Below, one piece after another: positions 1-64,000 of a stretch of DNA of 64,000 nt; within the stretch, counting starts at the first letter, position 1, and every line of letters begins with the position of its first letter. Origin of the DNA: Bacteroidia bacterium. Lineage in GTDB: Bacteria > Bacteroidota > Bacteroidia > B-17B0 > Aurantibacillaceae. The position numbers and the translations under genes were made by a program. The notes below the pieces were generated by a model that worked only from the letters and a program-made list of their open reading frames with translations, was not told where the DNA came from and did no database searches. The stretch spans positions 1 through 64,000 of the forward strand of contig JAEUTQ010000018.1 in the NCBI GenBank assembly GCA_016787445.1, in the 5' to 3' direction.

Positions 1-102
1 CGTATTCGAGTTCAGTTATCTGCTGCGCACGAAAAGGAACATTTAGATAAAGCTATTGCCGCTTTTGCAAAAGTTGGTAAAGAATTGGGAGTGATTAAAT
101 AG
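1..102 (+). CDS. kbl: Glycine C-acetyltransferase (2-amino-3-ketobutyrate CoA ligase), C-terminal end only
   Basis: Only the last 33 codons are inside the window, ending at TAG 100-102. The residues (RIRVQLSAAH, then a helix ending GKELGVIK) match the C-terminus of the PLP-dependent alpha-oxoamine synthase family, specifically Kbl. Kbl cleaves 2-amino-3-oxobutyrate with CoA to glycine and acetyl-CoA in threonine breakdown. The PLP lysine and the N-terminal domain lie to the left and cannot be checked. Related 8-amino-7-oxononanoate synthase (BioF) is the main alternative, but the ending is closer to Kbl. The next gene is convergent from the other strand. Confidence 0.72.
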   Translation, partial: RIRVQLSAAHEKEHLDKAIAAFAKVGKELGVIK

Positions 103-149
103 TTGTATTATATAATTCGTAGAATTGGGATGTGATGAGCATCCCTTTT

Positions 150-1040
150 TTATTTTGCAATAAACTTCAACACCGTTTCATTTACAACACCCTTAAATGA
201 ATTGTTTAATCCATAGGGAGAATGCTTTCCGTTTGGCAATGTAAAGAGTTGGTTTTTTATTTTCTTGAATTGAAGTGAATCAGCTAACTGCTTGCTTTGT
301 GAGAAGGGCACAACATCATCATCCAAAGCATGTATTAATAAAACAGGAATATTCTTAATGTTGTGAATTGGACTCGCTTTTATTACTTCAGGTTCATTTT
401 TGATATAATCTTTTCCTAATACATCTTTATACAAATTTGGCAAGCCCCATTGTTGAGTGAGTAGATAAAAATTATCATCGTTAAAGTTTGTAGGTCCGGC
501 AAATGATGTCACAGATTTAATATCTTTTTCCCCCAATGTATAAGCATATAATAACGCAAGGTGGCCGCCGGCACTGGTTCCCAACAAATGAACCTTTGTA
601 AGGTCTAAAGAAAAACTTGCCGCATTATTTCTTAAGTACAAAAGCACACTGCGTATATCAGCAAGCATATCGTTTAATTTTGCTTTTGGCGCCAAACGAT
701 AATTAATGTTGGCAACACAAATTTTCTCGTCATAAAAATCAGTGGCCATATCTGACCAAAACATATTTTTATCGCCCTGTACCCATGCACCTCCGTGAAT
801 AATAATTAAAAGTGGTGTTTGTGCATTTCTGTTTTTTGGCAAATACAAATCAAAATAATTAAGTGTGTCTTTACCGTACTTCAAATCCTTTAATACAAAA
901 GCTTCATCTGCCGGATACTTTGGCTTAAAGACTTCAGGTGGCTTCACGCGATTAAAAAAAGTATACAAATAAACACCTACAAGCACCAATGCTAATGCCG
1001 CTACTAAGTACAAACCTTTTATATTATTAACGAATTGCAT
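150..1040 (-). CDS. Alpha/beta hydrolase, esterase/lipase (BD-FAE/HSL-like)
   Basis: 296 residues starting at ATG 1040. Residues about 8-28 form one hydrophobic segment, so the enzyme is probably membrane-anchored or exported. The catalytic core is complete: oxyanion-hole HGGAW near residue 82, nucleophile elbow GTSAGG near 154, an Asp-rich acid region (DDDVVP) near 241 and a C-terminal His in GKHSPYG near 272. The HGGxW signature places it among carboxylesterase/lipase-type hydrolases (COG0657/BD-FAE). The substrate cannot be told from sequence. Kynurenine formamidases share this fold, but no specific signature of them was recognised. It stands alone and is divergent from the next gene. Confidence 0.82.
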   Translation of the reverse strand: MQFVNNIKGLYLVAALALVLVGVYLYTFFNRVKPPEVFKPKYPADEAFVLKDLKYGKDTLNYFDLYLPKNRNAQTPLLIIIHGGAWVQGDKNMFWSDMATDFYDEKICVANINYRLAPKAKLNDMLADIRSVLLYLRNNAASFSLDLTKVHLLGTSAGGHLALLYAYTLGEKDIKSVTSFAGPTNFNDDNFYLLTQQWGLPNLYKDVLGKDYIKNEPEVIKASPIHNIKNIPVLLIHALDDDVVPFSQSKQLADSLQFKKIKNQLFTLPNGKHSPYGLNNSFKGVVNETVLKFIAK

Positions 1041-1126
1041 ATTTGTTGTAATAAAATTAATGAAATATAAATTAACCCACTCAATTCTTTTATACTGCTC
1101 AAATATTTATTACCTTCATCTTACAA

Positions 1127-1627
1127 ATGTCAAAACAAAAAGCATATACCTTAGATCCATCACCGGAGGATTATAACTTTTTGTTGTACGGAATTGCTTG
1201 TCCGGATAACCAATATTTTATTGTCAATGCTATAAATGACGTTTTAGGAATAGAATTACGCCTTGAAGAATATATTGATTTAAGTCACCGCATGGGTAAG
1301 GATTTTAAATTTTCATTTTATAGCTTTTTCGATGAGGCATTAAATTTGGAATATAATTTAATTCCGAACCGCAGTAATTATGTGGCACAGGAAAACAATG
1401 AAAAAGAAGGCGGTGATTTATTCTCGCTCTTTAATGAAACTGTTGATGAGAGTAGTAAACTGATTCCTGAACTTACAAAAACAGATTATCTGCTATTAAT
1501 AAAAGGCGACGAGCATTATCATCACAGTTATAAAATTGCGGAAGCGTTAAAGAAAATTCCTGAAATAATTACTCTTCAGGAAATAATTCCTGATCAATTA
1601 AGCAGTAAGAGTAATTTAATTTTCTAG
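1127..1627 (+). CDS. IPExxxVDY family protein
   Basis: 166 residues with no signal peptide or membrane segment, so cytosolic. The C-terminal third carries the family signature as IPELTKTDYLLLIKG (Val replaced by Thr in the VDY part) and ends in the typical SKSNLIF tail. The N-terminal half has the family pattern of an acidic stretch and a SFY-S-F-FDE block around residues 62-70. The family is small, confined to Bacteroidota and of unknown function. In related genomes it often sits near pyruvate kinase or rnc, which is not the case here. Its stop is one base from the convergent thiL stop. Confidence 0.82.
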   Translation: MSKQKAYTLDPSPEDYNFLLYGIACPDNQYFIVNAINDVLGIELRLEEYIDLSHRMGKDFKFSFYSFFDEALNLEYNLIPNRSNYVAQENNEKEGGDLFSLFNETVDESSKLIPELTKTDYLLLIKGDEHYHHSYKIAEALKKIPEIITLQEIIPDQLSSKSNLIF

Positions 1628-1628
1628 T

Positions 1629-2678
1629 TTACTTTTTCAGCAAAGCATCCCAGCCTTGCGCTTTTAATGCTGCGACTGTTCCTGATTTAGTAACGAGGTT
1701 GGTTCCCTTTTCCTTATTGGTAATGTGTCCTATGACTGAAAAATCAGGAAGATTTTTTACTTTATCATAATCTGCAGCATCTATGGTGAAAAGTAATTCA
1801 TAATCTTCGCCGCCACTTAAAGCGCAAACAGTTGCATCTAAATTAAATTGACGCGCTGTATCATAGGTTTGAGAATCGATTGGAATTTTCTCCTCATACA
1901 ATTCACAACCCACATTAGATTGTGTACAGATATGCAAAATTTCAGAAGCTAAACCGTCACTCACATCCATCATGGATCTTGGTTGTAAATTTAAATCGGA
2001 AAATAATTTAACGATATCCTTTCTGGCTTCCGGTTTTAACTGTCGCTCTAAAATATAATCCTTGCCTTCTAAATCAGGTTGGATATTTGGATTTTCCTTA
2101 AAGATGGTTTTTTCTCTCTCTAAAATTTGTAAGCCCATATAGGCTCCACCCAAATCTCCACTCACACATAATAAATTTCCTTCCTTAGCACCGTGGCGAT
2201 ACACCACTTTATCTTTCTCACACTCGCCTAAAACAGTAATATTAATTACCAAACCGCTTAGTGAAGAGGTTGTATCTCCGCCCACTAAATCAACACCGTA
2301 TTTCTGACAAGCTAAAAGCATTCCTGCATATAACTCTTCTACTGCTTCCAAACTAAAGCGACTGGAAATTGCCATGCTTACAACAATTTGCTTGGGCTGA
2401 CCATTCATCGCATAAATATCGCTCAGGTTCACTATAACAGATTTGTAACCCAAATGCTTTAAAGGAACATACGTTAAGTCGAAATGAACGCCTTCCACTA
2501 ACATATCACTCGAAACCAAAGTAACTGTATTTGTATTTGTGTAATTAATGACAGCCGCATCATCACCAACGCCTTTAATGGTTGAAGGATTTTTTAATTC
2601 AATATGTTCGGTAAGATGTTTAATTAAACCGAATTCGCCTAATGCACTTAACTCTGTTCTTGTGTTATTTTCCAACAT
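1629..2678 (-). CDS. thiL: Thiamine-monophosphate kinase
   Basis: Phosphorylates thiamine monophosphate to thiamine diphosphate with ATP, the last step of cofactor synthesis. 349 residues, normal for ThiL. Visible motifs are GVGDDAAV near residue 36 (Mg/ATP), the SSDMLVEGVHFDL block near 56, VGGDTT near 132, DVSDGLASE near 239 and SGGEDYELLFT near 288. I chose the ATG at 2678 (MLENN) because homologues start there and it lies 4 bases after the methyltransferase stop. An in-frame ATG at 2696 would overlap that gene by 14 bases. It is the last gene of the leftward SRPBCC-ALDH-methyltransferase operon. No TPP riboswitch is seen upstream. Confidence 0.95.
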   Translation of the reverse strand: MLENNTRTELSALGEFGLIKHLTEHIELKNPSTIKGVGDDAAVINYTNTNTVTLVSSDMLVEGVHFDLTYVPLKHLGYKSVIVNLSDIYAMNGQPKQIVVSMAISSRFSLEAVEELYAGMLLACQKYGVDLVGGDTTSSLSGLVINITVLGECEKDKVVYRHGAKEGNLLCVSGDLGGAYMGLQILEREKTIFKENPNIQPDLEGKDYILERQLKPEARKDIVKLFSDLNLQPRSMMDVSDGLASEILHICTQSNVGCELYEEKIPIDSQTYDTARQFNLDATVCALSGGEDYELLFTIDAADYDKVKNLPDFSVIGHITNKEKGTNLVTKSGTVAALKAQGWDALLKK

Positions 2679-2682
2679 GATT

Positions 2683-3366
2683 TTATTTTTTAGCATGACC
2701 GTAAACTATATAGTGATACCCTTTTGGTAAATTATTAAATACAACTGAATCGATATGCCCGAATACGTTGCGAGAAGCTTCATTAAAACCAAAAGCTCCC
2801 ATGAATCCTGCCGTGTGCAATTCTGTATCAGTGAATTTATTCAGGTAATTTTTTATTTGTGAATAGTGCATATAATTCCAATCCTTCGCCCACTTTACAA
2901 AATTCTTTCTGAAGAAAGAATGAAATTTACTTGCTCTTAAATTTTCGGCAAATAGAAAAATTCCACCCGGCTTTAACGCCTTGTAAATTTCATTGATACT
3001 TTTTTCCATTCTCTCATCCTTTCCCTCACGCCCTACTCCACCTAAAACAGATTTCAAAATGATTACATCAAAATGATTTTCGTAAGGAATTTCTACCGCA
3101 TCGAAACATTGATACTCTATTTCTCCTTTTAATTTCAAAGATGAATGATGCTTTTTAATTTCATCCGGTGTTGGCTTTATGTCGTTACACACTACACTAT
3201 GTCCTTTTGCTGCCAGCCACAATGACAATCCGCCTTTGTTTGCGCCAATCTCCAAACACATCAGTTTTTTATCCTTAGGAATTACTTTTTCCCAATGTAA
3301 TAATGCTTTCGACCAGTTTTTTACATCCCAGCCAAGTATATCTTTATTGCTAAGCTCTCGCTGCAT
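2683..3366 (-). CDS. Class I SAM-dependent methyltransferase
   Basis: 227 residues. The Rossmann motif I appears as LEIGANKGGLSLWLA near residues 39-53. Motif II is VVCNDIKP, and a post-I acidic loop with an FDVIILKSVLGGVG segment follows near 94-107. A KPGGIFLFAENL motif near 133 is typical of small-molecule methyltransferases of the UbiE/COQ5-like fold. The substrate is unknown. Its ATG overlaps the stop of the aldehyde dehydrogenase by one base (TAATG), implying translational coupling. The shared operon suggests, but does not prove, a linked substrate. Confidence 0.83.
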   Translation of the reverse strand: MQRELSNKDILGWDVKNWSKALLHWEKVIPKDKKLMCLEIGANKGGLSLWLAAKGHSVVCNDIKPTPDEIKKHHSSLKLKGEIEYQCFDAVEIPYENHFDVIILKSVLGGVGREGKDERMEKSINEIYKALKPGGIFLFAENLRASKFHSFFRKNFVKWAKDWNYMHYSQIKNYLNKFTDTELHTAGFMGAFGFNEASRNVFGHIDSVVFNNLPKGYHYIVYGHAKK

Positions 3367-4811
3367 TATTTTAGTTTAACGCAAACGTTTTTAGGCTCTG
3401 TAAAGAAATCAAAAGCTTCGAATCCGCCTTCGCGACCTACACCAGATGATTTCACACCGCCAAATGGCGTACGTAAATCACGCAACAACCAACAATTAAT
3501 CCAAACAATTCCGGTGTGTAATTCTGACGCTACACGATTTGCCTTTGTGATATCCTGAGTCCAAACTGTAGATGCTAAACCATACATGGTTGAATTCGCC
3601 ATCATTAAAACTTCTTCCTCCGTATCGAATGGGGTGATAGTTACTACCGGCCCGAAAATTTCTTCCTGATTCGTACGGCAATCATAACTTAAACCTTCTA
3701 TAACAGTTGGCTCTACATAAAAGCCATCTTGAAATTCTCCTTCTATAATTTTACGTTTACCGCCACATAAAACTTTTCCACCTTCTTGCTTTGCTAATTC
3801 AACATAGCTTAAAATCTTCTCCATGTGTGGTTTTGAAACGACTGCACCAATTTTTACACCATCCTGGAGGGGTGGACCAACCGTTAGTTTCTTTGTTTTC
3901 TCAACGAAGTCGTTCTTGAATTTTTCATAAATAGGTCGCTCTACAAATATTCTTGAGCCGCATAAGCAAATTTGTCCCTGATTCGCGAATGAAGACAACA
4001 TCGTTGTCGATAACATTTTATCGTAATCGCAATCGGCAAAAATGATATTAGGGTTTTTTCCTCCTAACTCTAAAGACATTTTCTTGAACATTGGACCTGC
4101 CACACTTGCTATATGCGCACCCGTTTTTGTTCCTCCCGTAAAAGAGATAAGAGGAATATCCTTATGCGAAACAATTGCATTTCCTACTTTTGGACCTAAT
4201 CCATGTACAATATTTAATACGCCCTTTGGCAATCCGGCTTGAATACAAATTTCTGAAAGTAAATAAGCCGTCATTGGAGTTACTTCGCTGGGCTTTGCAA
4301 CCACAGTGCATCCGGCAGCCAATGCAGGAGCAATTTTCCAGGTAAATAAGTACAATGGCAAATTCCATGGAGAAATACATCCGGCAACACCAACCGGTTG
4401 ACGTAAGGTGTAATTAATCGCTGTATCTTCCATCGCATGTGCATGCGATGAATAATGCAAAATGCCTGTTGCATAAAAATTAAAATTAGCAGCAGCTCGT
4501 GGAATGTCGACTGTTTTAGCTAAGTGAAGCGGCTTACCATTATCAACACTTTCAATAAGCGCTAACTTGTCTAAATTCTCTTCTATTAAGAATGAAATTT
4601 TTTGAAGAATGCGTGAGCGTGTTTCTTTTGGCGTATTACTCCAAGCTTTAAACGCGGCCTTTGCAGCTTTTGTTGCCAACTCCACATCGCGCTCATCGCT
4701 ATCAGGAATCAAAGAATAAACTTTTCCGCGCGAAGGATCTACGTTATCGATATACTGATTTGAAATTGGCGCTACTAATTCGCCATTGATGTAATTTTGA
4801 ATTTTACTCAT
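3366..4811 (-). CDS. Aldehyde dehydrogenase, 2-aminomuconate 6-semialdehyde dehydrogenase-like (ALDH8 type)
   Basis: 481 residues from ATG 4811; an upstream in-frame TTG at 4817 adds only two residues. The catalytic Cys lies in GQICLCGSR near residue 284. The general base Glu is in LELGGKNP near 251, and the NAD loop is SFTGGTKTG near 228. The region WINCWLLRDLRTPFGG and the ending DFFTEPK closely resemble animal ALDH8A1 and bacterial 2-aminomuconic semialdehyde dehydrogenases, which oxidise 2-aminomuconate semialdehyde in kynurenine (tryptophan) degradation. Hydroxymuconic semialdehyde dehydrogenase is the main alternative. A RidA-family protein resembling 2-aminomuconate deaminase lies at 55005. 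The gene is flanked by an SRPBCC protein and a methyltransferase in one operon. Confidence 0.85.
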   Translation of the reverse strand: MSKIQNYINGELVAPISNQYIDNVDPSRGKVYSLIPDSDERDVELATKAAKAAFKAWSNTPKETRSRILQKISFLIEENLDKLALIESVDNGKPLHLAKTVDIPRAAANFNFYATGILHYSSHAHAMEDTAINYTLRQPVGVAGCISPWNLPLYLFTWKIAPALAAGCTVVAKPSEVTPMTAYLLSEICIQAGLPKGVLNIVHGLGPKVGNAIVSHKDIPLISFTGGTKTGAHIASVAGPMFKKMSLELGGKNPNIIFADCDYDKMLSTTMLSSFANQGQICLCGSRIFVERPIYEKFKNDFVEKTKKLTVGPPLQDGVKIGAVVSKPHMEKILSYVELAKQEGGKVLCGGKRKIIEGEFQDGFYVEPTVIEGLSYDCRTNQEEIFGPVVTITPFDTEEEVLMMANSTMYGLASTVWTQDITKANRVASELHTGIVWINCWLLRDLRTPFGGVKSSGVGREGGFEAFDFFTEPKNVCVKLK

Positions 4812-4817
4812 GTACAA

Positions 4818-5336
4818 TTATTTTTCACACAATTCCTTAAGGTTTTTTAATCCTTGCTCGAATTGCTGATTTAAGTTTTTATTAATCATCGGCCCCATTA
4901 ATCGTGCCATAGGGTATGTTAGTGGACCGTTATTCTCCCACACCACTTTTGTAGTTCCATTTTGCAAATCATCAAATGTCCAACTGTCTAATGCAGTACT
5001 TTTCCATGGTTTAATAAATTCAAGATCCAAAGTAATTTCTTGCGGCGCAGTAAAACCTTTGATTGTTAAACTTCCTTGCCCGATTTTCTTTCCATCCCAT
5101 GCAAATTTGTGTCCTACTGTTCCCGGCGCTCCTGTTATTTCCGATTTAGCATCCTGTTCCATTTTATGCCATGGATTCCAATCGCGGTAATGATTTAAAT
5201 TTGAAATACGCTCATATACATGCGCGGCAGGCTTATTAATTACAATTTCCTTTTTGATACTATACTTGCCGGGTAAAATAGCAGCGATAATCAGCACCAA
5301 GCCAATTATTGCGATAAGAATGTAGATTATAATCAT
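4818..5336 (-). CDS. SRPBCC-fold protein with N-terminal membrane anchor
   Basis: 172 residues. Residues 1-23 are a single hydrophobic helix. The rest follows the START-like SRPBCC pattern of membrane-anchored bacterial polyketide-cyclase-like proteins: a beta strand with KEIVINKPAAHVYERISN, then the DWNPWHKME block, a central beta sheet with KVVWENNGPLTYPMARL, and a long amphipathic C-terminal helix. These bind hydrophobic ligands in a helix-grip cavity; no ligand is known for this branch. It is the first gene of the operon leading to the aldehyde dehydrogenase, with a clear -7 box 22 bases upstream. Confidence 0.8.
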   Translation of the reverse strand: MIIIYILIAIIGLVLIIAAILPGKYSIKKEIVINKPAAHVYERISNLNHYRDWNPWHKMEQDAKSEITGAPGTVGHKFAWDGKKIGQGSLTIKGFTAPQEITLDLEFIKPWKSTALDSWTFDDLQNGTTKVVWENNGPLTYPMARLMGPMINKNLNQQFEQGLKNLKELCEK

Positions 5337-5357
5337 AATTCAATTTTTAGGTTTAAA

Positions 5358-5365
5358 CAAAGATA
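5358..5365 (-). promoter_or_regulatory. Bacteroidota -7 box for the SRPBCC-ALDH-methyltransferase-thiL operon
   Basis: Read on the minus strand this is TATCTTTG, a perfect TAnnTTTG -7 element of the Bacteroidota primary sigma factor. It lies between the terminator of the respiratory operon and the ATG at 5336, giving a predicted leader of about 15 bases. No good TTTG -33 element is visible. Confidence 0.55.
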
Positions 5366-5374
5366 CTAAAAACA

Positions 5375-5402
5375 AAAATGCCCCCTTTTAAGGAGGCATT
5401 TT
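5375..5402 (-). terminator. Intrinsic terminator of the act-cox operon
   Basis: An inverted repeat pairs AAAATGCC (5375-5382) with GGCATTTT (5395-5402), extended by a CC/GG pair past one mismatch. On the minus strand it is followed by a T-rich tract (TTTTTGTTTTTAG). It lies just beyond the coxA stop. Confidence 0.75.
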
Positions 5403-5420
5403 GTAAGTTTTATTTAACGA

Positions 5421-7247
5421 TTAGTGTTCGCCACCGTCATGTTCGCCTTCAGCTAAAGGAACGGTTTGAGGAACGAAATCGTGTTCTTGTCCAGGCTTGC
5501 TGTAATCGTAAGCCCAACGGTGAACAACCGGTAAAGCACCAGGCCAGTTACCGTGAATATTTGCCATTGGAGTAGTCCACTCTAATGTGTTAGAATTCCA
5601 TGGGTTTTGAGGAGCCTTCTCTCCACGGAACATACTATAGAAAAAGTTGAATAAGAAAATAACCTGACCTAAAGCACCAATGATAGCTGCTACAGTAACA
5701 ATAATATTAATATCAACCAAATTATCAAACATTGGGAAATTACTATTGGTATAGTAACGACGGGGTACTCCTGCTAAACCTAAGAAATGCTGAGGGAAGA
5801 ATACGCCGTAAGCTGAAATGAAAGTAATCCAAAAGTGCAGATAACCTAACTTCTTATTCATCATACGTAAAAACATTTTTGGGAACCAATGATATACACC
5901 GGCAAACATTCCGAAGATTGCAGAAAGACCCATTACAATATGGAAGTGAGCAACCACAAAATAAGTATCATGAACATTTATATCTAGTGTAGAGTCGGCT
6001 AAGATAATACCGGTAACACCACCGGTAATAAATGATGACACTAATCCAATAGAGAATAACATGGCAGGTGTATATTGAATATTGCCTTTCCATAATGTAG
6101 TAATGTAGTTAAATGCTTTTACTGCGGAAGGAATCGCAATTAATAATGTTGTAAATACGAATACCGAACCTAAGAATGGATTCATGCCGGTCATATACAT
6201 GTGGTGACCCCACACAATGAATGACAAGAAACCAATCGCTAACATGGAACCAATCATCGCACGGTAACCGAAGATTGGTTTACGCGAGTTAGTAGATATA
6301 ATTTCAGAAGTAATACCTAATGCAGGTAATAATACGATGTATACCTCAGGGTGACCTAAAAACCAGAATAAGTGCTCGAATAAAATAGGGCTACCACCAA
6401 CATTATCTAATGGACGGCCACCGATATAAATATCAGATAGGTAGAAACTTGTTCCGAAGCTACGGTCGAATATTAACAATAATGCGCAAGAGAATAATAC
6501 AGGGAAAGATAACACACCTAAGATAGCTGTAATTAAGAACGCCCAGCACGTTAAAGGCAAACGAGTCATGCTCATACCCTTTGTACGTAAGTTAACAATG
6601 GTAATGATGTAATTTAAACCACCTAATAAAGATGAAACAATGAATAATGCCATTGAAGTTAACCAAAGTGTCATACCTAATTTAGAACCAGGCATAGCTT
6701 CAGGTAAAGCTGATAATGGAGGGTAGATTGTCCAACCCGGAGAAGCAGGTCCGTCTTCAATAAAACAAGAACCTAACATGATTGCGCTCGACACAAAAAA
6801 GAACCAATACGATAACATGTTCATGAAGCCTGAAGCCATATCACGAGCGCCAATTTGATAAGGGATTAATAAATTGGAGAAAGTACCGCTTAAACCGCCT
6901 GTTAAAACCATAAACACCATAATCGTACCGTGAATAGTAACTAAAGCTAAATACATATTAGGATCAAGAATACCATCTTTGCCCCATTTATCGCCAAGAA
7001 TCGCATTGATAAATGCGAATTTTTCTCCCGGCCAAGCTAATTGTAAACGGAAAATAATTGACATTGTCATTGCCACAACGGCCATAATGACCGCGGTTAT
7101 TAAAAACTGGCGAGAGATCATCTTGTGATCCATACTGAAAATATACTTACTTACAAAGCTCTCCTCATGGTGGTCATCATGATGTGAATGATCGTGATGT
7201 GTGGCATGCTCGTGTTCCAGTGCTGTTGTTGTATGTGTAGATCCCAT
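5421..7247 (-). CDS. ctaD: Cytochrome c oxidase subunit I (aa3-type)
   Basis: 608 residues and about 12 membrane helices. This is the catalytic subunit, with haem a and the haem a3-CuB centre. Seen directly: VTIHGTIMVF, the FLGHPEVYIVLLPALG block with the CuB His, the cross-linked Tyr and the helix VI Glu of A1-type oxidases, the HHMY pair, and VVAHFHIVMG in helix X. Residues 10-28 are an unusually His/Asp-rich leader common in this phylum. It is the last gene of the act-cox operon, 34 bases after subunit II, and is followed by a terminator. Subunits III and IV are not in the window. Confidence 0.97.
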   Translation of the reverse strand: MGSTHTTTALEHEHATHHDHSHHDDHHEESFVSKYIFSMDHKMISRQFLITAVIMAVVAMTMSIIFRLQLAWPGEKFAFINAILGDKWGKDGILDPNMYLALVTIHGTIMVFMVLTGGLSGTFSNLLIPYQIGARDMASGFMNMLSYWFFFVSSAIMLGSCFIEDGPASPGWTIYPPLSALPEAMPGSKLGMTLWLTSMALFIVSSLLGGLNYIITIVNLRTKGMSMTRLPLTCWAFLITAILGVLSFPVLFSCALLLIFDRSFGTSFYLSDIYIGGRPLDNVGGSPILFEHLFWFLGHPEVYIVLLPALGITSEIISTNSRKPIFGYRAMIGSMLAIGFLSFIVWGHHMYMTGMNPFLGSVFVFTTLLIAIPSAVKAFNYITTLWKGNIQYTPAMLFSIGLVSSFITGGVTGIILADSTLDINVHDTYFVVAHFHIVMGLSAIFGMFAGVYHWFPKMFLRMMNKKLGYLHFWITFISAYGVFFPQHFLGLAGVPRRYYTNSNFPMFDNLVDINIIVTVAAIIGALGQVIFLFNFFYSMFRGEKAPQNPWNSNTLEWTTPMANIHGNWPGALPVVHRWAYDYSKPGQEHDFVPQTVPLAEGEHDGGEH

Positions 7248-7281
7248 TTGTGTATTTATATTAAAATATTAATGATAATAA

Positions 7282-8313
7282 TTAATTAGAAGCTAATGTT
7301 TTTAATGCTCTCTGTTTTGCCATCCATTTGTTGTAATCCTGCTCAGATTCAACAATGATTGTCATTTGCATGTTATAATGTGAAGCGCCACAAATTTTAT
7401 TACACAATAAAACATAATCAAACTCAACAGGTTCTTTGCCTTCTTTTTCGCGCTGTTTGTTGATACCAGCCATTAATTGCTTTACATAAGGATCCTGACG
7501 CATTTCAGCAGTTGTTTTGGTTGGCTTAAATTTAAAAGCAGTTACCATACCGGGAACGCAATTCATTTGTGCACGGAAGTGTGGCATATATGCTGAGTGA
7601 ATTACGTCGCGGGAACGCATTAACATTTCTACCTCACGACCAACAGGTAAATGAAATTCATTCTTTACTAAAATATCGTCGTAACCCGAAGCATCCGCTG
7701 TATCTAAACCTACAGAATTAGTTCCGCCGATTTGACGAAAATCTGTAGATCCTAACTTTCCATCTTTACCTGGAAAACGAGCGGTCCAATCAAATTGTTT
7801 AGCGTATAATTCAACTGTTACCTTGTTTACGTCAGTAGGTGCAGACATGATTTCGTTCCAATACTTCAAACCGAAAATGATGATAAATGCTAATGCAGAA
7901 GCAGGTATAACTGTCCAAAGCATTTCCAACTTATTGTTATGAGAATAGAAAACTGCCTTTGCGTTTTTATGTCCGCGATATTTAAATGCGAAATAGAATA
8001 AGAAGAAGTTAGTTACTAAAAAAACAAACGAAATTAAGTACATGTTTGCATCCCACAAAGCATCGTATTTTACCCCGTGCTCTGAAGAGGCAGCCGGTAA
8101 AGAGCGATCAATCCAACGGTTAATTTGCCAGAAGAAAAACAGGAAGAATAAAATCATAAAAGCTAACATAGCTTTACCCATCATGTCATTATCTGTATCG
8201 TTGATTTGCCATTCTTTGGTTTTTTTCAAACCTCTCGATAACTCGATTATTCTTAGTAATTGATGTCCTGCAATTATAAGAAGTATGATGGCTAATAGAA
8301 CTAGAAGTTTCAT
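7282..8313 (-). CDS. ctaC: Cytochrome c oxidase subunit II
   Basis: 343 residues, carrying the CuA site that takes electrons from cytochrome c or directly from alternative complex III. There are three hydrophobic segments: residues 1-20, about 48-66 and 90-111, then a second helix near 133-150. The CuA ligands are in HSAYMPHFRAQ (first His) and LLCNKICGASHYNMQM (Cys-x3-Cys-x3-His-x3-Met). There is no fused cytochrome c domain, so it is not a caa3-type subunit; electron delivery probably comes from the monohaem domains of ActE or ActA. It sits between actF and ctaD in one operon. Confidence 0.96.
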   Translation of the reverse strand: MKLLVLLAIILLIIAGHQLLRIIELSRGLKKTKEWQINDTDNDMMGKAMLAFMILFFLFFFWQINRWIDRSLPAASSEHGVKYDALWDANMYLISFVFLVTNFFLFYFAFKYRGHKNAKAVFYSHNNKLEMLWTVIPASALAFIIIFGLKYWNEIMSAPTDVNKVTVELYAKQFDWTARFPGKDGKLGSTDFRQIGGTNSVGLDTADASGYDDILVKNEFHLPVGREVEMLMRSRDVIHSAYMPHFRAQMNCVPGMVTAFKFKPTKTTAEMRQDPYVKQLMAGINKQREKEGKEPVEFDYVLLCNKICGASHYNMQMTIIVESEQDYNKWMAKQRALKTLASN

Positions 8314-8355
8314 CGTATATAATTTTATTTTCTGTTAAACTTTACTTTCTTTTAA

Positions 8356-9570
8356 TTAAATAGAGTGATGTAAGCTTTCGTTTATATAAGGGTGATTTTT
8401 TACTCTTAAAGGTGCTTTTGTAAGTGCGTTCAAGACAACATAAATGAAAAGCCCTAAGAAGAAAAAGAAAGTTCCAAATTCCATCCAGCTCAATCCCGTC
8501 CAATGATGCCCAACAGTTCCTGGCATTACCATCATAATAACATCTAAGAAGTGTCCAACCAATATTATTGTACCGACAAAGATTAGGAAGAAGAAATTAC
8601 GTTTGCTGTCGCGGCTCATTAACATTACCATTGGAAAAGCAAAATTTACAAATAATACAGTCCACATTAACGCCTTATAACTTTCCCAACGAGTTTGAAA
8701 GTAAATTACCTCCTCCGGAATATCAGAATACCAAATCAACATGAATTGAGAGAAATATAAATAGGTCCATAAGAAAGATATAGCAAACATCCACTTACCC
8801 ATATCATGAACCGTACTCTCAGTAACAAAATCAAGATAACCCAATTTCTTCAACCAAACAATTAACATTGTAATTGTTACCATGGCACTAATCCACATGC
8901 CTGAGAAAGCATACCAACCATATAAAGTAGAGAACCAGTGAATGTCAATGCTTAATAACCAATCCCAAGCAGAAGTTGATGAGGTTACGCCAAAAACAAC
9001 CATAAACCATGCTCCTAACTTTACGTTTTTCCAGTGATAACTATTGTTTACATCAATATCCAATTTATCGGCATCAATTGAGTTTTTGCGTAATTTGAAA
9101 GTAAACCAAATCCAAGCTATCATGTATAGTACAGTCCTAATCCACCAAAAAGCACCAAAGTATCCCATTTTACTGGCAACAATTGGGTCGTGTTCTGCAA
9201 CAGTTGGATCCATCCATACGTAAAAATGATTGAGGTGTAATTGGCTTACAATAAAGAATAACATTAAGAAGCTTAATCCCCACGGAAGATACATAGTAAC
9301 AGCTTCCATTACACGCTTAATAGTTGTTGCCCATCCGGCCTCGGCAGCATATTGCAATCCTAGAAAAAAAGCTGCAGCTAATGAAATTCCCATAAAAAAG
9401 AACGCACTTGAGAATATATTTGACCACGCTCGGTTATGATTATATTCCGGATCTTCATTAGTATCCATCATAAACATAGCGATGATAGAGATTAAACCTA
9501 TAGCCATTAAAATGAACGAAGCCATTTTAGCTTTTGGCGGTACGGTGAATTGTAGTTTATCAGTATTCAT
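8356..9570 (-). CDS. actF: Alternative complex III subunit ActF (membrane subunit)
   Basis: 404 residues with about ten hydrophobic helices and almost no soluble domain. This matches ActF, the smaller NrfD-like integral subunit of quinol:cytochrome c oxidoreductase in Bacteroidota (Rhodothermus marinus and Flavobacterium johnsoniae complexes). Identity rests on its topology, on blocks such as SAWDWLLSIDIHWFSTLYGWY, and on its fixed place between actE and coxB. It is a structural homologue of ActC; it is thought not to hold the main quinol site. The start ATG 9570 follows actE by 23 bases. Confidence 0.92.
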   Translation of the reverse strand: MNTDKLQFTVPPKAKMASFILMAIGLISIIAMFMMDTNEDPEYNHNRAWSNIFSSAFFFMGISLAAAFFLGLQYAAEAGWATTIKRVMEAVTMYLPWGLSFLMLFFIVSQLHLNHFYVWMDPTVAEHDPIVASKMGYFGAFWWIRTVLYMIAWIWFTFKLRKNSIDADKLDIDVNNSYHWKNVKLGAWFMVVFGVTSSTSAWDWLLSIDIHWFSTLYGWYAFSGMWISAMVTITMLIVWLKKLGYLDFVTESTVHDMGKWMFAISFLWTYLYFSQFMLIWYSDIPEEVIYFQTRWESYKALMWTVLFVNFAFPMVMLMSRDSKRNFFFLIFVGTIILVGHFLDVIMMVMPGTVGHHWTGLSWMEFGTFFFFLGLFIYVVLNALTKAPLRVKNHPYINESLHHSI

Positions 9571-9593
9571 ATCTTTAAATATCTATGAATTAA

Positions 9594-10253
9594 TTAATGA
9601 GTTGATTTAGTTTCTTCTTTTTTAACGTCAGTTATGGTAGTTGCGACTTTTGCTGAATCGGTAGGAGCAGCTTCTTTAGGCCCCTGTAATCTTTGCACAT
9701 AATGCACCAATTTCCAACGTTCATCCTGAGATAAAATATTTGCGTGATTACCCATTAAACCTTTACCATAAGTGATAGAATGAAATATTTTACCTTCAGA
9801 TAAATTTTTCAAGGCGCCATTATATGCCGGAGGTGCCCCTGGTAGCTTGTCACTTACCTTCCCATCACCGGCACCACTAACACCATGACAATGTAAACAA
9901 TACTTGCCGTATAAAGCCTCAGCTTCTAGCATTACTTTTTCGTTTAAGGCAATAGGGTTTTTTAAATACAAACCAGCCTGCTCATAACCCTCGCTTGTAT
10001 TAGGGTATACATACGGCATGTAACCACGCGCAATAGTACCTTTAACAGGTAAAAATTGCTGAGAGTAAATTGTATCGCCATTAAATACACTTGTACCATA
10101 CACTTCTACTGAAGGAGAGCGGTACATGTCTGGAGCGAATTCCACACCCGGACTATTCGCATCTTTTTTACCACAAGATGCAAAACCAATTACTAGTGTC
10201 GCAAGAGCCACACCGATGTATATTGATTTTATGCTTTTATATTTTAGTTTCAT
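9594..10253 (-). CDS. actE: Alternative complex III subunit ActE (monohaem cytochrome c lipoprotein)
   Basis: 219 residues from ATG 10253; an in-frame TTG at 10262 is less likely. The N-terminus is a lipoprotein signal ending in GFASC, so the mature protein is tethered on the periplasmic side. One haem c site, CLHCHG, sits near residue 110, followed by GAGDGK. A probable axial Met follows in GKGLMGNHANI near 159. In the known complexes this subunit docks near ActA and passes electrons towards the oxidase or a soluble carrier. It lies between actD and actF. Confidence 0.94.
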   Translation of the reverse strand: MKLKYKSIKSIYIGVALATLVIGFASCGKKDANSPGVEFAPDMYRSPSVEVYGTSVFNGDTIYSQQFLPVKGTIARGYMPYVYPNTSEGYEQAGLYLKNPIALNEKVMLEAEALYGKYCLHCHGVSGAGDGKVSDKLPGAPPAYNGALKNLSEGKIFHSITYGKGLMGNHANILSQDERWKLVHYVQRLQGPKEAAPTDSAKVATTITDVKKEETKSTH

Positions 10254-10276
10254 ATCTAACAATATCTTTTGTCAAA

Positions 10277-10825
10277 TTAATAAGCCGGTTCAATATACAA
10301 AGTACCTTTATAGTTTACTTCCTCTGCACCGTTATCCTTTAAGATGGCATCTGCTTTTTTAGCTTGCTCATCATTTAATTCCAAGTATACTAAAAACTTA
10401 TCGTCAGTAGTACGAGGGTCTGGATTTTTAGCCTTTGCTCCTGGAACTAACCAGCAACGTAATAAATACGTTAAAGCCATACCGTGAGCAGCGCAAAAGA
10501 CCGTTGATTCAAAAGTAATTGGAATAAAAGCTGGAATATTAAAATAATACGCCCAATTTGGTTTACCTCCAATATCTGCCGGCCAATCATGAATTTGCAT
10601 ATACCACATCATTAAGGTCGCCAGGCTGGTACCCGTAATGCCATAAATAAATGCACAAATTGCTAAGCGTGTTCTAGGAACACCAATAACAGGATCTAAT
10701 CCATGAACTGGAAACGGAGAGAACACATCTTTAACGCGGATACCTGATGCACGTAGCTTTTTACAGGCCTCCATCATTGGCACCTCGTCGCCAAAAACAC
10801 CGTGTATAATTTGTTTAGTTGCCAT
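10277..10825 (-). CDS. actD: Alternative complex III subunit ActD (DUF3341)
   Basis: 182 residues. The DUF3341 family is seen as an N-terminal ferredoxin-like domain (HGVFGDEVPMMEACKKLR, then PFPVHGLDPVIG) followed by two membrane helices near residues 56-80 and 95-120. A C-terminal soluble part closes the protein. In the cryo-EM structures of complex III alternatives ActD caps the membrane arm on the cytoplasmic side; a direct catalytic role is not known. It lies 15 bases after actC and 23 before actE. Confidence 0.93.
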   Translation of the reverse strand: MATKQIIHGVFGDEVPMMEACKKLRASGIRVKDVFSPFPVHGLDPVIGVPRTRLAICAFIYGITGTSLATLMMWYMQIHDWPADIGGKPNWAYYFNIPAFIPITFESTVFCAAHGMALTYLLRCWLVPGAKAKNPDPRTTDDKFLVYLELNDEQAKKADAILKDNGAEEVNYKGTLYIEPAY

Positions 10826-10840
10826 ATCTTTATATATCTT

Positions 10841-12244
10841 TTAGTGTGCGTGTGAATGAGCGTGTGAATGATTAGCTGATTCTTTCTTTTGTGCTTCACC
10901 TGATTGTTTCAAGATGGTTTTTAATTCAGCTTGTGCAATTACAGGGAAGTAACGAGAGAATAATAAGAAGAATGTTCCAAACATACCGATTGTTCCAATG
11001 AAAATACCGATATCAATGAATGACGGAGTATAAGTATTCCATGTAGATGGTAAGAATGTACGTAATAAAGTTGGAACGATAATTACAAAACGCTCGAACC
11101 ACATACCAATGTTTACTACAATTGATAACAAGAATGTAGCAACAATAGATGTACGGATTTTCTTAAACCAGAATAACTGAGGAGAAATTACGTTACAAGT
11201 CATCATTGCCCAGTACGACCAAGCTAAAGGACCTGTTGCACGATTTAAGAATGCGTATTGTTCCCATTCAACACCTGAATACCATGCAATGAATAATTCA
11301 GTTAAATAAGCAACACCCACGATTGAACCTGTAACGATGATTACGATGTTCATGTATTCGATGTGCTTGATGGTTAAATAAGCTTCTAATTTGTAAATCT
11401 TACGAACTACTAGCATTAAGGTTAATACCATCGCGAAACCTGAGAATACCGCACCGGATACGAAATAAGGTGGGAAAATGGTAGTATGCCAACCAGGAAC
11501 TACTGATGTAGCAAAGTCGAAGGATACGATTGAGTGTACGGAGAATACTAACGGAGTAGATAAACCTGCAAGTACTAAAGATACTTCTTCGAAACGGCTC
11601 CAGTGACGAGCGCTTCCACCCCAACCGAAAGATAATAAACCGTAGAATTTCTTTTGCCAAGGCTTAATTACTCTGTCGCGAATCATTGCGAAGTCAGGAA
11701 TTAAACCAATGTACCAGAAAACAATTGATACAGTTGCATAAGTTGATACCGCAAATACGTCCCACAATAATGGTGAGTTAAAGTTAGGCCACAATGAACC
11801 AAATTGATTTGGTAATGGGAATAACATATAATCTAACCACGGACGACCGGTGTGTAATGTTACGAAGATAGCCGCACACAATACAGCGAAGATGGTCATC
11901 GCTTCTGCTGAACGGTTAATCGCCATACGCCATTTCTGACGGAATAATAATAACACCGCAGAGATTAATGTACCCGCGTGACCGATACCAATCCACCATA
12001 CGAAGTTAGTAATATCCCAAGCCCAATCGGCCGCATTGTTAGAGCCCCAAGCTCCAATACCAACACCAATTGTATAAGCTAAACAGCCAATACCCCACAA
12101 GAAAGTTAATGCGCAAATAGTAAGTAATACATACCAGCCCTTTGCTGCTTTACCTTCAATAGGAGCAATGATGTCATCAGTAATTTGTCGGTAATTTTTA
12201 CTACCTAAAATTAACGGATCCCTGATTTCTGATTCTGCGTGCAT
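10841..12244 (-). CDS. actC: Alternative complex III subunit ActC (NrfD/PsrC-family quinol-binding subunit)
   Basis: 467 residues and about ten membrane helices. The C-terminus is His-rich (HSHAHSHAH). This NrfD/PsrC-family protein carries the menaquinol oxidation site of the complex, next to the iron-sulphur part of ActB. Recognisable blocks include the N-terminal DPLILGSKNY, WWIGIGHAGTLISA near residue 90, and the loop SFDFATSVVPGWHTTIFPPYFVSGA near 245 that is conserved among ActC proteins. It follows actB by 29 bases and precedes actD by 15. Confidence 0.95.
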   Translation of the reverse strand: MHAESEIRDPLILGSKNYRQITDDIIAPIEGKAAKGWYVLLTICALTFLWGIGCLAYTIGVGIGAWGSNNAADWAWDITNFVWWIGIGHAGTLISAVLLLFRQKWRMAINRSAEAMTIFAVLCAAIFVTLHTGRPWLDYMLFPLPNQFGSLWPNFNSPLLWDVFAVSTYATVSIVFWYIGLIPDFAMIRDRVIKPWQKKFYGLLSFGWGGSARHWSRFEEVSLVLAGLSTPLVFSVHSIVSFDFATSVVPGWHTTIFPPYFVSGAVFSGFAMVLTLMLVVRKIYKLEAYLTIKHIEYMNIVIIVTGSIVGVAYLTELFIAWYSGVEWEQYAFLNRATGPLAWSYWAMMTCNVISPQLFWFKKIRTSIVATFLLSIVVNIGMWFERFVIIVPTLLRTFLPSTWNTYTPSFIDIGIFIGTIGMFGTFFLLFSRYFPVIAQAELKTILKQSGEAQKKESANHSHAHSHAH

Positions 12245-12273
12245 ATTTTTTATTTAATACGATTAATACTTTT

Positions 12274-15200
12274 TTATGAATGCTTTTCTTCCTTATGCTC
12301 ATCATGTTTTTTCACGTGCTTCGCCGCGTCATGTCCACTCTCTTCGTGAATAATAGCTTCTTCCTGATTTCTTACTTTTACCATATAAGAAACAGTAGGC
12401 TTCACACCAAGCTCTTCTAACAAGAAATAATTTCTATTATCATTTCTCCATTTAGCGATTTGTGAATTCTCATCATTTAAATCACCAAACATAATTGCGT
12501 TAGTAGGACAAGCTTGCTGACATGCAGTTTTGATAGAGCCATCAACAATTGGAGCACCAGCCTTTTTAGCTTCTAGCTTACCGGCCTGTAAACGTTGTTG
12601 ACACATTGAACATTTTTCCATAACACCACGACTACGCACTACAACGTCAGGATTTAATACCATACGTCCTAATTCTTGTTGAGCAGGGTTGCTTGCAAAC
12701 CACTCATTAGCGTTATAGTTAAACCAGTTAAAGCGGCGAACTTTGAATGGACAGTTGTTAGCGCAATAACGAGTACCAATACAACGGTTGTAAGTCATCA
12801 TGTTTAAACCTTCAGTACTGTGGCTGGTAGCCAATACCGGACAAACAGTTTCACAAGGTGCATGATTACAATGTTGACACATAATCGGCTGGAAAGTTAC
12901 CTTCGGATTATTAGAAGGCGTTTCCATATCTAAGTTCATTTGCTTGTATCCGATATGCTCTTCAGCAGCTTTTTGCTTAGTCATATCAGAGCTATAATAA
13001 CGGTCGATACGTAACCAGAACATGTCACGTGTTTTTCCGATTTCCTCTTTACCTACAACAGCAACGTTATTTTCAACACCACACGCAACAACACAAGCTG
13101 AACAACCGATACAAGAAGTCATATCAATGGTTAAACCCCACTTATGATTCATACGAGGATGCTCATCCCATAAATCGATTTCATTAACGTGTTTTTCACC
13201 AGTATGAGTATGCATTACTGCAGAAGGATTCCAAACTTCTTTATCCTTCTCCTTAAATTCTTTTAGAGAAACTTCGCGTAATAAAGCTTCTTCACGACCC
13301 ATTATGGTGTGTTGTATTTGAGTAGCTGAGAATTGATGCGTCTCTTCAGTTTTTGTAACATTCACTGAAGGAGAAATTGCTTGAATTGTATCGTTATAAA
13401 TTGTGAAGAATTGGAAAGCATTAGCACCAACTCCATTTGCAATCTTCAAAGTTTCAGCAACACGACCATAACCTAAAGCTAAACCGATAGTTCCTTTAGC
13501 TTGGCCTGGTTGAGGATAAACAGGAACGTTTACCGATACACCATTAACAGATAATGTTGCAATACTTCCGATGATATCCTGACGTAACATTTCATGCATT
13601 CCTAAAGCTTTTACGTCTTCAGGACACATAGTAATGTAGTTATCCCAAGTTACCTTAGAAATAGGATCAGGTAATTCCATTAACCAAGGATTATTACTTT
13701 GGTTACCATTACCTAAACCAACTTTCTCATAAACCATTAATTCAAATGCGCCACCTTTTACAGAAGTTGCCATTGTAGCAGCTTTATTATAATCAGGTAC
13801 AAGCATAGATTCAACTGCTGGAATTGCTACTTCTTTTACCGGAGCAGGTTTTACCTCTTCCGTTTTAACTGAATCTAACACCTCAGTGATAGCAGCAGCA
13901 ACTCCACTCATGATTGGTATACCTGACGAATCTTTTGCCATTACAACTTCAGGAATTTCTTTAGCAACACGTACTTTTAAAACACCATCATGTAAAGTAT
14001 GAGCCCAGAATGAAGCAAAATCCAAATATTTACCTTGTTGAGGGAAAATATGGTTTTGCCAATAGGCTTGTAAATAAGTATAGTAAGAAGACTTTACTCC
14101 TGCCCAAGCTAATAATGAATCCTGGAATTGACGTGTACCTTCATAACGAGGCGCACTGAAAATTGGATTAATAGTTGGCTGTTGTAAGCTGAAGTGACCA
14201 GCTTTTGGATTTGCATCACCCCATGACTCTAAATAATTATTGTCAGGACAAACAAAATCCGCCATTTGTGACGTCTCGTCCAATACCTGAGAGAAAGAAA
14301 CTTTTGTAGCTACTTTCTTGTAAGCATCAGCAAACTTCAATGAAGCAGGTGCTGTATAAACCGGATTACAGTTATAAGTTAATAAAGTAGAGATTTTACC
14401 TGCAGCCATATCAGCTACTAAATCTGCAAAATCTTTATCGTTACCTTGTTTTAAATTAAAGTGATTAGTATAATCTACTGTTTTACCGTAGTTATCTAAC
14501 ATTTTGTTGATGCCATTGATTAAGGTTTGAACACCTTCATCATTAACACCGGAAACAACTAATGAATTCCCTTTATTGTCAGCCAATTCCTTAGCAATTT
14601 TTGCAATCGCTTTTTCAGCGTCAGCGTTTCCTATTTTACCATCGCCTGATACAGCTGCATTACCTGTGGCAGAAGCCACCTGATTGAATAATGAAACAAC
14701 AACTTTACCGAATTCAGAAGGCTTAACCATGTAACGATAATCGGCGTTTGCACCGGTTAACGATAAGTTAGCTTCGAAATGATAATGTCTGCTCATTTCA
14801 GCGTTTTCCTTACTAACCTTACGGCCTTTTCCGTATTGACTAGCAAATTCAATTGGGTTTAACCAAGTTCCTAAGAAGTCGCAAGCAATACCAACAATGG
14901 TTTTTGCTTTATCGAAATTATAAGAAGAAACTACTGCTTTTCCGAATACGTTTTTGTTAGCAGAAACTAATGCAGAATAAGAAACTGAATCATAAGTTAC
15001 GTGCTTAACGTTTGGATATTTTGCTTTCAACTCAGCAATTACTGCTTTAGTTGAAGGACTGATAATAGTTGAAGTAACTAAACGAGCTTCACCTGAAACT
15101 AAAGCTTTAGCAACTGCATCATCAACATTTTTCCAAGCTGTTGCAGTTCCTTTTGCTAAAGGACCGGTTAAACGTGCACCATCATATAAGCTCAATACTG

Positions 15201-15615
15201 AAGCTTGTACACGAGCACTGGTTGCGCCATTCGATACTTTTGAAAGCTCATTGCCTTCGATTTTAATCGGACGACCCTCACGAGTTTTTACCAAAATTGA
15301 TGCATAATCATGCCCGTCGTAAAATGTAGAAGCATAAAAGTTAGCAACACCCGGTGTTACCTCTTCAGGTTTCACAACATAAGGTATTGCTTTTATAACG
15401 GGAGTTTCACAGGCTGCTAAGGCAACAGCAGCTGTTGAAAAGCCCATTACTTTTAAGAAATCGCGACGGCTGGTACCGTTAGATTTTGTACCTTCTTCAT
15501 TAAGGAATTCATCCATTGGAAGAGGTTCAGCAAATTCATTTTTGCTTTGCTGTAAAAACTCAGGACTTTCGGTTAACTCCGGTAATCCTCTCCAGTATTT
15601 TTTTGACATAGACAT
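12274..15615 (-). CDS. actB: Alternative complex III subunit ActB (Tat-exported iron-sulphur / molybdopterin-oxidoreductase-like fusion)
   Basis: 1113 residues. A Tat signal (SRRDFLKVMGF near residues 49-59) runs into a lipobox ending at Cys69. The middle part, about 75-770, is related to molybdopterin oxidoreductases but holds no molybdenum cofactor in known ActB. The C-terminal part is a PsrB-like ferredoxin domain with four cluster motifs: CIGCSACVVAC, CQHCNHAPCETVC, CIGTRYCANNC, and CSMCQQRL with CQQACP. These relay electrons from quinol at ActC to the haems of ActA. The C-terminal tail is His/Lys/Glu-rich. It is the second gene of the operon, 30 bases after actA. Confidence 0.96.
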   Translation of the reverse strand: MSMSKKYWRGLPELTESPEFLQQSKNEFAEPLPMDEFLNEEGTKSNGTSRRDFLKVMGFSTAAVALAACETPVIKAIPYVVKPEEVTPGVANFYASTFYDGHDYASILVKTREGRPIKIEGNELSKVSNGATSARVQASVLSLYDGARLTGPLAKGTATAWKNVDDAVAKALVSGEARLVTSTIISPSTKAVIAELKAKYPNVKHVTYDSVSYSALVSANKNVFGKAVVSSYNFDKAKTIVGIACDFLGTWLNPIEFASQYGKGRKVSKENAEMSRHYHFEANLSLTGANADYRYMVKPSEFGKVVVSLFNQVASATGNAAVSGDGKIGNADAEKAIAKIAKELADNKGNSLVVSGVNDEGVQTLINGINKMLDNYGKTVDYTNHFNLKQGNDKDFADLVADMAAGKISTLLTYNCNPVYTAPASLKFADAYKKVATKVSFSQVLDETSQMADFVCPDNNYLESWGDANPKAGHFSLQQPTINPIFSAPRYEGTRQFQDSLLAWAGVKSSYYTYLQAYWQNHIFPQQGKYLDFASFWAHTLHDGVLKVRVAKEIPEVVMAKDSSGIPIMSGVAAAITEVLDSVKTEEVKPAPVKEVAIPAVESMLVPDYNKAATMATSVKGGAFELMVYEKVGLGNGNQSNNPWLMELPDPISKVTWDNYITMCPEDVKALGMHEMLRQDIIGSIATLSVNGVSVNVPVYPQPGQAKGTIGLALGYGRVAETLKIANGVGANAFQFFTIYNDTIQAISPSVNVTKTEETHQFSATQIQHTIMGREEALLREVSLKEFKEKDKEVWNPSAVMHTHTGEKHVNEIDLWDEHPRMNHKWGLTIDMTSCIGCSACVVACGVENNVAVVGKEEIGKTRDMFWLRIDRYYSSDMTKQKAAEEHIGYKQMNLDMETPSNNPKVTFQPIMCQHCNHAPCETVCPVLATSHSTEGLNMMTYNRCIGTRYCANNCPFKVRRFNWFNYNANEWFASNPAQQELGRMVLNPDVVVRSRGVMEKCSMCQQRLQAGKLEAKKAGAPIVDGSIKTACQQACPTNAIMFGDLNDENSQIAKWRNDNRNYFLLEELGVKPTVSYMVKVRNQEEAIIHEESGHDAAKHVKKHDEHKEEKHS

Positions 15616-15645
15616 CTATAATATTCGGTTAGTACTGGTTAATTA

Positions 15646-16932
15646 TTAGTAATGGCATTTTGTACACTCAAGACCACCGATTTTTTCAACGGTAAACTTA
15701 ACATCATACTGCCCTTTATATTTTTCTTTTAATGCTTTGTGCAAGCGATCATAATATGGATTTCCTTCCATAGCAACTTCAGTCTTGCGATGACACTCAA
15801 TACACCATTTCATCGTTAATGGATTCTTCTGCTCAACTGTAGTCATTGATTTTACATCACCATGACAATTAGCGCAATCTTGTTTTCCAACAACAACGTG
15901 CTGCTGGTGGCTAAAATAAACATGATCCGGTAAGTTATATACTTTAATCCATTTGATAGGATTTGCCTTTGACTCATCATACTTTCCTGTTGAAGGATCG
16001 TATCCAGCAGCGTCGTAAATTTTTGCAATCTCAGTTTTGCCTGTCGTAGGACCTTCCTGAATACCTTTATGACAATTCATACAAATATTAACTGTAGGGA
16101 TTCCTGAGTGACGTGATTTTTCTACTGAAAAATGGCAATACTGACAGGCAATCTCATTATCACCTGCGTGAATCTTGTGTGAAAATTTGATTGGTTGATC
16201 AGGATGGTATCCTTTCTGAGTTTTCCAATCATAATAAACTGAAATATTGTAACAAGCATCCCAACAGCTCTTCATGCCTGCAAAACCAAGAATAATACAG
16301 AACACGCCAACTAAACGACGATGACCACTAATCCAGCCTTTAATTTCCTGTGAGAAGGTCATTTCAGGGTTTTCAGGTTTACCCTCGCTACGATTAGCTG
16401 TATTTTGTAATGAAGTACGAACACTACGTAACGCTGTAATCAAAATCGCTAAAACAACAACGAAAGTTAAGATTAAGTATAACGGATCAATTCCCTTTGC
16501 CGCTTCTTCAGCTCCTGCAACCGGAACACCAGCAGCCGGACCCTTAGGACCAGCAGCAGCAGGAGGTGGAGCTTGCAAGAAAGCAATGATTGCATCAACA
16601 TCTTTATCAGTTAACTGCCCTTCAAAAACAGTCATGGCCGCTTTACCATAGTCATTAAAAATTTTGTTGGCGTAAGCATCGCCGGCCTTAATCATTTTCT
16701 CATTGTTGAGAATCCAGTTTTTTAACCAGTCGCCTTTTGGCGCGCGATCAAAAATACCTTTAAGACCCGGACCGGTTAATTTTTGGTCGGTATGCGAGGC
16801 GTGACACACCGCGCAATTTTGCTTAAATAATTTCGCTCCGTCCTGGGCGATGATGTTACCTGCAAAAAGCACTAACATCATTGCTGTACCCAGCAAAGAT
16901 TTGAAGGAAAAATGAAACATACGGCTATACAT
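15646..16932 (-). CDS. actA: Alternative complex III subunit ActA (multihaem cytochrome c)
   Basis: 428 residues from ATG 16932; an ATG at 16920 is also possible. A longer in-frame reading from TTG 17001 is rejected because that codon lies inside the promoter's -7 box. A signal peptide ends at about AGNIIAQ. A monohaem domain (CAVCH) is followed by a Pro/Ala linker and a membrane helix, then the pentahaem domain with CQYCH, CMNCH, CANCH, CIECH and CTKCH: six haem c sites in all. The last five correspond to pentahaem ActA of Rhodothermus; the extra N-terminal haem is a fusion. First gene of the operon. Confidence 0.94.
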   Translation of the reverse strand: MYSRMFHFSFKSLLGTAMMLVLFAGNIIAQDGAKLFKQNCAVCHASHTDQKLTGPGLKGIFDRAPKGDWLKNWILNNEKMIKAGDAYANKIFNDYGKAAMTVFEGQLTDKDVDAIIAFLQAPPPAAAGPKGPAAGVPVAGAEEAAKGIDPLYLILTFVVVLAILITALRSVRTSLQNTANRSEGKPENPEMTFSQEIKGWISGHRRLVGVFCIILGFAGMKSCWDACYNISVYYDWKTQKGYHPDQPIKFSHKIHAGDNEIACQYCHFSVEKSRHSGIPTVNICMNCHKGIQEGPTTGKTEIAKIYDAAGYDPSTGKYDESKANPIKWIKVYNLPDHVYFSHQQHVVVGKQDCANCHGDVKSMTTVEQKNPLTMKWCIECHRKTEVAMEGNPYYDRLHKALKEKYKGQYDVKFTVEKIGGLECTKCHY

Positions 16933-16998
16933 ATTTGAATAGGAAGAACTCCTTGTTTGTTGCTTGTTTAATGACACTTTAATGACAGTTAATGCCCG

Positions 16999-17006
16999 CA
17001 AATTTA
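16999..17006 (-). promoter_or_regulatory. -7 box of the act-cox operon promoter
   Basis: The minus strand reads TAAATTTG, matching TAnnTTTG. A weak -33 element (TTTA) lies near 17024-17027. The predicted leader to the actA ATG is about 60 bases. This element argues for the shorter actA start. Confidence 0.5.
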
Positions 17007-17163
17007 GCAGAAGTAACGAGATCTAAATCGTAAAAATTTAATTTTTTTAACATTAATACTAATTTATAATTATTCTAAATAAGGACTTCCGACCAATGTT
17101 AAAATTTGATCGATTAGCTAAAATTTAAGGTGTTTTTAGGTTTGCAAGTGCTTATTCGTAACT

Positions 17164-18189
17164 TTGAGTTTTAAGGTCTTGAAACAGCTCACTTTAATAC
17201 TCCCAAAACTTAGTTTTTTAAAGCTAAATAATGCTGTAAAGGCTTTATTTTCATACCATTTGTCGCGCTTCGTCCGAAAACCGTTCGCCAACGCAATGCC
17301 TCTGAGTATTTCCATTGAACCAACCACCAGTTGCAATTTGCGTTGTCCGGAATGCCCAAGCGGATTGCGACAGTTCACACGCCCAACCGGAATGCTTCAA
17401 TTACAACGATTTGAAAAAATAATTGAAGAGCAACGTAAAACACTCATCAACATCATGTTTTACTTTCAAGGTGAGCCTTATTTAAATCCTGAATTTTTAG
17501 AAATGGTAAAGATTGCCAGTCGGAAAAAAATTTTCACAGTTACGAGCACCAACGCACACTATCTCACAGATGAAAACGCGAAAAAAACCATTGAAAGCGG
17601 TTTGGATAAAATAATTATTTCGATTGACGGCACCACACAAGATACGTATGAGCAATACAGAATAGGCGGACAATTAGAAAAAGTAATTGCCGGAACAAAA
17701 AACATTTTAAAATGGCGTAAACAACTCAGGAGCAAAACGCCCTATGTGGTATTTCAATTTTTAGTTGTAAAACCCAATCAACATCAAATTGATGATGTAT
17801 ATAAATTGGCTGAAGAATTAGGCGTAGATGAAGTAAAATTGAAAACCGCACAGGTTTACGATTTTGAAAATGGAAACGAATTAATTCCCACAATTGAAAA
17901 ATATTCGCGCTATGCACAAAACGCTTCCGGCAAATGGCAGATAAAAAATAAATTGTTGAATCAATGCTGGCGCATGTGGAGCAGTTGTGTTATTACCTGG
18001 GATGGATTGGTTGTGCCGTGTTGTTTTGATAAGGATGCTAAGCACCAACTGGGAGATTTAAAACAAACTTCATTTAAAGAAATTTGGTACTCGGAAAAGT
18101 ATAATACTTTCCGAAAATCAATTTTAAAATCCAGAAAAGAAATTGATATCTGCACCAATTGCACAGAGGGAACTAAAGTGTGGGCTTGA
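17164..18189 (+). CDS. Radical SAM/SPASM domain protein
   Basis: 341 residues if translated from TTG 17164. The radical SAM cluster motif CNLRCPEC is near residue 58, followed by PSGLRQFTRPTG and FQGEPYLN. A C-terminal SPASM-like part holds further Cys: CWRMWSSC, VPCCFDKDA and ICTNC near the end, for auxiliary 4Fe-4S clusters. Such enzymes modify peptides or carry out sugar/cofactor chemistry; the substrate is unknown. The start is uncertain: the reading frame needs the segment before residue 45 by family comparison, yet has only TTG codons (17164, 17179), and a TAACTTTG -7-like box overlaps the first. No obvious precursor peptide gene lies alongside. Confidence 0.85.
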   Translation: MSFKVLKQLTLILPKLSFLKLNNAVKALFSYHLSRFVRKPFANAMPLSISIEPTTSCNLRCPECPSGLRQFTRPTGMLQLQRFEKIIEEQRKTLINIMFYFQGEPYLNPEFLEMVKIASRKKIFTVTSTNAHYLTDENAKKTIESGLDKIIISIDGTTQDTYEQYRIGGQLEKVIAGTKNILKWRKQLRSKTPYVVFQFLVVKPNQHQIDDVYKLAEELGVDEVKLKTAQVYDFENGNELIPTIEKYSRYAQNASGKWQIKNKLLNQCWRMWSSCVITWDGLVVPCCFDKDAKHQLGDLKQTSFKEIWYSEKYNTFRKSILKSRKEIDICTNCTEGTKVWA

Positions 18190-18192
18190 TTT

Positions 18193-18223
18193 TTTGGAGA
18201 TTTCTGTTTTTTTTATACATTTA
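18193..18223 (+). promoter_or_regulatory. Putative promoter of the lipoprotein / T9SS protein pair
   Basis: TTTG at 18193-18196 and TACATTTA at 18216-18223 are separated by 19 bases. This matches the Bacteroidota TTTG-N19-TAnnTTTG arrangement with one mismatch (final A). It leads to the ATG at 18251. Confidence 0.45.
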
Positions 18224-18250
18224 CTTAACTAACTATTAAAAACAAATATT

Positions 18251-19235
18251 ATGGTAATTAAAACTAAATTGGCATTAGTCTTAGCCATCAGCTTAAGCTT
18301 TGCCGCATGTAACAAAACTACCCCCCCCCCCTTCTGCTAGTAATGGTGGTGAAAATCAAACTTCTAGCAATAACGAAGTGCAACAAAAACTCTACAATCT
18401 TTCTGCGGAAGAATGTGATAAAGTAATTAGATCATTTAAAGACTATACTAAAGTAAACACTATGTATGGTAAAATTGAATCTTCAACCATACCAGCTGAT
18501 TCTTCAATTTGGTTAATTGAAGCGGCATTAAATTACGATTTTGATAAGCCAGGAACTGAAGAATCTGTTCATGATTCATGCGGATATGAAATTGACCTGA
18601 CTGAATCATATATGGTAAATTCAAATCAACTTGCATCCGCTTATAATTACATTTACAACTATATAAATCAAAGTATAAACTCCCAAAAACAAGTTAAAGT
18701 AATTGATATCACTGGATTTTCTAATGGAAATAAGCTTGTATTTAGTGCTTATATTAAATATAACTCCAGCTCAAATGGTAATAAAATAATGGGGCCATGT
18801 GATCTTTATACATCTGGGTCTGCCGCTTGGAATCCATGTGGATCACCTAATGCAATTACTTGGGCCGAAGTAAAATTAAACTGTACCGCATACAATCCAG
18901 GTTGTCCCGGTAGTTGGTATTGGACAAGTATAACCAATGCTTTTATTGATAATCAAAACGGCGCCTATTCTTCATCTCTTTATTATGTAGCAAGCACTAT
19001 GAATACATGCCCATCTTTATATTACACTACCATTAACGGATACATTACAGGCTGTAGGAATTTAGGCACATCGAATCATCCAGGTGGCAGTTATATTTTA
19101 ATAGACTATGATATTACTTGGGGTTTAATCTGGCTTGGAGGATCATCATATAAGCAATGGTGGGATTTGAATATAAGATATGGCATCCCTCAATGTTCTG
19201 GTGGTGGTGGTGGCAGATTTTCGACAATTAATTAA
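18251..19235 (+). CDS. Cys-rich lipoprotein of unknown function, frameshifted at a poly-C tract
   Basis: From ATG 18251 the frame encodes a clear lipoprotein signal (MVIKTKLALVLAISLSFAAC, Cys at residue 20). It then runs into 11 consecutive C at 18321-18331 and stops at TAG 18338-18340 after 29 residues. Removing one C (or adding two) joins it to the long downstream frame ending at 19235, giving about 327 residues. The body is rich in Asn, Ser, Gly and Tyr, with eight Cys (for example DSCGY, NPCGS, PGCPG, TGCRN, PQCSG) that could form disulphides, and ends after a Gly run. No known family was recognised. It is 8 bases from the following T9SS protein. Whether this is phase variation, decay or an assembly error is open. 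Confidence 0.68.
18321..18331 (+). repeat. Poly-C homopolymer, 11 bases
   Basis: Eleven uninterrupted C within the codons just after the lipobox Cys, in a Thr/Pro stretch. The present length puts the signal peptide and the mature domain in different frames; 10 or 13 C would restore fusion. It is the most striking homopolymer of C or G noticed in the window. Confidence 0.95.
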
Positions 19236-19243
19236 AATACAAG

Positions 19244-20755
19244 ATGAATAGATTAAGATTAATTCTTTTGGGCATATGTTTCGTTAACGGAGCATATGCC
19301 CAATATATTTTTACTAGACAAAACACAGATAATTACTGGTTCAAAGGTGTATATGAAGATTCGGTTAGCAAAAACCTATATATTACTGCATCTTTAATTA
19401 AGTCTACGCCGGGTTATCTTAACACCACATCCAATATTTTCAAACTAGATAAAAACGGAGTGTTATTAGATTCAATTAAAATAGACTCCAATTTAATGGT
19501 GAATGCTGCTATTACCAAAATTGGAAATAATCATTACATTCACGGATCCCAAGCAGTGAATACCAATACCTCTGCGTTCAAAGCTATTCCCGTAATTTAC
19601 AAATGCGATCAAAACTTTAATATAATTAAGAAATTAGTCCTTGATTCAAATTTCGTAAGTGATGATGCTTTGGTAAATGCTCACCTTTTACAAAAAAATA
19701 ACAGGTTATATATTGCATTTGCTTTAATGAATTATTCTACTGTCAGATTATTTAAACTTGATTTCAATCTTAATAAACTGGATTCTCTTACGTTTAATGG
19801 TTCCTTTACATGCGATTTGGCTAATTACGGTAACAGGATACTTCTTTCTGGTGCAGGATTTCCTTCTATGTCGCTAACCGGAAAAAATCAGGTTGCCGAA
19901 TTGGATACTTCTTTTAATGTTTTGTCACGATTCAACCTGGATAGTGTCACTTCTGTAAATCCGGGTTGCTTTCAAAAAGTAGGAGTAACTTATGGACATA
20001 CTAATCTGTATGAACTAAGTTCAAATCGGTATTTAATGACCGGGTATTCCAAAGTTACATATAATAGCTCTTGCCAATGGTATATCAAAAACACTAATGC
20101 AATAATCAAAAACAATTCGATAATTGAAAAATCAAATATTATTGGTAAGCCTGGGGCCCATATACTTTATACTATGCCTTATACTTCGTCGCATAAAAAA
20201 TACAATTACATTTTCACTACCGGTATGTATGGGTACAATTATTCAAATCCCTATCCGCCTCAATCAGCTCCAACCGAAATTATGGTAAACAAAATAGATA
20301 CGGCTGCTAACCTAATATGGGTAAATTATTATAGCACTCCCAATTATTATTATTCACCTTTAGGAGTTACCGGAACTTCTGATAGTGGCTGTGTGGTAAC
20401 CGGAATGCGGTACAACCTTTTGGCACCTGCTGTTGCTAACACCTGCGAAGGATTTGTATTAAAACTAGATAAAAATGGAGTTATACAATATACCGGAATT
20501 AACGACAAGGATATAATTCAAAAACCAATCGTTAACATTTATCCTAACCCGGCATCAAAAGAAATTACTTTGGAAGTCAATTCAAACGATTACTTTGAAT
20601 TGGAAATTTATAATAGTATTGGCGAACTTGTTAAATATGAAACAAGGGTTAAAGAAAAAACAACAATAAACACCGAGGGCTTACCGCAAGGTCTTTACCA
20701 TTTCAAATTGCAATCTAACAAGAATAACTACTCGGGGAAATTTATTAAGCAATAG
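19244..20755 (+). CDS. T9SS type A sorting domain-containing secreted protein
   Basis: 503 residues. Signal peptide at residues 1-19, ending GAYAQ. The middle has repeated short beta-strand units with Asp/Asn turns (FKLDKNGVLLDS, YKCDQNFNI, FKLDFNLNKLDS, AELDTSFNVLS), suggesting a beta-propeller-like fold; this is inference. The C-terminus is a classical type IX secretion sorting domain: NIYPNPASKEITLEV, then ELEIYNSIGELV and LPQGLYHFKL, ending FIKQ. The product should be exported across the outer membrane and cell-surface attached or released. It follows the frameshifted lipoprotein by 8 bases and is probably cotranscribed. Stop codons of this gene and convergent hemD are one base apart. Confidence 0.88.
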   Translation: MNRLRLILLGICFVNGAYAQYIFTRQNTDNYWFKGVYEDSVSKNLYITASLIKSTPGYLNTTSNIFKLDKNGVLLDSIKIDSNLMVNAAITKIGNNHYIHGSQAVNTNTSAFKAIPVIYKCDQNFNIIKKLVLDSNFVSDDALVNAHLLQKNNRLYIAFALMNYSTVRLFKLDFNLNKLDSLTFNGSFTCDLANYGNRILLSGAGFPSMSLTGKNQVAELDTSFNVLSRFNLDSVTSVNPGCFQKVGVTYGHTNLYELSSNRYLMTGYSKVTYNSSCQWYIKNTNAIIKNNSIIEKSNIIGKPGAHILYTMPYTSSHKKYNYIFTTGMYGYNYSNPYPPQSAPTEIMVNKIDTAANLIWVNYYSTPNYYYSPLGVTGTSDSGCVVTGMRYNLLAPAVANTCEGFVLKLDKNGVIQYTGINDKDIIQKPIVNIYPNPASKEITLEVNSNDYFELEIYNSIGELVKYETRVKEKTTINTEGLPQGLYHFKLQSNKNNYSGKFIKQ

Positions 20756-20756
20756 C

Positions 20757-21848
20757 TTAACGCTTGTTCGCTTCTTTAATGTAAGCATCCAAAGCCATAC
20801 TCATACTTGGGTTTTGAGGGTTCGGAGCGAAAATATCTAAACGATATCCTAATTGTTTTACCATTTGCGCAGTTGCATGACCAAAGGCTGCAATGCGTGT
20901 TCCTGCTTGCTTAAAATTAGGGAAGTTTTGTTTTAAAGAGCGAATTCCTGCCGGTGTAAAAAACACCAACACATCATACTCACTCAGATTTTTTATGTCA
21001 GATAAATCAGCTGAAACGGTACGGTAGAAAATTCCTTTTGTGTAAGAAATCTTTAACTCATCCAAAAAATCCGCGATTTGTTCTTTATGAACATCCGAAC
21101 ATGGTAATAAAAACTTTTCTTCTTTGTTTTTACGAATTACATCTACCAGGTCTAATAAAGTTCCGTGCCCGAAAAATATTTTACGTTTACGGTATTGAAT
21201 ATACTTCTGTAAATAATAAGCTGTTTGTTCATTAATACAAAAGTACTTCATGGTTTCAGGAACAGTGATGCGCATTTCATTACACACTCTGAAAAAATGA
21301 TCTACCGCCAAACGGCTGGTTAAGATAACCGCACCATGAGCCAAAATATCTATTCTTTGTGCTCTGAAATCCATTGCACTTAATCCTTCTACACGAATAA
21401 ACTGACGGAAATTTATATTTAAAGAATACTTACGGCCTAAATCCAAATACGGATTTTTATCATTATCGGCAGGCTTTGGTTGCGACACCAAAACATTCTT
21501 TACTTTATTCTTTGGGAAATTACTGATTTCAATAACTGGTAATGGTGGTGGAACGTAAGCAGGCTGCTTAGCATTTTTTCTCTCCTTTTTTACCGGTGCT
21601 TCTTGAACTTGTTTTGGTTGCTTTTCTGGTTTAGTTGCTTTTGAGATAACCTTTTTCACAGGTTTCACAACTGCCTTTTTCACTTGCTTTTTTACTTTAG
21701 CAACTTTAACGGGCTTCTTTTTTGCAACTGCCTTTTTAGGTTTAGTAGTTTTCTTTGCAGGTTTTTTTACAGCTTTAGCTTTTTTTGCTTTTACAGTCTT
21801 GCTACCTTTTTTACTTGTAGGTTTTGACTTTGTTTTTTTAGCTGCCAT
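20757..21848 (-). CDS. hemD: Uroporphyrinogen-III synthase with histone-H1-like N-terminal tail
   Basis: Closes hydroxymethylbilane to uroporphyrinogen III in haem synthesis. 363 residues, about 110 more than usual. Residues 1 to about 105 are a Lys/Ala/Pro tail (KKPAKKTTKPKKA-type repeats) resembling the tail of eukaryotic histone H1 and of the DksA-like protein at 60538. The enzyme domain runs from about residue 117 (VKNVLVSQPKP) to the end, with ILTSRLAVDHFF, ERKNKEEKFLLPCSD-like and FFTPAGIRSLKQNF blocks of the HemD fold. It starts 4 bases after DUF4271, an association common in this phylum. Confidence 0.88.
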   Translation of the reverse strand: MAAKKTKSKPTSKKGSKTVKAKKAKAVKKPAKKTTKPKKAVAKKKPVKVAKVKKQVKKAVVKPVKKVISKATKPEKQPKQVQEAPVKKERKNAKQPAYVPPPLPVIEISNFPKNKVKNVLVSQPKPADNDKNPYLDLGRKYSLNINFRQFIRVEGLSAMDFRAQRIDILAHGAVILTSRLAVDHFFRVCNEMRITVPETMKYFCINEQTAYYLQKYIQYRKRKIFFGHGTLLDLVDVIRKNKEEKFLLPCSDVHKEQIADFLDELKISYTKGIFYRTVSADLSDIKNLSEYDVLVFFTPAGIRSLKQNFPNFKQAGTRIAAFGHATAQMVKQLGYRLDIFAPNPQNPSMSMALDAYIKEANKR

Positions 21849-21852
21849 AGAA

Positions 21853-22575
21853 TTAAAAATTTACTACTAAAAATTTAATTAATACCAATAATGGTAAAAT
21901 TTCCAGAGTGCAAAGATATACAAATAATTGAAAAACCCCCATACCCTGCTCTATGCCCGAAAACAAAAAGCCTCGATACAACCTGAACATGTAACCTAAA
22001 ACGATAAAAAGCAAAGATGGAAATACCAACCAAACCGGATTAATGGGTGCCAGCTCTGCAATAATCATTACCGGCAACAAAACCACGCCAACCGACTGGT
22101 TAATTATTAAAGTGTTATTTATATATTCATAAATGGTGCTCTGCGTTTGGGTAATAAATCCAATAATATTCAGAATAAAAAACTTTACCGTATAAACTAC
22201 CAATACCAGCAACACAAAAAACATGAATTGAAAAAAATAGGATTGATCATCAAGTATACCGCCAAATAATCTATTCAATTTATAAAGCAAAAAAGCGGTT
22301 ACAACAACAAAAACAATGTTTAATAATACCGAGAGTTGTTTAAATGGTCCATAGTTTTCACGTTCTAACTGACGTGCAACTTGCAAACTGTAAGCCGCAT
22401 TCAAAACCCTTAAAGTACGCGACGGCATTGTTGCCTTTAGAACAATTAATACAGCTACCGCCAAAAACAAAACAAACGATGGCCAGAATAAATGTTGTGC
22501 AGGATTAAAAATGGCCCCATCATGAATGGGCTTTAAAAGATGATTATTAAAAATTGGTTCGTAGGAAGTTGTCAT
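21853..22575 (-). CDS. DUF4271 integral membrane protein
   Basis: 240 residues with about six hydrophobic helices (near residues 32-52, 85-103, 112-135, 156-175, 180-198 and 218-238). DUF4271 proteins are Bacteroidota membrane proteins of unknown function usually found next to hemD, as here (4-base gap), so transcription and perhaps function are linked to haem synthesis; that link is inferred from context only. No catalytic motif is visible. It starts 25 bases after the DUF5777 barrel gene. Confidence 0.82.
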   Translation of the reverse strand: MTTSYEPIFNNHLLKPIHDGAIFNPAQHLFWPSFVLFLAVAVLIVLKATMPSRTLRVLNAAYSLQVARQLERENYGPFKQLSVLLNIVFVVVTAFLLYKLNRLFGGILDDQSYFFQFMFFVLLVLVVYTVKFFILNIIGFITQTQSTIYEYINNTLIINQSVGVVLLPVMIIAELAPINPVWLVFPSLLFIVLGYMFRLYRGFLFSGIEQGMGVFQLFVYLCTLEILPLLVLIKFLVVNF

Positions 22576-22600
22576 TTCTAACTAAACCAAATTTTTAAGA

Positions 22601-23548
22601 TTAAAGCGCGAAGGTTCTTGAAACACAAAAGCCGAATTTAACTTGTCCTTTCGACCAGGTGTCGGTTGTATACGGAATAAAACTATTCTCAATTAATGCC
22701 GGAGCATTCGTAAAGAATAAACTAAAAACGTGTCCGCCTGTTTCTAGTTCAAAACCTAAAGCTAAAGGATTATAAGCAGAGGTGTTGTTTTGGTAATACG
22801 GTGAGAAGTTGTAGAAATAATCACCAATTAAACACATACGCTTAGTTAATTTTATACGTGCACCAAATCCTAAAGAAAACAAGCCATTGGTGTCCTCTGC
22901 TTTGTTGGAAGCATTAATGCTTTGCTTAATATAATTTCTATGCAAGTAAGAAGGTAAAAACTCCAGTGATAACCATTCGGTTAATTTGCTGGCAATAATA
23001 ACTTGAGCGAAATAGTTTACACGATGTAATTCGTCGGTTTCAAAATCTTTTACAATACCCGCGTATAATTGATCGGTTTTCATAGAAGTATATCCAATAT
23101 CTGCAAACACTGCAATGGATAAAGGAATATGGAAATCTTCAGTTTGTGTTAATGGTCTCCATTTAATAGAACCGTCGTATGTTTCGCGGTAACGACTTCT
23201 TCCAATACCAATAGTTAAGTTATCGGTAACACCATAATCAAACGACCAACGGATATCGCTTGCATTATCAAAACCGAAATAAGTGTGAGCTGCTTCGTTT
23301 AAAGCATTAGGCTCGAGTGCCGAATTGTAAACATTACCAAAGCGATGAGAAATTCGGAAATCTAAATGTTTCTTTTTTACTGTTTCAATAGTATGAGCAT
23401 TTCCTAATTTATAGGTTTTAAAAGTTGCGTATACTTTTTCGTGTTTTTTCTCGCTGCCTTCATTTACCAAACTCAAGAGATCATCTTGGGCAAATAGTGT
23501 TCCTGAAACTAAAAAAACCGAAAACAGTAATAATTTTTTCATACTCAT
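22601..23548 (-). CDS. DUF5777 family outer-membrane beta-barrel protein
   Basis: 315 residues. Signal peptide at residues 1-21 (start MSMKK at 23548, or MKK at 23543), ending TLFAQ. The rest is made of alternating amphipathic strands typical of a barrel, with the DUF5777 landmarks RISHRFGN, HTYFGFDNASDIRWSFDYGVTDNL and GIGRSRYRETYDGSIKW. It ends in the aromatic-containing strand KFGFCVSRTFAL. Function is unknown. In many Bacteroidota this family neighbours YceI and cytochrome genes, and here YceI is the next gene upstream with a terminator and promoter between. Confidence 0.83.
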   Translation of the reverse strand: MSMKKLLLFSVFLVSGTLFAQDDLLSLVNEGSEKKHEKVYATFKTYKLGNAHTIETVKKKHLDFRISHRFGNVYNSALEPNALNEAAHTYFGFDNASDIRWSFDYGVTDNLTIGIGRSRYRETYDGSIKWRPLTQTEDFHIPLSIAVFADIGYTSMKTDQLYAGIVKDFETDELHRVNYFAQVIIASKLTEWLSLEFLPSYLHRNYIKQSINASNKAEDTNGLFSLGFGARIKLTKRMCLIGDYFYNFSPYYQNNTSAYNPLALGFELETGGHVFSLFFTNAPALIENSFIPYTTDTWSKGQVKFGFCVSRTFAL

Positions 23549-23566
23549 GATTTAATTAATGATGTC

Positions 23567-23574
23567 AAATATAA
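23567..23574 (-). promoter_or_regulatory. -7 box of the DUF5777-DUF4271-hemD operon
   Basis: The minus strand reads TATATTTG, a perfect TAnnTTTG, about 19 bases upstream of the first ATG. It lies just downstream of the yceI terminator. No convincing -33 element is seen. Confidence 0.5.
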
Positions 23575-23580
23575 ACAAAA

Positions 23581-23606
23581 AAAGGACGGAAAATTCCGTC
23601 CCTTTA
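23581..23606 (-). terminator. Intrinsic terminator after yceI
   Basis: GGACGG (23585-23590) pairs with CCGTCC (23597-23602) around an AAAATT loop. Flanking A/T pairs extend the stem, and on the minus strand it is followed by a run of seven T. It lies between the yceI stop and the DUF5777 promoter. Confidence 0.75.
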
Positions 23607-23628
23607 TTTGTATAATAACAATTGAAAT

Positions 23629-24186
23629 TTATTTTTTCACATAAGGCTTTATGGTAGATGTTAAAGTTACGTCTACAACCTCAGCAATATTCTTTACATA
23701 TAAAGAAGGTACTTTAATATCGTAATCAGCTACTTTCACCTTGAATTTAGTTTCTAACGCAATAGCATCACCCTTCTTCGTAATAGTTCCTTCAAGAGTC
23801 ACATCCTTTGTTACTCCATGAATGGTTAATTTACCGGTAGCGGTAACTTTTTGAGCCGCGTCAGTTGTTAAATCAATTTTCTCGTTCACTTTTCCTTTAA
23901 ACATAGCGTTCGGGAATTTGGTTGATTCCATATAGTTCTCATTAAAATGCTCTTCCATTAAAGCATTTTTAAACTTAAACATCTTAATGGTAATCACGGA
24001 TTGCAAATCGCCGGTTGTAGCATCTAAAATAACCGCAGCTTTTTTATTGGTAGCCTCAATATCTTCGAGTGGTGATTTAGAGAAGAATGTAACAACAGAA
24101 GTTTCTTCTTTACCCAAATCGGCAAACTTCTGTGCTTGAGAATTAAAAACAAAGCCTAAGGCTAAAACAAATAATAATTTTTTCAT
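23629..24186 (-). CDS. YceI family periplasmic protein
   Basis: 185 residues with a signal peptide at 1-18 (VFNSQAQ end). The YceI lipocalin-like fold is seen as GKEETSVVTFFSKSPLEDIEATNK, TIKMFKFKNALMEEHFNENYMESTKFPNAMFKGKV and KLTIHGVTKDVTLEGTI. These proteins bind amphiphilic molecules such as polyisoprenoids in the periplasm; the ligand here is unknown. It is a single transcription unit: its own -7 box is squeezed between the mutY stop and the ATG, and a terminator follows. Confidence 0.92.
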   Translation of the reverse strand: MKKLLFVLALGFVFNSQAQKFADLGKEETSVVTFFSKSPLEDIEATNKKAAVILDATTGDLQSVITIKMFKFKNALMEEHFNENYMESTKFPNAMFKGKVNEKIDLTTDAAQKVTATGKLTIHGVTKDVTLEGTITKKGDAIALETKFKVKVADYDIKVPSLYVKNIAEVVDVTLTSTIKPYVKK

Positions 24187-24212
24187 ATATAGGTTTAAAA
24201 CAATAATTATAC

Positions 24213-24220
24213 CAAAAATA
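24213..24220 (-). promoter_or_regulatory. -7 box of yceI
   Basis: The minus strand reads TATTTTTG, fitting TAnnTTTG, 27 bases upstream of the yceI ATG and 5 bases beyond the mutY stop at 24225. Confidence 0.45.
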
Positions 24221-24224
24221 GAAA

Positions 24225-25280
24225 TTATTTAATCAAATCCTCGTCTTTAAGGTACTTTTCTATGAGTCGAGGGAATGCATACTTATTGAGTTGCGCGATT
24301 TTTACCTTTTTTAACTTAAGGTGGTGAGGAGAATTTTCTAATGCTATTTGATAAAAACGGGCATGTAAATTCTGATGGGATAAAATGTGTTTGTATTCTT
24401 TACTGACATTAATTATACGCGGTGCTTTTCCCTTCCAGATTTTTACTAATTCTTTGCTCTTTAATAAATTTGCTTCATTATTTCGTTTATCACTTTCGAT
24501 GAGATAAAATTCATATAAGCTTTTCCAGATATCCTTTCCCTCTCGTTTGTTAATATAAGTATAGCCATTATCTACAAACACTATATAATTAAGGTAACGA
24601 TCCTTTACTTTCGTTTTCTTTGCTTTTACCGGAAGTTGATTTACTTTTTGTGTTCGAAACGCTTCGCATTTGTCATTAAAAATACAATTGGCGCAATCCG
24701 GATTTTGAGGGCGGCAATATAATGCCCCAAACTCCATTATAGCTTGATTGAAATCTGCAGCTGATTTTTTTGGCAACAGTTCATTCGCCAATTCGTAGAA
24801 TTCCTTTTTTCCGGCTGTTGAGTCAATTGGTGTTTCTATTTCGAAAACTCGGCTTAAAACCCTGTATACATTTCCATCTACCACGGCATGCGGTAAACCA
24901 TAGGCAATACTTGCAATAGCTGCTGCCGTATAATCGCCCACACCTTTTAATGCACGAATCTCATTATAGCTTTGGGGAAAGCCGGCATTATGCTCTTTTA
25001 CAATCGTTTTGGCCGCTTCATGCAAATTTCGGGCCCGCGAATAGTAACCAAGTCCTTGCCAAAGCTTCATTACCTTATCCTCCGGTGCTTTTGCCAGATC
25101 CTTCACTGTTGGGAAATGCTCGATAAACTTTAAATAGTAGCTAAGTCCTTGATTTACTTGTGTTTGCTGGAGAATAATTTCCGAAAGCCATATTTTATAA
25201 GGGTCGGAGGTGCTCCGCCAAGGCAATTCGCGCTTGTTAAAATTGTACCATTTTATGAGCCGTTTGGCGAAAAAATCCAT
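24225..25280 (-). CDS. mutY: A/G-specific adenine glycosylase
   Basis: Removes adenine mispaired with 8-oxoguanine. 351 residues from ATG 25280 (MDFFAKRL). An upstream TTG-initiated extension would run through the HU promoter and is rejected. Motifs: catalytic Glu in SEIILQQTQ near residue 34, helix-hairpin-helix LKGVGDYTAAAIASIA near 106, catalytic Asp in VDGNVYRVLSR near 130, and the iron-sulphur loop Cys-x6-Cys-x2-Cys-x5-Cys (CRPQNPDCANCIFNDKC) near 186. A C-terminal NUDIX-like domain follows, with LSHQNLHARFY in place of the usual FSH. It is divergent from HU. Confidence 0.95.
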   Translation of the reverse strand: MDFFAKRLIKWYNFNKRELPWRSTSDPYKIWLSEIILQQTQVNQGLSYYLKFIEHFPTVKDLAKAPEDKVMKLWQGLGYYSRARNLHEAAKTIVKEHNAGFPQSYNEIRALKGVGDYTAAAIASIAYGLPHAVVDGNVYRVLSRVFEIETPIDSTAGKKEFYELANELLPKKSAADFNQAIMEFGALYCRPQNPDCANCIFNDKCEAFRTQKVNQLPVKAKKTKVKDRYLNYIVFVDNGYTYINKREGKDIWKSLYEFYLIESDKRNNEANLLKSKELVKIWKGKAPRIINVSKEYKHILSHQNLHARFYQIALENSPHHLKLKKVKIAQLNKYAFPRLIEKYLKDEDLIK

Positions 25281-25340
25281 AATTCGACAACAAATTAAAA
25301 TAAAATTTGATGATTTATTTTTAGGTTTTAATATAAATAC

Positions 25341-25348
25341 TATCTTTG
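25341..25348 (+). promoter_or_regulatory. -7 box of the HU gene promoter
   Basis: TATCTTTG, a perfect TAnnTTTG, 49 bases before the ATG at 25397. The -33 position (about 25318-25324) holds only TTTTAGG, a weak match. Confidence 0.6.
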
Positions 25349-25396
25349 CCCTCCATTTTTGATAATTCAAATTATTGATTTTAAATACTTTGTAAA

Positions 25397-25711
25397 ATGA
25401 CAAAAGCTGACATCGTAAACGAGATTTCTGAGAAGACAGGAATTGAAAAAATTGCAGTACAAGCTTCAGTAGAAGCTTTCATGAAATCGATCCGTAATGC
25501 CATGATCGAAGGTAAGAATGTTTACCTACGTGGATTCGGAACATTTGTAGTGAAAAAACGTGCCGAAAAAATTGGCCGTAACATTTCTAAAAATACAACC
25601 GTTGTGATTCCTGCGCACTACATTCCGGCATTTAAACCTGCTAAAACTTTCTCTGAGAGAGTGAAAAAGAATGTAAAAGTTGCTGAGCCGGAACCAAAAA
25701 ACAACGACTAA
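25397..25711 (+). CDS. HU/IHF-family DNA-binding protein
   Basis: 104 residues. The HU fold is plain: helix pair MTKADIVNEISEKTG and VEAFMKSIRNAM, the LRGFGTFVVKKRAEKIGRN saddle strand, and the beta arm with VVIPAHYIPAFKPAKTF, where the Pro that kinks DNA is present. A short basic/acidic tail (VKVAEPEPKNND) extends about 10 residues beyond a typical 90-residue HU. It bends and compacts DNA as a dimer. In this phylum it is often labelled integration host factor beta; the sequence does not settle HU versus IHF. It heads a rightward group with the TPR protein, the 29-residue protein and rng. Confidence 0.93.
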   Translation: MTKADIVNEISEKTGIEKIAVQASVEAFMKSIRNAMIEGKNVYLRGFGTFVVKKRAEKIGRNISKNTTVVIPAHYIPAFKPAKTFSERVKKNVKVAEPEPKNND

Positions 25712-25715
25712 TTAA

Positions 25716-26540
25716 ATGAGTCAGATTAAAAAAACGCAGCTGTTATTAATTATAGGAGCTGTAGTTTTATTCGTTCTTTTATTTTTTGCCAACAAAAAAC
25801 CATCTGTTGCTGCAGCAGATAACGGTGAGCAGCATGCGGTTGCTGCCGAAACCATTGAAAGTTTCGTGAAAACTGCTGAAGGTGTTTTAGCACCCGAATT
25901 AAAAAAACAAACCGATTCTTATCTGCAAAAAGCGAATGGGGCCGATAAAACCAAATGGCTCGATAGTATCGTTAGCTTTTGGGACAAAAATAAACGCCCC
26001 GATATTGCTTCGTATTACTTTGAACAAAAAGCAGAGGCAGTTAAAAATTCAATTACCTGGTTTAAAGCCGGCGACCGCTATTATTATTCGGTACGCTTTA
26101 TTAAAGACCAAAATGAATTAATGCCTTTATATCAAAGCGCGATACGTTGCTACGAAAACGGTTTAAAGCTGGAACCAAATAATGCAGAAGCTAAAATCAT
26201 GATGGCTTCCTGTTATGTAGAAGGTTCTTCCGATCCAATGAAAGGAATTACAATGCTTCGTGAAATTGAAAAAACCGATAGCAATAATGTAACGCTTCAA
26301 TTAAACTTCGCGTTTTTCTCGGTTAAATCGCAACAATGGGACAAAGCCATTAAACGTTTTGAAAAAGTTTTAGCCATCGATTCGCTTTATATTGAAGCGT
26401 ATCTGCACCTGGCCGATGCTTACGAACAAATGGGTAATAAACAAAAGACAATTGAAATGTTGGAGAAGTATAAGGTGAGAACCGATGATGCTTTAGCCCG
26501 ACAAGAAATTGAAAAATATATACAACAATTAAAAAATTAA
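25716..26540 (+). CDS. Membrane-anchored tetratricopeptide repeat protein
   Basis: 274 residues. Residues 8-26 are one hydrophobic helix, so the protein is anchored with the repeats probably periplasmic. From about residue 120 there are three or four TPR units: YYSVRFIKD with YENGLKLEPNNAEAKIMMASCYVEG, NVTLQLNFAFFSVKSQQWDKAIKRFEKVLAIDSLYIEAYLHLADAYEQMG, and a C-terminal helix. It resembles the small TPR proteins found between HU and RNase G genes in many Bacteroidota. Binding partner unknown. Only 4 bases separate it from the HU stop. Confidence 0.8.
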   Translation: MSQIKKTQLLLIIGAVVLFVLLFFANKKPSVAAADNGEQHAVAAETIESFVKTAEGVLAPELKKQTDSYLQKANGADKTKWLDSIVSFWDKNKRPDIASYYFEQKAEAVKNSITWFKAGDRYYYSVRFIKDQNELMPLYQSAIRCYENGLKLEPNNAEAKIMMASCYVEGSSDPMKGITMLREIEKTDSNNVTLQLNFAFFSVKSQQWDKAIKRFEKVLAIDSLYIEAYLHLADAYEQMGNKQKTIEMLEKYKVRTDDALARQEIEKYIQQLKN

Positions 26541-26559
26541 TAATTTAAAAACAGATCTT

Positions 26560-26649
26560 ATGCCAAGCGGAAAGAAAAGAAAAAGACATAAAATGGCGAC
26601 CCACAAACGCAAAAAACGTTTGAGAAAAAATCGTCACAAGAAAAAATAA
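26560..26649 (+). CDS. 29-residue Lys/Arg/His-rich basic protein (possibly ribosome-associated)
   Basis: ATG 26560 to TAA 26649, encoding MPSGKKRKRHKMATHKRKKR followed by LRKNRHKKK. More than half the residues are Lys, Arg or His, with no acidic residue. The same kind of short protein is recalled at this place, between the HU/TPR genes and RNase G, in other Bacteroidota, which argues for a real gene. Extreme basicity and size suggest a ribosomal or RNA-bound protein. A phylum-specific ribosomal protein such as bL38, described in Flavobacterium johnsoniae, is a possible identity that I cannot confirm. It begins 19 bases after the TPR stop and is followed by a strong hairpin before rng. Confidence 0.75.
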   Translation: MPSGKKRKRHKMATHKRKKRLRKNRHKKK

Positions 26650-26683
26650 TCAATAGCCCTTTAGGGTATTAGTTAGATTTTAT

Positions 26684-26720
26684 GCGAACGGAAAAAAGCA
26701 AGTCTTTTTTCCGCTTTCGC
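26684..26720 (+). promoter_or_regulatory. Stable hairpin in the rng leader
   Basis: CGGAAAAAAG (from 26689) pairs perfectly with CTTTTTTCCG (to 26713). GCGAA and TTCGC extend it past a two-base bulge, making about 15 pairs around a CAAGT loop. No T tract follows, so it is unlikely to be a terminator. It lies 29 bases before the GTG of RNase G. Candidate for autoregulatory cleavage or mRNA processing; that role is inferred. Confidence 0.5.
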
Positions 26721-26749
26721 CATTATATATAAATTAAAAAATTTAGAGC

Positions 26750-28309
26750 GTGAATTATGATTTAGTTATTAATTCCACGCCTAACGAAGTTGTTATAGCT
26801 CTTTTAAACGATAAGCGTTTGGTTGAGCTTCATCGTGAAAAGAATAACTCCAAATTTTCGGTAGGCGATATCTACTTTGGCAAGGTTAAAAAGGTTATGA
26901 CCGGCCTTAATGCTGCCTTTGTGGACGTTGGATATGAGAAAGATGCATTTTTGCATTACCTCGACCTTGGCCCGCAAGCCACTTCGCTTTATAAATATGT
27001 TGAGCAAACGCGTTCCGGTAAACAAAACGTGAGTAACCTCATGTATTTTAAAAACGAGCCCGACATTAAAAAAGACGGGAAAATCAACGAGATTGTAAAA
27101 AGCGGACAGCAAATTTTAGTGCAGGTTGCTAAAGAACCCATCTCTGCAAAAGGACCACGTATTACTTCTGAAATTTCTTTAGCCGGACGATACATTGTAT
27201 TGATTCCGTTTGCCGATAAAATTTCAGTTTCTTCAAAAATTAAAAATTCGGATGAAAAACACCGCCTGAAAGATTTAATGCAAAGCATTAAACCAAAAAA
27301 CTTTGGTGTTATTGTTCGTACTGTTGCCGAAGGAAAATCGGTAACCGAACTGGAAAATGATTTGAATGATTTAGTAGCACGTTGGGACGAATGTTACAAA
27401 ACACTTAAAACTGCTGAGCCTCCACACCGTGTGTTAGGTGAGGTAGATCGCACCAATGCCATTCTTCGTGATTTTTTAAATGCTTCGTTCAACAACATTC
27501 ATGTTAACGACAAGAAATTATTTGAAGATTTAAAAGTATACATCCGCAATATTGCTCCGGAAAAGGAAAGCATTGCCAAATTATACGACGGTAAAGTTCC
27601 GATTTTTGATCAGTTCGGAATTGAAAAGCAAATCAAATCGCTATTTGGGAAAACCGTTCACATGAAGAGCGGTGCTTATTTAGTGATTGAACATACCGAA
27701 GCTTTACACGTATTTGATGTAAACAGCGGAAACCGTGCAAAGAGTGATAATACGCAAGAGCAAAATGCACTCGAAGTAAACCTTGAAGCAGCCGTTGAAG
27801 TAGCACGTCAATTAAAGTTGCGTGATATGGGCGGAATCATTGTGGTTGACTTCATCGACATGCACAATCAGGAGAATCGTAAATTACTTTACGATAAACT
27901 GAAAGAGGAAATGAAAACCGACCGCGCAAAACACAATATTTTGCCGCCAAGTAAATTCGGTTTAATTCAAATTACCCGTCAGCGTTTACGTCCTGAAGTG
28001 AATGTAGAAGTATTGGAAACTTGTCCGAGTTGCGGCGGCACCGGAAAAATTCAGCCAAGTTTATTGTTTGTTGACCAAATTGAAAATACACTCCGTTTCA
28101 TTTCTAAGGAACAAAACGAAAAAGTATTAACCCTTAATGTACATCCTTACATTGAGGCCTACATCACTAAAGGAAGTTGGTTTAAGAAAAGCTTGTACCG
28201 TAAATGGAAAAGCGAATACAACGTAAAATTGGAAATTCAACCAATGGCCAGCTACGGCTTTATGGAATTTAAATTCCTCAACAAAGACAACGACGAAATT
28301 GTGATTTAA
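26750..28309 (+). CDS. rng: Ribonuclease E/G family endoribonuclease
   Basis: 519 residues from GTG 26750; alignment to the family supports this start and there is no nearby ATG. An S1 RNA-binding domain covers residues 37 to about 125 (VGDIYFGKVKKVMTGLNAAFVDVGYEKDAFLHYLDL). The 5'-sensor and RNase H-like part follow, with catalytic Mg-binding Asp residues in FDVNSGN near 324 and VVDFIDM near 365. The Zn-link CPSCGGTGK is near 426, so it should be a Zn-stabilised dimer or tetramer. There is no C-terminal degradosome scaffold, hence RNase G-like. It acts in rRNA maturation and mRNA decay. A terminator follows. Confidence 0.95.
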   Translation: MNYDLVINSTPNEVVIALLNDKRLVELHREKNNSKFSVGDIYFGKVKKVMTGLNAAFVDVGYEKDAFLHYLDLGPQATSLYKYVEQTRSGKQNVSNLMYFKNEPDIKKDGKINEIVKSGQQILVQVAKEPISAKGPRITSEISLAGRYIVLIPFADKISVSSKIKNSDEKHRLKDLMQSIKPKNFGVIVRTVAEGKSVTELENDLNDLVARWDECYKTLKTAEPPHRVLGEVDRTNAILRDFLNASFNNIHVNDKKLFEDLKVYIRNIAPEKESIAKLYDGKVPIFDQFGIEKQIKSLFGKTVHMKSGAYLVIEHTEALHVFDVNSGNRAKSDNTQEQNALEVNLEAAVEVARQLKLRDMGGIIVVDFIDMHNQENRKLLYDKLKEEMKTDRAKHNILPPSKFGLIQITRQRLRPEVNVEVLETCPSCGGTGKIQPSLLFVDQIENTLRFISKEQNEKVLTLNVHPYIEAYITKGSWFKKSLYRKWKSEYNVKLEIQPMASYGFMEFKFLNKDNDEIVI

Positions 28310-28311
28310 TC

Positions 28312-28342
28312 AAAAACCCCGGATGAAAATTCGGGGTTTTTT
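28312..28342 (+). terminator. Intrinsic terminator after rng (probably bidirectional)
   Basis: AAAAACCCCG (28312-28321) pairs with CGGGGTTTTT (28332-28341), followed by T. A-rich sequence on the left makes it usable for the convergent gene ending at 28344 as well. Confidence 0.85.
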
Positions 28343-28343
28343 G

Positions 28344-29129
28344 TCATAATAATATAAATTCCAAATATTTTTCTCCAAATAAAGTCACTGTAAAATCAAT
28401 CGAATTATCCGACCCTATTCCAAACCCACTAATATCTTTCAATAAGCACTTTGAAACTAAATCTTGTTGATAAAAAAGGAATTCGGTTTTTGTAATACCG
28501 AAAGATTCAGGGTTCAACTTTTCAACTAATAATTTTGCTTCCATTCTCTTTGAATATATTTCATGATCTAATTCGCTCATTTTCCGCATAAGATAATCAG
28601 CCGGAGTTTTCGACCATGCATCTTGATTTAATTTATGCTCTTGGTTCAAATTGTTTATTCGGCTCTCTAACTCACTTACTTTGTTATTAGTTTCACGATA
28701 TACCGTTAAAATTTCAATTTGCTTTTCATGTAATTGAGAAGTCAGATATAAAAATGTTTCAGAAAAATCCGAAACTTTCTTAGCGCCTATACTGTTAATT
28801 AGTATTTTTCTGAAAGTTTCACGCTTATTCTCTGATTTAGTATCAGACACTTTTTTTAATACAGCTTCAAATAACCTAGCAAAATCTTCTGATTTCAAAA
28901 ACTCAGGTTCAATTTCCTCATTTGACAATCCATTAAAATACTCGTTTAATCTCTCTAAGAAAAGATTTAGCCTTTCCTGCTTTACCTTCCCATAGTAATT
29001 GAATCCTTCAGCTAAATACGGTCCTACACTTGGGATAAATGACAGGCTAGCAGTAACTAAAGAATTGATGGCCGTCTTCTTCGAGATATTTAATTTATTT
29101 AGGTTAAAATCTGGTGTTTCTTGTTCCAT
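28344..29129 (-). CDS. Unrecognised helical protein with a short hydrophobic segment
   Basis: 261 residues, no family recognised. Residues 20-45 form a weakly hydrophobic segment (AINSLVTASLSFIPSVGPYLAEGF), not a signal peptide. After it come predominantly helical, charged sequences. One block (LERLNEYFNGLSNEEIEPEFLKSEDFARLFEAVLKKVSDTKSENKRETFRKILINSI, about residues 58-115) resembles the pattern of helical proteins such as DUF4393/Abi-alpha-like, in which a membrane-proximal hairpin precedes a SEEKR...F...L motif. That likeness is only impressionistic. Residues 150-170 look like a coiled coil. It is the only gene in this direction between rng and the REP-like elements. Confidence 0.6.
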   Translation of the reverse strand: MEQETPDFNLNKLNISKKTAINSLVTASLSFIPSVGPYLAEGFNYYGKVKQERLNLFLERLNEYFNGLSNEEIEPEFLKSEDFARLFEAVLKKVSDTKSENKRETFRKILINSIGAKKVSDFSETFLYLTSQLHEKQIEILTVYRETNNKVSELESRINNLNQEHKLNQDAWSKTPADYLMRKMSELDHEIYSKRMEAKLLVEKLNPESFGITKTEFLFYQQDLVSKCLLKDISGFGIGSDNSIDFTVTLFGEKYLEFILL

Positions 29130-29242
29130 TTATCAACTTTATATCAATATGTTACTGTTAGGCTAAAATAGTCTTTTAATGTTAAACTTCCTTAATGGTC
29201 TGTTTCTCTTATTTTAGCGTATTTTTTAACACTTCGAATGAT

Positions 29243-29250
29243 TAAATTTG
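29243..29250 (+). promoter_or_regulatory. Putative -7 box upstream of the DUF4175 operon
   Basis: TAAATTTG fits TAnnTTTG. The expected -33 region has only T-rich sequence. If used, the leader is about 115 bases long and would contain both REP-like palindromes. Confidence 0.4.
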
Positions 29251-29280
29251 TGTAAAGCGCATGATTCTTGCATCTTAATA

Positions 29281-29337
29281 GATATCACGACTTCGCCCTC
29301 CTTCACTTTGTTGCGGAGGGTAAACTCGATATGACAA
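29281..29337. repeat. REP-like palindromic element, first copy
   Basis: An imperfect inverted repeat. ATATC...GA pairs with TC GATAT at the outside, and CCCTCC (29296-29301) pairs with GGAGGG (29315-29320) inside. It ends in CGATATGACA, similar to the end of the second copy (CGACATGACA). Short elements of this type are widespread between genes in Bacteroidota genomes. Confidence 0.55.
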
Positions 29338-29350
29338 ACAAAAATTAAAA

Positions 29351-29378
29351 GATGTTTCGACTACGCTCGACATGACAG
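29351..29378. repeat. REP-like palindromic element, second copy, overlapping the DUF4175 start
   Basis: ATGTTTCGA pairs with TCGACAT around a CTACGC loop. The sequence GATGTTTCGACTACGCTCGA followed by CATGACA is recognisable as a common Bacteroidota intergenic repeat. Its last bases include the ATG (29372) used by the DUF4175 gene. Confidence 0.6.
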
Positions 29379-32300
29379 GTAAGGAAAACATATTAATTCA
29401 AAAGCTGGATGAGTTTATACGCAAGTATTACAAAAACCAACTCATCAAAGGTGCCTTGTACTCTACCGCACTATTGGTAAGCGCTTACTTGCTGGTTGTG
29501 TTATTGGAATACCTGGGTGAATTCAGCACCACAGTGCGCAGCATTTTGTTTTATACGTTTTTATTCAGCAGCGTTTTTGTTCTCGTTAAATTTATTTTTA
29601 TTCCGCTTTCCAAACTTAAACGCTACGGAAAAATTATTTCCTACGAAGAAGCCGCGGCAATTATCGGTACGCATTTCACAAACGTGCAGGATAAACTGCT
29701 TAATGTTCTTCAATTGCAAAGTGAAAGAAAATTCAGCGGCTCGGATGAATTACTCATGGCAAGTATCAATCAAAAAGTGAACGAATTAAAACCCGTTCCT
29801 TTTACTTCAGCCATTAACATCTCAGAAAATAAGAAGTATTTGAAATATGTTTTGCCTCCACTCTTTCTCACCATTGCTATTGCTATCATCTGGCCGCACA
29901 TTCTCACCAAGAGCACCACACGATTAATGCATCACCAAACCTATTTCGAAAGTGAAGCGCCGTTTCAGTTTAACATCGAAAACAATCAATTGAAAGCTGT
30001 ACAACAACAAGATTTTATCCTGAAATTAAAATTAACGGGCGATGAAATTCCCAATGAAGTTTTCATTTCGATTGATGGCAATGAATTTAAACTGGAAAAA
30101 GAAAACAATGTAACGTTCAATTATACGTTTAAGAATGTTCAAAGCAGTACGCCTTTTGTTTTAACCGCTGCCGGCTACAACTCCAAATCTTATGAACTGG
30201 AAGTTTTACCTAAGCCGGTGTTGATGCAGTTTAATGTACACTTAAAATATCCGGCTTACCTAAACCGCAAAGACGAGAACATCGCGAACAGCGGGGATTT
30301 ACAAGTACCGCAAGGCACAAAAATCGATTGGGAATTCAATACTAAAAACACCAATAATCTTATTCTTGGATTTGGAGACACTACTTTAAACGCTTCGCAA
30401 AGTGCAGAGAATAAATTTTCGTTCAGCAAAATTTTATTACGCAGTACGGGTTATTTCATCAAAACGCAAAATCAGTTTGTCAGCTCACAAGGTGATTCCG
30501 TTAACTATGGCATTAACGTTATCGCAGATCAATCACCTTATATCGATGTGAGCGAAAAAACAGATTCCATCAATATTAAAAACATTTATTTCAGCGGCAG
30601 CATTAAAGATGATTACGGCTTTTCGAAATTAGTGTTCCGTTATACGCATTACACCAGTGATTCATTGGGTAATTCACAACAAAAAAGCGGAGAAAACATT
30701 TTAGGTGTCAACAAAACACAAATCTCACAACCTTATTTCTACTACTTCGATGCCAATCAATTTAATTTAAAACCCGGCGATAAAATTGAATATTATTTTG
30801 AAGTGTGGGACAACGACGGCGTAAACGGTGCCAAACCTGCTAAAACAAAAGTGATGCAGTTTAAAGCGCCTACCATTGATGAAATTAATGAAGCTACCGG
30901 AAAGAATAATGAGGAAATTAAAAAAGACCTCGATGAAAGTATCAAGAAAGCGAAAGAACTTCAAAAAGACATCAATGAGCTCACCCGCAAAATGAATGAT
31001 AAAAAACAATTGGGTTGGGAAGACAAAAAGAAACTGGAAGAATTGTTGAACAAGCAAAAAAATCTCGAGAAGAAAATCGACGAGATTAAGCAGGAGAACC
31101 AGCAAAACAATCAGCAGCAAAACGAATTTTCTCAGCAGGATGAATCCCTTCTCGAAAAGCAAAAGCAATTGGAAAAATTGTTTGAGAATGTGATGACACC
31201 CGAAATGAAGAAAATGTTTAATGAGTTACAAAAGCTCATGGACCAGCTCGATAAAAACCAGATTCAGCAGAAACTGGAAGAGATGAAATTAAACAACAAA
31301 GACATTGAGAAAGAATTAGACCGCGCTTTAGAAACCTTTAAACAATTTGAAGTGGAACAAAAAATGCAGCAGGCCATTGATAAGTTAGATGAACTGATTA
31401 AAAAAGAAGAACAATTAAATAAAGAGACTGAAGCGAAGAAAGACGCGAAGGAAGATAAAAACACTGCGGATAAAAAAGAAGATGGTTCTAAAAAAGATGG
31501 AGAAGAAAAAAAGGAGGATAAGAATGCGGAGAGTAAAGAAAATAAAGACAATGCAGGCAAAGAACAAAACAATAAAGACAGCAAAGACTCTAAAGAAACT
31601 AAGAGTAAGGACAATAATGAATTGAAAAAAGAACAGGACGAGATTAAAAAAGAGTTTGATAAGTTAGCGGAAGACATGAAAGAGTTGGAACAAAAAAATT
31701 CTGAACTCGAGCAACCTAATCAAATGCCTGATACCAAAAACGAACAAAAGCAGGCCGAGGAAGAAATGCAAAACAGCTCTGAACAATTGAGCAAGAACAA
31801 TAAGAATAACGCTTCCAAAAATCAGAAAGAGGCGCAGAAACAAATGGAGAAGATGAAGCAGGATATGGAAAACGCGATGCAAGAAATGGAAGAGAAAGAA
31901 GAGGAAGAAAATGCCGCAGCACTCCGCCAGATTCTTGAAAATTTATTGAACCTCTCTTTTGCACAAGAGGAATTAGTGAAAACGCTTCCGAAAACGCGCA
32001 TCGATAATCCGCAGTACATTAAAATTCCACAGCAACAGAAAAAATTACAAGACGACGCTAAAATTATTGAAGATAGTTTACTTGCGCTTAGTAAACGTGC
32101 GCCTCAAATTGAAGCCTATGTGAACCGCGAAATTTCTTCCATTCATTTCAACATGAAAAAAACAATTGAGTCATTAGCTGAACGCATGCCTGCTGAAGCG
32201 GGAATGCGTATGCAAGGCGGACTTACTGCTATTAATAATCTGGCTTTATTGCTGAATGAAAGTTTAGAGCAAATGCAGCAGCAAATGAAAATGAAAAACC

Positions 32301-32974
32301 AGATGAAAGCATCGGGTGGTGGAAAATGCAAGAATCCTAAAAACAGCGGCTCCGGACAAAAACCAAAATCCGGACAACCGAGCATGAGTAAAATGCAGCA
32401 GCAACTCAATCAGCAATTACAACAATTAAAAGAAGCTTTAGAAAAAGGACAAAAGCCCGGAGAAAAACCGGGACAGAAACCAGGACAAAAACCCGGACAA
32501 GGCATGGGCATTGGGCAAGGTCAGCAAAACCAGGGCGGACAGCAAATGATGCCCGGAACTTCGGAACAATTGGCCAAAATGGCGGCCCAACAGGAAGCCT
32601 TGAGACGCCAGTTGCAGCAAATGATGGATCAGATGAAAAATAAGGGTCAAAACCCCGGCGGTAATCTGGCCGAAATGATGGAACAAACCGAGAAAGATAT
32701 TGTAAATAAGCAAATTACGAACGAAACCATGAAGCGTCAGCAGGAGATTTTAACCCGATTGCTGGAAAGCGAAAAGGCCGAAAGAGAACGCGAGCAGGAC
32801 GAAAAAAGGAAAAGTAATGAAGCAAAAAATCAGGATTTAAGTAACCCTAGCCAATTTTTAGAGTATAAAAGAATGAAAGAAAAGGAACTGGAGTTGTTAA
32901 ACACCGTTCCGCCAAGTTTAACCCCTTATTATAAAGAAAAGGTAAATAATTATTTTAATAGCGTGAGTAAATGA
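29372..32974 (+). CDS. DUF4175 family large membrane-anchored coiled-coil protein
   Basis: 1200 residues. Three hydrophobic helices near 27-46, 56-77 and 158-178 are followed by an Ig-like/beta-rich periplasmic part to about 510. A very long Lys/Glu/Gln-rich coiled coil (about 510-890) contains an almost pure Lys/Asp/Glu stretch near 690-750. The C-terminal part has Gln/Met-rich helices and a GQKPG repeat run (near 1025-1050). DUF4175 proteins are large Bacteroidota envelope proteins of unknown function, often beside an RsbW-like ATPase as here (4-base ATGA overlap). The first residues (MTGKENIL) come from the end of a REP-like element, so the exact start is less sure. Confidence 0.85.
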   Translation: MTGKENILIQKLDEFIRKYYKNQLIKGALYSTALLVSAYLLVVLLEYLGEFSTTVRSILFYTFLFSSVFVLVKFIFIPLSKLKRYGKIISYEEAAAIIGTHFTNVQDKLLNVLQLQSERKFSGSDELLMASINQKVNELKPVPFTSAINISENKKYLKYVLPPLFLTIAIAIIWPHILTKSTTRLMHHQTYFESEAPFQFNIENNQLKAVQQQDFILKLKLTGDEIPNEVFISIDGNEFKLEKENNVTFNYTFKNVQSSTPFVLTAAGYNSKSYELEVLPKPVLMQFNVHLKYPAYLNRKDENIANSGDLQVPQGTKIDWEFNTKNTNNLILGFGDTTLNASQSAENKFSFSKILLRSTGYFIKTQNQFVSSQGDSVNYGINVIADQSPYIDVSEKTDSINIKNIYFSGSIKDDYGFSKLVFRYTHYTSDSLGNSQQKSGENILGVNKTQISQPYFYYFDANQFNLKPGDKIEYYFEVWDNDGVNGAKPAKTKVMQFKAPTIDEINEATGKNNEEIKKDLDESIKKAKELQKDINELTRKMNDKKQLGWEDKKKLEELLNKQKNLEKKIDEIKQENQQNNQQQNEFSQQDESLLEKQKQLEKLFENVMTPEMKKMFNELQKLMDQLDKNQIQQKLEEMKLNNKDIEKELDRALETFKQFEVEQKMQQAIDKLDELIKKEEQLNKETEAKKDAKEDKNTADKKEDGSKKDGEEKKEDKNAESKENKDNAGKEQNNKDSKDSKETKSKDNNELKKEQDEIKKEFDKLAEDMKELEQKNSELEQPNQMPDTKNEQKQAEEEMQNSSEQLSKNNKNNASKNQKEAQKQMEKMKQDMENAMQEMEEKEEEENAAALRQILENLLNLSFAQEELVKTLPKTRIDNPQYIKIPQQQKKLQDDAKIIEDSLLALSKRAPQIEAYVNREISSIHFNMKKTIESLAERMPAEAGMRMQGGLTAINNLALLLNESLEQMQQQMKMKNQMKASGGGKCKNPKNSGSGQKPKSGQPSMSKMQQQLNQQLQQLKEALEKGQKPGEKPGQKPGQKPGQGMGIGQGQQNQGGQQMMPGTSEQLAKMAAQQEALRRQLQQMMDQMKNKGQNPGGNLAEMMEQTEKDIVNKQITNETMKRQQEILTRLLESEKAEREREQDEKRKSNEAKNQDLSNPSQFLEYKRMKEKELELLNTVPPSLTPYYKEKVNNYFNSVSK

Positions 32975-33381
32975 TACCGGCGAAAGGACAGAAATTAAAG
33001 ATAGAATCATCATCCGAAAATTTAAGATTAGTTGAACGTTTAATCGAAGACGTTTGCGAAATATATAATGTAAACGAAGATAACTACGGTAACATTTTAA
33101 TTGCCGTGACTGAAGCGGTGAACAATGCCATTTATCATGGCAACAAAGGCAATCCTCAAAAAAATGTACACATTGGTTTTGAAAATGAAGATAAAAAAAT
33201 CGTTTTCTCTGTAGCCGATGAAGGACAAGGTTTTGATTACGATAGTTTGCCCGATCCTACCGACCCAAATAACATTGATAAAATTAATGGCCGCGGTGTC
33301 TTTTTAATGAAACACTTAGCCGATAAGGTAGAGTTCAATCATAACGGCAAAGAAGTTCAGTTGACCTTTAACCTGAACTAA
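32971..33381 (+). CDS. ATP-binding protein, RsbW-like anti-sigma regulatory factor (HATPase_c)
   Basis: 136 residues. GHKL-type ATPase motifs are present: N-box ILIAVTEAVNNAIYHGN near residue 45, G1 VADEGQGFDYDSLPDPTDPN near 85, G2 GRGVFLMKHLADKV near 106. This is the arrangement of RsbW/SpoIIAB-type Ser kinases that bind a sigma factor or phosphorylate a STAS-domain antagonist. No STAS or sigma gene is beside it. A SiaB-like protein is at 39114. The start overlaps the DUF4175 stop by 4 bases, so translation is probably coupled. Confidence 0.88.
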   Translation: MIPAKGQKLKIESSSENLRLVERLIEDVCEIYNVNEDNYGNILIAVTEAVNNAIYHGNKGNPQKNVHIGFENEDKKIVFSVADEGQGFDYDSLPDPTDPNNIDKINGRGVFLMKHLADKVEFNHNGKEVQLTFNLN

Positions 33382-33456
33382 AGAACCCTTAACAATATTT
33401 TTAGTTTCCATTCTCATTTCTGCCGCATTATTAGGTAACTTTACCTATATTTCATT

Positions 33457-35292
33457 GTGCGAATTTCACTAGTACATACTTTTATTTTATTCCTTGCGCT
33501 GTTCATCAGCTCAACTTATCATGCGCAAAAAAATGCGGATGATAAATTCGCGATGTTATATCTCGATAAAAAAGAATACGAAAAAGCCAATGTGTATCTT
33601 GAAAAATTATACGATAAAAATCCGGATCAATGGTACTCGTATTATTTTACCGGATTAATGGGCGTTAAAGATTATAAGGAAGCGGAAAAAATTTCGAAGA
33701 AGATGTTGAAGCGTAATCCGCAGAGTGTTAACATCTACATTAACATTGCTAAAATTTACCGCGAGCAAGGCGATACAAAAAAAGAAAACGAAAATTATCA
33801 GAAAGCCATCAAAGAAGTTATTCCGATTCAAAGCTTCATTCAATTACTCGCTGTTGAGTTCATGGAGGAAAAATTATACGACCTCGCCATTGAAACTTAT
33901 TTAAAAGGAAGAAAGCAAACACCGGAGTATCCCTATTACTATGAAATAGCTGAAGTGTATAAACGTAAAGGTGATTTGAAATCGATGATCAACCAATACC
34001 TCGACGCGATTGATTTTAGAGAAAGTGAATTGTATACCGCCCAAGGTTATTTACAAAACGCTTTAGGTTATGAAGAGGAAAGTGCAGGTTTCAAAAATCC
34101 AATTTTAAAACAAGAACTTCAAAAACGTATTCAGCAGCATCCCGATAAAATTGTATTTGCCGAATTTTTAATCTTCATTCAAAAACAACAAAAAGATTTT
34201 GAAGGTGCATTTACACAAAGTAAATCACTCGACAAACGTTTGAAGGAAGACGGACATCGTTTGTTTGAGCTCGCCAAACTTTGTTTGAGTAATGAAAAAT
34301 ACGAAGTAGCGCAGAAATGTTTTCAATATATTATTGATAAAGGCCCTTCTTACGGTTTTTATGATGCGGCTTGCATTGATATTATCAATTGCGAGTACCA
34401 ATACTTAACGGGTAAAGCACAACCTTCAACAACCGAATTGTTAGCTCTTGAAAACAAATTTTTAAAAGCCACAGAAAAATACAAAAGCTCACATCTTGCT
34501 AATTTTTTAATTAGCAATCTGGCTAACTTACAAGCGTATTACTTAAACAAACCCGACAGTGCCATTATGCACATTGAAGGCTTGTTACAAAATCCGGCAA
34601 TGGACGCGCAAACACGCGCTGAATTTAAAATTCAATTAGCCGATATTTATTTATTGAAGAATGTGATTTGGGATGCGTCCCTCCTCTACTCTCAAGTTGA
34701 AAAAGATTTTAAGTTTGAGCCCATCGGTCAGGAGGCAAAATTCAGAAATGCTAAATTGAGTTTTTATGCTGCCGACTTTACCTGGGCTAAAACACAATGC
34801 GATGTTCTAAAAGGAAGTACCACCAAATTGATTGCCAACGATGCCTTGGATTTATCGCTTATCATTACGGATGCCATTGGTGTGGATACAAATGCGGCGC
34901 CTCTAGCCAGATTTGCTGTGGCTGACTTATTGATTGTTCAGCACAAATATGATGAAGCGATTGTGCAATTGGATAGTATCAATAAAATTTTCCCGACGCA
35001 TACTTTAGGAGATGATATTTTATTTAAGAAGGCTGCTATTTATGATAAGCTGGGAAAATATCCGGAAGCGGAAAAAATGTATAAAGACATTATAGAATAT
35101 TACTCGACTGAATTATACGGTGATGATGCGCAATTTAAATTAGCCGAGTTATACGAGAAAAAAATGATTGACGTAGAAAAAGCAAAAACGGAATATCAGA
35201 ATGTACTCACTAAATATCCCGGAAGCATTTATGTTGTGGAAGCACGCAAACGTTACCGTCAATTACGTGGAGACAATTTAGACAATGGATAG
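33457..35292 (+). CDS. Secreted/periplasmic tetratricopeptide repeat protein
   Basis: 611 residues from GTG 33457. Signal peptide at residues 1-23 (ISSTYHAQ end). Almost the whole protein is TPR or TPR-like helical repeats: LYLDKKEYEKANVYLEKLYDKNP at the start, ADLLIVQHKYDEAIVQLDSINKIFP near 487, and a C-terminal pair YDKLGKYPEAEKMYKDIIEYY and AELYEKKMIDVEKAKTEYQNVLTKYPGSIYVVEARKRYR that recalls the YbgF/BamD-type tail. Probably a periplasmic scaffold; no partner identified. A TAACTTTA -7-like box is at 33436-33443, giving a very short leader. It overlaps the next gene by 8 bases. Confidence 0.85.
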   Translation: MRISLVHTFILFLALFISSTYHAQKNADDKFAMLYLDKKEYEKANVYLEKLYDKNPDQWYSYYFTGLMGVKDYKEAEKISKKMLKRNPQSVNIYINIAKIYREQGDTKKENENYQKAIKEVIPIQSFIQLLAVEFMEEKLYDLAIETYLKGRKQTPEYPYYYEIAEVYKRKGDLKSMINQYLDAIDFRESELYTAQGYLQNALGYEEESAGFKNPILKQELQKRIQQHPDKIVFAEFLIFIQKQQKDFEGAFTQSKSLDKRLKEDGHRLFELAKLCLSNEKYEVAQKCFQYIIDKGPSYGFYDAACIDIINCEYQYLTGKAQPSTTELLALENKFLKATEKYKSSHLANFLISNLANLQAYYLNKPDSAIMHIEGLLQNPAMDAQTRAEFKIQLADIYLLKNVIWDASLLYSQVEKDFKFEPIGQEAKFRNAKLSFYAADFTWAKTQCDVLKGSTTKLIANDALDLSLIITDAIGVDTNAAPLARFAVADLLIVQHKYDEAIVQLDSINKIFPTHTLGDDILFKKAAIYDKLGKYPEAEKMYKDIIEYYSTELYGDDAQFKLAELYEKKMIDVEKAKTEYQNVLTKYPGSIYVVEARKRYRQLRGDNLDNG

Positions 35293-36160
35293 GAAAGACT
35301 TTTTAAAATCAATTTCATTATTTATGGCGAGTCCGATTGTGAGCAACGCTCAACCAATACTTGATGAATTAAAAAAAATGGAGAATACCGCGCGTATGCC
35401 GGTTTTTTTTATCGGACACGGTAATCCGATGAACGCGCTGTATGATAATGCATTCACCAAAAAACTAAACACAATTAAAGCCGGTGTTCCAAAACCAAAA
35501 GCTATACTTGTGGTATCGGCGCATTGGTTAACCCGGGGCACTTATGTTTCAACGAATCCTTCTCCCAAAACAATTTATGACTTTGGTGGTTTTCCCAATG
35601 AGTTGTTTCAAGTAAAATACGAGCCTAAAGGTTCGCCTGATCTTGCAAAAGAAGTCGCGCAAAAAATAAATTACACCAAAGTTGCCGAGGATAAAGAAAT
35701 GGGATTAGATCACGGCGCGTGGACGATTTTAAAACACATTTATCCCGCTGCGGATATTCCAACTTTCCAATTGAGTATAGATTATAGCAAACCTGCTTCC
35801 TACCATTATGAATTAGCCAAACAATTAAATTATTTACGCGACAAAGGCGTACTCATTATCGGAAGCGGAAACATCGTACACAATTTAGGAATGGTCGACT
35901 TTCAGAATCCGAACAATGTTTTTGACTGGGCACGTGAGTTTGATACTACCGTGAAGAATTTATTGGATATAGGAGATGATGTGTCTTTAATCAATTACGA
36001 AAAATTAGGTAAGAGCGCGTTATTATCCATTCCAACCAATGATCATTATTTGCCGATGATTTATATTCTCGGATTAAAAAATAAAGGAGAGCATGTTGAG
36101 TATATTTACGAAAGCCTGGAGATGGGAAGTTTAAGTATGCGTAGCTTTGTAATCAAATAA
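35285..36160 (+). CDS. ygiD: Extradiol ring-cleavage dioxygenase, YgiD/4,5-DOPA dioxygenase type (LigB family)
   Basis: 291 residues. Class III extradiol dioxygenase landmarks: FIGHGNPMNAL near residue 43, VVSAHWLTRGTYV near 78, YDFGGFP, GLDHGAWTILKHIYP near 143, GSGNIVHNLG near 197 and TNDHYLP near 256. The His residues bind one metal (Fe or Zn). E. coli YgiD cleaves L-DOPA at the 4,5 position; here the substrate is unproven. The first 24 residues (MDRKDFLKSISLFMASPIVSNAQ) look like an export leader, not present in E. coli YgiD. It overlaps the TPR gene by 8 bases. Confidence 0.88.
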   Translation: MDRKDFLKSISLFMASPIVSNAQPILDELKKMENTARMPVFFIGHGNPMNALYDNAFTKKLNTIKAGVPKPKAILVVSAHWLTRGTYVSTNPSPKTIYDFGGFPNELFQVKYEPKGSPDLAKEVAQKINYTKVAEDKEMGLDHGAWTILKHIYPAADIPTFQLSIDYSKPASYHYELAKQLNYLRDKGVLIIGSGNIVHNLGMVDFQNPNNVFDWAREFDTTVKNLLDIGDDVSLINYEKLGKSALLSIPTNDHYLPMIYILGLKNKGEHVEYIYESLEMGSLSMRSFVIK

Positions 36161-36171
36161 ATTAAATTCAA

Positions 36172-36474
36172 ATGTATATATACAACGTAACTGTAAATAT
36201 TGATGCCGACGTTCATGACGAATGGCTAAAATACATGAAAGAAACGCACATTCCGGATGTGATGAACACAGGATGTTTTACTGAAAATAAAATTGTGAAA
36301 GTGTTGAATGTAGATGATGTTGGACACACCTACTCCTTTCAGTATACGTTTGAAAAAATGGATGATATTGAGCGCTATCAAAAAGATTTCGCACCGGGAT
36401 TACAAGCAGACGTAAAAAAAAGATATGCTGATAAATTTGCAGCGTTTAGAACATTATTGGAAATAATCGATTAA
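36172..36474 (+). CDS. DUF4286 family protein
   Basis: 100 residues, cytosolic. The start MYIYNVTVNIDADVHDEWLKYMKETHIPDVMNTGCF is the recognised DUF4286 pattern, a ferredoxin-like antibiotic-biosynthesis-monooxygenase-type fold. The family is phylum-specific and its function is unknown. It commonly precedes rsmA, as here (39-base gap), and follows ygiD by 11 bases. Confidence 0.85.
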   Translation: MYIYNVTVNIDADVHDEWLKYMKETHIPDVMNTGCFTENKIVKVLNVDDVGHTYSFQYTFEKMDDIERYQKDFAPGLQADVKKRYADKFAAFRTLLEIID

Positions 36475-36513
36475 AATAATCCACGAAAATCCGCGTAATT
36501 TGCGGGACACATT

Positions 36514-37296
36514 ATGACACAACCAGTAAGAGCGAAAAAACATTTAGGTCAACATTTTTTATGTGATGAAAACATCGCCAAAAAAATTGTGGATGCTCTA
36601 TTGGAATGCAACAACGGCACTTCTGTAGTTGAAATTGGTCCCGGTACCGGTGTACTTACAAAATATTTAATTGCTGAGCTTAAAGAAAAGTTTTTCGCTT
36701 TAGACATAGATGAAGAATCCATCGCTTATTTAAAAGAACATTATGCTGCGGCGGCCAACAACATCCGTTACGCCGACTTTTTAGAATACGATGTATCTAA
36801 AATAATTTCGGGTAAATTCAATGTCATTGGAAATTTCCCATACAACATTTCCTCCCAAATCATGTTTCGTGTTTTAGAAAACAGAAATAAAATTGATTGT
36901 GTAGTAGGCATGTTTCAAAAAGAAGTAGCTCAACGCATCGCCGAAAAACCCGGGAGTAAAACCTACGGCATTTTGAGTGTACTGCTCCAGGCCTTTTACG
37001 ATATAGAATATTTATTTACCGTACATGAGAATGTATTTAGTCCGCCTCCAAAAGTAAAATCGGCTGTCATTCGTTTAAAACGTAATGCAAGAAAAGAGTT
37101 ACCCTGCAGCGAGGAGTTATTCATTAAAATTGTAAAAGCCACCTTTAATCAAAGAAGAAAAACAATTCGCAATTCGATAAGAGCAGTGATTACAATTCCT
37201 GATGAACAATTGAGTGATTTGTTTCAAAAACGCCCTGAGCAATTAAGCGTTGAACAATTTATTGAATTGACAGAGTTTGTGGAAAATAAACAATAA
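36514..37296 (+). CDS. rsmA: 16S rRNA (adenine1518-N6/adenine1519-N6)-dimethyltransferase
   Basis: 260 residues. Dimethylates two adjacent adenines in the 3' hairpin of 16S rRNA during late 30S assembly. The N-terminus AKKHLGQHFLCDENIAKKIV, motif I VVEIGPGTGVLTKYL near residue 39, the acidic ALDIDEES, the catalytic NFPYNISSQI near 106 and the C-terminal KATFNQRRKTIRNSI near 208 are all intact. The short upstream gap holds a small palindrome (CCGC-GTAATTT-GCGG, 36491-36505) of unknown role. Confidence 0.96.
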   Translation: MTQPVRAKKHLGQHFLCDENIAKKIVDALLECNNGTSVVEIGPGTGVLTKYLIAELKEKFFALDIDEESIAYLKEHYAAAANNIRYADFLEYDVSKIISGKFNVIGNFPYNISSQIMFRVLENRNKIDCVVGMFQKEVAQRIAEKPGSKTYGILSVLLQAFYDIEYLFTVHENVFSPPPKVKSAVIRLKRNARKELPCSEELFIKIVKATFNQRRKTIRNSIRAVITIPDEQLSDLFQKRPEQLSVEQFIELTEFVENKQ

Positions 37297-37305
37297 TACC
37301 TATCA

Positions 37306-37938
37306 ATGCGTAAGGTCATTTATTCCATAGTTTTTATCAGTGTCGCAGCAATTTTGTCAATCTTTATCTGTAATAACATTGTATCCGGCTCTACGGATGA
37401 ATTTACTTACAACGACCCTGCCCTTATTCCTGAAACAAAAACAGGATTACTTCTAGGCACCTCCAAATATCTTAAAAACGGAGATGAAAATTTATATTTT
37501 CAAAACAGAATTGCAGCAGCAGTTGATCTATTTAAATCCGGTAAAATAAAATTTATTGTAGTGAGCGGCGATAACAGCAAGACCACTTATGATGAACCCA
37601 CCGACATGAAACACGCACTAATTGAAAAGGGCATAGACTCAACAAAAATTTTCTTGGATTATGCAGGTTTTAGAACCTATGACAGTATGGTCAGATTTAA
37701 AGAGATTTTTGGACAAACAGAAGGCATTGTTGTTTCGCAACAATTCCATAACGAACGAGCTATTTATATCGGTCAAAAGCTAGGAATAAAGTTATACGGC
37801 TATAATGCAAAGGATGTAAGTAAGTACTACGGTTTCAAAACTATGTTACGGGAAAAATTTGCCAGAGTTAAAGTAATGGTTGATTTCCTGATTGGCACGG
37901 ATCCAAAATTTCTAGGAGACAAAATAGAAATCAAATAA
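37306..37938 (+). CDS. SanA/YdcF family (DUF218) membrane-anchored protein
   Basis: 210 residues with an N-terminal membrane helix (residues 5-25). The DUF218 core is seen as GLLLGTSKYLKNGDENLYFQNRIAAAVDLFKSGKIKFIVVSGDN near 47-90, MKHALIEKGI near 103, and VVSQQFHNERAIYIGQKLGI near 143. Closest in pattern to SanA, the vancomycin high-temperature exclusion protein, which affects envelope permeability; the biochemical activity of that family is unknown. It abuts the convergent glycosyltransferase with no base between stop codons. Confidence 0.85.
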   Translation: MRKVIYSIVFISVAAILSIFICNNIVSGSTDEFTYNDPALIPETKTGLLLGTSKYLKNGDENLYFQNRIAAAVDLFKSGKIKFIVVSGDNSKTTYDEPTDMKHALIEKGIDSTKIFLDYAGFRTYDSMVRFKEIFGQTEGIVVSQQFHNERAIYIGQKLGIKLYGYNAKDVSKYYGFKTMLREKFARVKVMVDFLIGTDPKFLGDKIEIK

Positions 37939-39099
37939 TTATTGTCGGCTATAAAAATCACATATCTGTTTTCCTACCGCTTCCAAAGAAGCGTGCATTA
38001 AAACAAATTCGCGCATGGCAACAGAATCAAATTTTAATTGTCCCTTAATTAAATTCTCCAATCCGCTTACCAATTGTGATTCGTTTCCGGTGTTAACTAA
38101 CACACCGTAATCTTTATTTATGATATAGGGTAATTGTCCGACTTTACTAACGAATACAGGTAAGCCGCAACTCATGGCTTCAAGAACCACAACAGGCATT
38201 CCTTCAAAATGACTAAACAAAATTAATGCGTCAGATTGTTGCATATATTCCGCAACATGTTCAGGCTTTAACACACCGGTAAATTTTACATTAGCTAATT
38301 GAAGTTCCTTCGCCAGATTTTTTGCGTTGTTCAACTCTTCAACATCTCCACCAATCACAACAAAATCGAAATCTAATCCTTTATTCTGTAATTTTTTAAT
38401 GGCTTTAAAAGTTCTGCTTATATTCTTTTCGCGTTCCACTAAAGAAGAAACATGTAAAAGTTGTATACGTGAATTGCTTTTTTTTCCCGGTTTAAAAAGA
38501 GTCGTATCCACCACGTTGTAAATTAATTCGTATTGTCCGTTTAATCCGTGTTCAAGCATAGCTTGCTTTTGTGGTTCAGAAACGTGCCATATTTTTTTTG
38601 TACTTGCAATAGCGGCTTGCGTTGTTCGATTTAGAATTCCGCCTTTGTAATTGCCATCTTGTTTTAAATAACCGCTCCAATGCTCTACAATGGTATAATC
38701 AGCTTTAAACGCCTTGCGGTATAAATCCAAAACCATAGCGACCGGGAAAATCACATTTACCTGAATTGCCTTAACCTTGATTTTCTTTTGTTGCAAATGC
38801 GCGATTAATTGTTGGTGCGCCTTTTTATATTTAATGAATTGTAAAAAAGAAGAGAGTGGCTTAACTGAAAAAAATGATTTTGAATAACACAATCTGTACT
38901 CCGTTAAATTTTGGTTGACGATTGCTTCTTCGATTTGTAATGAAGATTTTTGATTGGAACTGTAGGCATACACCACAATTACTTTTCTAAATTGAGATAA
39001 AGCAATAGCGTGATTACGAATAAAAATACCGTGTGTGGGATTTGTTTCAACAGGATACCACGACGTTAAAAAAAGTATGGCGTCTTGTTCGTTTGACAT
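37939..39099 (-). CDS. Glycosyltransferase family 4
   Basis: 386 residues, GT-B fold. N-terminal acceptor domain with LFLTSWYPVETNPTHGIFIRNHA near residue 9. The C-terminal donor domain has the typical run LLHVSSLVEREKNI near 219, FVVIGGDVEELN, and the EX7E signature EGMPVVVLEAMSCGLPVFVS near 308. It probably adds a sugar to surface polysaccharide or glycolipid; donor and acceptor are unknown. No other polysaccharide gene is nearby. It lies 14 bases after the SiaB-like gene and probably shares its transcript. Confidence 0.9.
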   Translation of the reverse strand: MSNEQDAILFLTSWYPVETNPTHGIFIRNHAIALSQFRKVIVVYAYSSNQKSSLQIEEAIVNQNLTEYRLCYSKSFFSVKPLSSFLQFIKYKKAHQQLIAHLQQKKIKVKAIQVNVIFPVAMVLDLYRKAFKADYTIVEHWSGYLKQDGNYKGGILNRTTQAAIASTKKIWHVSEPQKQAMLEHGLNGQYELIYNVVDTTLFKPGKKSNSRIQLLHVSSLVEREKNISRTFKAIKKLQNKGLDFDFVVIGGDVEELNNAKNLAKELQLANVKFTGVLKPEHVAEYMQQSDALILFSHFEGMPVVVLEAMSCGLPVFVSKVGQLPYIINKDYGVLVNTGNESQLVSGLENLIKGQLKFDSVAMREFVLMHASLEAVGKQICDFYSRQ

Positions 39100-39113
39100 T
39101 AAAAGAAATTGGA

Positions 39114-39692
39114 TTACTCCAGACTAACTGTAGACTTCAATGTAAACAGCGATAAACTATCATTGATTTTAAAGAAACCGGAACCTAATTTATTTCCGCT
39201 CTTCATGGCAATCGTAATGAATCCTAAACCTGCTCCACCCTTTTCGCTCAATTCATTCTTCTCTAAGTGCTCCATGTAATAGGTTTTAAGAGCAGCAGGA
39301 TCCTCAAACGAATTAAGCCTCTCTACGTCGGCCGTTAGTTTAGGGATATTAGAGTTAGCTACAACGTTTGCAGTTATGATTTCTACTTTAGAGGCGCCTT
39401 TACTTAAAATGAAATAATTATGCTGGTGCCCTTGCGCGTCTCTTCCCCCGTGAATCAACATGTTTTGCAAAGCTTCAACTGAAATGAAAAATATTTTCTT
39501 GAGAGGTCCTTTTGCGATTGCAAGTGAAGTTACTTTTTCTTCCACTTCCGTTTCGAGACGACTAATGGTATCCACATTTAAAACGCCATCGTAAGCAAGC
39601 AATATTTCACTGCCTCCCTCTTTTAGCGAATCCATTGTCTTTAAAAAGTGATTTTTAAAAAACGCTTCTTCTGTATGTGTACCGTCGCTCAA
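39114..39692 (-). CDS. SiaB family protein kinase (DUF6272), partner-switching regulator
   Basis: 192 residues from TTG 39692; the only in-frame ATG (39635) would remove about 19 residues of the likely first strand. The SiaB-like pattern is present: SLKEGGSEILLAYDGVLN near residue 20, a degenerate N-box FISVEALQNMLIHGG near 69, and the G2-like loop KGGAGLGFITIAMKSG near 149. SiaB proteins are atypical GHKL kinases that phosphorylate a STAS-domain partner in surface-attachment signalling (known for Pseudomonas SiaABCD). No STAS (SiaC) gene is adjacent. The start lies one base after the deoxynucleoside kinase stop, implying coupling. Confidence 0.8.
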   Translation of the reverse strand: MSDGTHTEEAFFKNHFLKTMDSLKEGGSEILLAYDGVLNVDTISRLETEVEEKVTSLAIAKGPLKKIFFISVEALQNMLIHGGRDAQGHQHNYFILSKGASKVEIITANVVANSNIPKLTADVERLNSFEDPAALKTYYMEHLEKNELSEKGGAGLGFITIAMKSGNKLGSGFFKINDSLSLFTLKSTVSLE

Positions 39693-39693
39693 C

Positions 39694-40311
39694 TTATTTA
39701 AATAAACCGTTCAATTGGCTATCAATTAATCTTATTACTTTACCTAAATCTTCTTTATTCTCGTTGAAATTAATATCATCAACATCCACTATCAAGAGCT
39801 TACCCGCTTCGTATGTTGAAGCCCAGGCCTCGTATCTTTCATTTAATCTTTTCAGATAATCCAAACGAATTGAATTCTCATAATCACGTCCGCGTTTTTG
39901 TATTTGCTTTACCAATGTAGGTACAGAAGCGCGCAAATAAATAATCAAATCAGGCGCTTTAATTAAGCTCTCCATTAATTTGAATAACGAAAAATAATTT
40001 TCAAAATCACGGGTTGTCATCAAGCCCATTGCATGAAGATTTGGCGCAAAAATATACGCGTCTTCATAAATAGTTCTGTCTTGAACAACAGTGTGTTTTC
40101 CTTTACGGATATCTAAAATTTGAGAGAAACGATTGTTTAAAAAGTAAACCTGCAAGTTAAACGACCAACGCTGCATGTCTTCATAAAAATCATTCAAATA
40201 AGGATTGTCGTCAGCGTCTTCGTAATGCGCATGCCACTTGTAGTGCTTGGCAAGTAAAGATGTTAATGTTGTTTTTCCTGACCCAATGTTACCGGCAATT
40301 GCAATGTGCAT
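39694..40311 (-). CDS. Deoxynucleoside kinase
   Basis: 205 residues. P-loop GNIGSGKTTLTSLLAKHY at residue 6, the DRTIYEDAYIF motif near 78 (equivalent of the DRS catalytic/base-contact motif) and the Arg-rich lid RGRDYENSIRLDYL near 140. This is the deoxyadenosine/deoxyguanosine kinase group that salvages purine (or pyrimidine) deoxynucleosides to monophosphates; specificity cannot be read. The gene is followed directly by the SiaB-like gene. About 100 bases without a clear promoter box separate it from the SDR gene upstream. Confidence 0.92.
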   Translation of the reverse strand: MHIAIAGNIGSGKTTLTSLLAKHYKWHAHYEDADDNPYLNDFYEDMQRWSFNLQVYFLNNRFSQILDIRKGKHTVVQDRTIYEDAYIFAPNLHAMGLMTTRDFENYFSLFKLMESLIKAPDLIIYLRASVPTLVKQIQKRGRDYENSIRLDYLKRLNERYEAWASTYEAGKLLIVDVDDINFNENKEDLGKVIRLIDSQLNGLFK

Positions 40312-40418
40312 AAAACATTAAAAATAATAGACTAAGATATAGATTTTACGTACAAAAACCAATTTTTTTAATACGAATGCCTTTTTTAACAAATTGATAA
40401 TTAACAACTTGGTTGGAT

Positions 40419-41417
40419 TTAGGTGCCAAGGTTTTTATAAACACCCGCAGCGAAGCCAATGCTTTGTGAAATTGGGGTAAAACTACGGCTTAAACATTTT
40501 TTAACTTTTTGGGAATTGTAGGTGGTTTTATCCGTTAATGTTTCAATCATGGAAGCATTCACTTTCAGGTTTTCCGGCAACAAAAACGTGAACAAACGCC
40601 CCAAATTCAGGAAAAATTTTCCGGCTTTTATTTGCGGTGGCTTCTTTCCCAAAGCAATATGTATCTGCTCCAATATCTCCTTAAACGAGTAATTATTTTC
40701 TACCAATAAATAACGCTCACCAAACATTTTTTTGTCACACAAATCCACCATCATTTCCGCAACATCCTTCACATCCACAAATCCATTCACACCTTCTGTG
40801 TAAAACAAAACTCCTTTTTTACTTAAGGAAAATAATTGTCCGGTACCTCTATTCCAGTTACCAGGACCAACGATTACCCCCGGATTTACAATGACTGCAT
40901 TCAGGCCTTCTTCCATGGCGCGCCATACTTCCTGCTCTGCTAAATATTTACTTAACGAGTATACATTTTGATTTGGTTTGTTCTTCCAAAAAACGGTTTC
41001 ATCCAAATCACCTTTTATATCGGGATTTTGCAATGTGGCGATTGAACTCACAAAACAAAATGAATCAATCTTTTTCTGAATACAAGCATTCACCAAATTA
41101 GCGGTGCCTTCCACATTTATCTTTAATAACTGATTTCTATCGCTGTTATTAAGTGACACAAGTGCGGCGCAATGGTAAACAGAGGTGATGTCATTAAGTA
41201 ATTCATCGAGTCCCAACACATCATTTAAATCAACGTCGCGCCAAATAATTTGATTGAATAATTTTTTTGATTCATTTGTATAGTAGGAAAAAACTTTCTC
41301 GACCTCCGATAAATTACTGGATGCGCGTTTTGTTGCAACTACTTTCTTTCCTTGTTGCAATAAGGTAAGCAAAACATGCGTACCAACCAATCCTGTAGCT
41401 CCCGTTACTAAATTCAA
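40419..41417 (-). CDS. NAD(P)-dependent epimerase/dehydratase (extended SDR)
   Basis: 332 residues from TTG 41417, two bases after the previous stop; no ATG fits before the Rossmann strand. Cofactor motif TGATGLVGTHVLL at residue 5, active-site YSLSKY (YxxxK) near 152 and Ser in FVSSIATL near 125. VIVNPGVIVGPGNWNRG near 176 places it with extended SDRs related to dihydroflavonol reductase/3-beta-HSD-like proteins. Substrate unknown. Last gene of the exonuclease-gpsA-PAP2 group. Confidence 0.87.
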   Translation of the reverse strand: MNLVTGATGLVGTHVLLTLLQQGKKVVATKRASSNLSEVEKVFSYYTNESKKLFNQIIWRDVDLNDVLGLDELLNDITSVYHCAALVSLNNSDRNQLLKINVEGTANLVNACIQKKIDSFCFVSSIATLQNPDIKGDLDETVFWKNKPNQNVYSLSKYLAEQEVWRAMEEGLNAVIVNPGVIVGPGNWNRGTGQLFSLSKKGVLFYTEGVNGFVDVKDVAEMMVDLCDKKMFGERYLLVENNYSFKEILEQIHIALGKKPPQIKAGKFFLNLGRLFTFLLPENLKVNASMIETLTDKTTYNSQKVKKCLSRSFTPISQSIGFAAGVYKNLGT

Positions 41418-41419
41418 TC

Positions 41420-42052
41420 TTATGAAAGTTTAAAGTTTAAGAAAAAAGTAAACACCAAAATCTGAGTTAACATCCCTAATGCAAAACCTGAATACAACTG
41501 CGAAGGTTTATGTGCGTCTAAATATAACCTTGCAGTTAATATCATTCCTGCAATTAAAAAAAGAGTAGCGATTTCAGGAACGGCATTGTATTTTAATACA
41601 AATGATATCATCATCAAAGAGCCTATCAAACCACCGATTCCAACAGCGTGTGCACTAATTTTAAAACGCAAATTAATAAGTGCGGTTAGTAAAACAGACA
41701 ATCCTCCTCCGAAAATAAGCACTTTAATGCTTGGCCAAATATTTAAATCCAAAAACAAATAAAATAAGCCGAAATAAAAACACGATGTGAGCACATAGGG
41801 AAAAGTACGCTCGTTTCGATCTTCAAGAGTTATGGAACTAATGCGGTTTAATTTATAGAGAATAAAAATATTAATAACAGGTAAGATAAAAGAAAAAGAA
41901 AATATCATAGCGGAAATAATCCATTTCAATTTTAAAGGTGTCATGTAATCATAAATAGAGCCTTTTAAAAAAAAGAAAAAGATCAGACTTCCGTAACTGC
42001 ACATCAGTAAAGGATGAAACACAACGGAAATAATATTAGCTATAAGTCGCAA
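41420..42052 (-). CDS. Multi-spanning membrane protein, divergent PAP2-like
   Basis: 210 residues, about six hydrophobic helices. Three blocks recall the PAP2 phosphatase signature: LEDRNERTFPY near residue 78, ISAHAVGIGG near 135 (instead of PSGH) and ARLYLDAHKPSQLYSGF near 181 (Arg-x5-His retained, but the following Asp replaced by Gln). It may therefore be a PAP2-family protein with altered or lost catalysis. It sits 3 bases after gpsA, so a role in phospholipid metabolism is a reasonable guess from context only. Confidence 0.6.
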   Translation of the reverse strand: MRLIANIISVVFHPLLMCSYGSLIFFFFLKGSIYDYMTPLKLKWIISAMIFSFSFILPVINIFILYKLNRISSITLEDRNERTFPYVLTSCFYFGLFYLFLDLNIWPSIKVLIFGGGLSVLLTALINLRFKISAHAVGIGGLIGSLMMISFVLKYNAVPEIATLFLIAGMILTARLYLDAHKPSQLYSGFALGMLTQILVFTFFLNFKLS

Positions 42053-42055
42053 ATT

Positions 42056-43057
42056 TTAAGATAATTTTTCGGATAACATTTCCATTTCACGACGAGGGTC
42101 TTTTTGTGCGTAAACAATATTGTAAACCGCATTCGTAATAGGCATATCTACATTATATTTTTTATTGATTTCATGTACGCACTTTACAGCGTAATAACCT
42201 TCAGCGATCATGTTCATTTCTAATTGCGCATGCTTAACACTGTAACCTTTCCCTAGCATGGTTCCAAACATACGGTTACGGCTAAACTGCGAATAAGCAG
42301 TCACCAATAAATCGCCCAAATAAGCAGAGGCCTTAATGTCTCTGTCAATGGGATGAACTGCATCCACAAACCGTTTGATTTCCTGAATAGCGTTACTTAC
42401 TAATACAGCTAAATAATTATCGCCATAACCCAGACTATGACAAATACCGCCGGCAACTGCAATAACATTTTTTAATACGGCAGACAACTCTGTTCCGTAA
42501 ATATCATCACTGCTTGTTGTTTTGATATAACGACAGTTTAAATAATTACATAGAATATCAGCGTTACTTACTTTAGAACATGCAATCGTGAGATAAGATA
42601 ATTTCTCCATAGCCACTTCTTCCGCATGACATGGCCCTGTAATTACACCAATATTCTCGAATGGAATTTCATACACGGTATGCAAATACTCGCCAACAAT
42701 TAAATTATACTCGGGGATAATACCTTTAATTGCGGAGAAAATAATTTTATCCTGAAATAAATTCTTAGGGATTTCATGAATGCTCTTATGTAAAAATGCT
42801 GAAGGAATTGCAAGAATAATAATATCAGACTTCTCAATACAAGTTTTTACATCACTGAACAATTCAATTTTACTTAAGTCGAAATCAACGGAACTTAAAT
42901 ATTTCGGATTGTGATGATGTTGCTTAATGTAGTTAATATCGTCTTCGTTACGGAAATACCAATTGATTTTATCCGAGTTATTGCTCAATATCTTCACAAT
43001 AGCTGTTGCCCAGCTACCACTACCTATTACTCCTATATTATGTTTCTTATTAAACAT
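42056..43057 (-). CDS. gpsA: NAD(P)H-dependent glycerol-3-phosphate dehydrogenase
   Basis: 333 residues from ATG 43057; a TTG-initiated form from 43066 would overlap the exonuclease stop and is rejected. Reduces dihydroxyacetone phosphate to sn-glycerol 3-phosphate for phospholipid synthesis. Motifs: Rossmann GSGSWATAIVKIL near residue 13, IILAIPSAFL near 84, ITGPCHAEEVA near 141, catalytic Lys region LSAVLKNVIAVAGGICHSLGYGDNY near 195 and NRMFGTMLGKG near 258. It starts one base after the upstream stop, so is probably coupled. Confidence 0.95.
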   Translation of the reverse strand: MFNKKHNIGVIGSGSWATAIVKILSNNSDKINWYFRNEDDINYIKQHHHNPKYLSSVDFDLSKIELFSDVKTCIEKSDIIILAIPSAFLHKSIHEIPKNLFQDKIIFSAIKGIIPEYNLIVGEYLHTVYEIPFENIGVITGPCHAEEVAMEKLSYLTIACSKVSNADILCNYLNCRYIKTTSSDDIYGTELSAVLKNVIAVAGGICHSLGYGDNYLAVLVSNAIQEIKRFVDAVHPIDRDIKASAYLGDLLVTAYSQFSRNRMFGTMLGKGYSVKHAQLEMNMIAEGYYAVKCVHEINKKYNVDMPITNAVYNIVYAQKDPRREMEMLSEKLS

Positions 43058-43058
43058 G

Positions 43059-43754
43059 TTATGCAAAAACTAAATCCTTATCACTCACCATTGGTAAATT
43101 ATTGTAACGCTGATAAACGCGTGCCAATGTTACCACGTCCTTTAAACAATACTTTTTAATTTTATCCAGATTTTTATCTTCATAGTACACTTTCGCCACC
43201 ATGCTTCCATCCATATCGTCTTTTGGTGAAGGGATATTAAAAATATGCGCCAGCAAATTTAGCGATGTGAAATTCTTAACATCACCAAAGCGCCACATTT
43301 CCATGGTATCTAAATGTTTTACTTCCCATGGTTTTTTTCCCTGCAGTTGAAAGTTCTTAGGAAAAGCTAATCCATTTACCACTATTCGTCTGCTTAAAAA
43401 AGGATAATCGAATTCTTTTCCGTTATGTGCGCAGAAAACATGCTCTGCCTTGTTAAAATGCGTTTTTACAATATCTAGAAACTCTTCTAATATCTTTTTT
43501 TCATTATTTCCCGCAATGGCTTTAACTCTGAATTCCTTATCATTATAATATCCCAAGCCAATACAAATTACTTTCGAAAACTCGGCATACACACCTGCTT
43601 TTGAATATAATTCTTCAGGTTTGTTATCGGGATTATACAACCACTTCTTGTCCCACAATTCTTTTTCCGCCTGACTTAAATCTTTGTATTTATAAACCAA
43701 CGGCGCAGTTTCTATATCTAAAAACAATATATTATTGAGCTTGGGTTGAGTCAT
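43059..43754 (-). CDS. 3'-5' exonuclease, DEDDy type (PolB-like ribonuclease H fold)
   Basis: 231 residues. Exo I: NILFLDIETAPL near residue 8 (Asp and Glu). Exo II: AHNGKEFDYPFLSRR near 109. Exo III: KKYCLKDVVTLARVY near 200 (Tyr-x3-Asp, so DEDDy). These match the predicted 3'-5' exonuclease related to the B-family DNA polymerase proofreading domain, here as a stand-alone protein. Whether DNA or RNA is the substrate is unknown. First gene of the leftward group with gpsA, just after the queA terminator. Confidence 0.87.
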   Translation of the reverse strand: MTQPKLNNILFLDIETAPLVYKYKDLSQAEKELWDKKWLYNPDNKPEELYSKAGVYAEFSKVICIGLGYYNDKEFRVKAIAGNNEKKILEEFLDIVKTHFNKAEHVFCAHNGKEFDYPFLSRRIVVNGLAFPKNFQLQGKKPWEVKHLDTMEMWRFGDVKNFTSLNLLAHIFNIPSPKDDMDGSMVAKVYYEDKNLDKIKKYCLKDVVTLARVYQRYNNLPMVSDKDLVFA

Positions 43755-43786
43755 AATTACTACTAATGTATAAGTTTTAATTCAAT

Positions 43787-43820
43787 AAAAAAAGGCTGTT
43801 TCTGAGGGGAAACAGCCTTT
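43787..43820 (-). terminator. Intrinsic terminator after queA
   Basis: Perfect 12-base stem AAAGGCTGTTTC (43791-43802) with GAAACAGCCTTT (43809-43820) around TGAGGG. On the minus strand it is followed by a run of seven T. Confidence 0.92.
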
Positions 43821-43830
43821 GATTTTCATC

Positions 43831-44880
43831 TTACAAAATCAACATGGCATCGCCATACGAATAGAAGCGGTATTTTTCTTTTATCGCTTCTTTATACGCT
43901 TTCATGATTAAATCATATCCACCAAATGCACTTACCATCATTAATAAGGTAGATTCCGGCATATGGAAATTTGTGATCATGCAATTCGCAACACTGAAAT
44001 CGTATGGAGGAAACACGAATTTATTTGTCCAACCCACATACGGATTTAATTGTCCGGTTGTAGAAACAGAAGACTCAACAGCGCGCATTACAGTAGTTCC
44101 AACGGCACACACTTTTTTCTTCTTTGCCTTCGCAGTATTTACAATTTTACATGTATCCGCAGAAATTAAAGCTTCTTCGCTCTCCATTTTATGCTTGGTT
44201 AAATCTTCTACCTCAACTGATCTGAATGTTCCTAAACCAACATGCAAAGTTAATGGCGCGAAATTCACACCTTTAATTTCTAATTTCTTTAATAATTCGC
44301 GGCTAAAATGTAAACCGGCGGTTGGAGCTGCAACAGCACCTTCATTTTTTGCAAACACAGTTTGATAGCGATCTATATCACTCTCTTCTGCTTTACGCTT
44401 AATGTATTTTGGAAGTGGTGTTTCTCCTAAATCATATAATACCTTACGGAATTCTTCATAAGAACCGTCATATAAAAAACGTAATGTTCTTCCGCGAGAA
44501 GTTGTGTTATCAATTACCTCAGCTACTAAACTATCGTTTTCGCCAAAATATAATTTATTACCAATACGTATTTTACGTGCCGGATCAACTAACACATCCC
44601 ACAAGCGGCTCTCAGCGCTTAACTCGCGCAATAAGAAAACTTCGATTTTTGCGCCGGTTTTCTCTTTATTACCATACATACGTGCAGGAAACACTTTCGT
44701 GTCATTCAACATCATCACATCACCTTCATCAAAATAATTAATGATGTCGCGGAATTTTTTGTGAGAAATTTTACCGGTTGCGCGATCAACCACCATTAAA
44801 CGGCTTTCGTCACGGTTTTTTGCCGGATACTCTGCCAACAATTCTTTTGGCAGATTGAATTTGAACATAGATAACTTCAT
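43831..44880 (-). CDS. queA: S-adenosylmethionine:tRNA ribosyltransferase-isomerase
   Basis: 349 residues from ATG 44880 ([20 protein letters not shown]). A longer in-frame reading from TTG 44916 is rejected. QueA transfers the ribosyl part of SAM to preQ1-modified tRNA, giving epoxyqueuosine. Family blocks: [14 protein letters not shown] near residue 25, [15 protein letters not shown] near 55, [14 protein letters not shown] near 183, [16 protein letters not shown] near 211 and [19 protein letters not shown] near 297. It is a single-gene unit between the atp terminator and its own terminator. Confidence 0.96.
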
Positions 44881-44916
44881 AGTACTTGTTTTTGTTTTTT
44901 CTTTGAAAAAGACCAA

Positions 44917-44984
44917 ATAAAAAAGGTGGCCTTATTTCATTGTTATTATTACTATGTAAGAAAAACACGAAATAAAACCACCTT
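44917..44984 (-). terminator. Probable terminator of the atp operon
   Basis: AAGGTGG (44923-44929) and TTATTTC (44932-44938) pair with GAAATAA (44969-44975) and CCACCTT (44978-44984), separated by a CC/AA mismatch, with a loop of about 30 bases. On the minus strand it is followed by TTTTTTATTT. A smaller alternative hairpin, CACGAA with TTCGTG, overlaps the distal arm. Confidence 0.6.
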
Positions 44985-45038
44985 CGTGGAATTATGCATG
45001 CATTAATCTTACGGGATTAATTACGAATTAAAGAACGG

Positions 45039-45914
45039 TTAACCATTTAATGCTTCAGCACCACCCACAATTTCCAAAATCTCCTTGGTAATTGTAGCCT
45101 GACGTGCTTTGTTGTAGGTGATTTTTAAATCACGCAACATTTCCTTGGCATTATCGGTTGCTTTATGCATTGCTGTCATACGTGCACCATGTTCTGATGC
45201 GTTTGAATCTAACAATGCTTTATAAAATTGTGTTTTTAATGAACGCGGAATTAAATCATTTACTATGAATTCCTTTCCTGGTTCATAAATATAATCTGTG
45301 CTTGTGCTTTTTCCCGATGTTGGCGGAACAATTGGTAAAAACTGCTCTGTCATTGTAATCTGAACAGCTGCATTTTTAAATTGATTGTACACCAAAATAA
45401 CTTTATCAAATTGCTTGGTAGCAAATGCCTCCATGATTTTTTCGGCTACCGGGGATGTTTTCGCAAACGACAACCCATCGAACAACTCATTTAAGTTTGA
45501 TGGTAAATCTTGTCCGCTGATAATAAAATCTGTACGTTTGAATGCATCTTGTACCTTTTTACCAATTGGTAATACGGTAACATGACAGCCGTTGAAGTCA
45601 TTCTTAATCAAACTCCAAGTACGTTTTACAATATTGGCATTAAATGCTCCGGCTAAACCGCGATTACTGCTAATCGGAATGATAAGTATATTTTTACCTC
45701 CCGCATTGCGCGCGTAGGCATTTTCAGAATTATCCAAAGAGCTGCTTACATTACTCAAAATTTCCTGAAGCTTCTCGGCAAAAGGGCGCATTTGAGTAAT
45801 TGCATCCTGAGCACGTTTCAATTTTGCAGCACTCACCATTTTCATGGCGCTGGTAATCTGCATGGTTGAACCTACTGATACAATTCTATTTCTGACTTCC
45901 TTTAAACTTGGCAT
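45039..45914 (-). CDS. atpG: F1Fo ATP synthase gamma subunit
   Basis: 291 residues. The central rotor stalk. The N-terminal helix SLKEVRNRIVSVGSTMQITSAMKMVSAAKLKRAQ and the C-terminal helix ARMTAMHKATDNAKEMLRDLKITYNKARQATITKEILEIVGGAEAL are the two coiled-coil arms that turn inside the alpha/beta ring. The intervening Rossmann-like domain has ISSNRGLAGAFN near residue 79. Last gene of the atpBEFHAG operon, 22 bases after atpA, followed by a terminator. The beta and epsilon genes (atpD, atpC) are not in the window, as is usual for this phylum. Confidence 0.97.
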   Translation of the reverse strand: MPSLKEVRNRIVSVGSTMQITSAMKMVSAAKLKRAQDAITQMRPFAEKLQEILSNVSSSLDNSENAYARNAGGKNILIIPISSNRGLAGAFNANIVKRTWSLIKNDFNGCHVTVLPIGKKVQDAFKRTDFIISGQDLPSNLNELFDGLSFAKTSPVAEKIMEAFATKQFDKVILVYNQFKNAAVQITMTEQFLPIVPPTSGKSTSTDYIYEPGKEFIVNDLIPRSLKTQFYKALLDSNASEHGARMTAMHKATDNAKEMLRDLKITYNKARQATITKEILEIVGGAEALNG

Positions 45915-45936
45915 TTTAACTAATGCGTATTATCAA

Positions 45937-47514
45937 TTATTTATACTTCGCTGATAAATCTTTGGCAACAGCCTCCAATACATTTGTAATCTCATCGGTA
46001 TACTGACCGGCTTTTAACTGATCTAAACTACCTTTATGCTTACGCTCTAATGTGTCTAAAAATTCTTTTTCGAATTCACGTACTTTATTTACAGGCACTG
46101 AACGTAATAAATTCTTAGTACCTAAATAAATAATTGCGATTTGCTGCTCAACACGTAATGGAGAGAATTGTCCTTGCTTAAGGATTTCCACGTTACGCGC
46201 ACCTTTGTCTAAGATTGATTTTGTAGCCGCATCTAAATCAGAACCGAACTTCGCGAAAGCTTCTAATTCACGGTATTGAGCCTGGTCTAATTTTAAAGTA
46301 CCTGCGACTTTTTTCATTGACTTAATTTGCGCGTTACCACCTACACGTGATACAGAGATACCTACGTTAATAGCAGGACGAACACCCGAGTTAAATAAAT
46401 TCGACTCAAGGAATATCTGTCCGTCAGTAATAGAAATTACGTTAGTTGGAATATAAGCAGATACGTCACCCGCTTGTGTTTCAATAATAGGTAAAGCCGT
46501 TAAAGAACCGCCTCCTTTTACTAACGGTCGGATAGACTCCGGCAAATCGTTCATGCTCTTTGCGATATCGTCTGATGCATTCACTTTTGCAGCACGCTCT
46601 AATAAACGGCTATGCAAATAGAATACGTCACCAGGATACGCTTCACGTCCCGGAGGGCGACGTAATAATAATGATACCTCACGATAAGCTACCGCTTGCT
46701 TTGATAAATCGTCGAATACAATTAATGCAGGACGACCGGTATCGCGGAAAAACTCACCAATAGCTGCGCCCGCAAACGGAGCGTAGAATTGCATTGGAGC
46801 AGGGTCAGAAGCATTAGCCGCTACGATGATAGTATATGGCATTGCTCCATTCTCTTCTAAAGTACGTAATACGTTAGCAACTGTAGAACCTTTTTGTCCG
46901 ATTGCAACATAGATACAATATACAGGCTTACCTGCTTCATAAAATTCTTTTTGATTAATAATTGTATCGATACAAACCGCTGTTTTTCCTGTTTGACGAT
47001 CACCAATTACTAACTCACGCTGACCACGACCAATAGGAATCATCGCGTCGATCGCTTTGATACCTGTTTGTAATGGTTCAGTTACCGGCTGACGATAGAT
47101 AACACCAGGCGCTTTACGCTCTAATGGCATTTCGTAAGTAGTTCCTGTAATCGGACCTTTACCATCAATTGGATTTCCTAAGGTATCAACTACACGACCT
47201 AACATTCCTTCACCAACTTTTAATGAAGCAATGCGACCAGTACGCTTGCAGGTTGAGCCTTCTTTAATATTATCACCAGGGCCTAATAATACCGCACCAA
47301 CATTATCTTCTTCAAGGTTCAATACAATTCCTTGTAAACCTGTTTCGAATTCAATTAATTCACCTGATTCTACTTTAGATAATCCGTAGATAAGGGCGAT
47401 ACCATCACCAATTTGTAATACGGTACCAACTTGTTCCAATTCAGTTTCACTTTTGAAACCAGATAATTGTTGTCTTAAAATTGCAGATACTTCTGCCGGT
47501 TTTACTTCTGCCAT
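45937..47514 (-). CDS. atpA: F1Fo ATP synthase alpha subunit
   Basis: 525 residues. Non-catalytic nucleotide-binding subunit of F1. P-loop [13 protein letters not shown] near residue 171. The Walker B-like [48 protein letters not shown] follows near 264, and the alpha-type [19 protein letters not shown] with the Arg finger lies near 389. Family length is normal. It lies 15 bases after atpH. Confidence 0.98.
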
Positions 47515-47529
47515 TTGCTTAAGTATTTA

Positions 47530-48084
47530 TTAATTTAAATCAGGTACATATAAGTTACCCGAAAAGTTCTTTTTTAAATCGTTTAATTTACGCTTAATAC
47601 TTGTGTCTATTTGTTTATCGTTTACAGTAAGTATAAAACCACCAATCAAACTCTTGTCAGTTTTTTCAACTAAATCAACTTCACCGTTTACACTTTCCTT
47701 TACAATTTTTAAAACCTGTGCTTTCGATGCATCATCCAGTTTTACAGCAGTAGTAATTACTGCACTGGTAATGTTTTTGAATGCTTTATACTGCTCATCG
47801 AAAGCATAAGCAATATTATCAATGAATCCTTCACGGCGCTTCTTAGCAATAATATCAAGGAAGGCCAAAGTAGTTGCAGAAATTTTTCCTTCGAAAATAG
47901 ATTTAAGAATAGCCATCTTTTTGTCTGTTTTCACAACCGGACTTTCTAACAATACAACAAACTCTCTGTTTTCTTTACAAACCTGAGCAATAAGACGCAT
48001 ATCATTGCGCACTTCTTCCAATTGCTTGGTCTCAACAGCAAGGTCGATTAATGATTTAGCGTATCTTGAAGCAACGATCATCAT
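47530..48084 (-). CDS. atpH: F1Fo ATP synthase delta subunit
   Basis: 184 residues. OSCP-type stator subunit linking the top of F1 to subunit b. The N-terminal helical domain starts ASRYAKSLIDLAVETKQLEEV, with FVVLLESPVVKTDKKMAILKSIFEGK near residue 38. The C-terminal part has LVEKTDKSLIGGFILTVNDKQIDTSIKRKLNDLKK. Two adjacent ATGs (48084, 48081) could both serve. It starts one base after the atpF stop. Confidence 0.95.
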   Translation of the reverse strand: MMIVASRYAKSLIDLAVETKQLEEVRNDMRLIAQVCKENREFVVLLESPVVKTDKKMAILKSIFEGKISATTLAFLDIIAKKRREGFIDNIAYAFDEQYKAFKNITSAVITTAVKLDDASKAQVLKIVKESVNGEVDLVEKTDKSLIGGFILTVNDKQIDTSIKRKLNDLKKNFSGNLYVPDLN

Positions 48085-48085
48085 T

Positions 48086-48601
48086 TTAGTTCAGATTTAC
48101 GTCTTTCATTAAGTTAGTTACCAATGCTTTTTGCTTATCATCAGATGAAAGCTCAGAACGCAAAATTTTCTCTGCGATTTCAATTGACAAAGTAGCTACC
48201 TGATTTTTTAATTCAGTAATTGCAGCATTTTTTTCGTTAGTGATTTGCTCACGAGCAGAAGTTAAAATACGATCAGCTTCAGATTTAGCTTTTGTCTTTG
48301 CTTCGTTGATAATAGCATCTTTTGTATCACGGGCTTCTTTTAATAAAGCATCACGCTCAGCACGAGCTTCAGCCAAAATCTTTTCATTGCCAGCTTTTAA
48401 CTCTTGCATTTCAAGCTTCGCCTTTTCTGCAGATTTTAAAGCTTCATCAATACTCTCTTCACGAGACTTAATAGCCGCTAAAATTGGTTTCCAGGCAAAT
48501 TTGCCTAACAAAACCAATAATAAAATAAACACGATGCTGGTCCAGAAGATTAAACCAACTCCCGGAGTTACTAGTGCGTTTAAGATAAATAGTGAATTCA
48601 T
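48086..48601 (-). CDS. atpF: F1Fo ATP synthase subunit b
   Basis: 171 residues. One N-terminal membrane helix (about 13-32, GLIFWTSIVFILLLVLLG) followed by FAWKPILAAIKSREESIDEALKSAEKAK, a long charged right-handed coiled coil to the end. It forms the peripheral stator. The gene is separated from atpE by 68 bases that contain a terminator-like hairpin. Confidence 0.95.
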   Translation of the reverse strand: MNSLFILNALVTPGVGLIFWTSIVFILLLVLLGKFAWKPILAAIKSREESIDEALKSAEKAKLEMQELKAGNEKILAEARAERDALLKEARDTKDAIINEAKTKAKSEADRILTSAREQITNEKNAAITELKNQVATLSIEIAEKILRSELSSDDKQKALVTNLMKDVNLN

Positions 48602-48632
48602 TTTTTATTTCTTTTAAATAATAACTTTTAAA

Positions 48633-48665
48633 AAACAGGTCCTCTGCCAACCGCAGAGGACTTTT
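48633..48665 (-). terminator. Terminator-like hairpin between atpE and atpF
   Basis: Perfect 9-base stem GTCCTCTGC (48639-48647) with GCAGAGGAC (48653-48661) around CAACC. In the minus-strand transcript it is followed within a few bases by six T. It follows the atpE stop, so it could end part of the transcripts after atpB-atpE. Confidence 0.7.
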
Positions 48666-48669
48666 GTTT

Positions 48670-48888
<219 letters not shown>

Positions 48889-48909
48889 TTATTTGTTATT
48901 ATTTGTTTA

Positions 48910-50088
48910 TTAATGTGATTCCGTTGCATGTTCACCTGAATGCGACTCGTCGTGTGAATGGTCGGCTGTGGCCGCACCAATAAACAAGGCGGTTAACATA
49001 GTGAAAATGTAAGCTTGTAAAAATGCTACTAAACACTCTAATACATCAATAAATAATGCAAAGGCTACTGATATTGGGGAAATTGCTAATGATTCGAAGA
49101 AGAAAATTAATCCCACTAAACTGATTACAATAATGTGTCCTGCTGTCATGTTCGCGAATAAACGAATCATTAAGGCGAAAGGCTTAGTTAAGATACCAAC
49201 CACTTCAATCGGAATTAATATTGGCCATAACCATTTTGGAGCAGGAGGCATTAAGATGTGATGCCAGTAAGCGCCATTAGCATTCACGTTGGTTACAATC
49301 AAAGTAATAACTGATAATACTAATGTAAACGCGATATTTCCGGTTAAGTTTGCACCAATTGGAATTAAACCAAATACGTTATTAATTAAAATTAAGAAGA
49401 AAACGGTTAAAAGGTATGGAACGTATTTTTCGTAACCGTGACCAATATTTCCCTTAGCTAAATCATCGCGCACAAAAACAATTAACGGTTCAAAGAAAGA
49501 TTGCTTTCCTGTTGGTGCAGAAGTAACACCGGTAGTTTTGTATGCTTTTGCAATTGAAGAGAAAATCAAGATTAAAACAATGGCTGAAATAAAAAGCTGA
49601 GCCACGTTTTTGGTAATTGAAAAATCAAGAGGTGCAGCGTTTTTTGGGTGCCACTCACTTCCATTTTCTTCCATCTCTAAATATTGTCCGTGAACATTTG
49701 GAGTTTCTGAAGCGTAATAAATTGTTTCTTCGAAATTCACAAAACGCTCACCGTTTTTCTCTACAACATGAGTACCATGTGTATCATGATGAAATTCTCC
49801 GGATGAAAAAACAACTAATCCGTTATTGGTTTTAAGAATTACAGGTAAAGGAATGGAAACGGCGTCGTGACCTTCACCAAATAAGTGCCAAGAGTGAGAA
49901 TCTAAAATGTGTTCGAAAGCAACTTTTGTGATATCTACTTTTTGTTCTTTGTTGTGTCCGTCTGAAACATGCACCGCGCTAGAATCACCATGGTGCTCTA
50001 ATTCGGTTGGTTCGCCGGCGGCAACCTTACCTGAAAACAGGAAAAAAAGGACTAAAAAAATCGGGAAAAATATCGCTTTTGCTCGCAT
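48910..50088 (-). CDS. atpB: F1Fo ATP synthase subunit a, with long N-terminal extension
   Basis: 392 residues from ATG 50088; a TTG form from 50100 is less likely. A signal peptide-like helix (residues 1-23) is followed by a His-rich periplasmic domain of about 140 residues. Then come about five membrane helices of subunit a. The essential Arg is in PFALMIRLFANMTAGH near 302, with the proton-path helix LECLVAFLQAYIFTMLTALFIGAA near 353. The C-terminus is again His/Asp/Glu-rich (DHSHDESHSGEH). The extended N-terminus is seen in other Bacteroidota. First gene of the operon, with a -7 box at 50128-50135. Confidence 0.95.
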   Translation of the reverse strand: MRAKAIFFPIFLVLFFLFSGKVAAGEPTELEHHGDSSAVHVSDGHNKEQKVDITKVAFEHILDSHSWHLFGEGHDAVSIPLPVILKTNNGLVVFSSGEFHHDTHGTHVVEKNGERFVNFEETIYYASETPNVHGQYLEMEENGSEWHPKNAAPLDFSITKNVAQLFISAIVLILIFSSIAKAYKTTGVTSAPTGKQSFFEPLIVFVRDDLAKGNIGHGYEKYVPYLLTVFFLILINNVFGLIPIGANLTGNIAFTLVLSVITLIVTNVNANGAYWHHILMPPAPKWLWPILIPIEVVGILTKPFALMIRLFANMTAGHIIVISLVGLIFFFESLAISPISVAFALFIDVLECLVAFLQAYIFTMLTALFIGAATADHSHDESHSGEHATESH

Positions 50089-50127
50089 GAAAAATCTCAA
50101 AAATTATCGTTCTTTAAATTTCGGGTG

Positions 50128-50135
50128 CAAATGTA
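50128..50135 (-). promoter_or_regulatory. -7 box of the atpBEFHAG operon
   Basis: The minus strand reads TACATTTG, a perfect TAnnTTTG, about 40 bases before the atpB ATG. No -33 TTTG is seen. The rest of the roughly 190-base gap to the ABC permease gene shows nothing else recognisable. Confidence 0.55.
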
Positions 50136-50288
50136 GGTATAAAATGATATTTCGAGAAATTATTTATGAAGAAAAATGGTAAAAATCCGAATTTGTTAAG
50201 GCTTGAATTTTAACTAGTTAGAATATTTGTATTACTTGCTTAGCGTGATTTTAGTCAGTTTACTGATTTTGAGCGACGAAGACGGCTT

Positions 50289-51554
50289 TTAACGCATGCG
50301 TTTATACACCTGATAGTAATAAGCTCCGCCAAAACAAGCGGCCGCGAAAACTAAAAGTTTAAATAAGTGTATCCAAATCGCCGAAAAGGAAACGCCTCTA
50401 AGAAAAACCCCGTAAAATGCTTCTAATCCCCAATTTAGCGGTGAAATTGAGCTGATGCTTTTCATGATTTCAGGCATAACAAAAGTTGGAATCCAAACTC
50501 CGCCCAAAGCAGCCAATAAAACCACAAATACAGCTCCAAATAAGGCAGCCTGATCTTGAGAGCTGGCTATGGTTCCAACTAATAAACCAAAAGCGGTAGC
50601 AGCCAATCCGGCACTCAGGGCAATACTGAATAATGTAAAATAATTTTCGCCGGTTTGTAAGGTTGGAAGTCCCATTAAAGGCAATATATATAAGCCCACG
50701 CTTAACATTAAAGCAAATTGAATCAATGAGACAATAAGATACAAGGTGATTTTTCCGGCCAAAACAAAAACATAGGACCCCGGCATTGTAAGTAATCTGA
50801 ATGCGCTTCCATCTTCCCGCTCGCGAATAATATTTCCAGATAACGGAATACAAATAAAAAACATAGCGAACATTGTCCAGGCTGGCACGTTATGCTGCAC
50901 TGAATTTGGCACCAGTGTTGATTCGTTGTTTGTTGCGTACTCTTCGCTTGTTGATACTAAAGGTTTTGTTTCCAGTGTTACTTCTTCCGATGACGGCATT
51001 AAGTCTTTCATTTCCACCTTCAAAACATCAACCATACTCTGCATTTCCAATGCTGAAACAATCCGACCAATAGCACCACTAATACTTACTTTAAAAGACT
51101 GCTTGGTGATAGGATCAAAATATAATTTCAACTGCAGCGAGGCTGTGTCAACTACAGATGGCAATGTATCTTCTGCCGGAAATAATTTTGAGATACGCTG
51201 AGATGCTTTTTCGCGTAAACGTGTTGTGCTTTTCTCGGGAATAAAAATGCCAATTAAATACTTACCTGTTGCTATGAGTTCTCGTGCCTCTTCCTGATTG
51301 ATATCCTGCTTCTGTACATCAAAAAATTTAGTCTGCTTTAAGGCTCTTTCTAATTGCACCGATAAAGAATCATGATCTTTATCCACCAATAAGAGAGGAA
51401 CAGAGGTTTCGTTTACCGACTTAAACGTTGTATCCTGTATGATTGTTACCACAAAAACCAGCGCCATTGGCATAATAAACATAATGCCCATTGCCGCCTT
51501 GTCGCGCACCAGTACTTTGTACTCTTTATATAAACTATATAATAGTTTTTTCAT
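50289..51554 (-). CDS. ABC-2 type transporter permease
   Basis: 421 residues. One helix near residues 22-40, then a large extracytoplasmic domain (about 45-225) and five further helices from about 230 (FAMFFICIPLSGNIIREREDGSAFRLLTMPGS, VVLLAALGGVWIPTFVMPEIMKSISSISPLNWGLEAFYGVF). This is the NatB/YhaP/DrrB-like ABC-2 architecture. It follows the ATPase gene by 2 bases. Placed downstream of darB and the hotdog gene, it may export or position the lipid-like dialkylresorcinol/flexirubin product; that is inference. Confidence 0.88.
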   Translation of the reverse strand: MKKLLYSLYKEYKVLVRDKAAMGIMFIMPMALVFVVTIIQDTTFKSVNETSVPLLLVDKDHDSLSVQLERALKQTKFFDVQKQDINQEEARELIATGKYLIGIFIPEKSTTRLREKASQRISKLFPAEDTLPSVVDTASLQLKLYFDPITKQSFKVSISGAIGRIVSALEMQSMVDVLKVEMKDLMPSSEEVTLETKPLVSTSEEYATNNESTLVPNSVQHNVPAWTMFAMFFICIPLSGNIIREREDGSAFRLLTMPGSYVFVLAGKITLYLIVSLIQFALMLSVGLYILPLMGLPTLQTGENYFTLFSIALSAGLAATAFGLLVGTIASSQDQAALFGAVFVVLLAALGGVWIPTFVMPEIMKSISSISPLNWGLEAFYGVFLRGVSFSAIWIHLFKLLVFAAACFGGAYYYQVYKRMR

Positions 51555-51556
51555 GT

Positions 51557-52321
51557 TTAATCCCTGAATTTCCTTCCTGTTATTTTCAGGTAAACTTCTT
51601 CTATGGTATTACAACCGTTGTTTTGTATTAATTCTTTTGTAGAACCTTCCGTTATTAATTTCCCTTCATCAATGATGGCAATGTGCGAACAAAAATCTTC
51701 AGCCTCATCCAAATGATGTGAGGTGTAAAAAATTGTCATTCCCTTTTCGCTATTCAATTTTTTTAAATAATTGATGATGGCTGTTTTGGATTGGATATCA
51801 ACTCCTACCGTAGGTTCGTCGAGAATTAATAATTGCGGATGATGTAACAATCCGGCAATTAAATTAATCCTGCGTTTCATCCCTCCAGAGAAGGTTTTTA
51901 TTAATTGATCTTTATGCTCAAATAAACCCAACACTTCCAAATTATACTTAATTCGTTGTTTTAATTCATCAGTTTCAATACCATACATGTGTCCGAGAAA
52001 CAACAAATTCTCATAAGCAGTTAACTTAGGATAAAGTGCGATTTCCTGTGGAACAACTCCAATTATTTGCTTAATCTTTTTGGAATCAACCGCTGTGTCC
52101 CAACCGTTAGTTATGATTTTTCCGTTGGTAGGAGAAAACAGTCCGCACAGCATGGAAATGAGAGTGGTTTTTCCGGCTCCGTTTGGACCTAACAAACCAA
52201 AAATACTTTGCTTAGGAATAACTAATGAAAGATCATTTACAGCAGGTCTTGGTGCGTTTTTGTACGACTTTAAAACATTTTGTATTTCTACCAAAGGGGC
52301 ACCCTGCATTTTAATCTTCAT
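51557..52321 (-). CDS. ABC transporter ATP-binding protein
   Basis: 254 residues from ATG 52321; a TTG reading from 52333 is not needed. Walker A LLGPNGAGKTTLISML near residue 42, Q-loop VPQEIALYP near 90, signature SGGMKRRINLIAGLLH near 140, Walker B LLILDEPTVGVD near 160 and H-loop YTSHHLDEAEDF near 194. It belongs to the drug/natural-product exporter (CcmA/DrrA) type and pairs with the permease that follows. It starts 20 bases after the hotdog gene. Confidence 0.93.
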   Translation of the reverse strand: MKIKMQGAPLVEIQNVLKSYKNAPRPAVNDLSLVIPKQSIFGLLGPNGAGKTTLISMLCGLFSPTNGKIITNGWDTAVDSKKIKQIIGVVPQEIALYPKLTAYENLLFLGHMYGIETDELKQRIKYNLEVLGLFEHKDQLIKTFSGGMKRRINLIAGLLHHPQLLILDEPTVGVDIQSKTAIINYLKKLNSEKGMTIFYTSHHLDEAEDFCSHIAIIDEGKLITEGSTKELIQNNGCNTIEEVYLKITGRKFRD

Positions 52322-52341
52322 TAGAGTGCACAAAAATAAGA

Positions 52342-52764
52342 TTATTCTTGTAAAAAAATCTTCATTTCACACGATGCAACAGGTTGTCCGTTACATGTGG
52401 ATGTGACAATAACCAAAGTAACATTCATTACAAAGGCTTTTATTTTAACTTCCGTGATTACTTCCGTACCCACTTTTGGAAGCTGTTGAATTTGTAAATC
52501 CTTAATATTACCAATGAAACCAACCTTTGGCGGTAAATTATGTTGACGGGCAATGTATCCAGCGTGAGCCGCGGCTGATTGCGCTAAATTTTCTGTAATT
52601 CCGGCTTCCGTTAATGCGCCATTCTCTACTAACAAATGATCCTCTTCAACCAAAAATCCTGTTTTAACACTTTCCTGCGTGCTTTCATAGATGGTATGAA
52701 CAAGACAAATAGGATTGCGTTGAGGAATGTATTCAAAAATATGTTCGCGTGTTACAAGTGCCAT
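52342..52764 (-). CDS. Hotdog-fold acyl-ACP dehydratase-like protein
   Basis: 140 residues. Single hotdog domain: N-terminal IFEYIPQRNPICLVHTIYE, a central helix with ITENLAQSAAAHAGYIA near residue 78, and GFIGNIKDLQIQQLPKVGTEV. It resembles 3-hydroxyacyl-ACP dehydratases found in aryl-polyene/flexirubin and dialkylresorcinol clusters. The FabZ catalytic His/Glu pair is not clearly conserved (N of ENLAQSAA at the helix start), so activity is uncertain. Its ATG overlaps the darB stop by one base (TAATG). Confidence 0.78.
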   Translation of the reverse strand: MALVTREHIFEYIPQRNPICLVHTIYESTQESVKTGFLVEEDHLLVENGALTEAGITENLAQSAAAHAGYIARQHNLPPKVGFIGNIKDLQIQQLPKVGTEVITEVKIKAFVMNVTLVIVTSTCNGQPVASCEMKIFLQE

Positions 52765-53903
52765 TATACAACAGTTAATAAAGCGTTAGAATAGGAGAAA
52801 CGAGCGCTCTCCGGAACAGACAAAAATATTTTCTCACCCTTCTTTAATTTCCCGCTGTTCAACAAAGCTTCAAGAGCTAAAAAGATGGATGCAGCGCCTA
52901 CATTTCCGACTTCAGGTAAATTTAAAAACCATTTATCGCGCGGCACCACTGTGTCAGTTAATTCCATCTCCGCATAAATTTTATCAGCAAAATACATACT
53001 GGAAATATGCGGCAAATAATAATCAATCTCTGAAGACTTTAAATTGTGTTTCAATAATGAAGATGCATAAGCCTTACCTCCAAACTTCACAATATTCTTA
53101 TCCAATAATTTTACATCTTGCTTTAGTGTAAAAAGTGATTTACCTAAAATATCGCTTACAGGATGATCGGCCCATCCTTTTAAACCACCATCATACTTCT
53201 CACCGCCCATATACATACACGTTTCTGCCTCGTTAGCAAAACTGTAATTTTCAATCCACTCCACTTTTAAACTAAGTGCTGAAGCATTTGGTTTACTCGT
53301 AACGTATGCAGCAGCAGCTCCATCACTTAACATCCAGCGTAAAAATTCTTTATCGAAAGCAATAATTGGATTTGCTTCTAACAACTCCAGTTTTTTATTC
53401 TCTTCTTCAAAATTCTGATGCTTCAACATGGCAGAGGTTCTTTCAGATGCAGCAACCACGGCATTCTGAGTATCACCTGAAAGCACTGATAAATAAGAAT
53501 GTTTTAGTGCGTGCATACCCGTGCAACACACGCCGCTAAAAGAAATAACCTGTGTATTTGAAGTTTCAGGAAGGAGACCATGCACCATTACTGCATGTGA
53601 TGGCGTAAGCTGATCAGGAGTAGTTGTGCCACACGTTAGTAACTCAATTTTCTTTAACTCATTCGAATCTGAAAACAGTTTCTTAATAGCATTAGCCGTT
53701 AATTGAGCATTCGTATGAGTCGCCTCTGAATTTTTAGTAAGCGCGTAATAACGGTTTTTAATTCCATTACTGCGCAAAACAATTGCCTTCGATCGCGATT
53801 TACGTCCGCCAATTACCCCAAGGTATTCCTCCATTTCATCATTTGAAACAGGTTTACCCGGTAAATAACTGGATATTTTATTTATGTAAACGCTATTAGC
53901 CAT
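52764..53903 (-). CDS. darB: DarB-like beta-ketoacyl-ACP synthase III (dialkylresorcinol condensing ketosynthase)
   Basis: 379 residues from ATG 53903. Thiolase fold of the KAS III type. Catalytic Cys is in FSGVCCTGMHALKHS near residue 138, His in YLPHISSMYFADKI near 295 and Asn in PEVGNVGAASIFLALE near 330. The N-terminus VYINKISSYLPGKPVSNDEMEEYLG is the pattern of DarB proteins, which join two beta-oxo/fatty acyl units to make dialkylresorcinol, the lipid half of flexirubin pigments. darA is the next gene upstream, with a promoter between. Confidence 0.83.
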   Translation of the reverse strand: MANSVYINKISSYLPGKPVSNDEMEEYLGVIGGRKSRSKAIVLRSNGIKNRYYALTKNSEATHTNAQLTANAIKKLFSDSNELKKIELLTCGTTTPDQLTPSHAVMVHGLLPETSNTQVISFSGVCCTGMHALKHSYLSVLSGDTQNAVVAASERTSAMLKHQNFEEENKKLELLEANPIIAFDKEFLRWMLSDGAAAAYVTSKPNASALSLKVEWIENYSFANEAETCMYMGGEKYDGGLKGWADHPVSDILGKSLFTLKQDVKLLDKNIVKFGGKAYASSLLKHNLKSSEIDYYLPHISSMYFADKIYAEMELTDTVVPRDKWFLNLPEVGNVGAASIFLALEALLNSGKLKKGEKIFLSVPESARFSYSNALLTVV

Positions 53904-53956
53904 TCTATCTCTTTTAAACAAAAGATAATTGATTTTGTTTAATTAAAGCCAGGGCA

Positions 53957-53964
53957 CAAAAGTA
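53957..53964 (-). promoter_or_regulatory. -7 box of the darB-hotdog-ABC operon
   Basis: The minus strand reads TACTTTTG, fitting TAnnTTTG, about 54 bases before the darB ATG and 58 bases after the darA stop, so darB can be transcribed separately from darA. Confidence 0.42.
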
Positions 53965-54022
53965 ATATTTCTGTGCTAATTACGTGTTTAACATGAAAAA
54001 ATAAGTGGCAGCGGGTATATCA

Positions 54023-54946
54023 TCAAGACTTTAAACCCGTTTGCTGGTAGTAAGCAATTTCCCTTTTCATTTTACCGGGAACAATAATTGGAGTTAAACG
54101 CGCCACAATAGTAATAATGGGTGAAAGAAGTAAAATAGCTGTAGGCAATACAATTCCAAAAATACGAACGCGTGTTTTGCGGGCAGGATTTCCTGAATTA
54201 CCTTTTTTCCGAATATAATTCGCGTAGATTGGAAACATGGCTCGACCTCTACCCTCCATAATCATAATATTAGCGCGTAGAAAATTTAAATTAGCCTGTA
54301 CAATTTTTGGTTGAAGTGAACTATAATTATTTTTTTCTAAACATGATTTTATTTCCTCTCCAACACCGGAGGCCGCATCCAAATCCTTCTGATTAATTCC
54401 GTATCGAGGAAAAAAGCCCATAAATTTTTCTTTCACACCCTTCAATTCAAATGCTAATACAGTTACTAAACTGGTGAGATTAGAAGAATGATCCGGAAAA
54501 ACAAGATTGCCCACCAAATTCGCGTTTAAATCCTTCAAATATTTTTTCATTTTCTCTTGCGCACCCAACCACATGTTACGGCAATTAATAATTGTAATGA
54601 CCGGCTTTCCATTCAGTAATTTCTTTGCTTCAGGAGTTTGCAGAAACGAACTAATGGGGCGACATACACTTAAAAACCAAGGTTGATAGGCTATGACTAT
54701 TAAATCATAATTTTTTTCAGGATTAATTTTTAAAGGCTGCAATTCCATTGGAATTCCAAACACATTTTCAGGAAAGGCATCCATAAATTCCTGATAACCC
54801 CATGGATACGAAAAAGGAACTTTTGGTGAAATTAATTCGTAATCGATTTCATAATTGCTATCCTGCACAAACGATTTAAGCGAAGCGTCTATTGCGCTCT
54901 TTGCCTGCCCTGTTTGTGTAAAATAGATAACCAGAATTTTTTTCAT
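54023..54946 (-). CDS. darA: DarA-like dialkylresorcinol biosynthesis protein (flavodoxin-like)
   Basis: 307 residues. The N-terminus KKILVIYFTQTGQAKSAIDA has the flavodoxin-like nucleotide loop. The middle has LIVIAYQPWFLSVCRPISSFLQ near residue 88 and ITIINCRNMWLGAQEKMKKYL near 118. A C-terminal hydrophobic segment (IFGIVLPTAILLLSPIITIVARLTP, near 265-290) suggests membrane association. This is the pattern of proteins annotated as DarA in Bacteroidota, which act with DarB to form the resorcinol ring. The exact reaction is not settled by sequence. A -7 box lies 18 bases upstream. Confidence 0.8.
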   Translation of the reverse strand: MKKILVIYFTQTGQAKSAIDASLKSFVQDSNYEIDYELISPKVPFSYPWGYQEFMDAFPENVFGIPMELQPLKINPEKNYDLIVIAYQPWFLSVCRPISSFLQTPEAKKLLNGKPVITIINCRNMWLGAQEKMKKYLKDLNANLVGNLVFPDHSSNLTSLVTVLAFELKGVKEKFMGFFPRYGINQKDLDAASGVGEEIKSCLEKNNYSSLQPKIVQANLNFLRANIMIMEGRGRAMFPIYANYIRKKGNSGNPARKTRVRIFGIVLPTAILLLSPIITIVARLTPIIVPGKMKREIAYYQQTGLKS

Positions 54947-54963
54947 GACAAATTAATTACTCG

Positions 54964-54971
54964 CAAATTTA
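54964..54971 (-). promoter_or_regulatory. -7 box of darA (divergent promoter region)
   Basis: The minus strand reads TAAATTTG, fitting TAnnTTTG, 17 bases before the darA ATG, so the leader would be only about 10 bases. Confidence 0.5.
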
Positions 54972-54981
54972 AGCTTATATT

Positions 54982-54989
54982 TATATTTG
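54982..54989 (+). promoter_or_regulatory. -7 box of the RidA-family gene (divergent promoter region)
   Basis: TATATTTG fits TAnnTTTG, 15 bases before ATG 55005, so the leader would be about 10 bases. The two -7 boxes of the divergent pair are only 10 bases apart, so the polymerases would compete. Confidence 0.5.
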
Positions 54990-55004
54990 CTTTTAAATTT
55001 TATC

Positions 55005-55430
55005 ATGAGTAACGAAAACATTAAAATAGAATCGGGTAAGGCACCAGAACCGGTTGGTTTATATCCGCATGCTCGTCGCGTTGGCAATTTATTATTTTTA
55101 AGTGGTGTGGGGCCACGCGAGAGAGGTACTAAAAAAATTCCGGGAGTGGAACTCGATGACAATAACAACATCATTAGTTACGATATTGCCGCTCAATGTC
55201 ACAGTGTTTTCAGAAACATCAAATACATTTTAGAAGATTCAGGAAGCAGTTGGGATAAAATTGTTGATGTAACGGTTTTCTTAACCAACATGAAAGACGA
55301 TTTTCCTATTTATAATAAAATTTGGGCCGAGTATTTTAAAGATAATGCGCCTTGCAGAACAACTTTGGAAATAAATAAACTGCCAACGCCAATTGCTATC
55401 GAATTAAAAGTTATTGCAACCATCGATTAA
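55005..55430 (+). CDS. RidA/YjgF family deaminase, 2-aminomuconate deaminase-like
   Basis: 141 residues from ATG 55005; a TTG-initiated extension from 54987 lies inside the -7 box. The RidA trimer fold is seen as GLYPHARRVGNLLFLSGVGPRERGTKKI near residue 20, NIKYILEDSGSSWDKIVDVTVFLTNM near 70, and the active-site Arg in APCRTTLEINKLPTPIAIELKVIA near 113. The GVGPRERGTxxxPG stretch and length are closer to AmnD-like 2-aminomuconate deaminases than to housekeeping RidA (about 125 residues). That would fit the ALDH8-like enzyme at 3366 in kynurenine breakdown. Generic enamine deaminase activity is the fallback. Followed by a secreted unknown 11 bases on. Confidence 0.8.
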   Translation: MSNENIKIESGKAPEPVGLYPHARRVGNLLFLSGVGPRERGTKKIPGVELDDNNNIISYDIAAQCHSVFRNIKYILEDSGSSWDKIVDVTVFLTNMKDDFPIYNKIWAEYFKDNAPCRTTLEINKLPTPIAIELKVIATID

Positions 55431-55441
55431 ACATTGCAACC

Positions 55442-55858
55442 ATGAAAAAAATCATTTCTATACTATTACTTTTCTTCTGCGCTTCGGTATTTTCTCAGAA
55501 CGAAAAACAAGACTATTCTAAACTGAAAATTTTAGATGACGTTAAGTTGAGCGTGGAAGGTGTTGACTTATTAGGAAACACCACGCAAAAAAACATGGAA
55601 GCTTTGAAAGAATTAAAATTAACCGGACTGGATGCGGAGAATTTTAAAATCATTTACTATCATTTTAAAACCAACTACAAACATAGTTTAACCAAAGATG
55701 AGTTTACCGATGGAATTATTACAGAAGCCATGACAAAATTCTTTCATGATCTGGAAAGTAATTGCAAAGTGACTTTCGAAGAAATAGTTATTAAACAAAC
55801 AGAAACAGGAAAGCTATTTAAAATCACTCCACTTACTTTGGTTATTAAGGTAGATTAA
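55442..55858 (+). CDS. Secreted protein of unknown function
   Basis: 138 residues with a clear signal peptide (residues 1-19, ending SVFSQ). The mature part is a mixed alpha/beta sequence without Cys, with KLSVEGVDLLGNTTQKNMEALKELKLTGLDAENFKI and ending in a strand ITPLTLVIKVD. No family recognised. It is probably cotranscribed with the RidA-family gene and is followed by a strong terminator. Confidence 0.7.
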   Translation: MKKIISILLLFFCASVFSQNEKQDYSKLKILDDVKLSVEGVDLLGNTTQKNMEALKELKLTGLDAENFKIIYYHFKTNYKHSLTKDEFTDGIITEAMTKFFHDLESNCKVTFEEIVIKQTETGKLFKITPLTLVIKVD

Positions 55859-55878
55859 TCTGCCAAAAATTCAATATG

Positions 55879-55905
55879 AAAAAGCCCTAATTATTCGGGC
55901 TTTTT
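55879..55905 (+). terminator. Intrinsic terminator after the RidA-secreted protein pair
   Basis: AAAAAGCCC (55879-55887) pairs with GGGCTTTTT (55897-55905) around an AT-rich 9-base loop, with the T tract included in the stem end. Confidence 0.9.
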
Positions 55906-55961
55906 AGTATATTTATATAATAAATTAGGCATCCCCGCGTTAATCTTTAAAATTCAACATC

Positions 55962-56921
55962 ATGCCTGTAAGATTTTTAATTTTTGCTTCACTCGTTTTT
56001 TTCTCGTTAAACTTTTTTGCGCAGGATCAACTCTTCAAAAAAGACAACAGTAAACTAGAAGTGAAGGTTTTGGAAGTAACGCCGAACGAGGTTAAATATA
56101 AATTAAAGTCTAATCCCGACGGGCCGCTTTACATTGTTAACAAAAGTGATGTGGCTTTGCTTATTTACGCAAACGGTGAACACGAAACTTTTCCTGAAAG
56201 CAAACAAAAAACAGAAATTGTATACGCCCCGGTTTCTCCATTTGTAAGAATGGATAGCTTAAGAGCACAGCGAAAAAGAGAAAGCACGGAACAATTCAAT
56301 ACAATGACCAAAAAGAAAAACGTTGTTTTTGTAAACTCTTTGGCTCTATTAAACGGAACTGCCAGTCTTTCTTACTTACGCGAATTCGGAAATGGTTTAT
56401 TCAGTATTCACTTACCTGTGTCTACTTCGTTTCTTGAGCCATCTTTGCAAAACAGCTTTGGCTTATCTACCAATTATTACTACGGAAACATTTACAATTA
56501 CAAGATAACACACAAAACCATTGACGCGGGAATGGGTATTTACTTTCACACCAGTGGTAAGCATGCTATTACTCATTTCATTGGTCCGTTAATTCGCTTC
56601 GCTCAATATAATGGCACCTTTTATACCTATGATTATTCCTTAGATCAATGGGGTAATCCAATAACCGGTTATTCTGATAAAAAACACGGATTTGTACTTA
56701 ATGAATCTTACGCTATGATTAACAATGGGATTTTGTTTAGAATTACACCCGCTTTTAACATGATGTTACACGCCGCCATTGGCACCACCATCAATCGTCA
56801 ATTCGTTGCCAATGATCCTAATGATTTTAAGTCTCCTAACGGTTATTATAACTACAATCAAAATTATACCAATTCAAATCCGGTGTTTAACATTGGGCTT
56901 AACGTGGGATACAGATTCTAA
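55962..56921 (+). CDS. Putative outer-membrane beta-barrel protein
   Basis: 319 residues. Signal peptide at residues 1-21 (SLNFFAQ end). Residues 25-75 form a small domain (KLEVKVLEVTPNEVKYKLKSNPDGPLYIVNKSDVALLIYANGE) common at the start of Bacteroidota envelope proteins. From about residue 120, alternating Tyr/Asn/Phe-rich strands (VSTSFLEPSLQNSFGLSTNYYYGN, KKHGFVLNESYAMINNGILFRITPAFNMMLHAAIG) lead to a C-terminal VGYRF, the typical barrel ending. Function unknown. A single gene between a terminator and ileS. Confidence 0.75.
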   Translation: MPVRFLIFASLVFFSLNFFAQDQLFKKDNSKLEVKVLEVTPNEVKYKLKSNPDGPLYIVNKSDVALLIYANGEHETFPESKQKTEIVYAPVSPFVRMDSLRAQRKRESTEQFNTMTKKKNVVFVNSLALLNGTASLSYLREFGNGLFSIHLPVSTSFLEPSLQNSFGLSTNYYYGNIYNYKITHKTIDAGMGIYFHTSGKHAITHFIGPLIRFAQYNGTFYTYDYSLDQWGNPITGYSDKKHGFVLNESYAMINNGILFRITPAFNMMLHAAIGTTINRQFVANDPNDFKSPNGYYNYNQNYTNSNPVFNIGLNVGYRF

Positions 56922-57032
56922 TTATTTCTCTACCTCTCTAGTTGTTAACTATTTAAAAAGCCTTATCAGGGCTAAATAATCTTTATTTTACAGCTTATTT
57001 TTAGTAAATTCGCTCTCCTTTTTAAAAAGCGG

Positions 57033-60000
57033 ATGAAAAAATATCCAGAATATAAGCAACTCAACTTACCTCAAATCAGCAAAGAGGTTTTAAAATTTTG
57101 GGAAGAAAACAAAACTTTCGAAAAATCAGTGTCTACCCGTGAGGGAAAAACACCGTGGGTTTTTTATGAAGGCCCGCCAAGCGCAAACGGAATGCCCGGC
57201 ATTCACCACGTGATGGCGCGCGCTATTAAAGATATTTTTTGTCGCTTCAAAACTTTACAAGGTTATCAGGTAAAACGTAAAGCCGGTTGGGACACCCATG
57301 GTTTACCAATAGAATTAGGCGTTGAAAAAAGTTTAGGCATTACTAAAGAAGATATCGGAAATAAAAATAGTCCGAAATATATTTCAGTTGAAGATTACAA
57401 CAAAGCTTGCCGTAAGGAAGTGATGAAGTATACCGATAAGTGGGAAGAACTCACTGCTAAAATGGGATACTGGGTAAACATGAACGACCCTTACATTACT
57501 TACGATAACAAATACATTGAGAGCGTTTGGTGGTTATTGCAAAATCTTTACAAGAAAAATTTATTGTACAAAGGTTATACCATTCAGCCATACTCTCCGG
57601 CAGCAGGTACAGGATTATCTTCACACGAATTAAATCAGCCGGGTTGTTACCGCGATGTAAAAGACAGAACAGCAACAGTACAATTCAAAATCCGGAAAAA
57701 GGAATTTGAAAAACACACTGTATTAAATCAGTTTAAAGCTGACGAAAAAGAATTTTACTTCTTAGCATGGACTACCACACCTTGGACTCTTCCATCAAAT
57801 ACCGCCCTAGCAGTTGGTAAGGATATTGATTATGTTTTTGTAAACAGCTTCAATCCGTTTACAGGAAGTCCGCAGGTTGTAGTGCTCGCAAAAGATTTAG
57901 TAAACAAATATTTCTCCGAAAAACACACCGATTTAAAATTCGAAGATTACAAGCCGGGTGATAAAAACATTCCTTTTAAAATTGTTGGTCACTGTAAAGG
58001 TTCTGATTTAGCAGGCATCCATTACGATCAGTTATTACCATTTGCAGAACCTGAAGGAAATGCGTTTAAAGTTTTAGTAGGCGATTTCGTTACGACTACC
58101 GATGGTACAGGTATCGTTCACATTGCGCCAAGCTTTGGTGCCGATGACTTTAGAGTGGCGAAACAAAACAATGTTGGTGCACTTACCCTTGTTGACAAAC
58201 GCGGTAAATTTTTACCGGAAGTGCAAGATGGTATTTTCCTTTACGGAGAAGAATATGTAAAAGAAGCGTATTACACCGAAGAAGAAAAGAAAGCTGAATT
58301 TGAAAAGCAGAAAAAAATATTAGAAGCCCACGGAAAAATTAAAGATTTAAAAGTTTATCTGAGCGTTGATGAACGTATCGTTTTAAAATTACAGGAAGAA
58401 GGAAAATTATTTAAGAAAGAAACCTACGAACACAGTTATCCGCATTGCTGGAGAACTGATAAACCGGTTTTATATTATCCATTGGATTCGTGGTTCATCA
58501 AATCAACGGAGGCAAAAGACCGTATGATTGAATTGAACAAAACTATTAACTGGAAACCTGAAGCAACAGGAACCGGTCGTTTTGGTAACTGGTTAGAGAA
58601 TTTGAATGATTGGAATTTATCACGTTCACGTTTCTGGGGTATTCCAATTCCAATCTGGACCAGCGAAGATAAAACAGAACAAATTTGTATTGGCTCAGCA
58701 GAAGAATTACAAAAAGAAATTGCAAATGCACTTGCAAAAGGTGTAATGAATGATAATCCGCTTGCGAAATACAAAGTGGGTGACATGAGTAAAGAAAACT
58801 ACGATACATTTGATTTACATAAACCATACGCCGATACCATTGTATTAGAGAAAAACGGGAAAAAATTATTCCGTGAACCGGATTTGATTGACGTGTGGTT
58901 TGACAGTGGCGCTATGCCTTATGCACAATTGCACTATCCTTTTGAGAACAAAGATTTAATTGATAACAAAAAATATTTTCCTGCCGATTTCATTGCGGAA
59001 GGTGTTGATCAAACCCGTGGCTGGTTCTTTACCTTACACGCTATCGCAACAATGAACTTTGATTCGGTTGCTTACAAAAATGTAGTAAGTAACGGATTGG
59101 TGTTAGACAAAAACGGAAACAAAATGAGTAAGCGTTTAGGAAACGCAGTAGATCCGTTTGAAACATTAGAAAAATTTGGTGCCGATGCTACTCGCTGGTA
59201 CATGATTGCGAATGCTGCGCCTTGGGATAATTTAAAATTTGATATTGAAGGCATCAGCGAAGTTCAACGTCAGTTATTCGGAACGTTGTATAATACTTAT
59301 GGTTTTTACGCCTTATACGCGAACGTTGACGGATTTTTGGTTGATGAAAACAATATTGTTCCGGTTAAAGACCGTCAGGAATTAGACCGTTGGATTTTAT
59401 CTAAACTCCACAGTTTAATAAAAGACGTTACTGCGCATTATGAAAATTTTGAACCGCATCGTGCCGCACGTTCCATCGAAGAATTTGTTGATGAGCATTT
59501 AAGTAACTGGTATGTGCGTTTGAGCCGACGCCGTTTCTGGAAAGGTGACATGAGTACTGATAAAAAAGCGGCGTATGAAACTCTTCACGAGTGTTTAATG
59601 GTGGTTGCTCAGTTAATGAGTCCAATTGCACCTTTCTTTGGAGAATGGTTATATCAAAATTTAAGCACGCCTGTTCGTGAAAACGCAATTAAAAACAACA
59701 CGCCACTTCGTTTTGAATCGGTGCATTTAACCGAATTTGTGAAAGCGGAAGAAAAAATTATTGATGTGAATTTAGAGCAGCGCATGGAGTTGGCTCAAAA
59801 AATTTCATCCATGATTTTATCGATACGTAAAAAAGAAAACTTACGTGTGCGTCAGCCTTTACAAAAAATTCAAATTCCAATTTTAGACAAAGAAACACAA
59901 AGCAAAATTGAAGCCGTAAAAGATTTGATATTAGCTGAGGTAAACGTGAAGGAAATTGAATTTGTGGATGAGAGCAAAACGCAAATTGTAAAAAACCTGA

Positions 60001-60521
60001 AGCTGAATTTTAAAACCTTAGGCAAAAAATGCGGGGCTAACATGAAAGCCGTTCAAGCATTTGCCAATGAAAACGGCGCCAAAATAATAAGCGGAATAGA
60101 AAAAAACGGAACATTCACCGTTTCTGTTAACGGAGCGGATATCGTTCTTGAAACCGAAGATGTTGAAATTATTCCGGTTGACATTCCGGGTTGGAAGGTC
60201 GCGAATAATGGTCCTTTAACTGTAGCTTTGGATGTAACTCTAACCGAACCATTAAAGCAAGAAGGGTTAGCGCGTGAAATTGTGAACCGTATTCAAAACC
60301 TGCGTAAAGACAAGGGATTAGACGTTACCGATCGTATTTTGGTTAAAATAAAGCAAAATGAGGCCTTAAATTCGGCCATAAATAATAATTTAAGTTATAT
60401 TTGTTCTGAGACATTAACCGGCGATTTGCAACTGGTAGCAGATTTAAATACCGCAACTGCTAATGCCGTTGAAGTTGACGAAACAATATCGACCTTAATA
60501 TCAATTGAAAAGTTAAACTGA
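57033..60521 (+). CDS. ileS: Isoleucyl-tRNA synthetase
   Basis: 1162 residues, class I synthetase charging tRNA-Ile. The HIGH motif appears as PSANGMPGIHHVMAR near residue 50. The editing domain has TTPWTLPSNTALAV near 249 and GTGIVHIAPSFGADDF near 355. The SWFI and WNLSRSRFWGIPIP blocks are near 490-545, and KMSKR is in NGNKMSKRLGNAVDPFETL near 695. An anticodon-binding domain and a C-terminal extension typical of the eukaryotic-like IleS2 class follow; that class is often linked with mupirocin tolerance (inference from class, not shown here). 16 bases before the DksA-like gene. Confidence 0.97.
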   Translation: MKKYPEYKQLNLPQISKEVLKFWEENKTFEKSVSTREGKTPWVFYEGPPSANGMPGIHHVMARAIKDIFCRFKTLQGYQVKRKAGWDTHGLPIELGVEKSLGITKEDIGNKNSPKYISVEDYNKACRKEVMKYTDKWEELTAKMGYWVNMNDPYITYDNKYIESVWWLLQNLYKKNLLYKGYTIQPYSPAAGTGLSSHELNQPGCYRDVKDRTATVQFKIRKKEFEKHTVLNQFKADEKEFYFLAWTTTPWTLPSNTALAVGKDIDYVFVNSFNPFTGSPQVVVLAKDLVNKYFSEKHTDLKFEDYKPGDKNIPFKIVGHCKGSDLAGIHYDQLLPFAEPEGNAFKVLVGDFVTTTDGTGIVHIAPSFGADDFRVAKQNNVGALTLVDKRGKFLPEVQDGIFLYGEEYVKEAYYTEEEKKAEFEKQKKILEAHGKIKDLKVYLSVDERIVLKLQEEGKLFKKETYEHSYPHCWRTDKPVLYYPLDSWFIKSTEAKDRMIELNKTINWKPEATGTGRFGNWLENLNDWNLSRSRFWGIPIPIWTSEDKTEQICIGSAEELQKEIANALAKGVMNDNPLAKYKVGDMSKENYDTFDLHKPYADTIVLEKNGKKLFREPDLIDVWFDSGAMPYAQLHYPFENKDLIDNKKYFPADFIAEGVDQTRGWFFTLHAIATMNFDSVAYKNVVSNGLVLDKNGNKMSKRLGNAVDPFETLEKFGADATRWYMIANAAPWDNLKFDIEGISEVQRQLFGTLYNTYGFYALYANVDGFLVDENNIVPVKDRQELDRWILSKLHSLIKDVTAHYENFEPHRAARSIEEFVDEHLSNWYVRLSRRRFWKGDMSTDKKAAYETLHECLMVVAQLMSPIAPFFGEWLYQNLSTPVRENAIKNNTPLRFESVHLTEFVKAEEKIIDVNLEQRMELAQKISSMILSIRKKENLRVRQPLQKIQIPILDKETQSKIEAVKDLILAEVNVKEIEFVDESKTQIVKNLKLNFKTLGKKCGANMKAVQAFANENGAKIISGIEKNGTFTVSVNGADIVLETEDVEIIPVDIPGWKVANNGPLTVALDVTLTEPLKQEGLAREIVNRIQNLRKDKGLDVTDRILVKIKQNEALNSAINNNLSYICSETLTGDLQLVADLNTATANAVEVDETISTLISIEKLN

Positions 60522-60537
60522 TTAAGTAAAGTGTAAG

Positions 60538-61593
60538 ATGGCTAAGAAAGACAATAAAAAAGCAAAGGCAAAACCGGCGAAAAAAGCCGTAAAGCCTGCT
60601 GCAAAAAAAGCAACTAAGCCTGCTAAAAAGGTAACAAAACCTGCTGCAAAAAAAGCCGCAAAACCGGCTAAACCTGCAAAAAAAGCTGCAAAACCGGTAG
60701 CGAAAAAAACCGTTAAACCTGCTCCTAAAAAAGCAGCGAAACCAGTTAAGCCTGCTAAATCAGCAAAACCGGCGAAGGCTGTGAAAACAGTTAAAGATTT
60801 AATGGTAAAGAAAACGGCAGGTAAGCCAATTGATGCGATTAAAAAATCAGCAAAAGCTGTTTCAAAAGATAAAAAGGGAAAGAAGAAATCACGCGGTGAC
60901 GACGATGATGATGATGAAGATGTTGATGTAAAAGATGATTACGAAAAAAATGAAGAGGATGATGAAATTGTTGGCGATTTAGAAGAGCCGGCTGTTTTAG
61001 ATGTGGATGGTGATATTCCACCTCCTGATGATGATGATGATGATGATGAAGTGCCAATTAAAAAAGGTCGCGGTCGTCGTAAAAAGAGTGAAGGAAAATC
61101 AAGTGGCGGTAGCATGGAAGCATATATCCGTAACCGTCCTTTACAAATTGATTTATCAAAACCATTAATTAAAAAAAGCGCGGAAGAAGCTCCAAAGCCT
61201 TTCGTTAACACAAAAGATAATCGTTCGCGATATACAGATAAAGAATTAGCGGAGTTCAAAGAGTTAATCCTTGAGAAATTAAAAGAAGCTCAAACGGATT
61301 ACGAATTACTGAAACAAACTTTATCTAACGAAGACAACCACGGAACGGATGATACTTCTCCAACCTTTAAATTATTGGAAGATGGAAGTGATGTTTTATC
61401 GAAAGAAGAAACTGCACAGTTAGCTGCTCGTCAGGAAAAGTATATCATTAATTTAAAAAACGCGTTGGTTCGTATAGAAAACAAAACGTACGGAATTTGC
61501 CGCGTAACCGGTAAGTTAATTCCTAAAGAACGTTTACGTAGTGTGCCTCATGCTACATTAGGCATCGATGCTAAATTGAACCAAAACAAATAA
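60538..61593 (+). CDS. TraR/DksA-like protein with histone-H1-like basic tail and acidic linker
   Basis: 351 residues. Residues 1 to about 100 are Lys/Ala/Pro repeats (KPAKKA, KPAAKKA units). About 118-180 is a very acidic linker with Asp runs (seven in a row near 163), and 180-190 is a basic RGRRKK patch. The C-terminal 115 residues are DksA-like: coiled-coil helices (DKELAEFKELILEKLKEAQTDYELLKQTL and EETAQLAARQEKYIINLKNALVRIENKTYGICRVTGKLIPKERLRSVPHATL). The DksA C4 zinc finger is reduced to a single Cys. Related fused proteins occur in Bacteroidota beside lspA and ileS, as here. Transcription regulation through RNA polymerase is inferred from the DksA part. Confidence 0.85.
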   Translation: MAKKDNKKAKAKPAKKAVKPAAKKATKPAKKVTKPAAKKAAKPAKPAKKAAKPVAKKTVKPAPKKAAKPVKPAKSAKPAKAVKTVKDLMVKKTAGKPIDAIKKSAKAVSKDKKGKKKSRGDDDDDDEDVDVKDDYEKNEEDDEIVGDLEEPAVLDVDGDIPPPDDDDDDDEVPIKKGRGRRKKSEGKSSGGSMEAYIRNRPLQIDLSKPLIKKSAEEAPKPFVNTKDNRSRYTDKELAEFKELILEKLKEAQTDYELLKQTLSNEDNHGTDDTSPTFKLLEDGSDVLSKEETAQLAARQEKYIINLKNALVRIENKTYGICRVTGKLIPKERLRSVPHATLGIDAKLNQNK

Positions 61594-61610
61594 AAACTGT
61601 TTACACTCTA

Positions 61611-61644
61611 AAGTGTCAATTCAAAAATGGATTGACACTTTTTT
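61611..61644 (+). terminator. Intrinsic terminator between the DksA-like gene and lspA
   Basis: Perfect 10-base stem AAGTGTCAAT (61611-61620) with ATTGACACTT (61631-61640), 10-base loop, followed by TTTT. lspA starts only 7 bases later, so lspA-hemH may depend on read-through or on a promoter inside the DksA-like gene. Confidence 0.82.
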
Positions 61645-61650
61645 ATTTAT

Positions 61651-62334
61651 ATGCTTAAAAAATATAAAATACCACTTCTTACTATTTTCTCGGTATTGTT
61701 TATCGATCAGTTTATTAAAATTTACATTAAACTGAATTATCCTTTAGGAGAAGTTACACGGGTTGCCGGTGATTGGTTCATTCTTCACTTTACAGAAAAT
61801 CCGGGAATGGCTTTTGGCTTAGAGTTTGGCGGAGATTACGGAAAGTTATTTTTAAGTGTGTTTCGCATTATTGCTTGCGGTGTTGGTATATGGTACATCA
61901 CAACGCTCGTTAAAAAAGGAGAACATTGGGGATTCATTCTCTCGGTATCTTTGATTTTAGCCGGCGCCATGGGGAATATTTTTGACTCGGTATTTTATGG
62001 TGTATTATTTGGCGAGAGTGATGAATTTAATGTGGCTCAGTTCATGCCGGCCGAAGGCGGATACGCAGGCTTTTTACATGGGCGTGTGGTAGACATGTTT
62101 TACTTTCCGCTTTATGAAGGACATTTTCCGGATTGGTTTCCAATTTGGGGCGGTGAAGATTTTCAATTCTTCAGACCTATTTTTAATTTCGCCGACTTTG
62201 CAATATCCACCGGTGTTGGAATCATTCTGGTGTTTCAGAAAAAATTCATCAATGAACATCAGCATCATCTTCACGAAAACCCAACTGAAACATCCGTAGA
62301 AAATGTTCAGGAAAATTCAAATGAAACAAAATGA
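61651..62334 (+). CDS. lspA: Lipoprotein signal peptidase (signal peptidase II)
   Basis: 227 residues, longer than the 160-170 of most LspA because of an insertion of about 45 residues before the last helix (FGESDEFNVAQFMPAEGGYAG...) and a His/Asn/Glu-rich tail of about 25 residues, both seen in other Bacteroidota. Motifs: DQFIKIYIKLN near residue 20, HFTENPGMAFGL near 46, and catalytic Asp residues in GNIFDSVFYG near 112 and FNFADFAIS near 184. Four membrane helices. It cleaves prolipoproteins such as ActE and the poly-C lipoprotein. Overlaps hemH by 4 bases (ATGA). Confidence 0.95.
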   Translation: MLKKYKIPLLTIFSVLFIDQFIKIYIKLNYPLGEVTRVAGDWFILHFTENPGMAFGLEFGGDYGKLFLSVFRIIACGVGIWYITTLVKKGEHWGFILSVSLILAGAMGNIFDSVFYGVLFGESDEFNVAQFMPAEGGYAGFLHGRVVDMFYFPLYEGHFPDWFPIWGGEDFQFFRPIFNFADFAISTGVGIILVFQKKFINEHQHHLHENPTETSVENVQENSNETK

Positions 62335-63338
62335 AGAAGGCGGTACTTTTAATTAATCTTGGCACACCCGATTCTCCTTCAACATCTGATGTGAGAAAAT
62401 ATTTAACTCAGTTTTTGAATGATCCGCGTGTGATTGATATTTCTGCAGCAGGAAGATTTATGTTAGTGAATGGAATCATCGTTCCTTTTCGCTCACCTAA
62501 ATCAGCAAAATTATATCAGCAGATTTGGAGCAGCGATGGTTCTCCATTAATCATTCACACAAAAAATCTGGCAGAAAAAGTTCAGCGAACGCTTGGTAAT
62601 GACTACATAGTAGATTGGGCTATGCGTTATCAAAACCCATCTATTAAAAGTGTATTGAATCGTTTACGCGAACAAAAACCATCCGAGATTATTTTTGTTC
62701 CATTGTATCCGCAGTACGCGTCATCATCAACCGGTTCTACTGCCGAATTAATTTTAAAAGAATTATCTAAGTGGGAAGTTATTCCTACTATTAAAATCAT
62801 TAATAAATTTTACGACAATCCGCATTATATCAATGCGGTTGTAAAGTCGGCAGAAGGATTTGACTTAAATGCTTACGATCACATTTTATTTAGCTACCAC
62901 GGATTACCGGAAAGACAAATTAAAAAAGCATCCGCTCATTACGGAAACAATTCTTGCCACTTCGGAAAATGTTGTGATGCCATTACGGAAAACAATCAAT
63001 ATTGCTACCGTGCGAATTGCATGGAAACAACACGACAGTTGGTGAAAAAATTAAATATCCCGGAAGGCAAATACACTTCTACTTTTCAGTCGCGCTTAGA
63101 TGATGCCTGGTTAAAACCTTATTCGGATAAAGTGATTGAAGACTTAGCCAAACTAGGTGCAAAAAAATTATTGGTATTCTCCCCTGCTTTTGTTGCAGAT
63201 TGTTTAGAAACAATACATGAAATCGGTACTGAATACAACGAAATATTTAAAGAGCACGGTGGTGAAAGCGTAACGCTTGTAAGAAGCTTAAACGATAGTG
63301 ATGTTTGGGTGGACGCTATAAAAAATATTATTGCTTAA
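62331..63338 (+). CDS. hemH: Ferrochelatase
   Basis: 335 residues. Inserts iron into the porphyrin ring (protohaem or, in the coproporphyrin route, coprohaem). Catalytic His in LFSYHGLPERQIKKAS near residue 190 and Glu in PAFVADCLETIHEIG near 288. N-terminal KAVLLINLGTPDSPSTSDVRKYLTQFLNDPRVID is typical. Between them a Cys cluster (CHFGKCC, CYRANC, near 208-230) is conserved in related enzymes; whether it binds a cluster is not known to me. It starts inside the lspA stop. Its last 11 bases overlap the convergent T9SS gene. Confidence 0.95.
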   Translation: MKKAVLLINLGTPDSPSTSDVRKYLTQFLNDPRVIDISAAGRFMLVNGIIVPFRSPKSAKLYQQIWSSDGSPLIIHTKNLAEKVQRTLGNDYIVDWAMRYQNPSIKSVLNRLREQKPSEIIFVPLYPQYASSSTGSTAELILKELSKWEVIPTIKIINKFYDNPHYINAVVKSAEGFDLNAYDHILFSYHGLPERQIKKASAHYGNNSCHFGKCCDAITENNQYCYRANCMETTRQLVKKLNIPEGKYTSTFQSRLDDAWLKPYSDKVIEDLAKLGAKKLLVFSPAFVADCLETIHEIGTEYNEIFKEHGGESVTLVRSLNDSDVWVDAIKNIIA

Positions 63339-64000
63339 CGAGCTTGTATTTTATCACTTCAGAAGTTGCAGGAGTTATTAAATTGACAAAATAAATTCCG
63401 GCATTAAGCTCCTCAATGTTCATTTCCTTATAAAAGGTGTTGGTTACAAACGTTTCTTCCTTTACCAATTCTCCTAATGAATTATATATTTGAATAATAG
63501 TCGGTAAGTTTTGTGCACTCTCACCAAATGAAATGATAAAATTAGTATTGGCAGGGTTTGGCGAAAACTTAGCAATATCTTTATTTCCTTTAAATGTCAC
63601 TGCGATAGTTTTTTCAAAAGAAGTACTGCCATCATCATCAACTGAAGTCAGTTTATAATACCTCGTTTCCTGCCCAAAACAACAATTATCGTTATAACTG
63701 TATTTTCTGTTTCCTTGTTCAGTACCCAAGGCATCGATTTCAGTGAGTAAATTAAAATTAATCCCATCACTACTTCTTTCAAGTATGTACTTTTTTACAT
63801 TCACTTCCGAGATAGCTTCCCATTCTACAATAACATTTTTATTGTCACCAGTTGGATTCGCTGTAAAAAACAACAAATGCAGAGGTAAAACAGTACAAGG
63901 CGTTGGTGAGGATGGCACATTTTGATACGGCCAAATTGTTGTGAAGCTTGTACAGTTTGCTAACTCCATTTCATATTTAAGTCTAAAACAAGTACCGCAA
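63328..64000 (-). CDS. T9SS type A sorting domain-containing protein, C-terminal part (5' end outside the window)
   Basis: The frame stays open to the right edge (CGTCFRLKYE before Met at 63969), so the gene starts beyond 64000. In the visible 224 residues a beta-sandwich (about VIVEWEAISEVNVKKYILERSSDGINFNLL, then YYKLTSVDDDGSTSF) resembles the fibronectin/Ig-like module that often precedes the sorting domain. The end is a type IX sorting domain: KFSPNPANTNFIISF, IIQIYNSLGELVKEE and LNAGIYFVNL, ending KLVKQ. The protein is predicted to be secreted or surface-attached; its function lies in the missing part. It overlaps the hemH stop by 11 bases. Confidence 0.85.
   Translation of the reverse strand, partial: CGTCFRLKYEMELANCTSFTTIWPYQNVPSSPTPCTVLPLHLLFFTANPTGDNKNVIVEWEAISEVNVKKYILERSSDGINFNLLTEIDALGTEQGNRKYSYNDNCCFGQETRYYKLTSVDDDGSTSFEKTIAVTFKGNKDIAKFSPNPANTNFIISFGESAQNLPTIIQIYNSLGELVKEETFVTNTFYKEMNIEELNAGIYFVNLITPATSEVIKYKLVKQ

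Follow-up and report, generated by a model that had tools for sequence, protein, structure and literature searches.

We analyzed a stretch of 64,000 nt (hereafter the window), which is positions 1 to 64,000 of contig JAEUTQ010000018.1 in a Bacteroidia bacterium assembly (GCA_016787445.1). Between a radical SAM/SPASM gene and the gene for uroporphyrinogen-III synthase, the window carries a two-gene segment whose first gene, for a lipoprotein, is split between two reading frames at a run of 11 C. The features of this region, in window coordinates, are:

17164-18189, + strand: left flank, radical SAM/SPASM protein gene, with its stop codon now completed by the insert
18188-20754, no strand assigned: 2567-bp segment missing from the congener G007 and three other congeners, with GCTT at 18184-18187 and 20755-20758
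18251-18310, + strand: lipoprotein signal peptide MVIKTKLALVLAISLSFAAC, start ATG at 18251, lipobox Cys20 codon at 18308-18310
18251-18340, + strand: 29-codon product as read with 11 C, ending at TAG 18338-18340 (the putative OFF state)
18321-18331, + strand: 11-C tract, the frame switch point
18333-19235, + strand: lipoprotein mature domain, 300 codons and stop, in the +1 frame
19244-20755, + strand: partner gene, encoding a 503-aa T9SS-exported protein with a predicted beta-propeller and a C-terminal sorting domain (residues 432-503)
19268-19303, + strand: hairpin within the signal-peptide codons of the partner (stem 16 bp, loop 4 nt, z about -5 to -6), with TATATTTTTA after it
20757-21848, - strand: right flank, uroporphyrinogen-III synthase gene (hemD)

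The frame opened by the ATG at 18251 encodes the signal peptide, then NKTTPPPFC, and then the stop. The signal portion has the n-region, the hydrophobic core and the lipobox ending in Cys that mark bacterial lipoproteins (such signals were recognized by eye and with a simple pattern). The mature domain is +1 relative to this frame, beginning SASNGGENQTS and running without internal stop to the TAA at 19233-19235. A preliminary description of this DNA had placed the signal and the 300-residue domain in different frames split exactly at the 11 C, and had stated that 10 or 13 C would join them; translation confirms the split, and the arithmetic is correct. The length of a single-unit tract sets the reading frame, as at slipped-strand phase-variable loci.

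Long C/G runs had also been called rare in this genome, and indeed the tract is the sole C/G run of at least 9 on either strand of the 3.77-Mb assembly. In the window there are 28 C runs of length 4 and five of length 5, none of lengths 6-10, and then the run of 11; C8 matches number 4, against at most 3 in 100 shuffles, and the longest G run does not exceed 4. The tract is much longer than composition predicts, a characteristic of simple-sequence-repeat (SSR) contingency loci. Since CCC is the least used Pro codon in the six flanking genes (8/131) and appears just once in the mature domain, consecutive CCC is not a codon habit. Chance and codon habit would both be poor explanations of the tract.

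Neither Pfam nor NCBIfam has a match to the mature domain, and a fold search gave no match at E <0.001, a weak test with a model of pLDDT 65.6. Homologs were found in 11 of 87 genomes of the GTDB family when the single sequence was used and in 13 by profile, at ~21-36% identity to the mature domain. Weaker relatives exist in other families of the class, and these have no C9 tracts near their starts. Against named genomes, the mature domain alone as query found no relative and the profile found nine loci; the named homolog records are metagenome-assembled Bacteroidota throughout. A lipoprotein signal is visible in most homologs, and all 16 positions that are invariant across 12 homologs are kept in the window's mature domain.

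A post-lipobox C run occurs in five homologs of two other genera, and all five are continuous in frame. Two copies in genome G097 have C7 after CKKNETS (G097a) and C6 after CKKNETT (G097b), two in G092 (G092b and G092c) each have C9 after CNKLKNT, and the one in G101 has C13 after KTT, its lipobox being out of view because the contig starts 8 nt before the tract. With the window's own, the lengths are 6, 7, 9, 9, 11 and 13 C at a kept position, as expected of an SSR locus. The preliminary description had looked to relatives for tracts of other lengths and for intact genes with the same signal. Both exist, in that the two other genera do supply C runs of differing length and intact homologs do carry a lipoprotein signal, but with five bearing the run there are about ten that have no C tract; the switch is therefore not essential to the lipoprotein family. 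The homolog in G061 has decayed at its start, with ACG for ATG and a TGA ahead of the Cys. In the G029 homolog (L085) the frame is broken at a nine-T run inside the signal peptide, so that this lipoprotein family has a second lesion at a homopolymer. A lipoprotein of G074 (L207), in the same clade but unrelated to these homologs, has C12 directly after its lipobox, in frame.

The second gene of the segment starts at 19244, 8 bases past the lipoprotein stop, and its identification as a T9SS-exported protein in the preliminary description is borne out by a T9SS type A sorting domain (PF18962, 49.6 bits with cut-off 27; TIGR04183, 47.5 bits with cut-off 23). Its predicted fold is a beta-propeller (pLDDT 80). 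The best fold match is CylK, a Friedel-Crafts alkylating enzyme (PDB 7ron, E 5.5e-14, and 7roo; TMq 0.54-0.57), a likeness that at 16% identity is limited to the propeller fold and from which CylK activity is not inferred for the partner. Of 16 lipoprotein genes, the window's included, 13 are followed by a gene for a T9SS-type protein that resembles the window's partner (24-38% identity), and G097 has a tandem array T9SS-lipoprotein-T9SS-lipoprotein-T9SS. By these comparisons, the lipoprotein and the predicted T9SS beta-propeller protein form a conserved two-gene cassette.

The GCTT that borders the 2567-bp segment is present in single copy at the empty sites, and in G007, G006, G002 and G003 the radical SAM gene lies directly against the HemD gene, their stops overlapping. 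Because the site is empty in all four congeners, insertion is likelier than repeated loss, and a recent arrival of the cassette in the window's genome appears the more likely history. At the same radical SAM/HemD junction, G005 (L075) has a different insert of ~4.3 kb (1248-5540), in which we recognized by eye a YceI-like protein and a large sensor with a SpoIIE-like end. The comparisons suggest that these convergent stops may be an insertion hot spot.

The hairpin at 19268-19303 lies 24-59 nt past the partner's ATG (z -5.35) and has a U-rich stretch after its stem, the layout of a putative terminator. The closest homologs, two partner genes of G097 and one of G101, carry hairpins of similar strength (z -5.3 to -6.8) at the corresponding position with respect to the signal-peptidase site; their arm sequences differ, so that position is shared and sequence is not. 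Counting the window's, 4 of the 14 partner genes have a strong hairpin there and the ten others lack it; all four of the genes that have it lie directly 3' of C-run lipoproteins. Among 412 ORFs in the DNA of the compared loci, eight have a hairpin of at least 13 bp within the first 120 nt, mostly cassette genes, and the enrichment in cassettes is 4/15 versus 4/397 (Fisher p 7e-5). Between G101 and one G097 copy, two changes are compensatory, three affect one side only, and none breaks a pair, although this pattern, from two sequences only, is matched by 113 of 500 shuffles. It is possible that the hairpin is an attenuator that would extend the OFF state to the partner. Elsewhere, in G017 (L091, ~3384-3428), an inverted repeat with a 21-bp stem immediately follows a lipoprotein homolog and precedes the signal peptide of the next gene.

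To place the tract in its wider setting, we gathered C9+ tracts from the GTDB family and assessed 128 distinct ones. On the C strand, 29 of the 128 lie at the 5' end of a frame of at least 150 aa, and on the G strand 7 do; of random positions, 2.9% lie at the 5' end of such a frame. The nominal p of 6e-18 for C-strand placement is too small, because some of the genes with tracts are related to one another. Together with three more tract-bearing genes, the 29 comprise 14 protein families. The largest set consists of secreted proteins with C9-C16 placed 3-20 codons past the start and before the signal-peptide core, one of them with a weak YadA-head similarity under Pfam's cut-off. Such secreted-protein tracts of C9-C16, in a mixture of ON and OFF states, were seen in sister genera at L122, L123, L124, L126, L141, L142, L154, L160-L166, L198, L219 and L229, and four secreted tract-bearing genes share contig 12 of G029. 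Among the tract genes whose upstream start is clear, about a third read in frame, matching the prediction for freely changing tract lengths. Some C tracts (L117, L139, L082) lie within ~100 nt of contig ends, as expected if assemblies break at such places through heterogeneous reads or low coverage. C tracts are scarce in the window's own genus, and the host lineage is therefore no heavy user of them.

We considered whether lipoboxes in this clade are generally followed by poly-C and rejected the idea, since among the tracts examined the arrangement is confined to this lipoprotein family and one other; most 5' tracts stand ahead of the signal-peptide core. A search of 395 genomes of the class for TGTAA followed by C9 found many sites, apparently by chance, and the loci examined included no further clear lipoprotein.

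We propose that the locus is probably an SSR contingency locus, a slippage ON/OFF switch of a surface lipoprotein that is OFF in the assembly. In the living cell, slippage during replication would alter the length of the C run past the lipobox. Of every three length classes, one would join the signal to the mature domain, yielding a lipoprotein directed, presumably, to the surface (ON); the other two would stop early and leave a short lipopeptide alone (OFF), the state that the assembly would have captured. When the lipoprotein is untranslated, the partner would probably be lowered too, by translational coupling or polarity, because its start is 8 bases past the lipoprotein stop and a terminator-like hairpin lies inside its own coding region. 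Such switching may serve in escape from phages or predators. The phase-variable lipoprotein of the preliminary description is supported by comparison, through the tract lengths of the homologs, the unrelated C12 lipoprotein and the clade-wide 5' tracts found both ON and OFF.

A possible objection is that the C run was miscounted in sequencing or assembly, so that in the cell the gene has an intact frame, its tract perhaps still hypermutable. Every platform has difficulty with C/G runs this long, the window gene has no other defect, and five of five tract-bearing homologs read in frame. About 59 kb of the window can be aligned with its nearest congener, G007, at 92-97% identity per block. We found no clear uncompensated coding frameshift; the single-base gaps inside genes were in compensating pairs or at doubtful ORF ends. 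Moreover, out-of-frame tracts are numerous elsewhere, in independent assemblies, at about the proportion that real length variation predicts, although a platform error shared among them could mimic part of this. We consider miscounting unlikely.

A second objection is that a recently acquired gene has simply decayed, losing its frame for good. The cassette does appear to have been recently inserted, one homolog, that of G061, has decayed at its start, and about ten homologs are free of the tract. Against this, the window's mature domain has neither a stop nor a lost invariant residue, its sole lesion is at the most mutable place possible, and tracts have been retained at the same spot in other genera. 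The preliminary description would have read simple decay from tract-free homologs combined with further inactivating mutations in this gene; tract-free homologs exist, but the window gene carries no other lesion. Permanent loss of the gene seems to us quite improbable. Least credible is programmed recoding, by which slippage during transcription or frameshifting by the ribosome at the C tract would yield full-length protein at any DNA length; in principle, so long a homopolymer at the junction is slippery. Recoding should fix an out-of-frame layout, and the homologs instead vary (6, 7, 9, 9, 13) and are in frame unaided.

Returning to the slippage switch, we raise only tentatively, as an idea that may well prove wrong, a broader extension of it: that this little-known order of Bacteroidia uses poly-C tracts broadly for secreted and lipid-anchored proteins, and that the cassette is a mobile pair in which one tract switches both genes, the hairpin stopping transcription when the first is OFF. 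Slippage phase variation has been described mostly in host-adapted pathogens, and Bacteroidota are known for DNA inversion. If true, a poly-C phasome in this lineage would offer a natural setting in which to ask whether contingency loci can be maintained by phages or predators instead of an immune system. Annotation can easily overlook such genes or label them broken, because about two thirds of copies would be out of frame at any time.

In the literature library that we searched, we found no report of C-tract phase variation in Bacteroidota. SSR contingency loci have been reviewed (PMC11868660), and in the portion of that review drawn on here the Bacteroides examples with a named mechanism are DNA inversions. 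The loci described there resemble this one in that surface genes carry a mutable tract close to their 5' end and that genomes differ in whether the copy is in frame or out of frame. A survey of 99 genomes (PMC2831843) found a 5' bias of homopolymers in poly-A/T (5-8 bases) but none in poly-C/G; the 5' bias is common to those homopolymers and to the tracts of this family, which are however poly-C of 9-16. A close parallel in layout is hpuAB of Neisseria meningitidis, in which a poly-G lies in the frame of hpuA, whose lipoprotein is paired with the outer-membrane receptor HpuB (PMC3786947). The partner there is a TonB receptor and here a T9SS propeller protein, and the phylum differs; we claim no relation between the two. 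By analogy, both would place a C/G homopolymer in the frame of a lipoprotein that has a second surface protein as partner, with ON and OFF set by frame.
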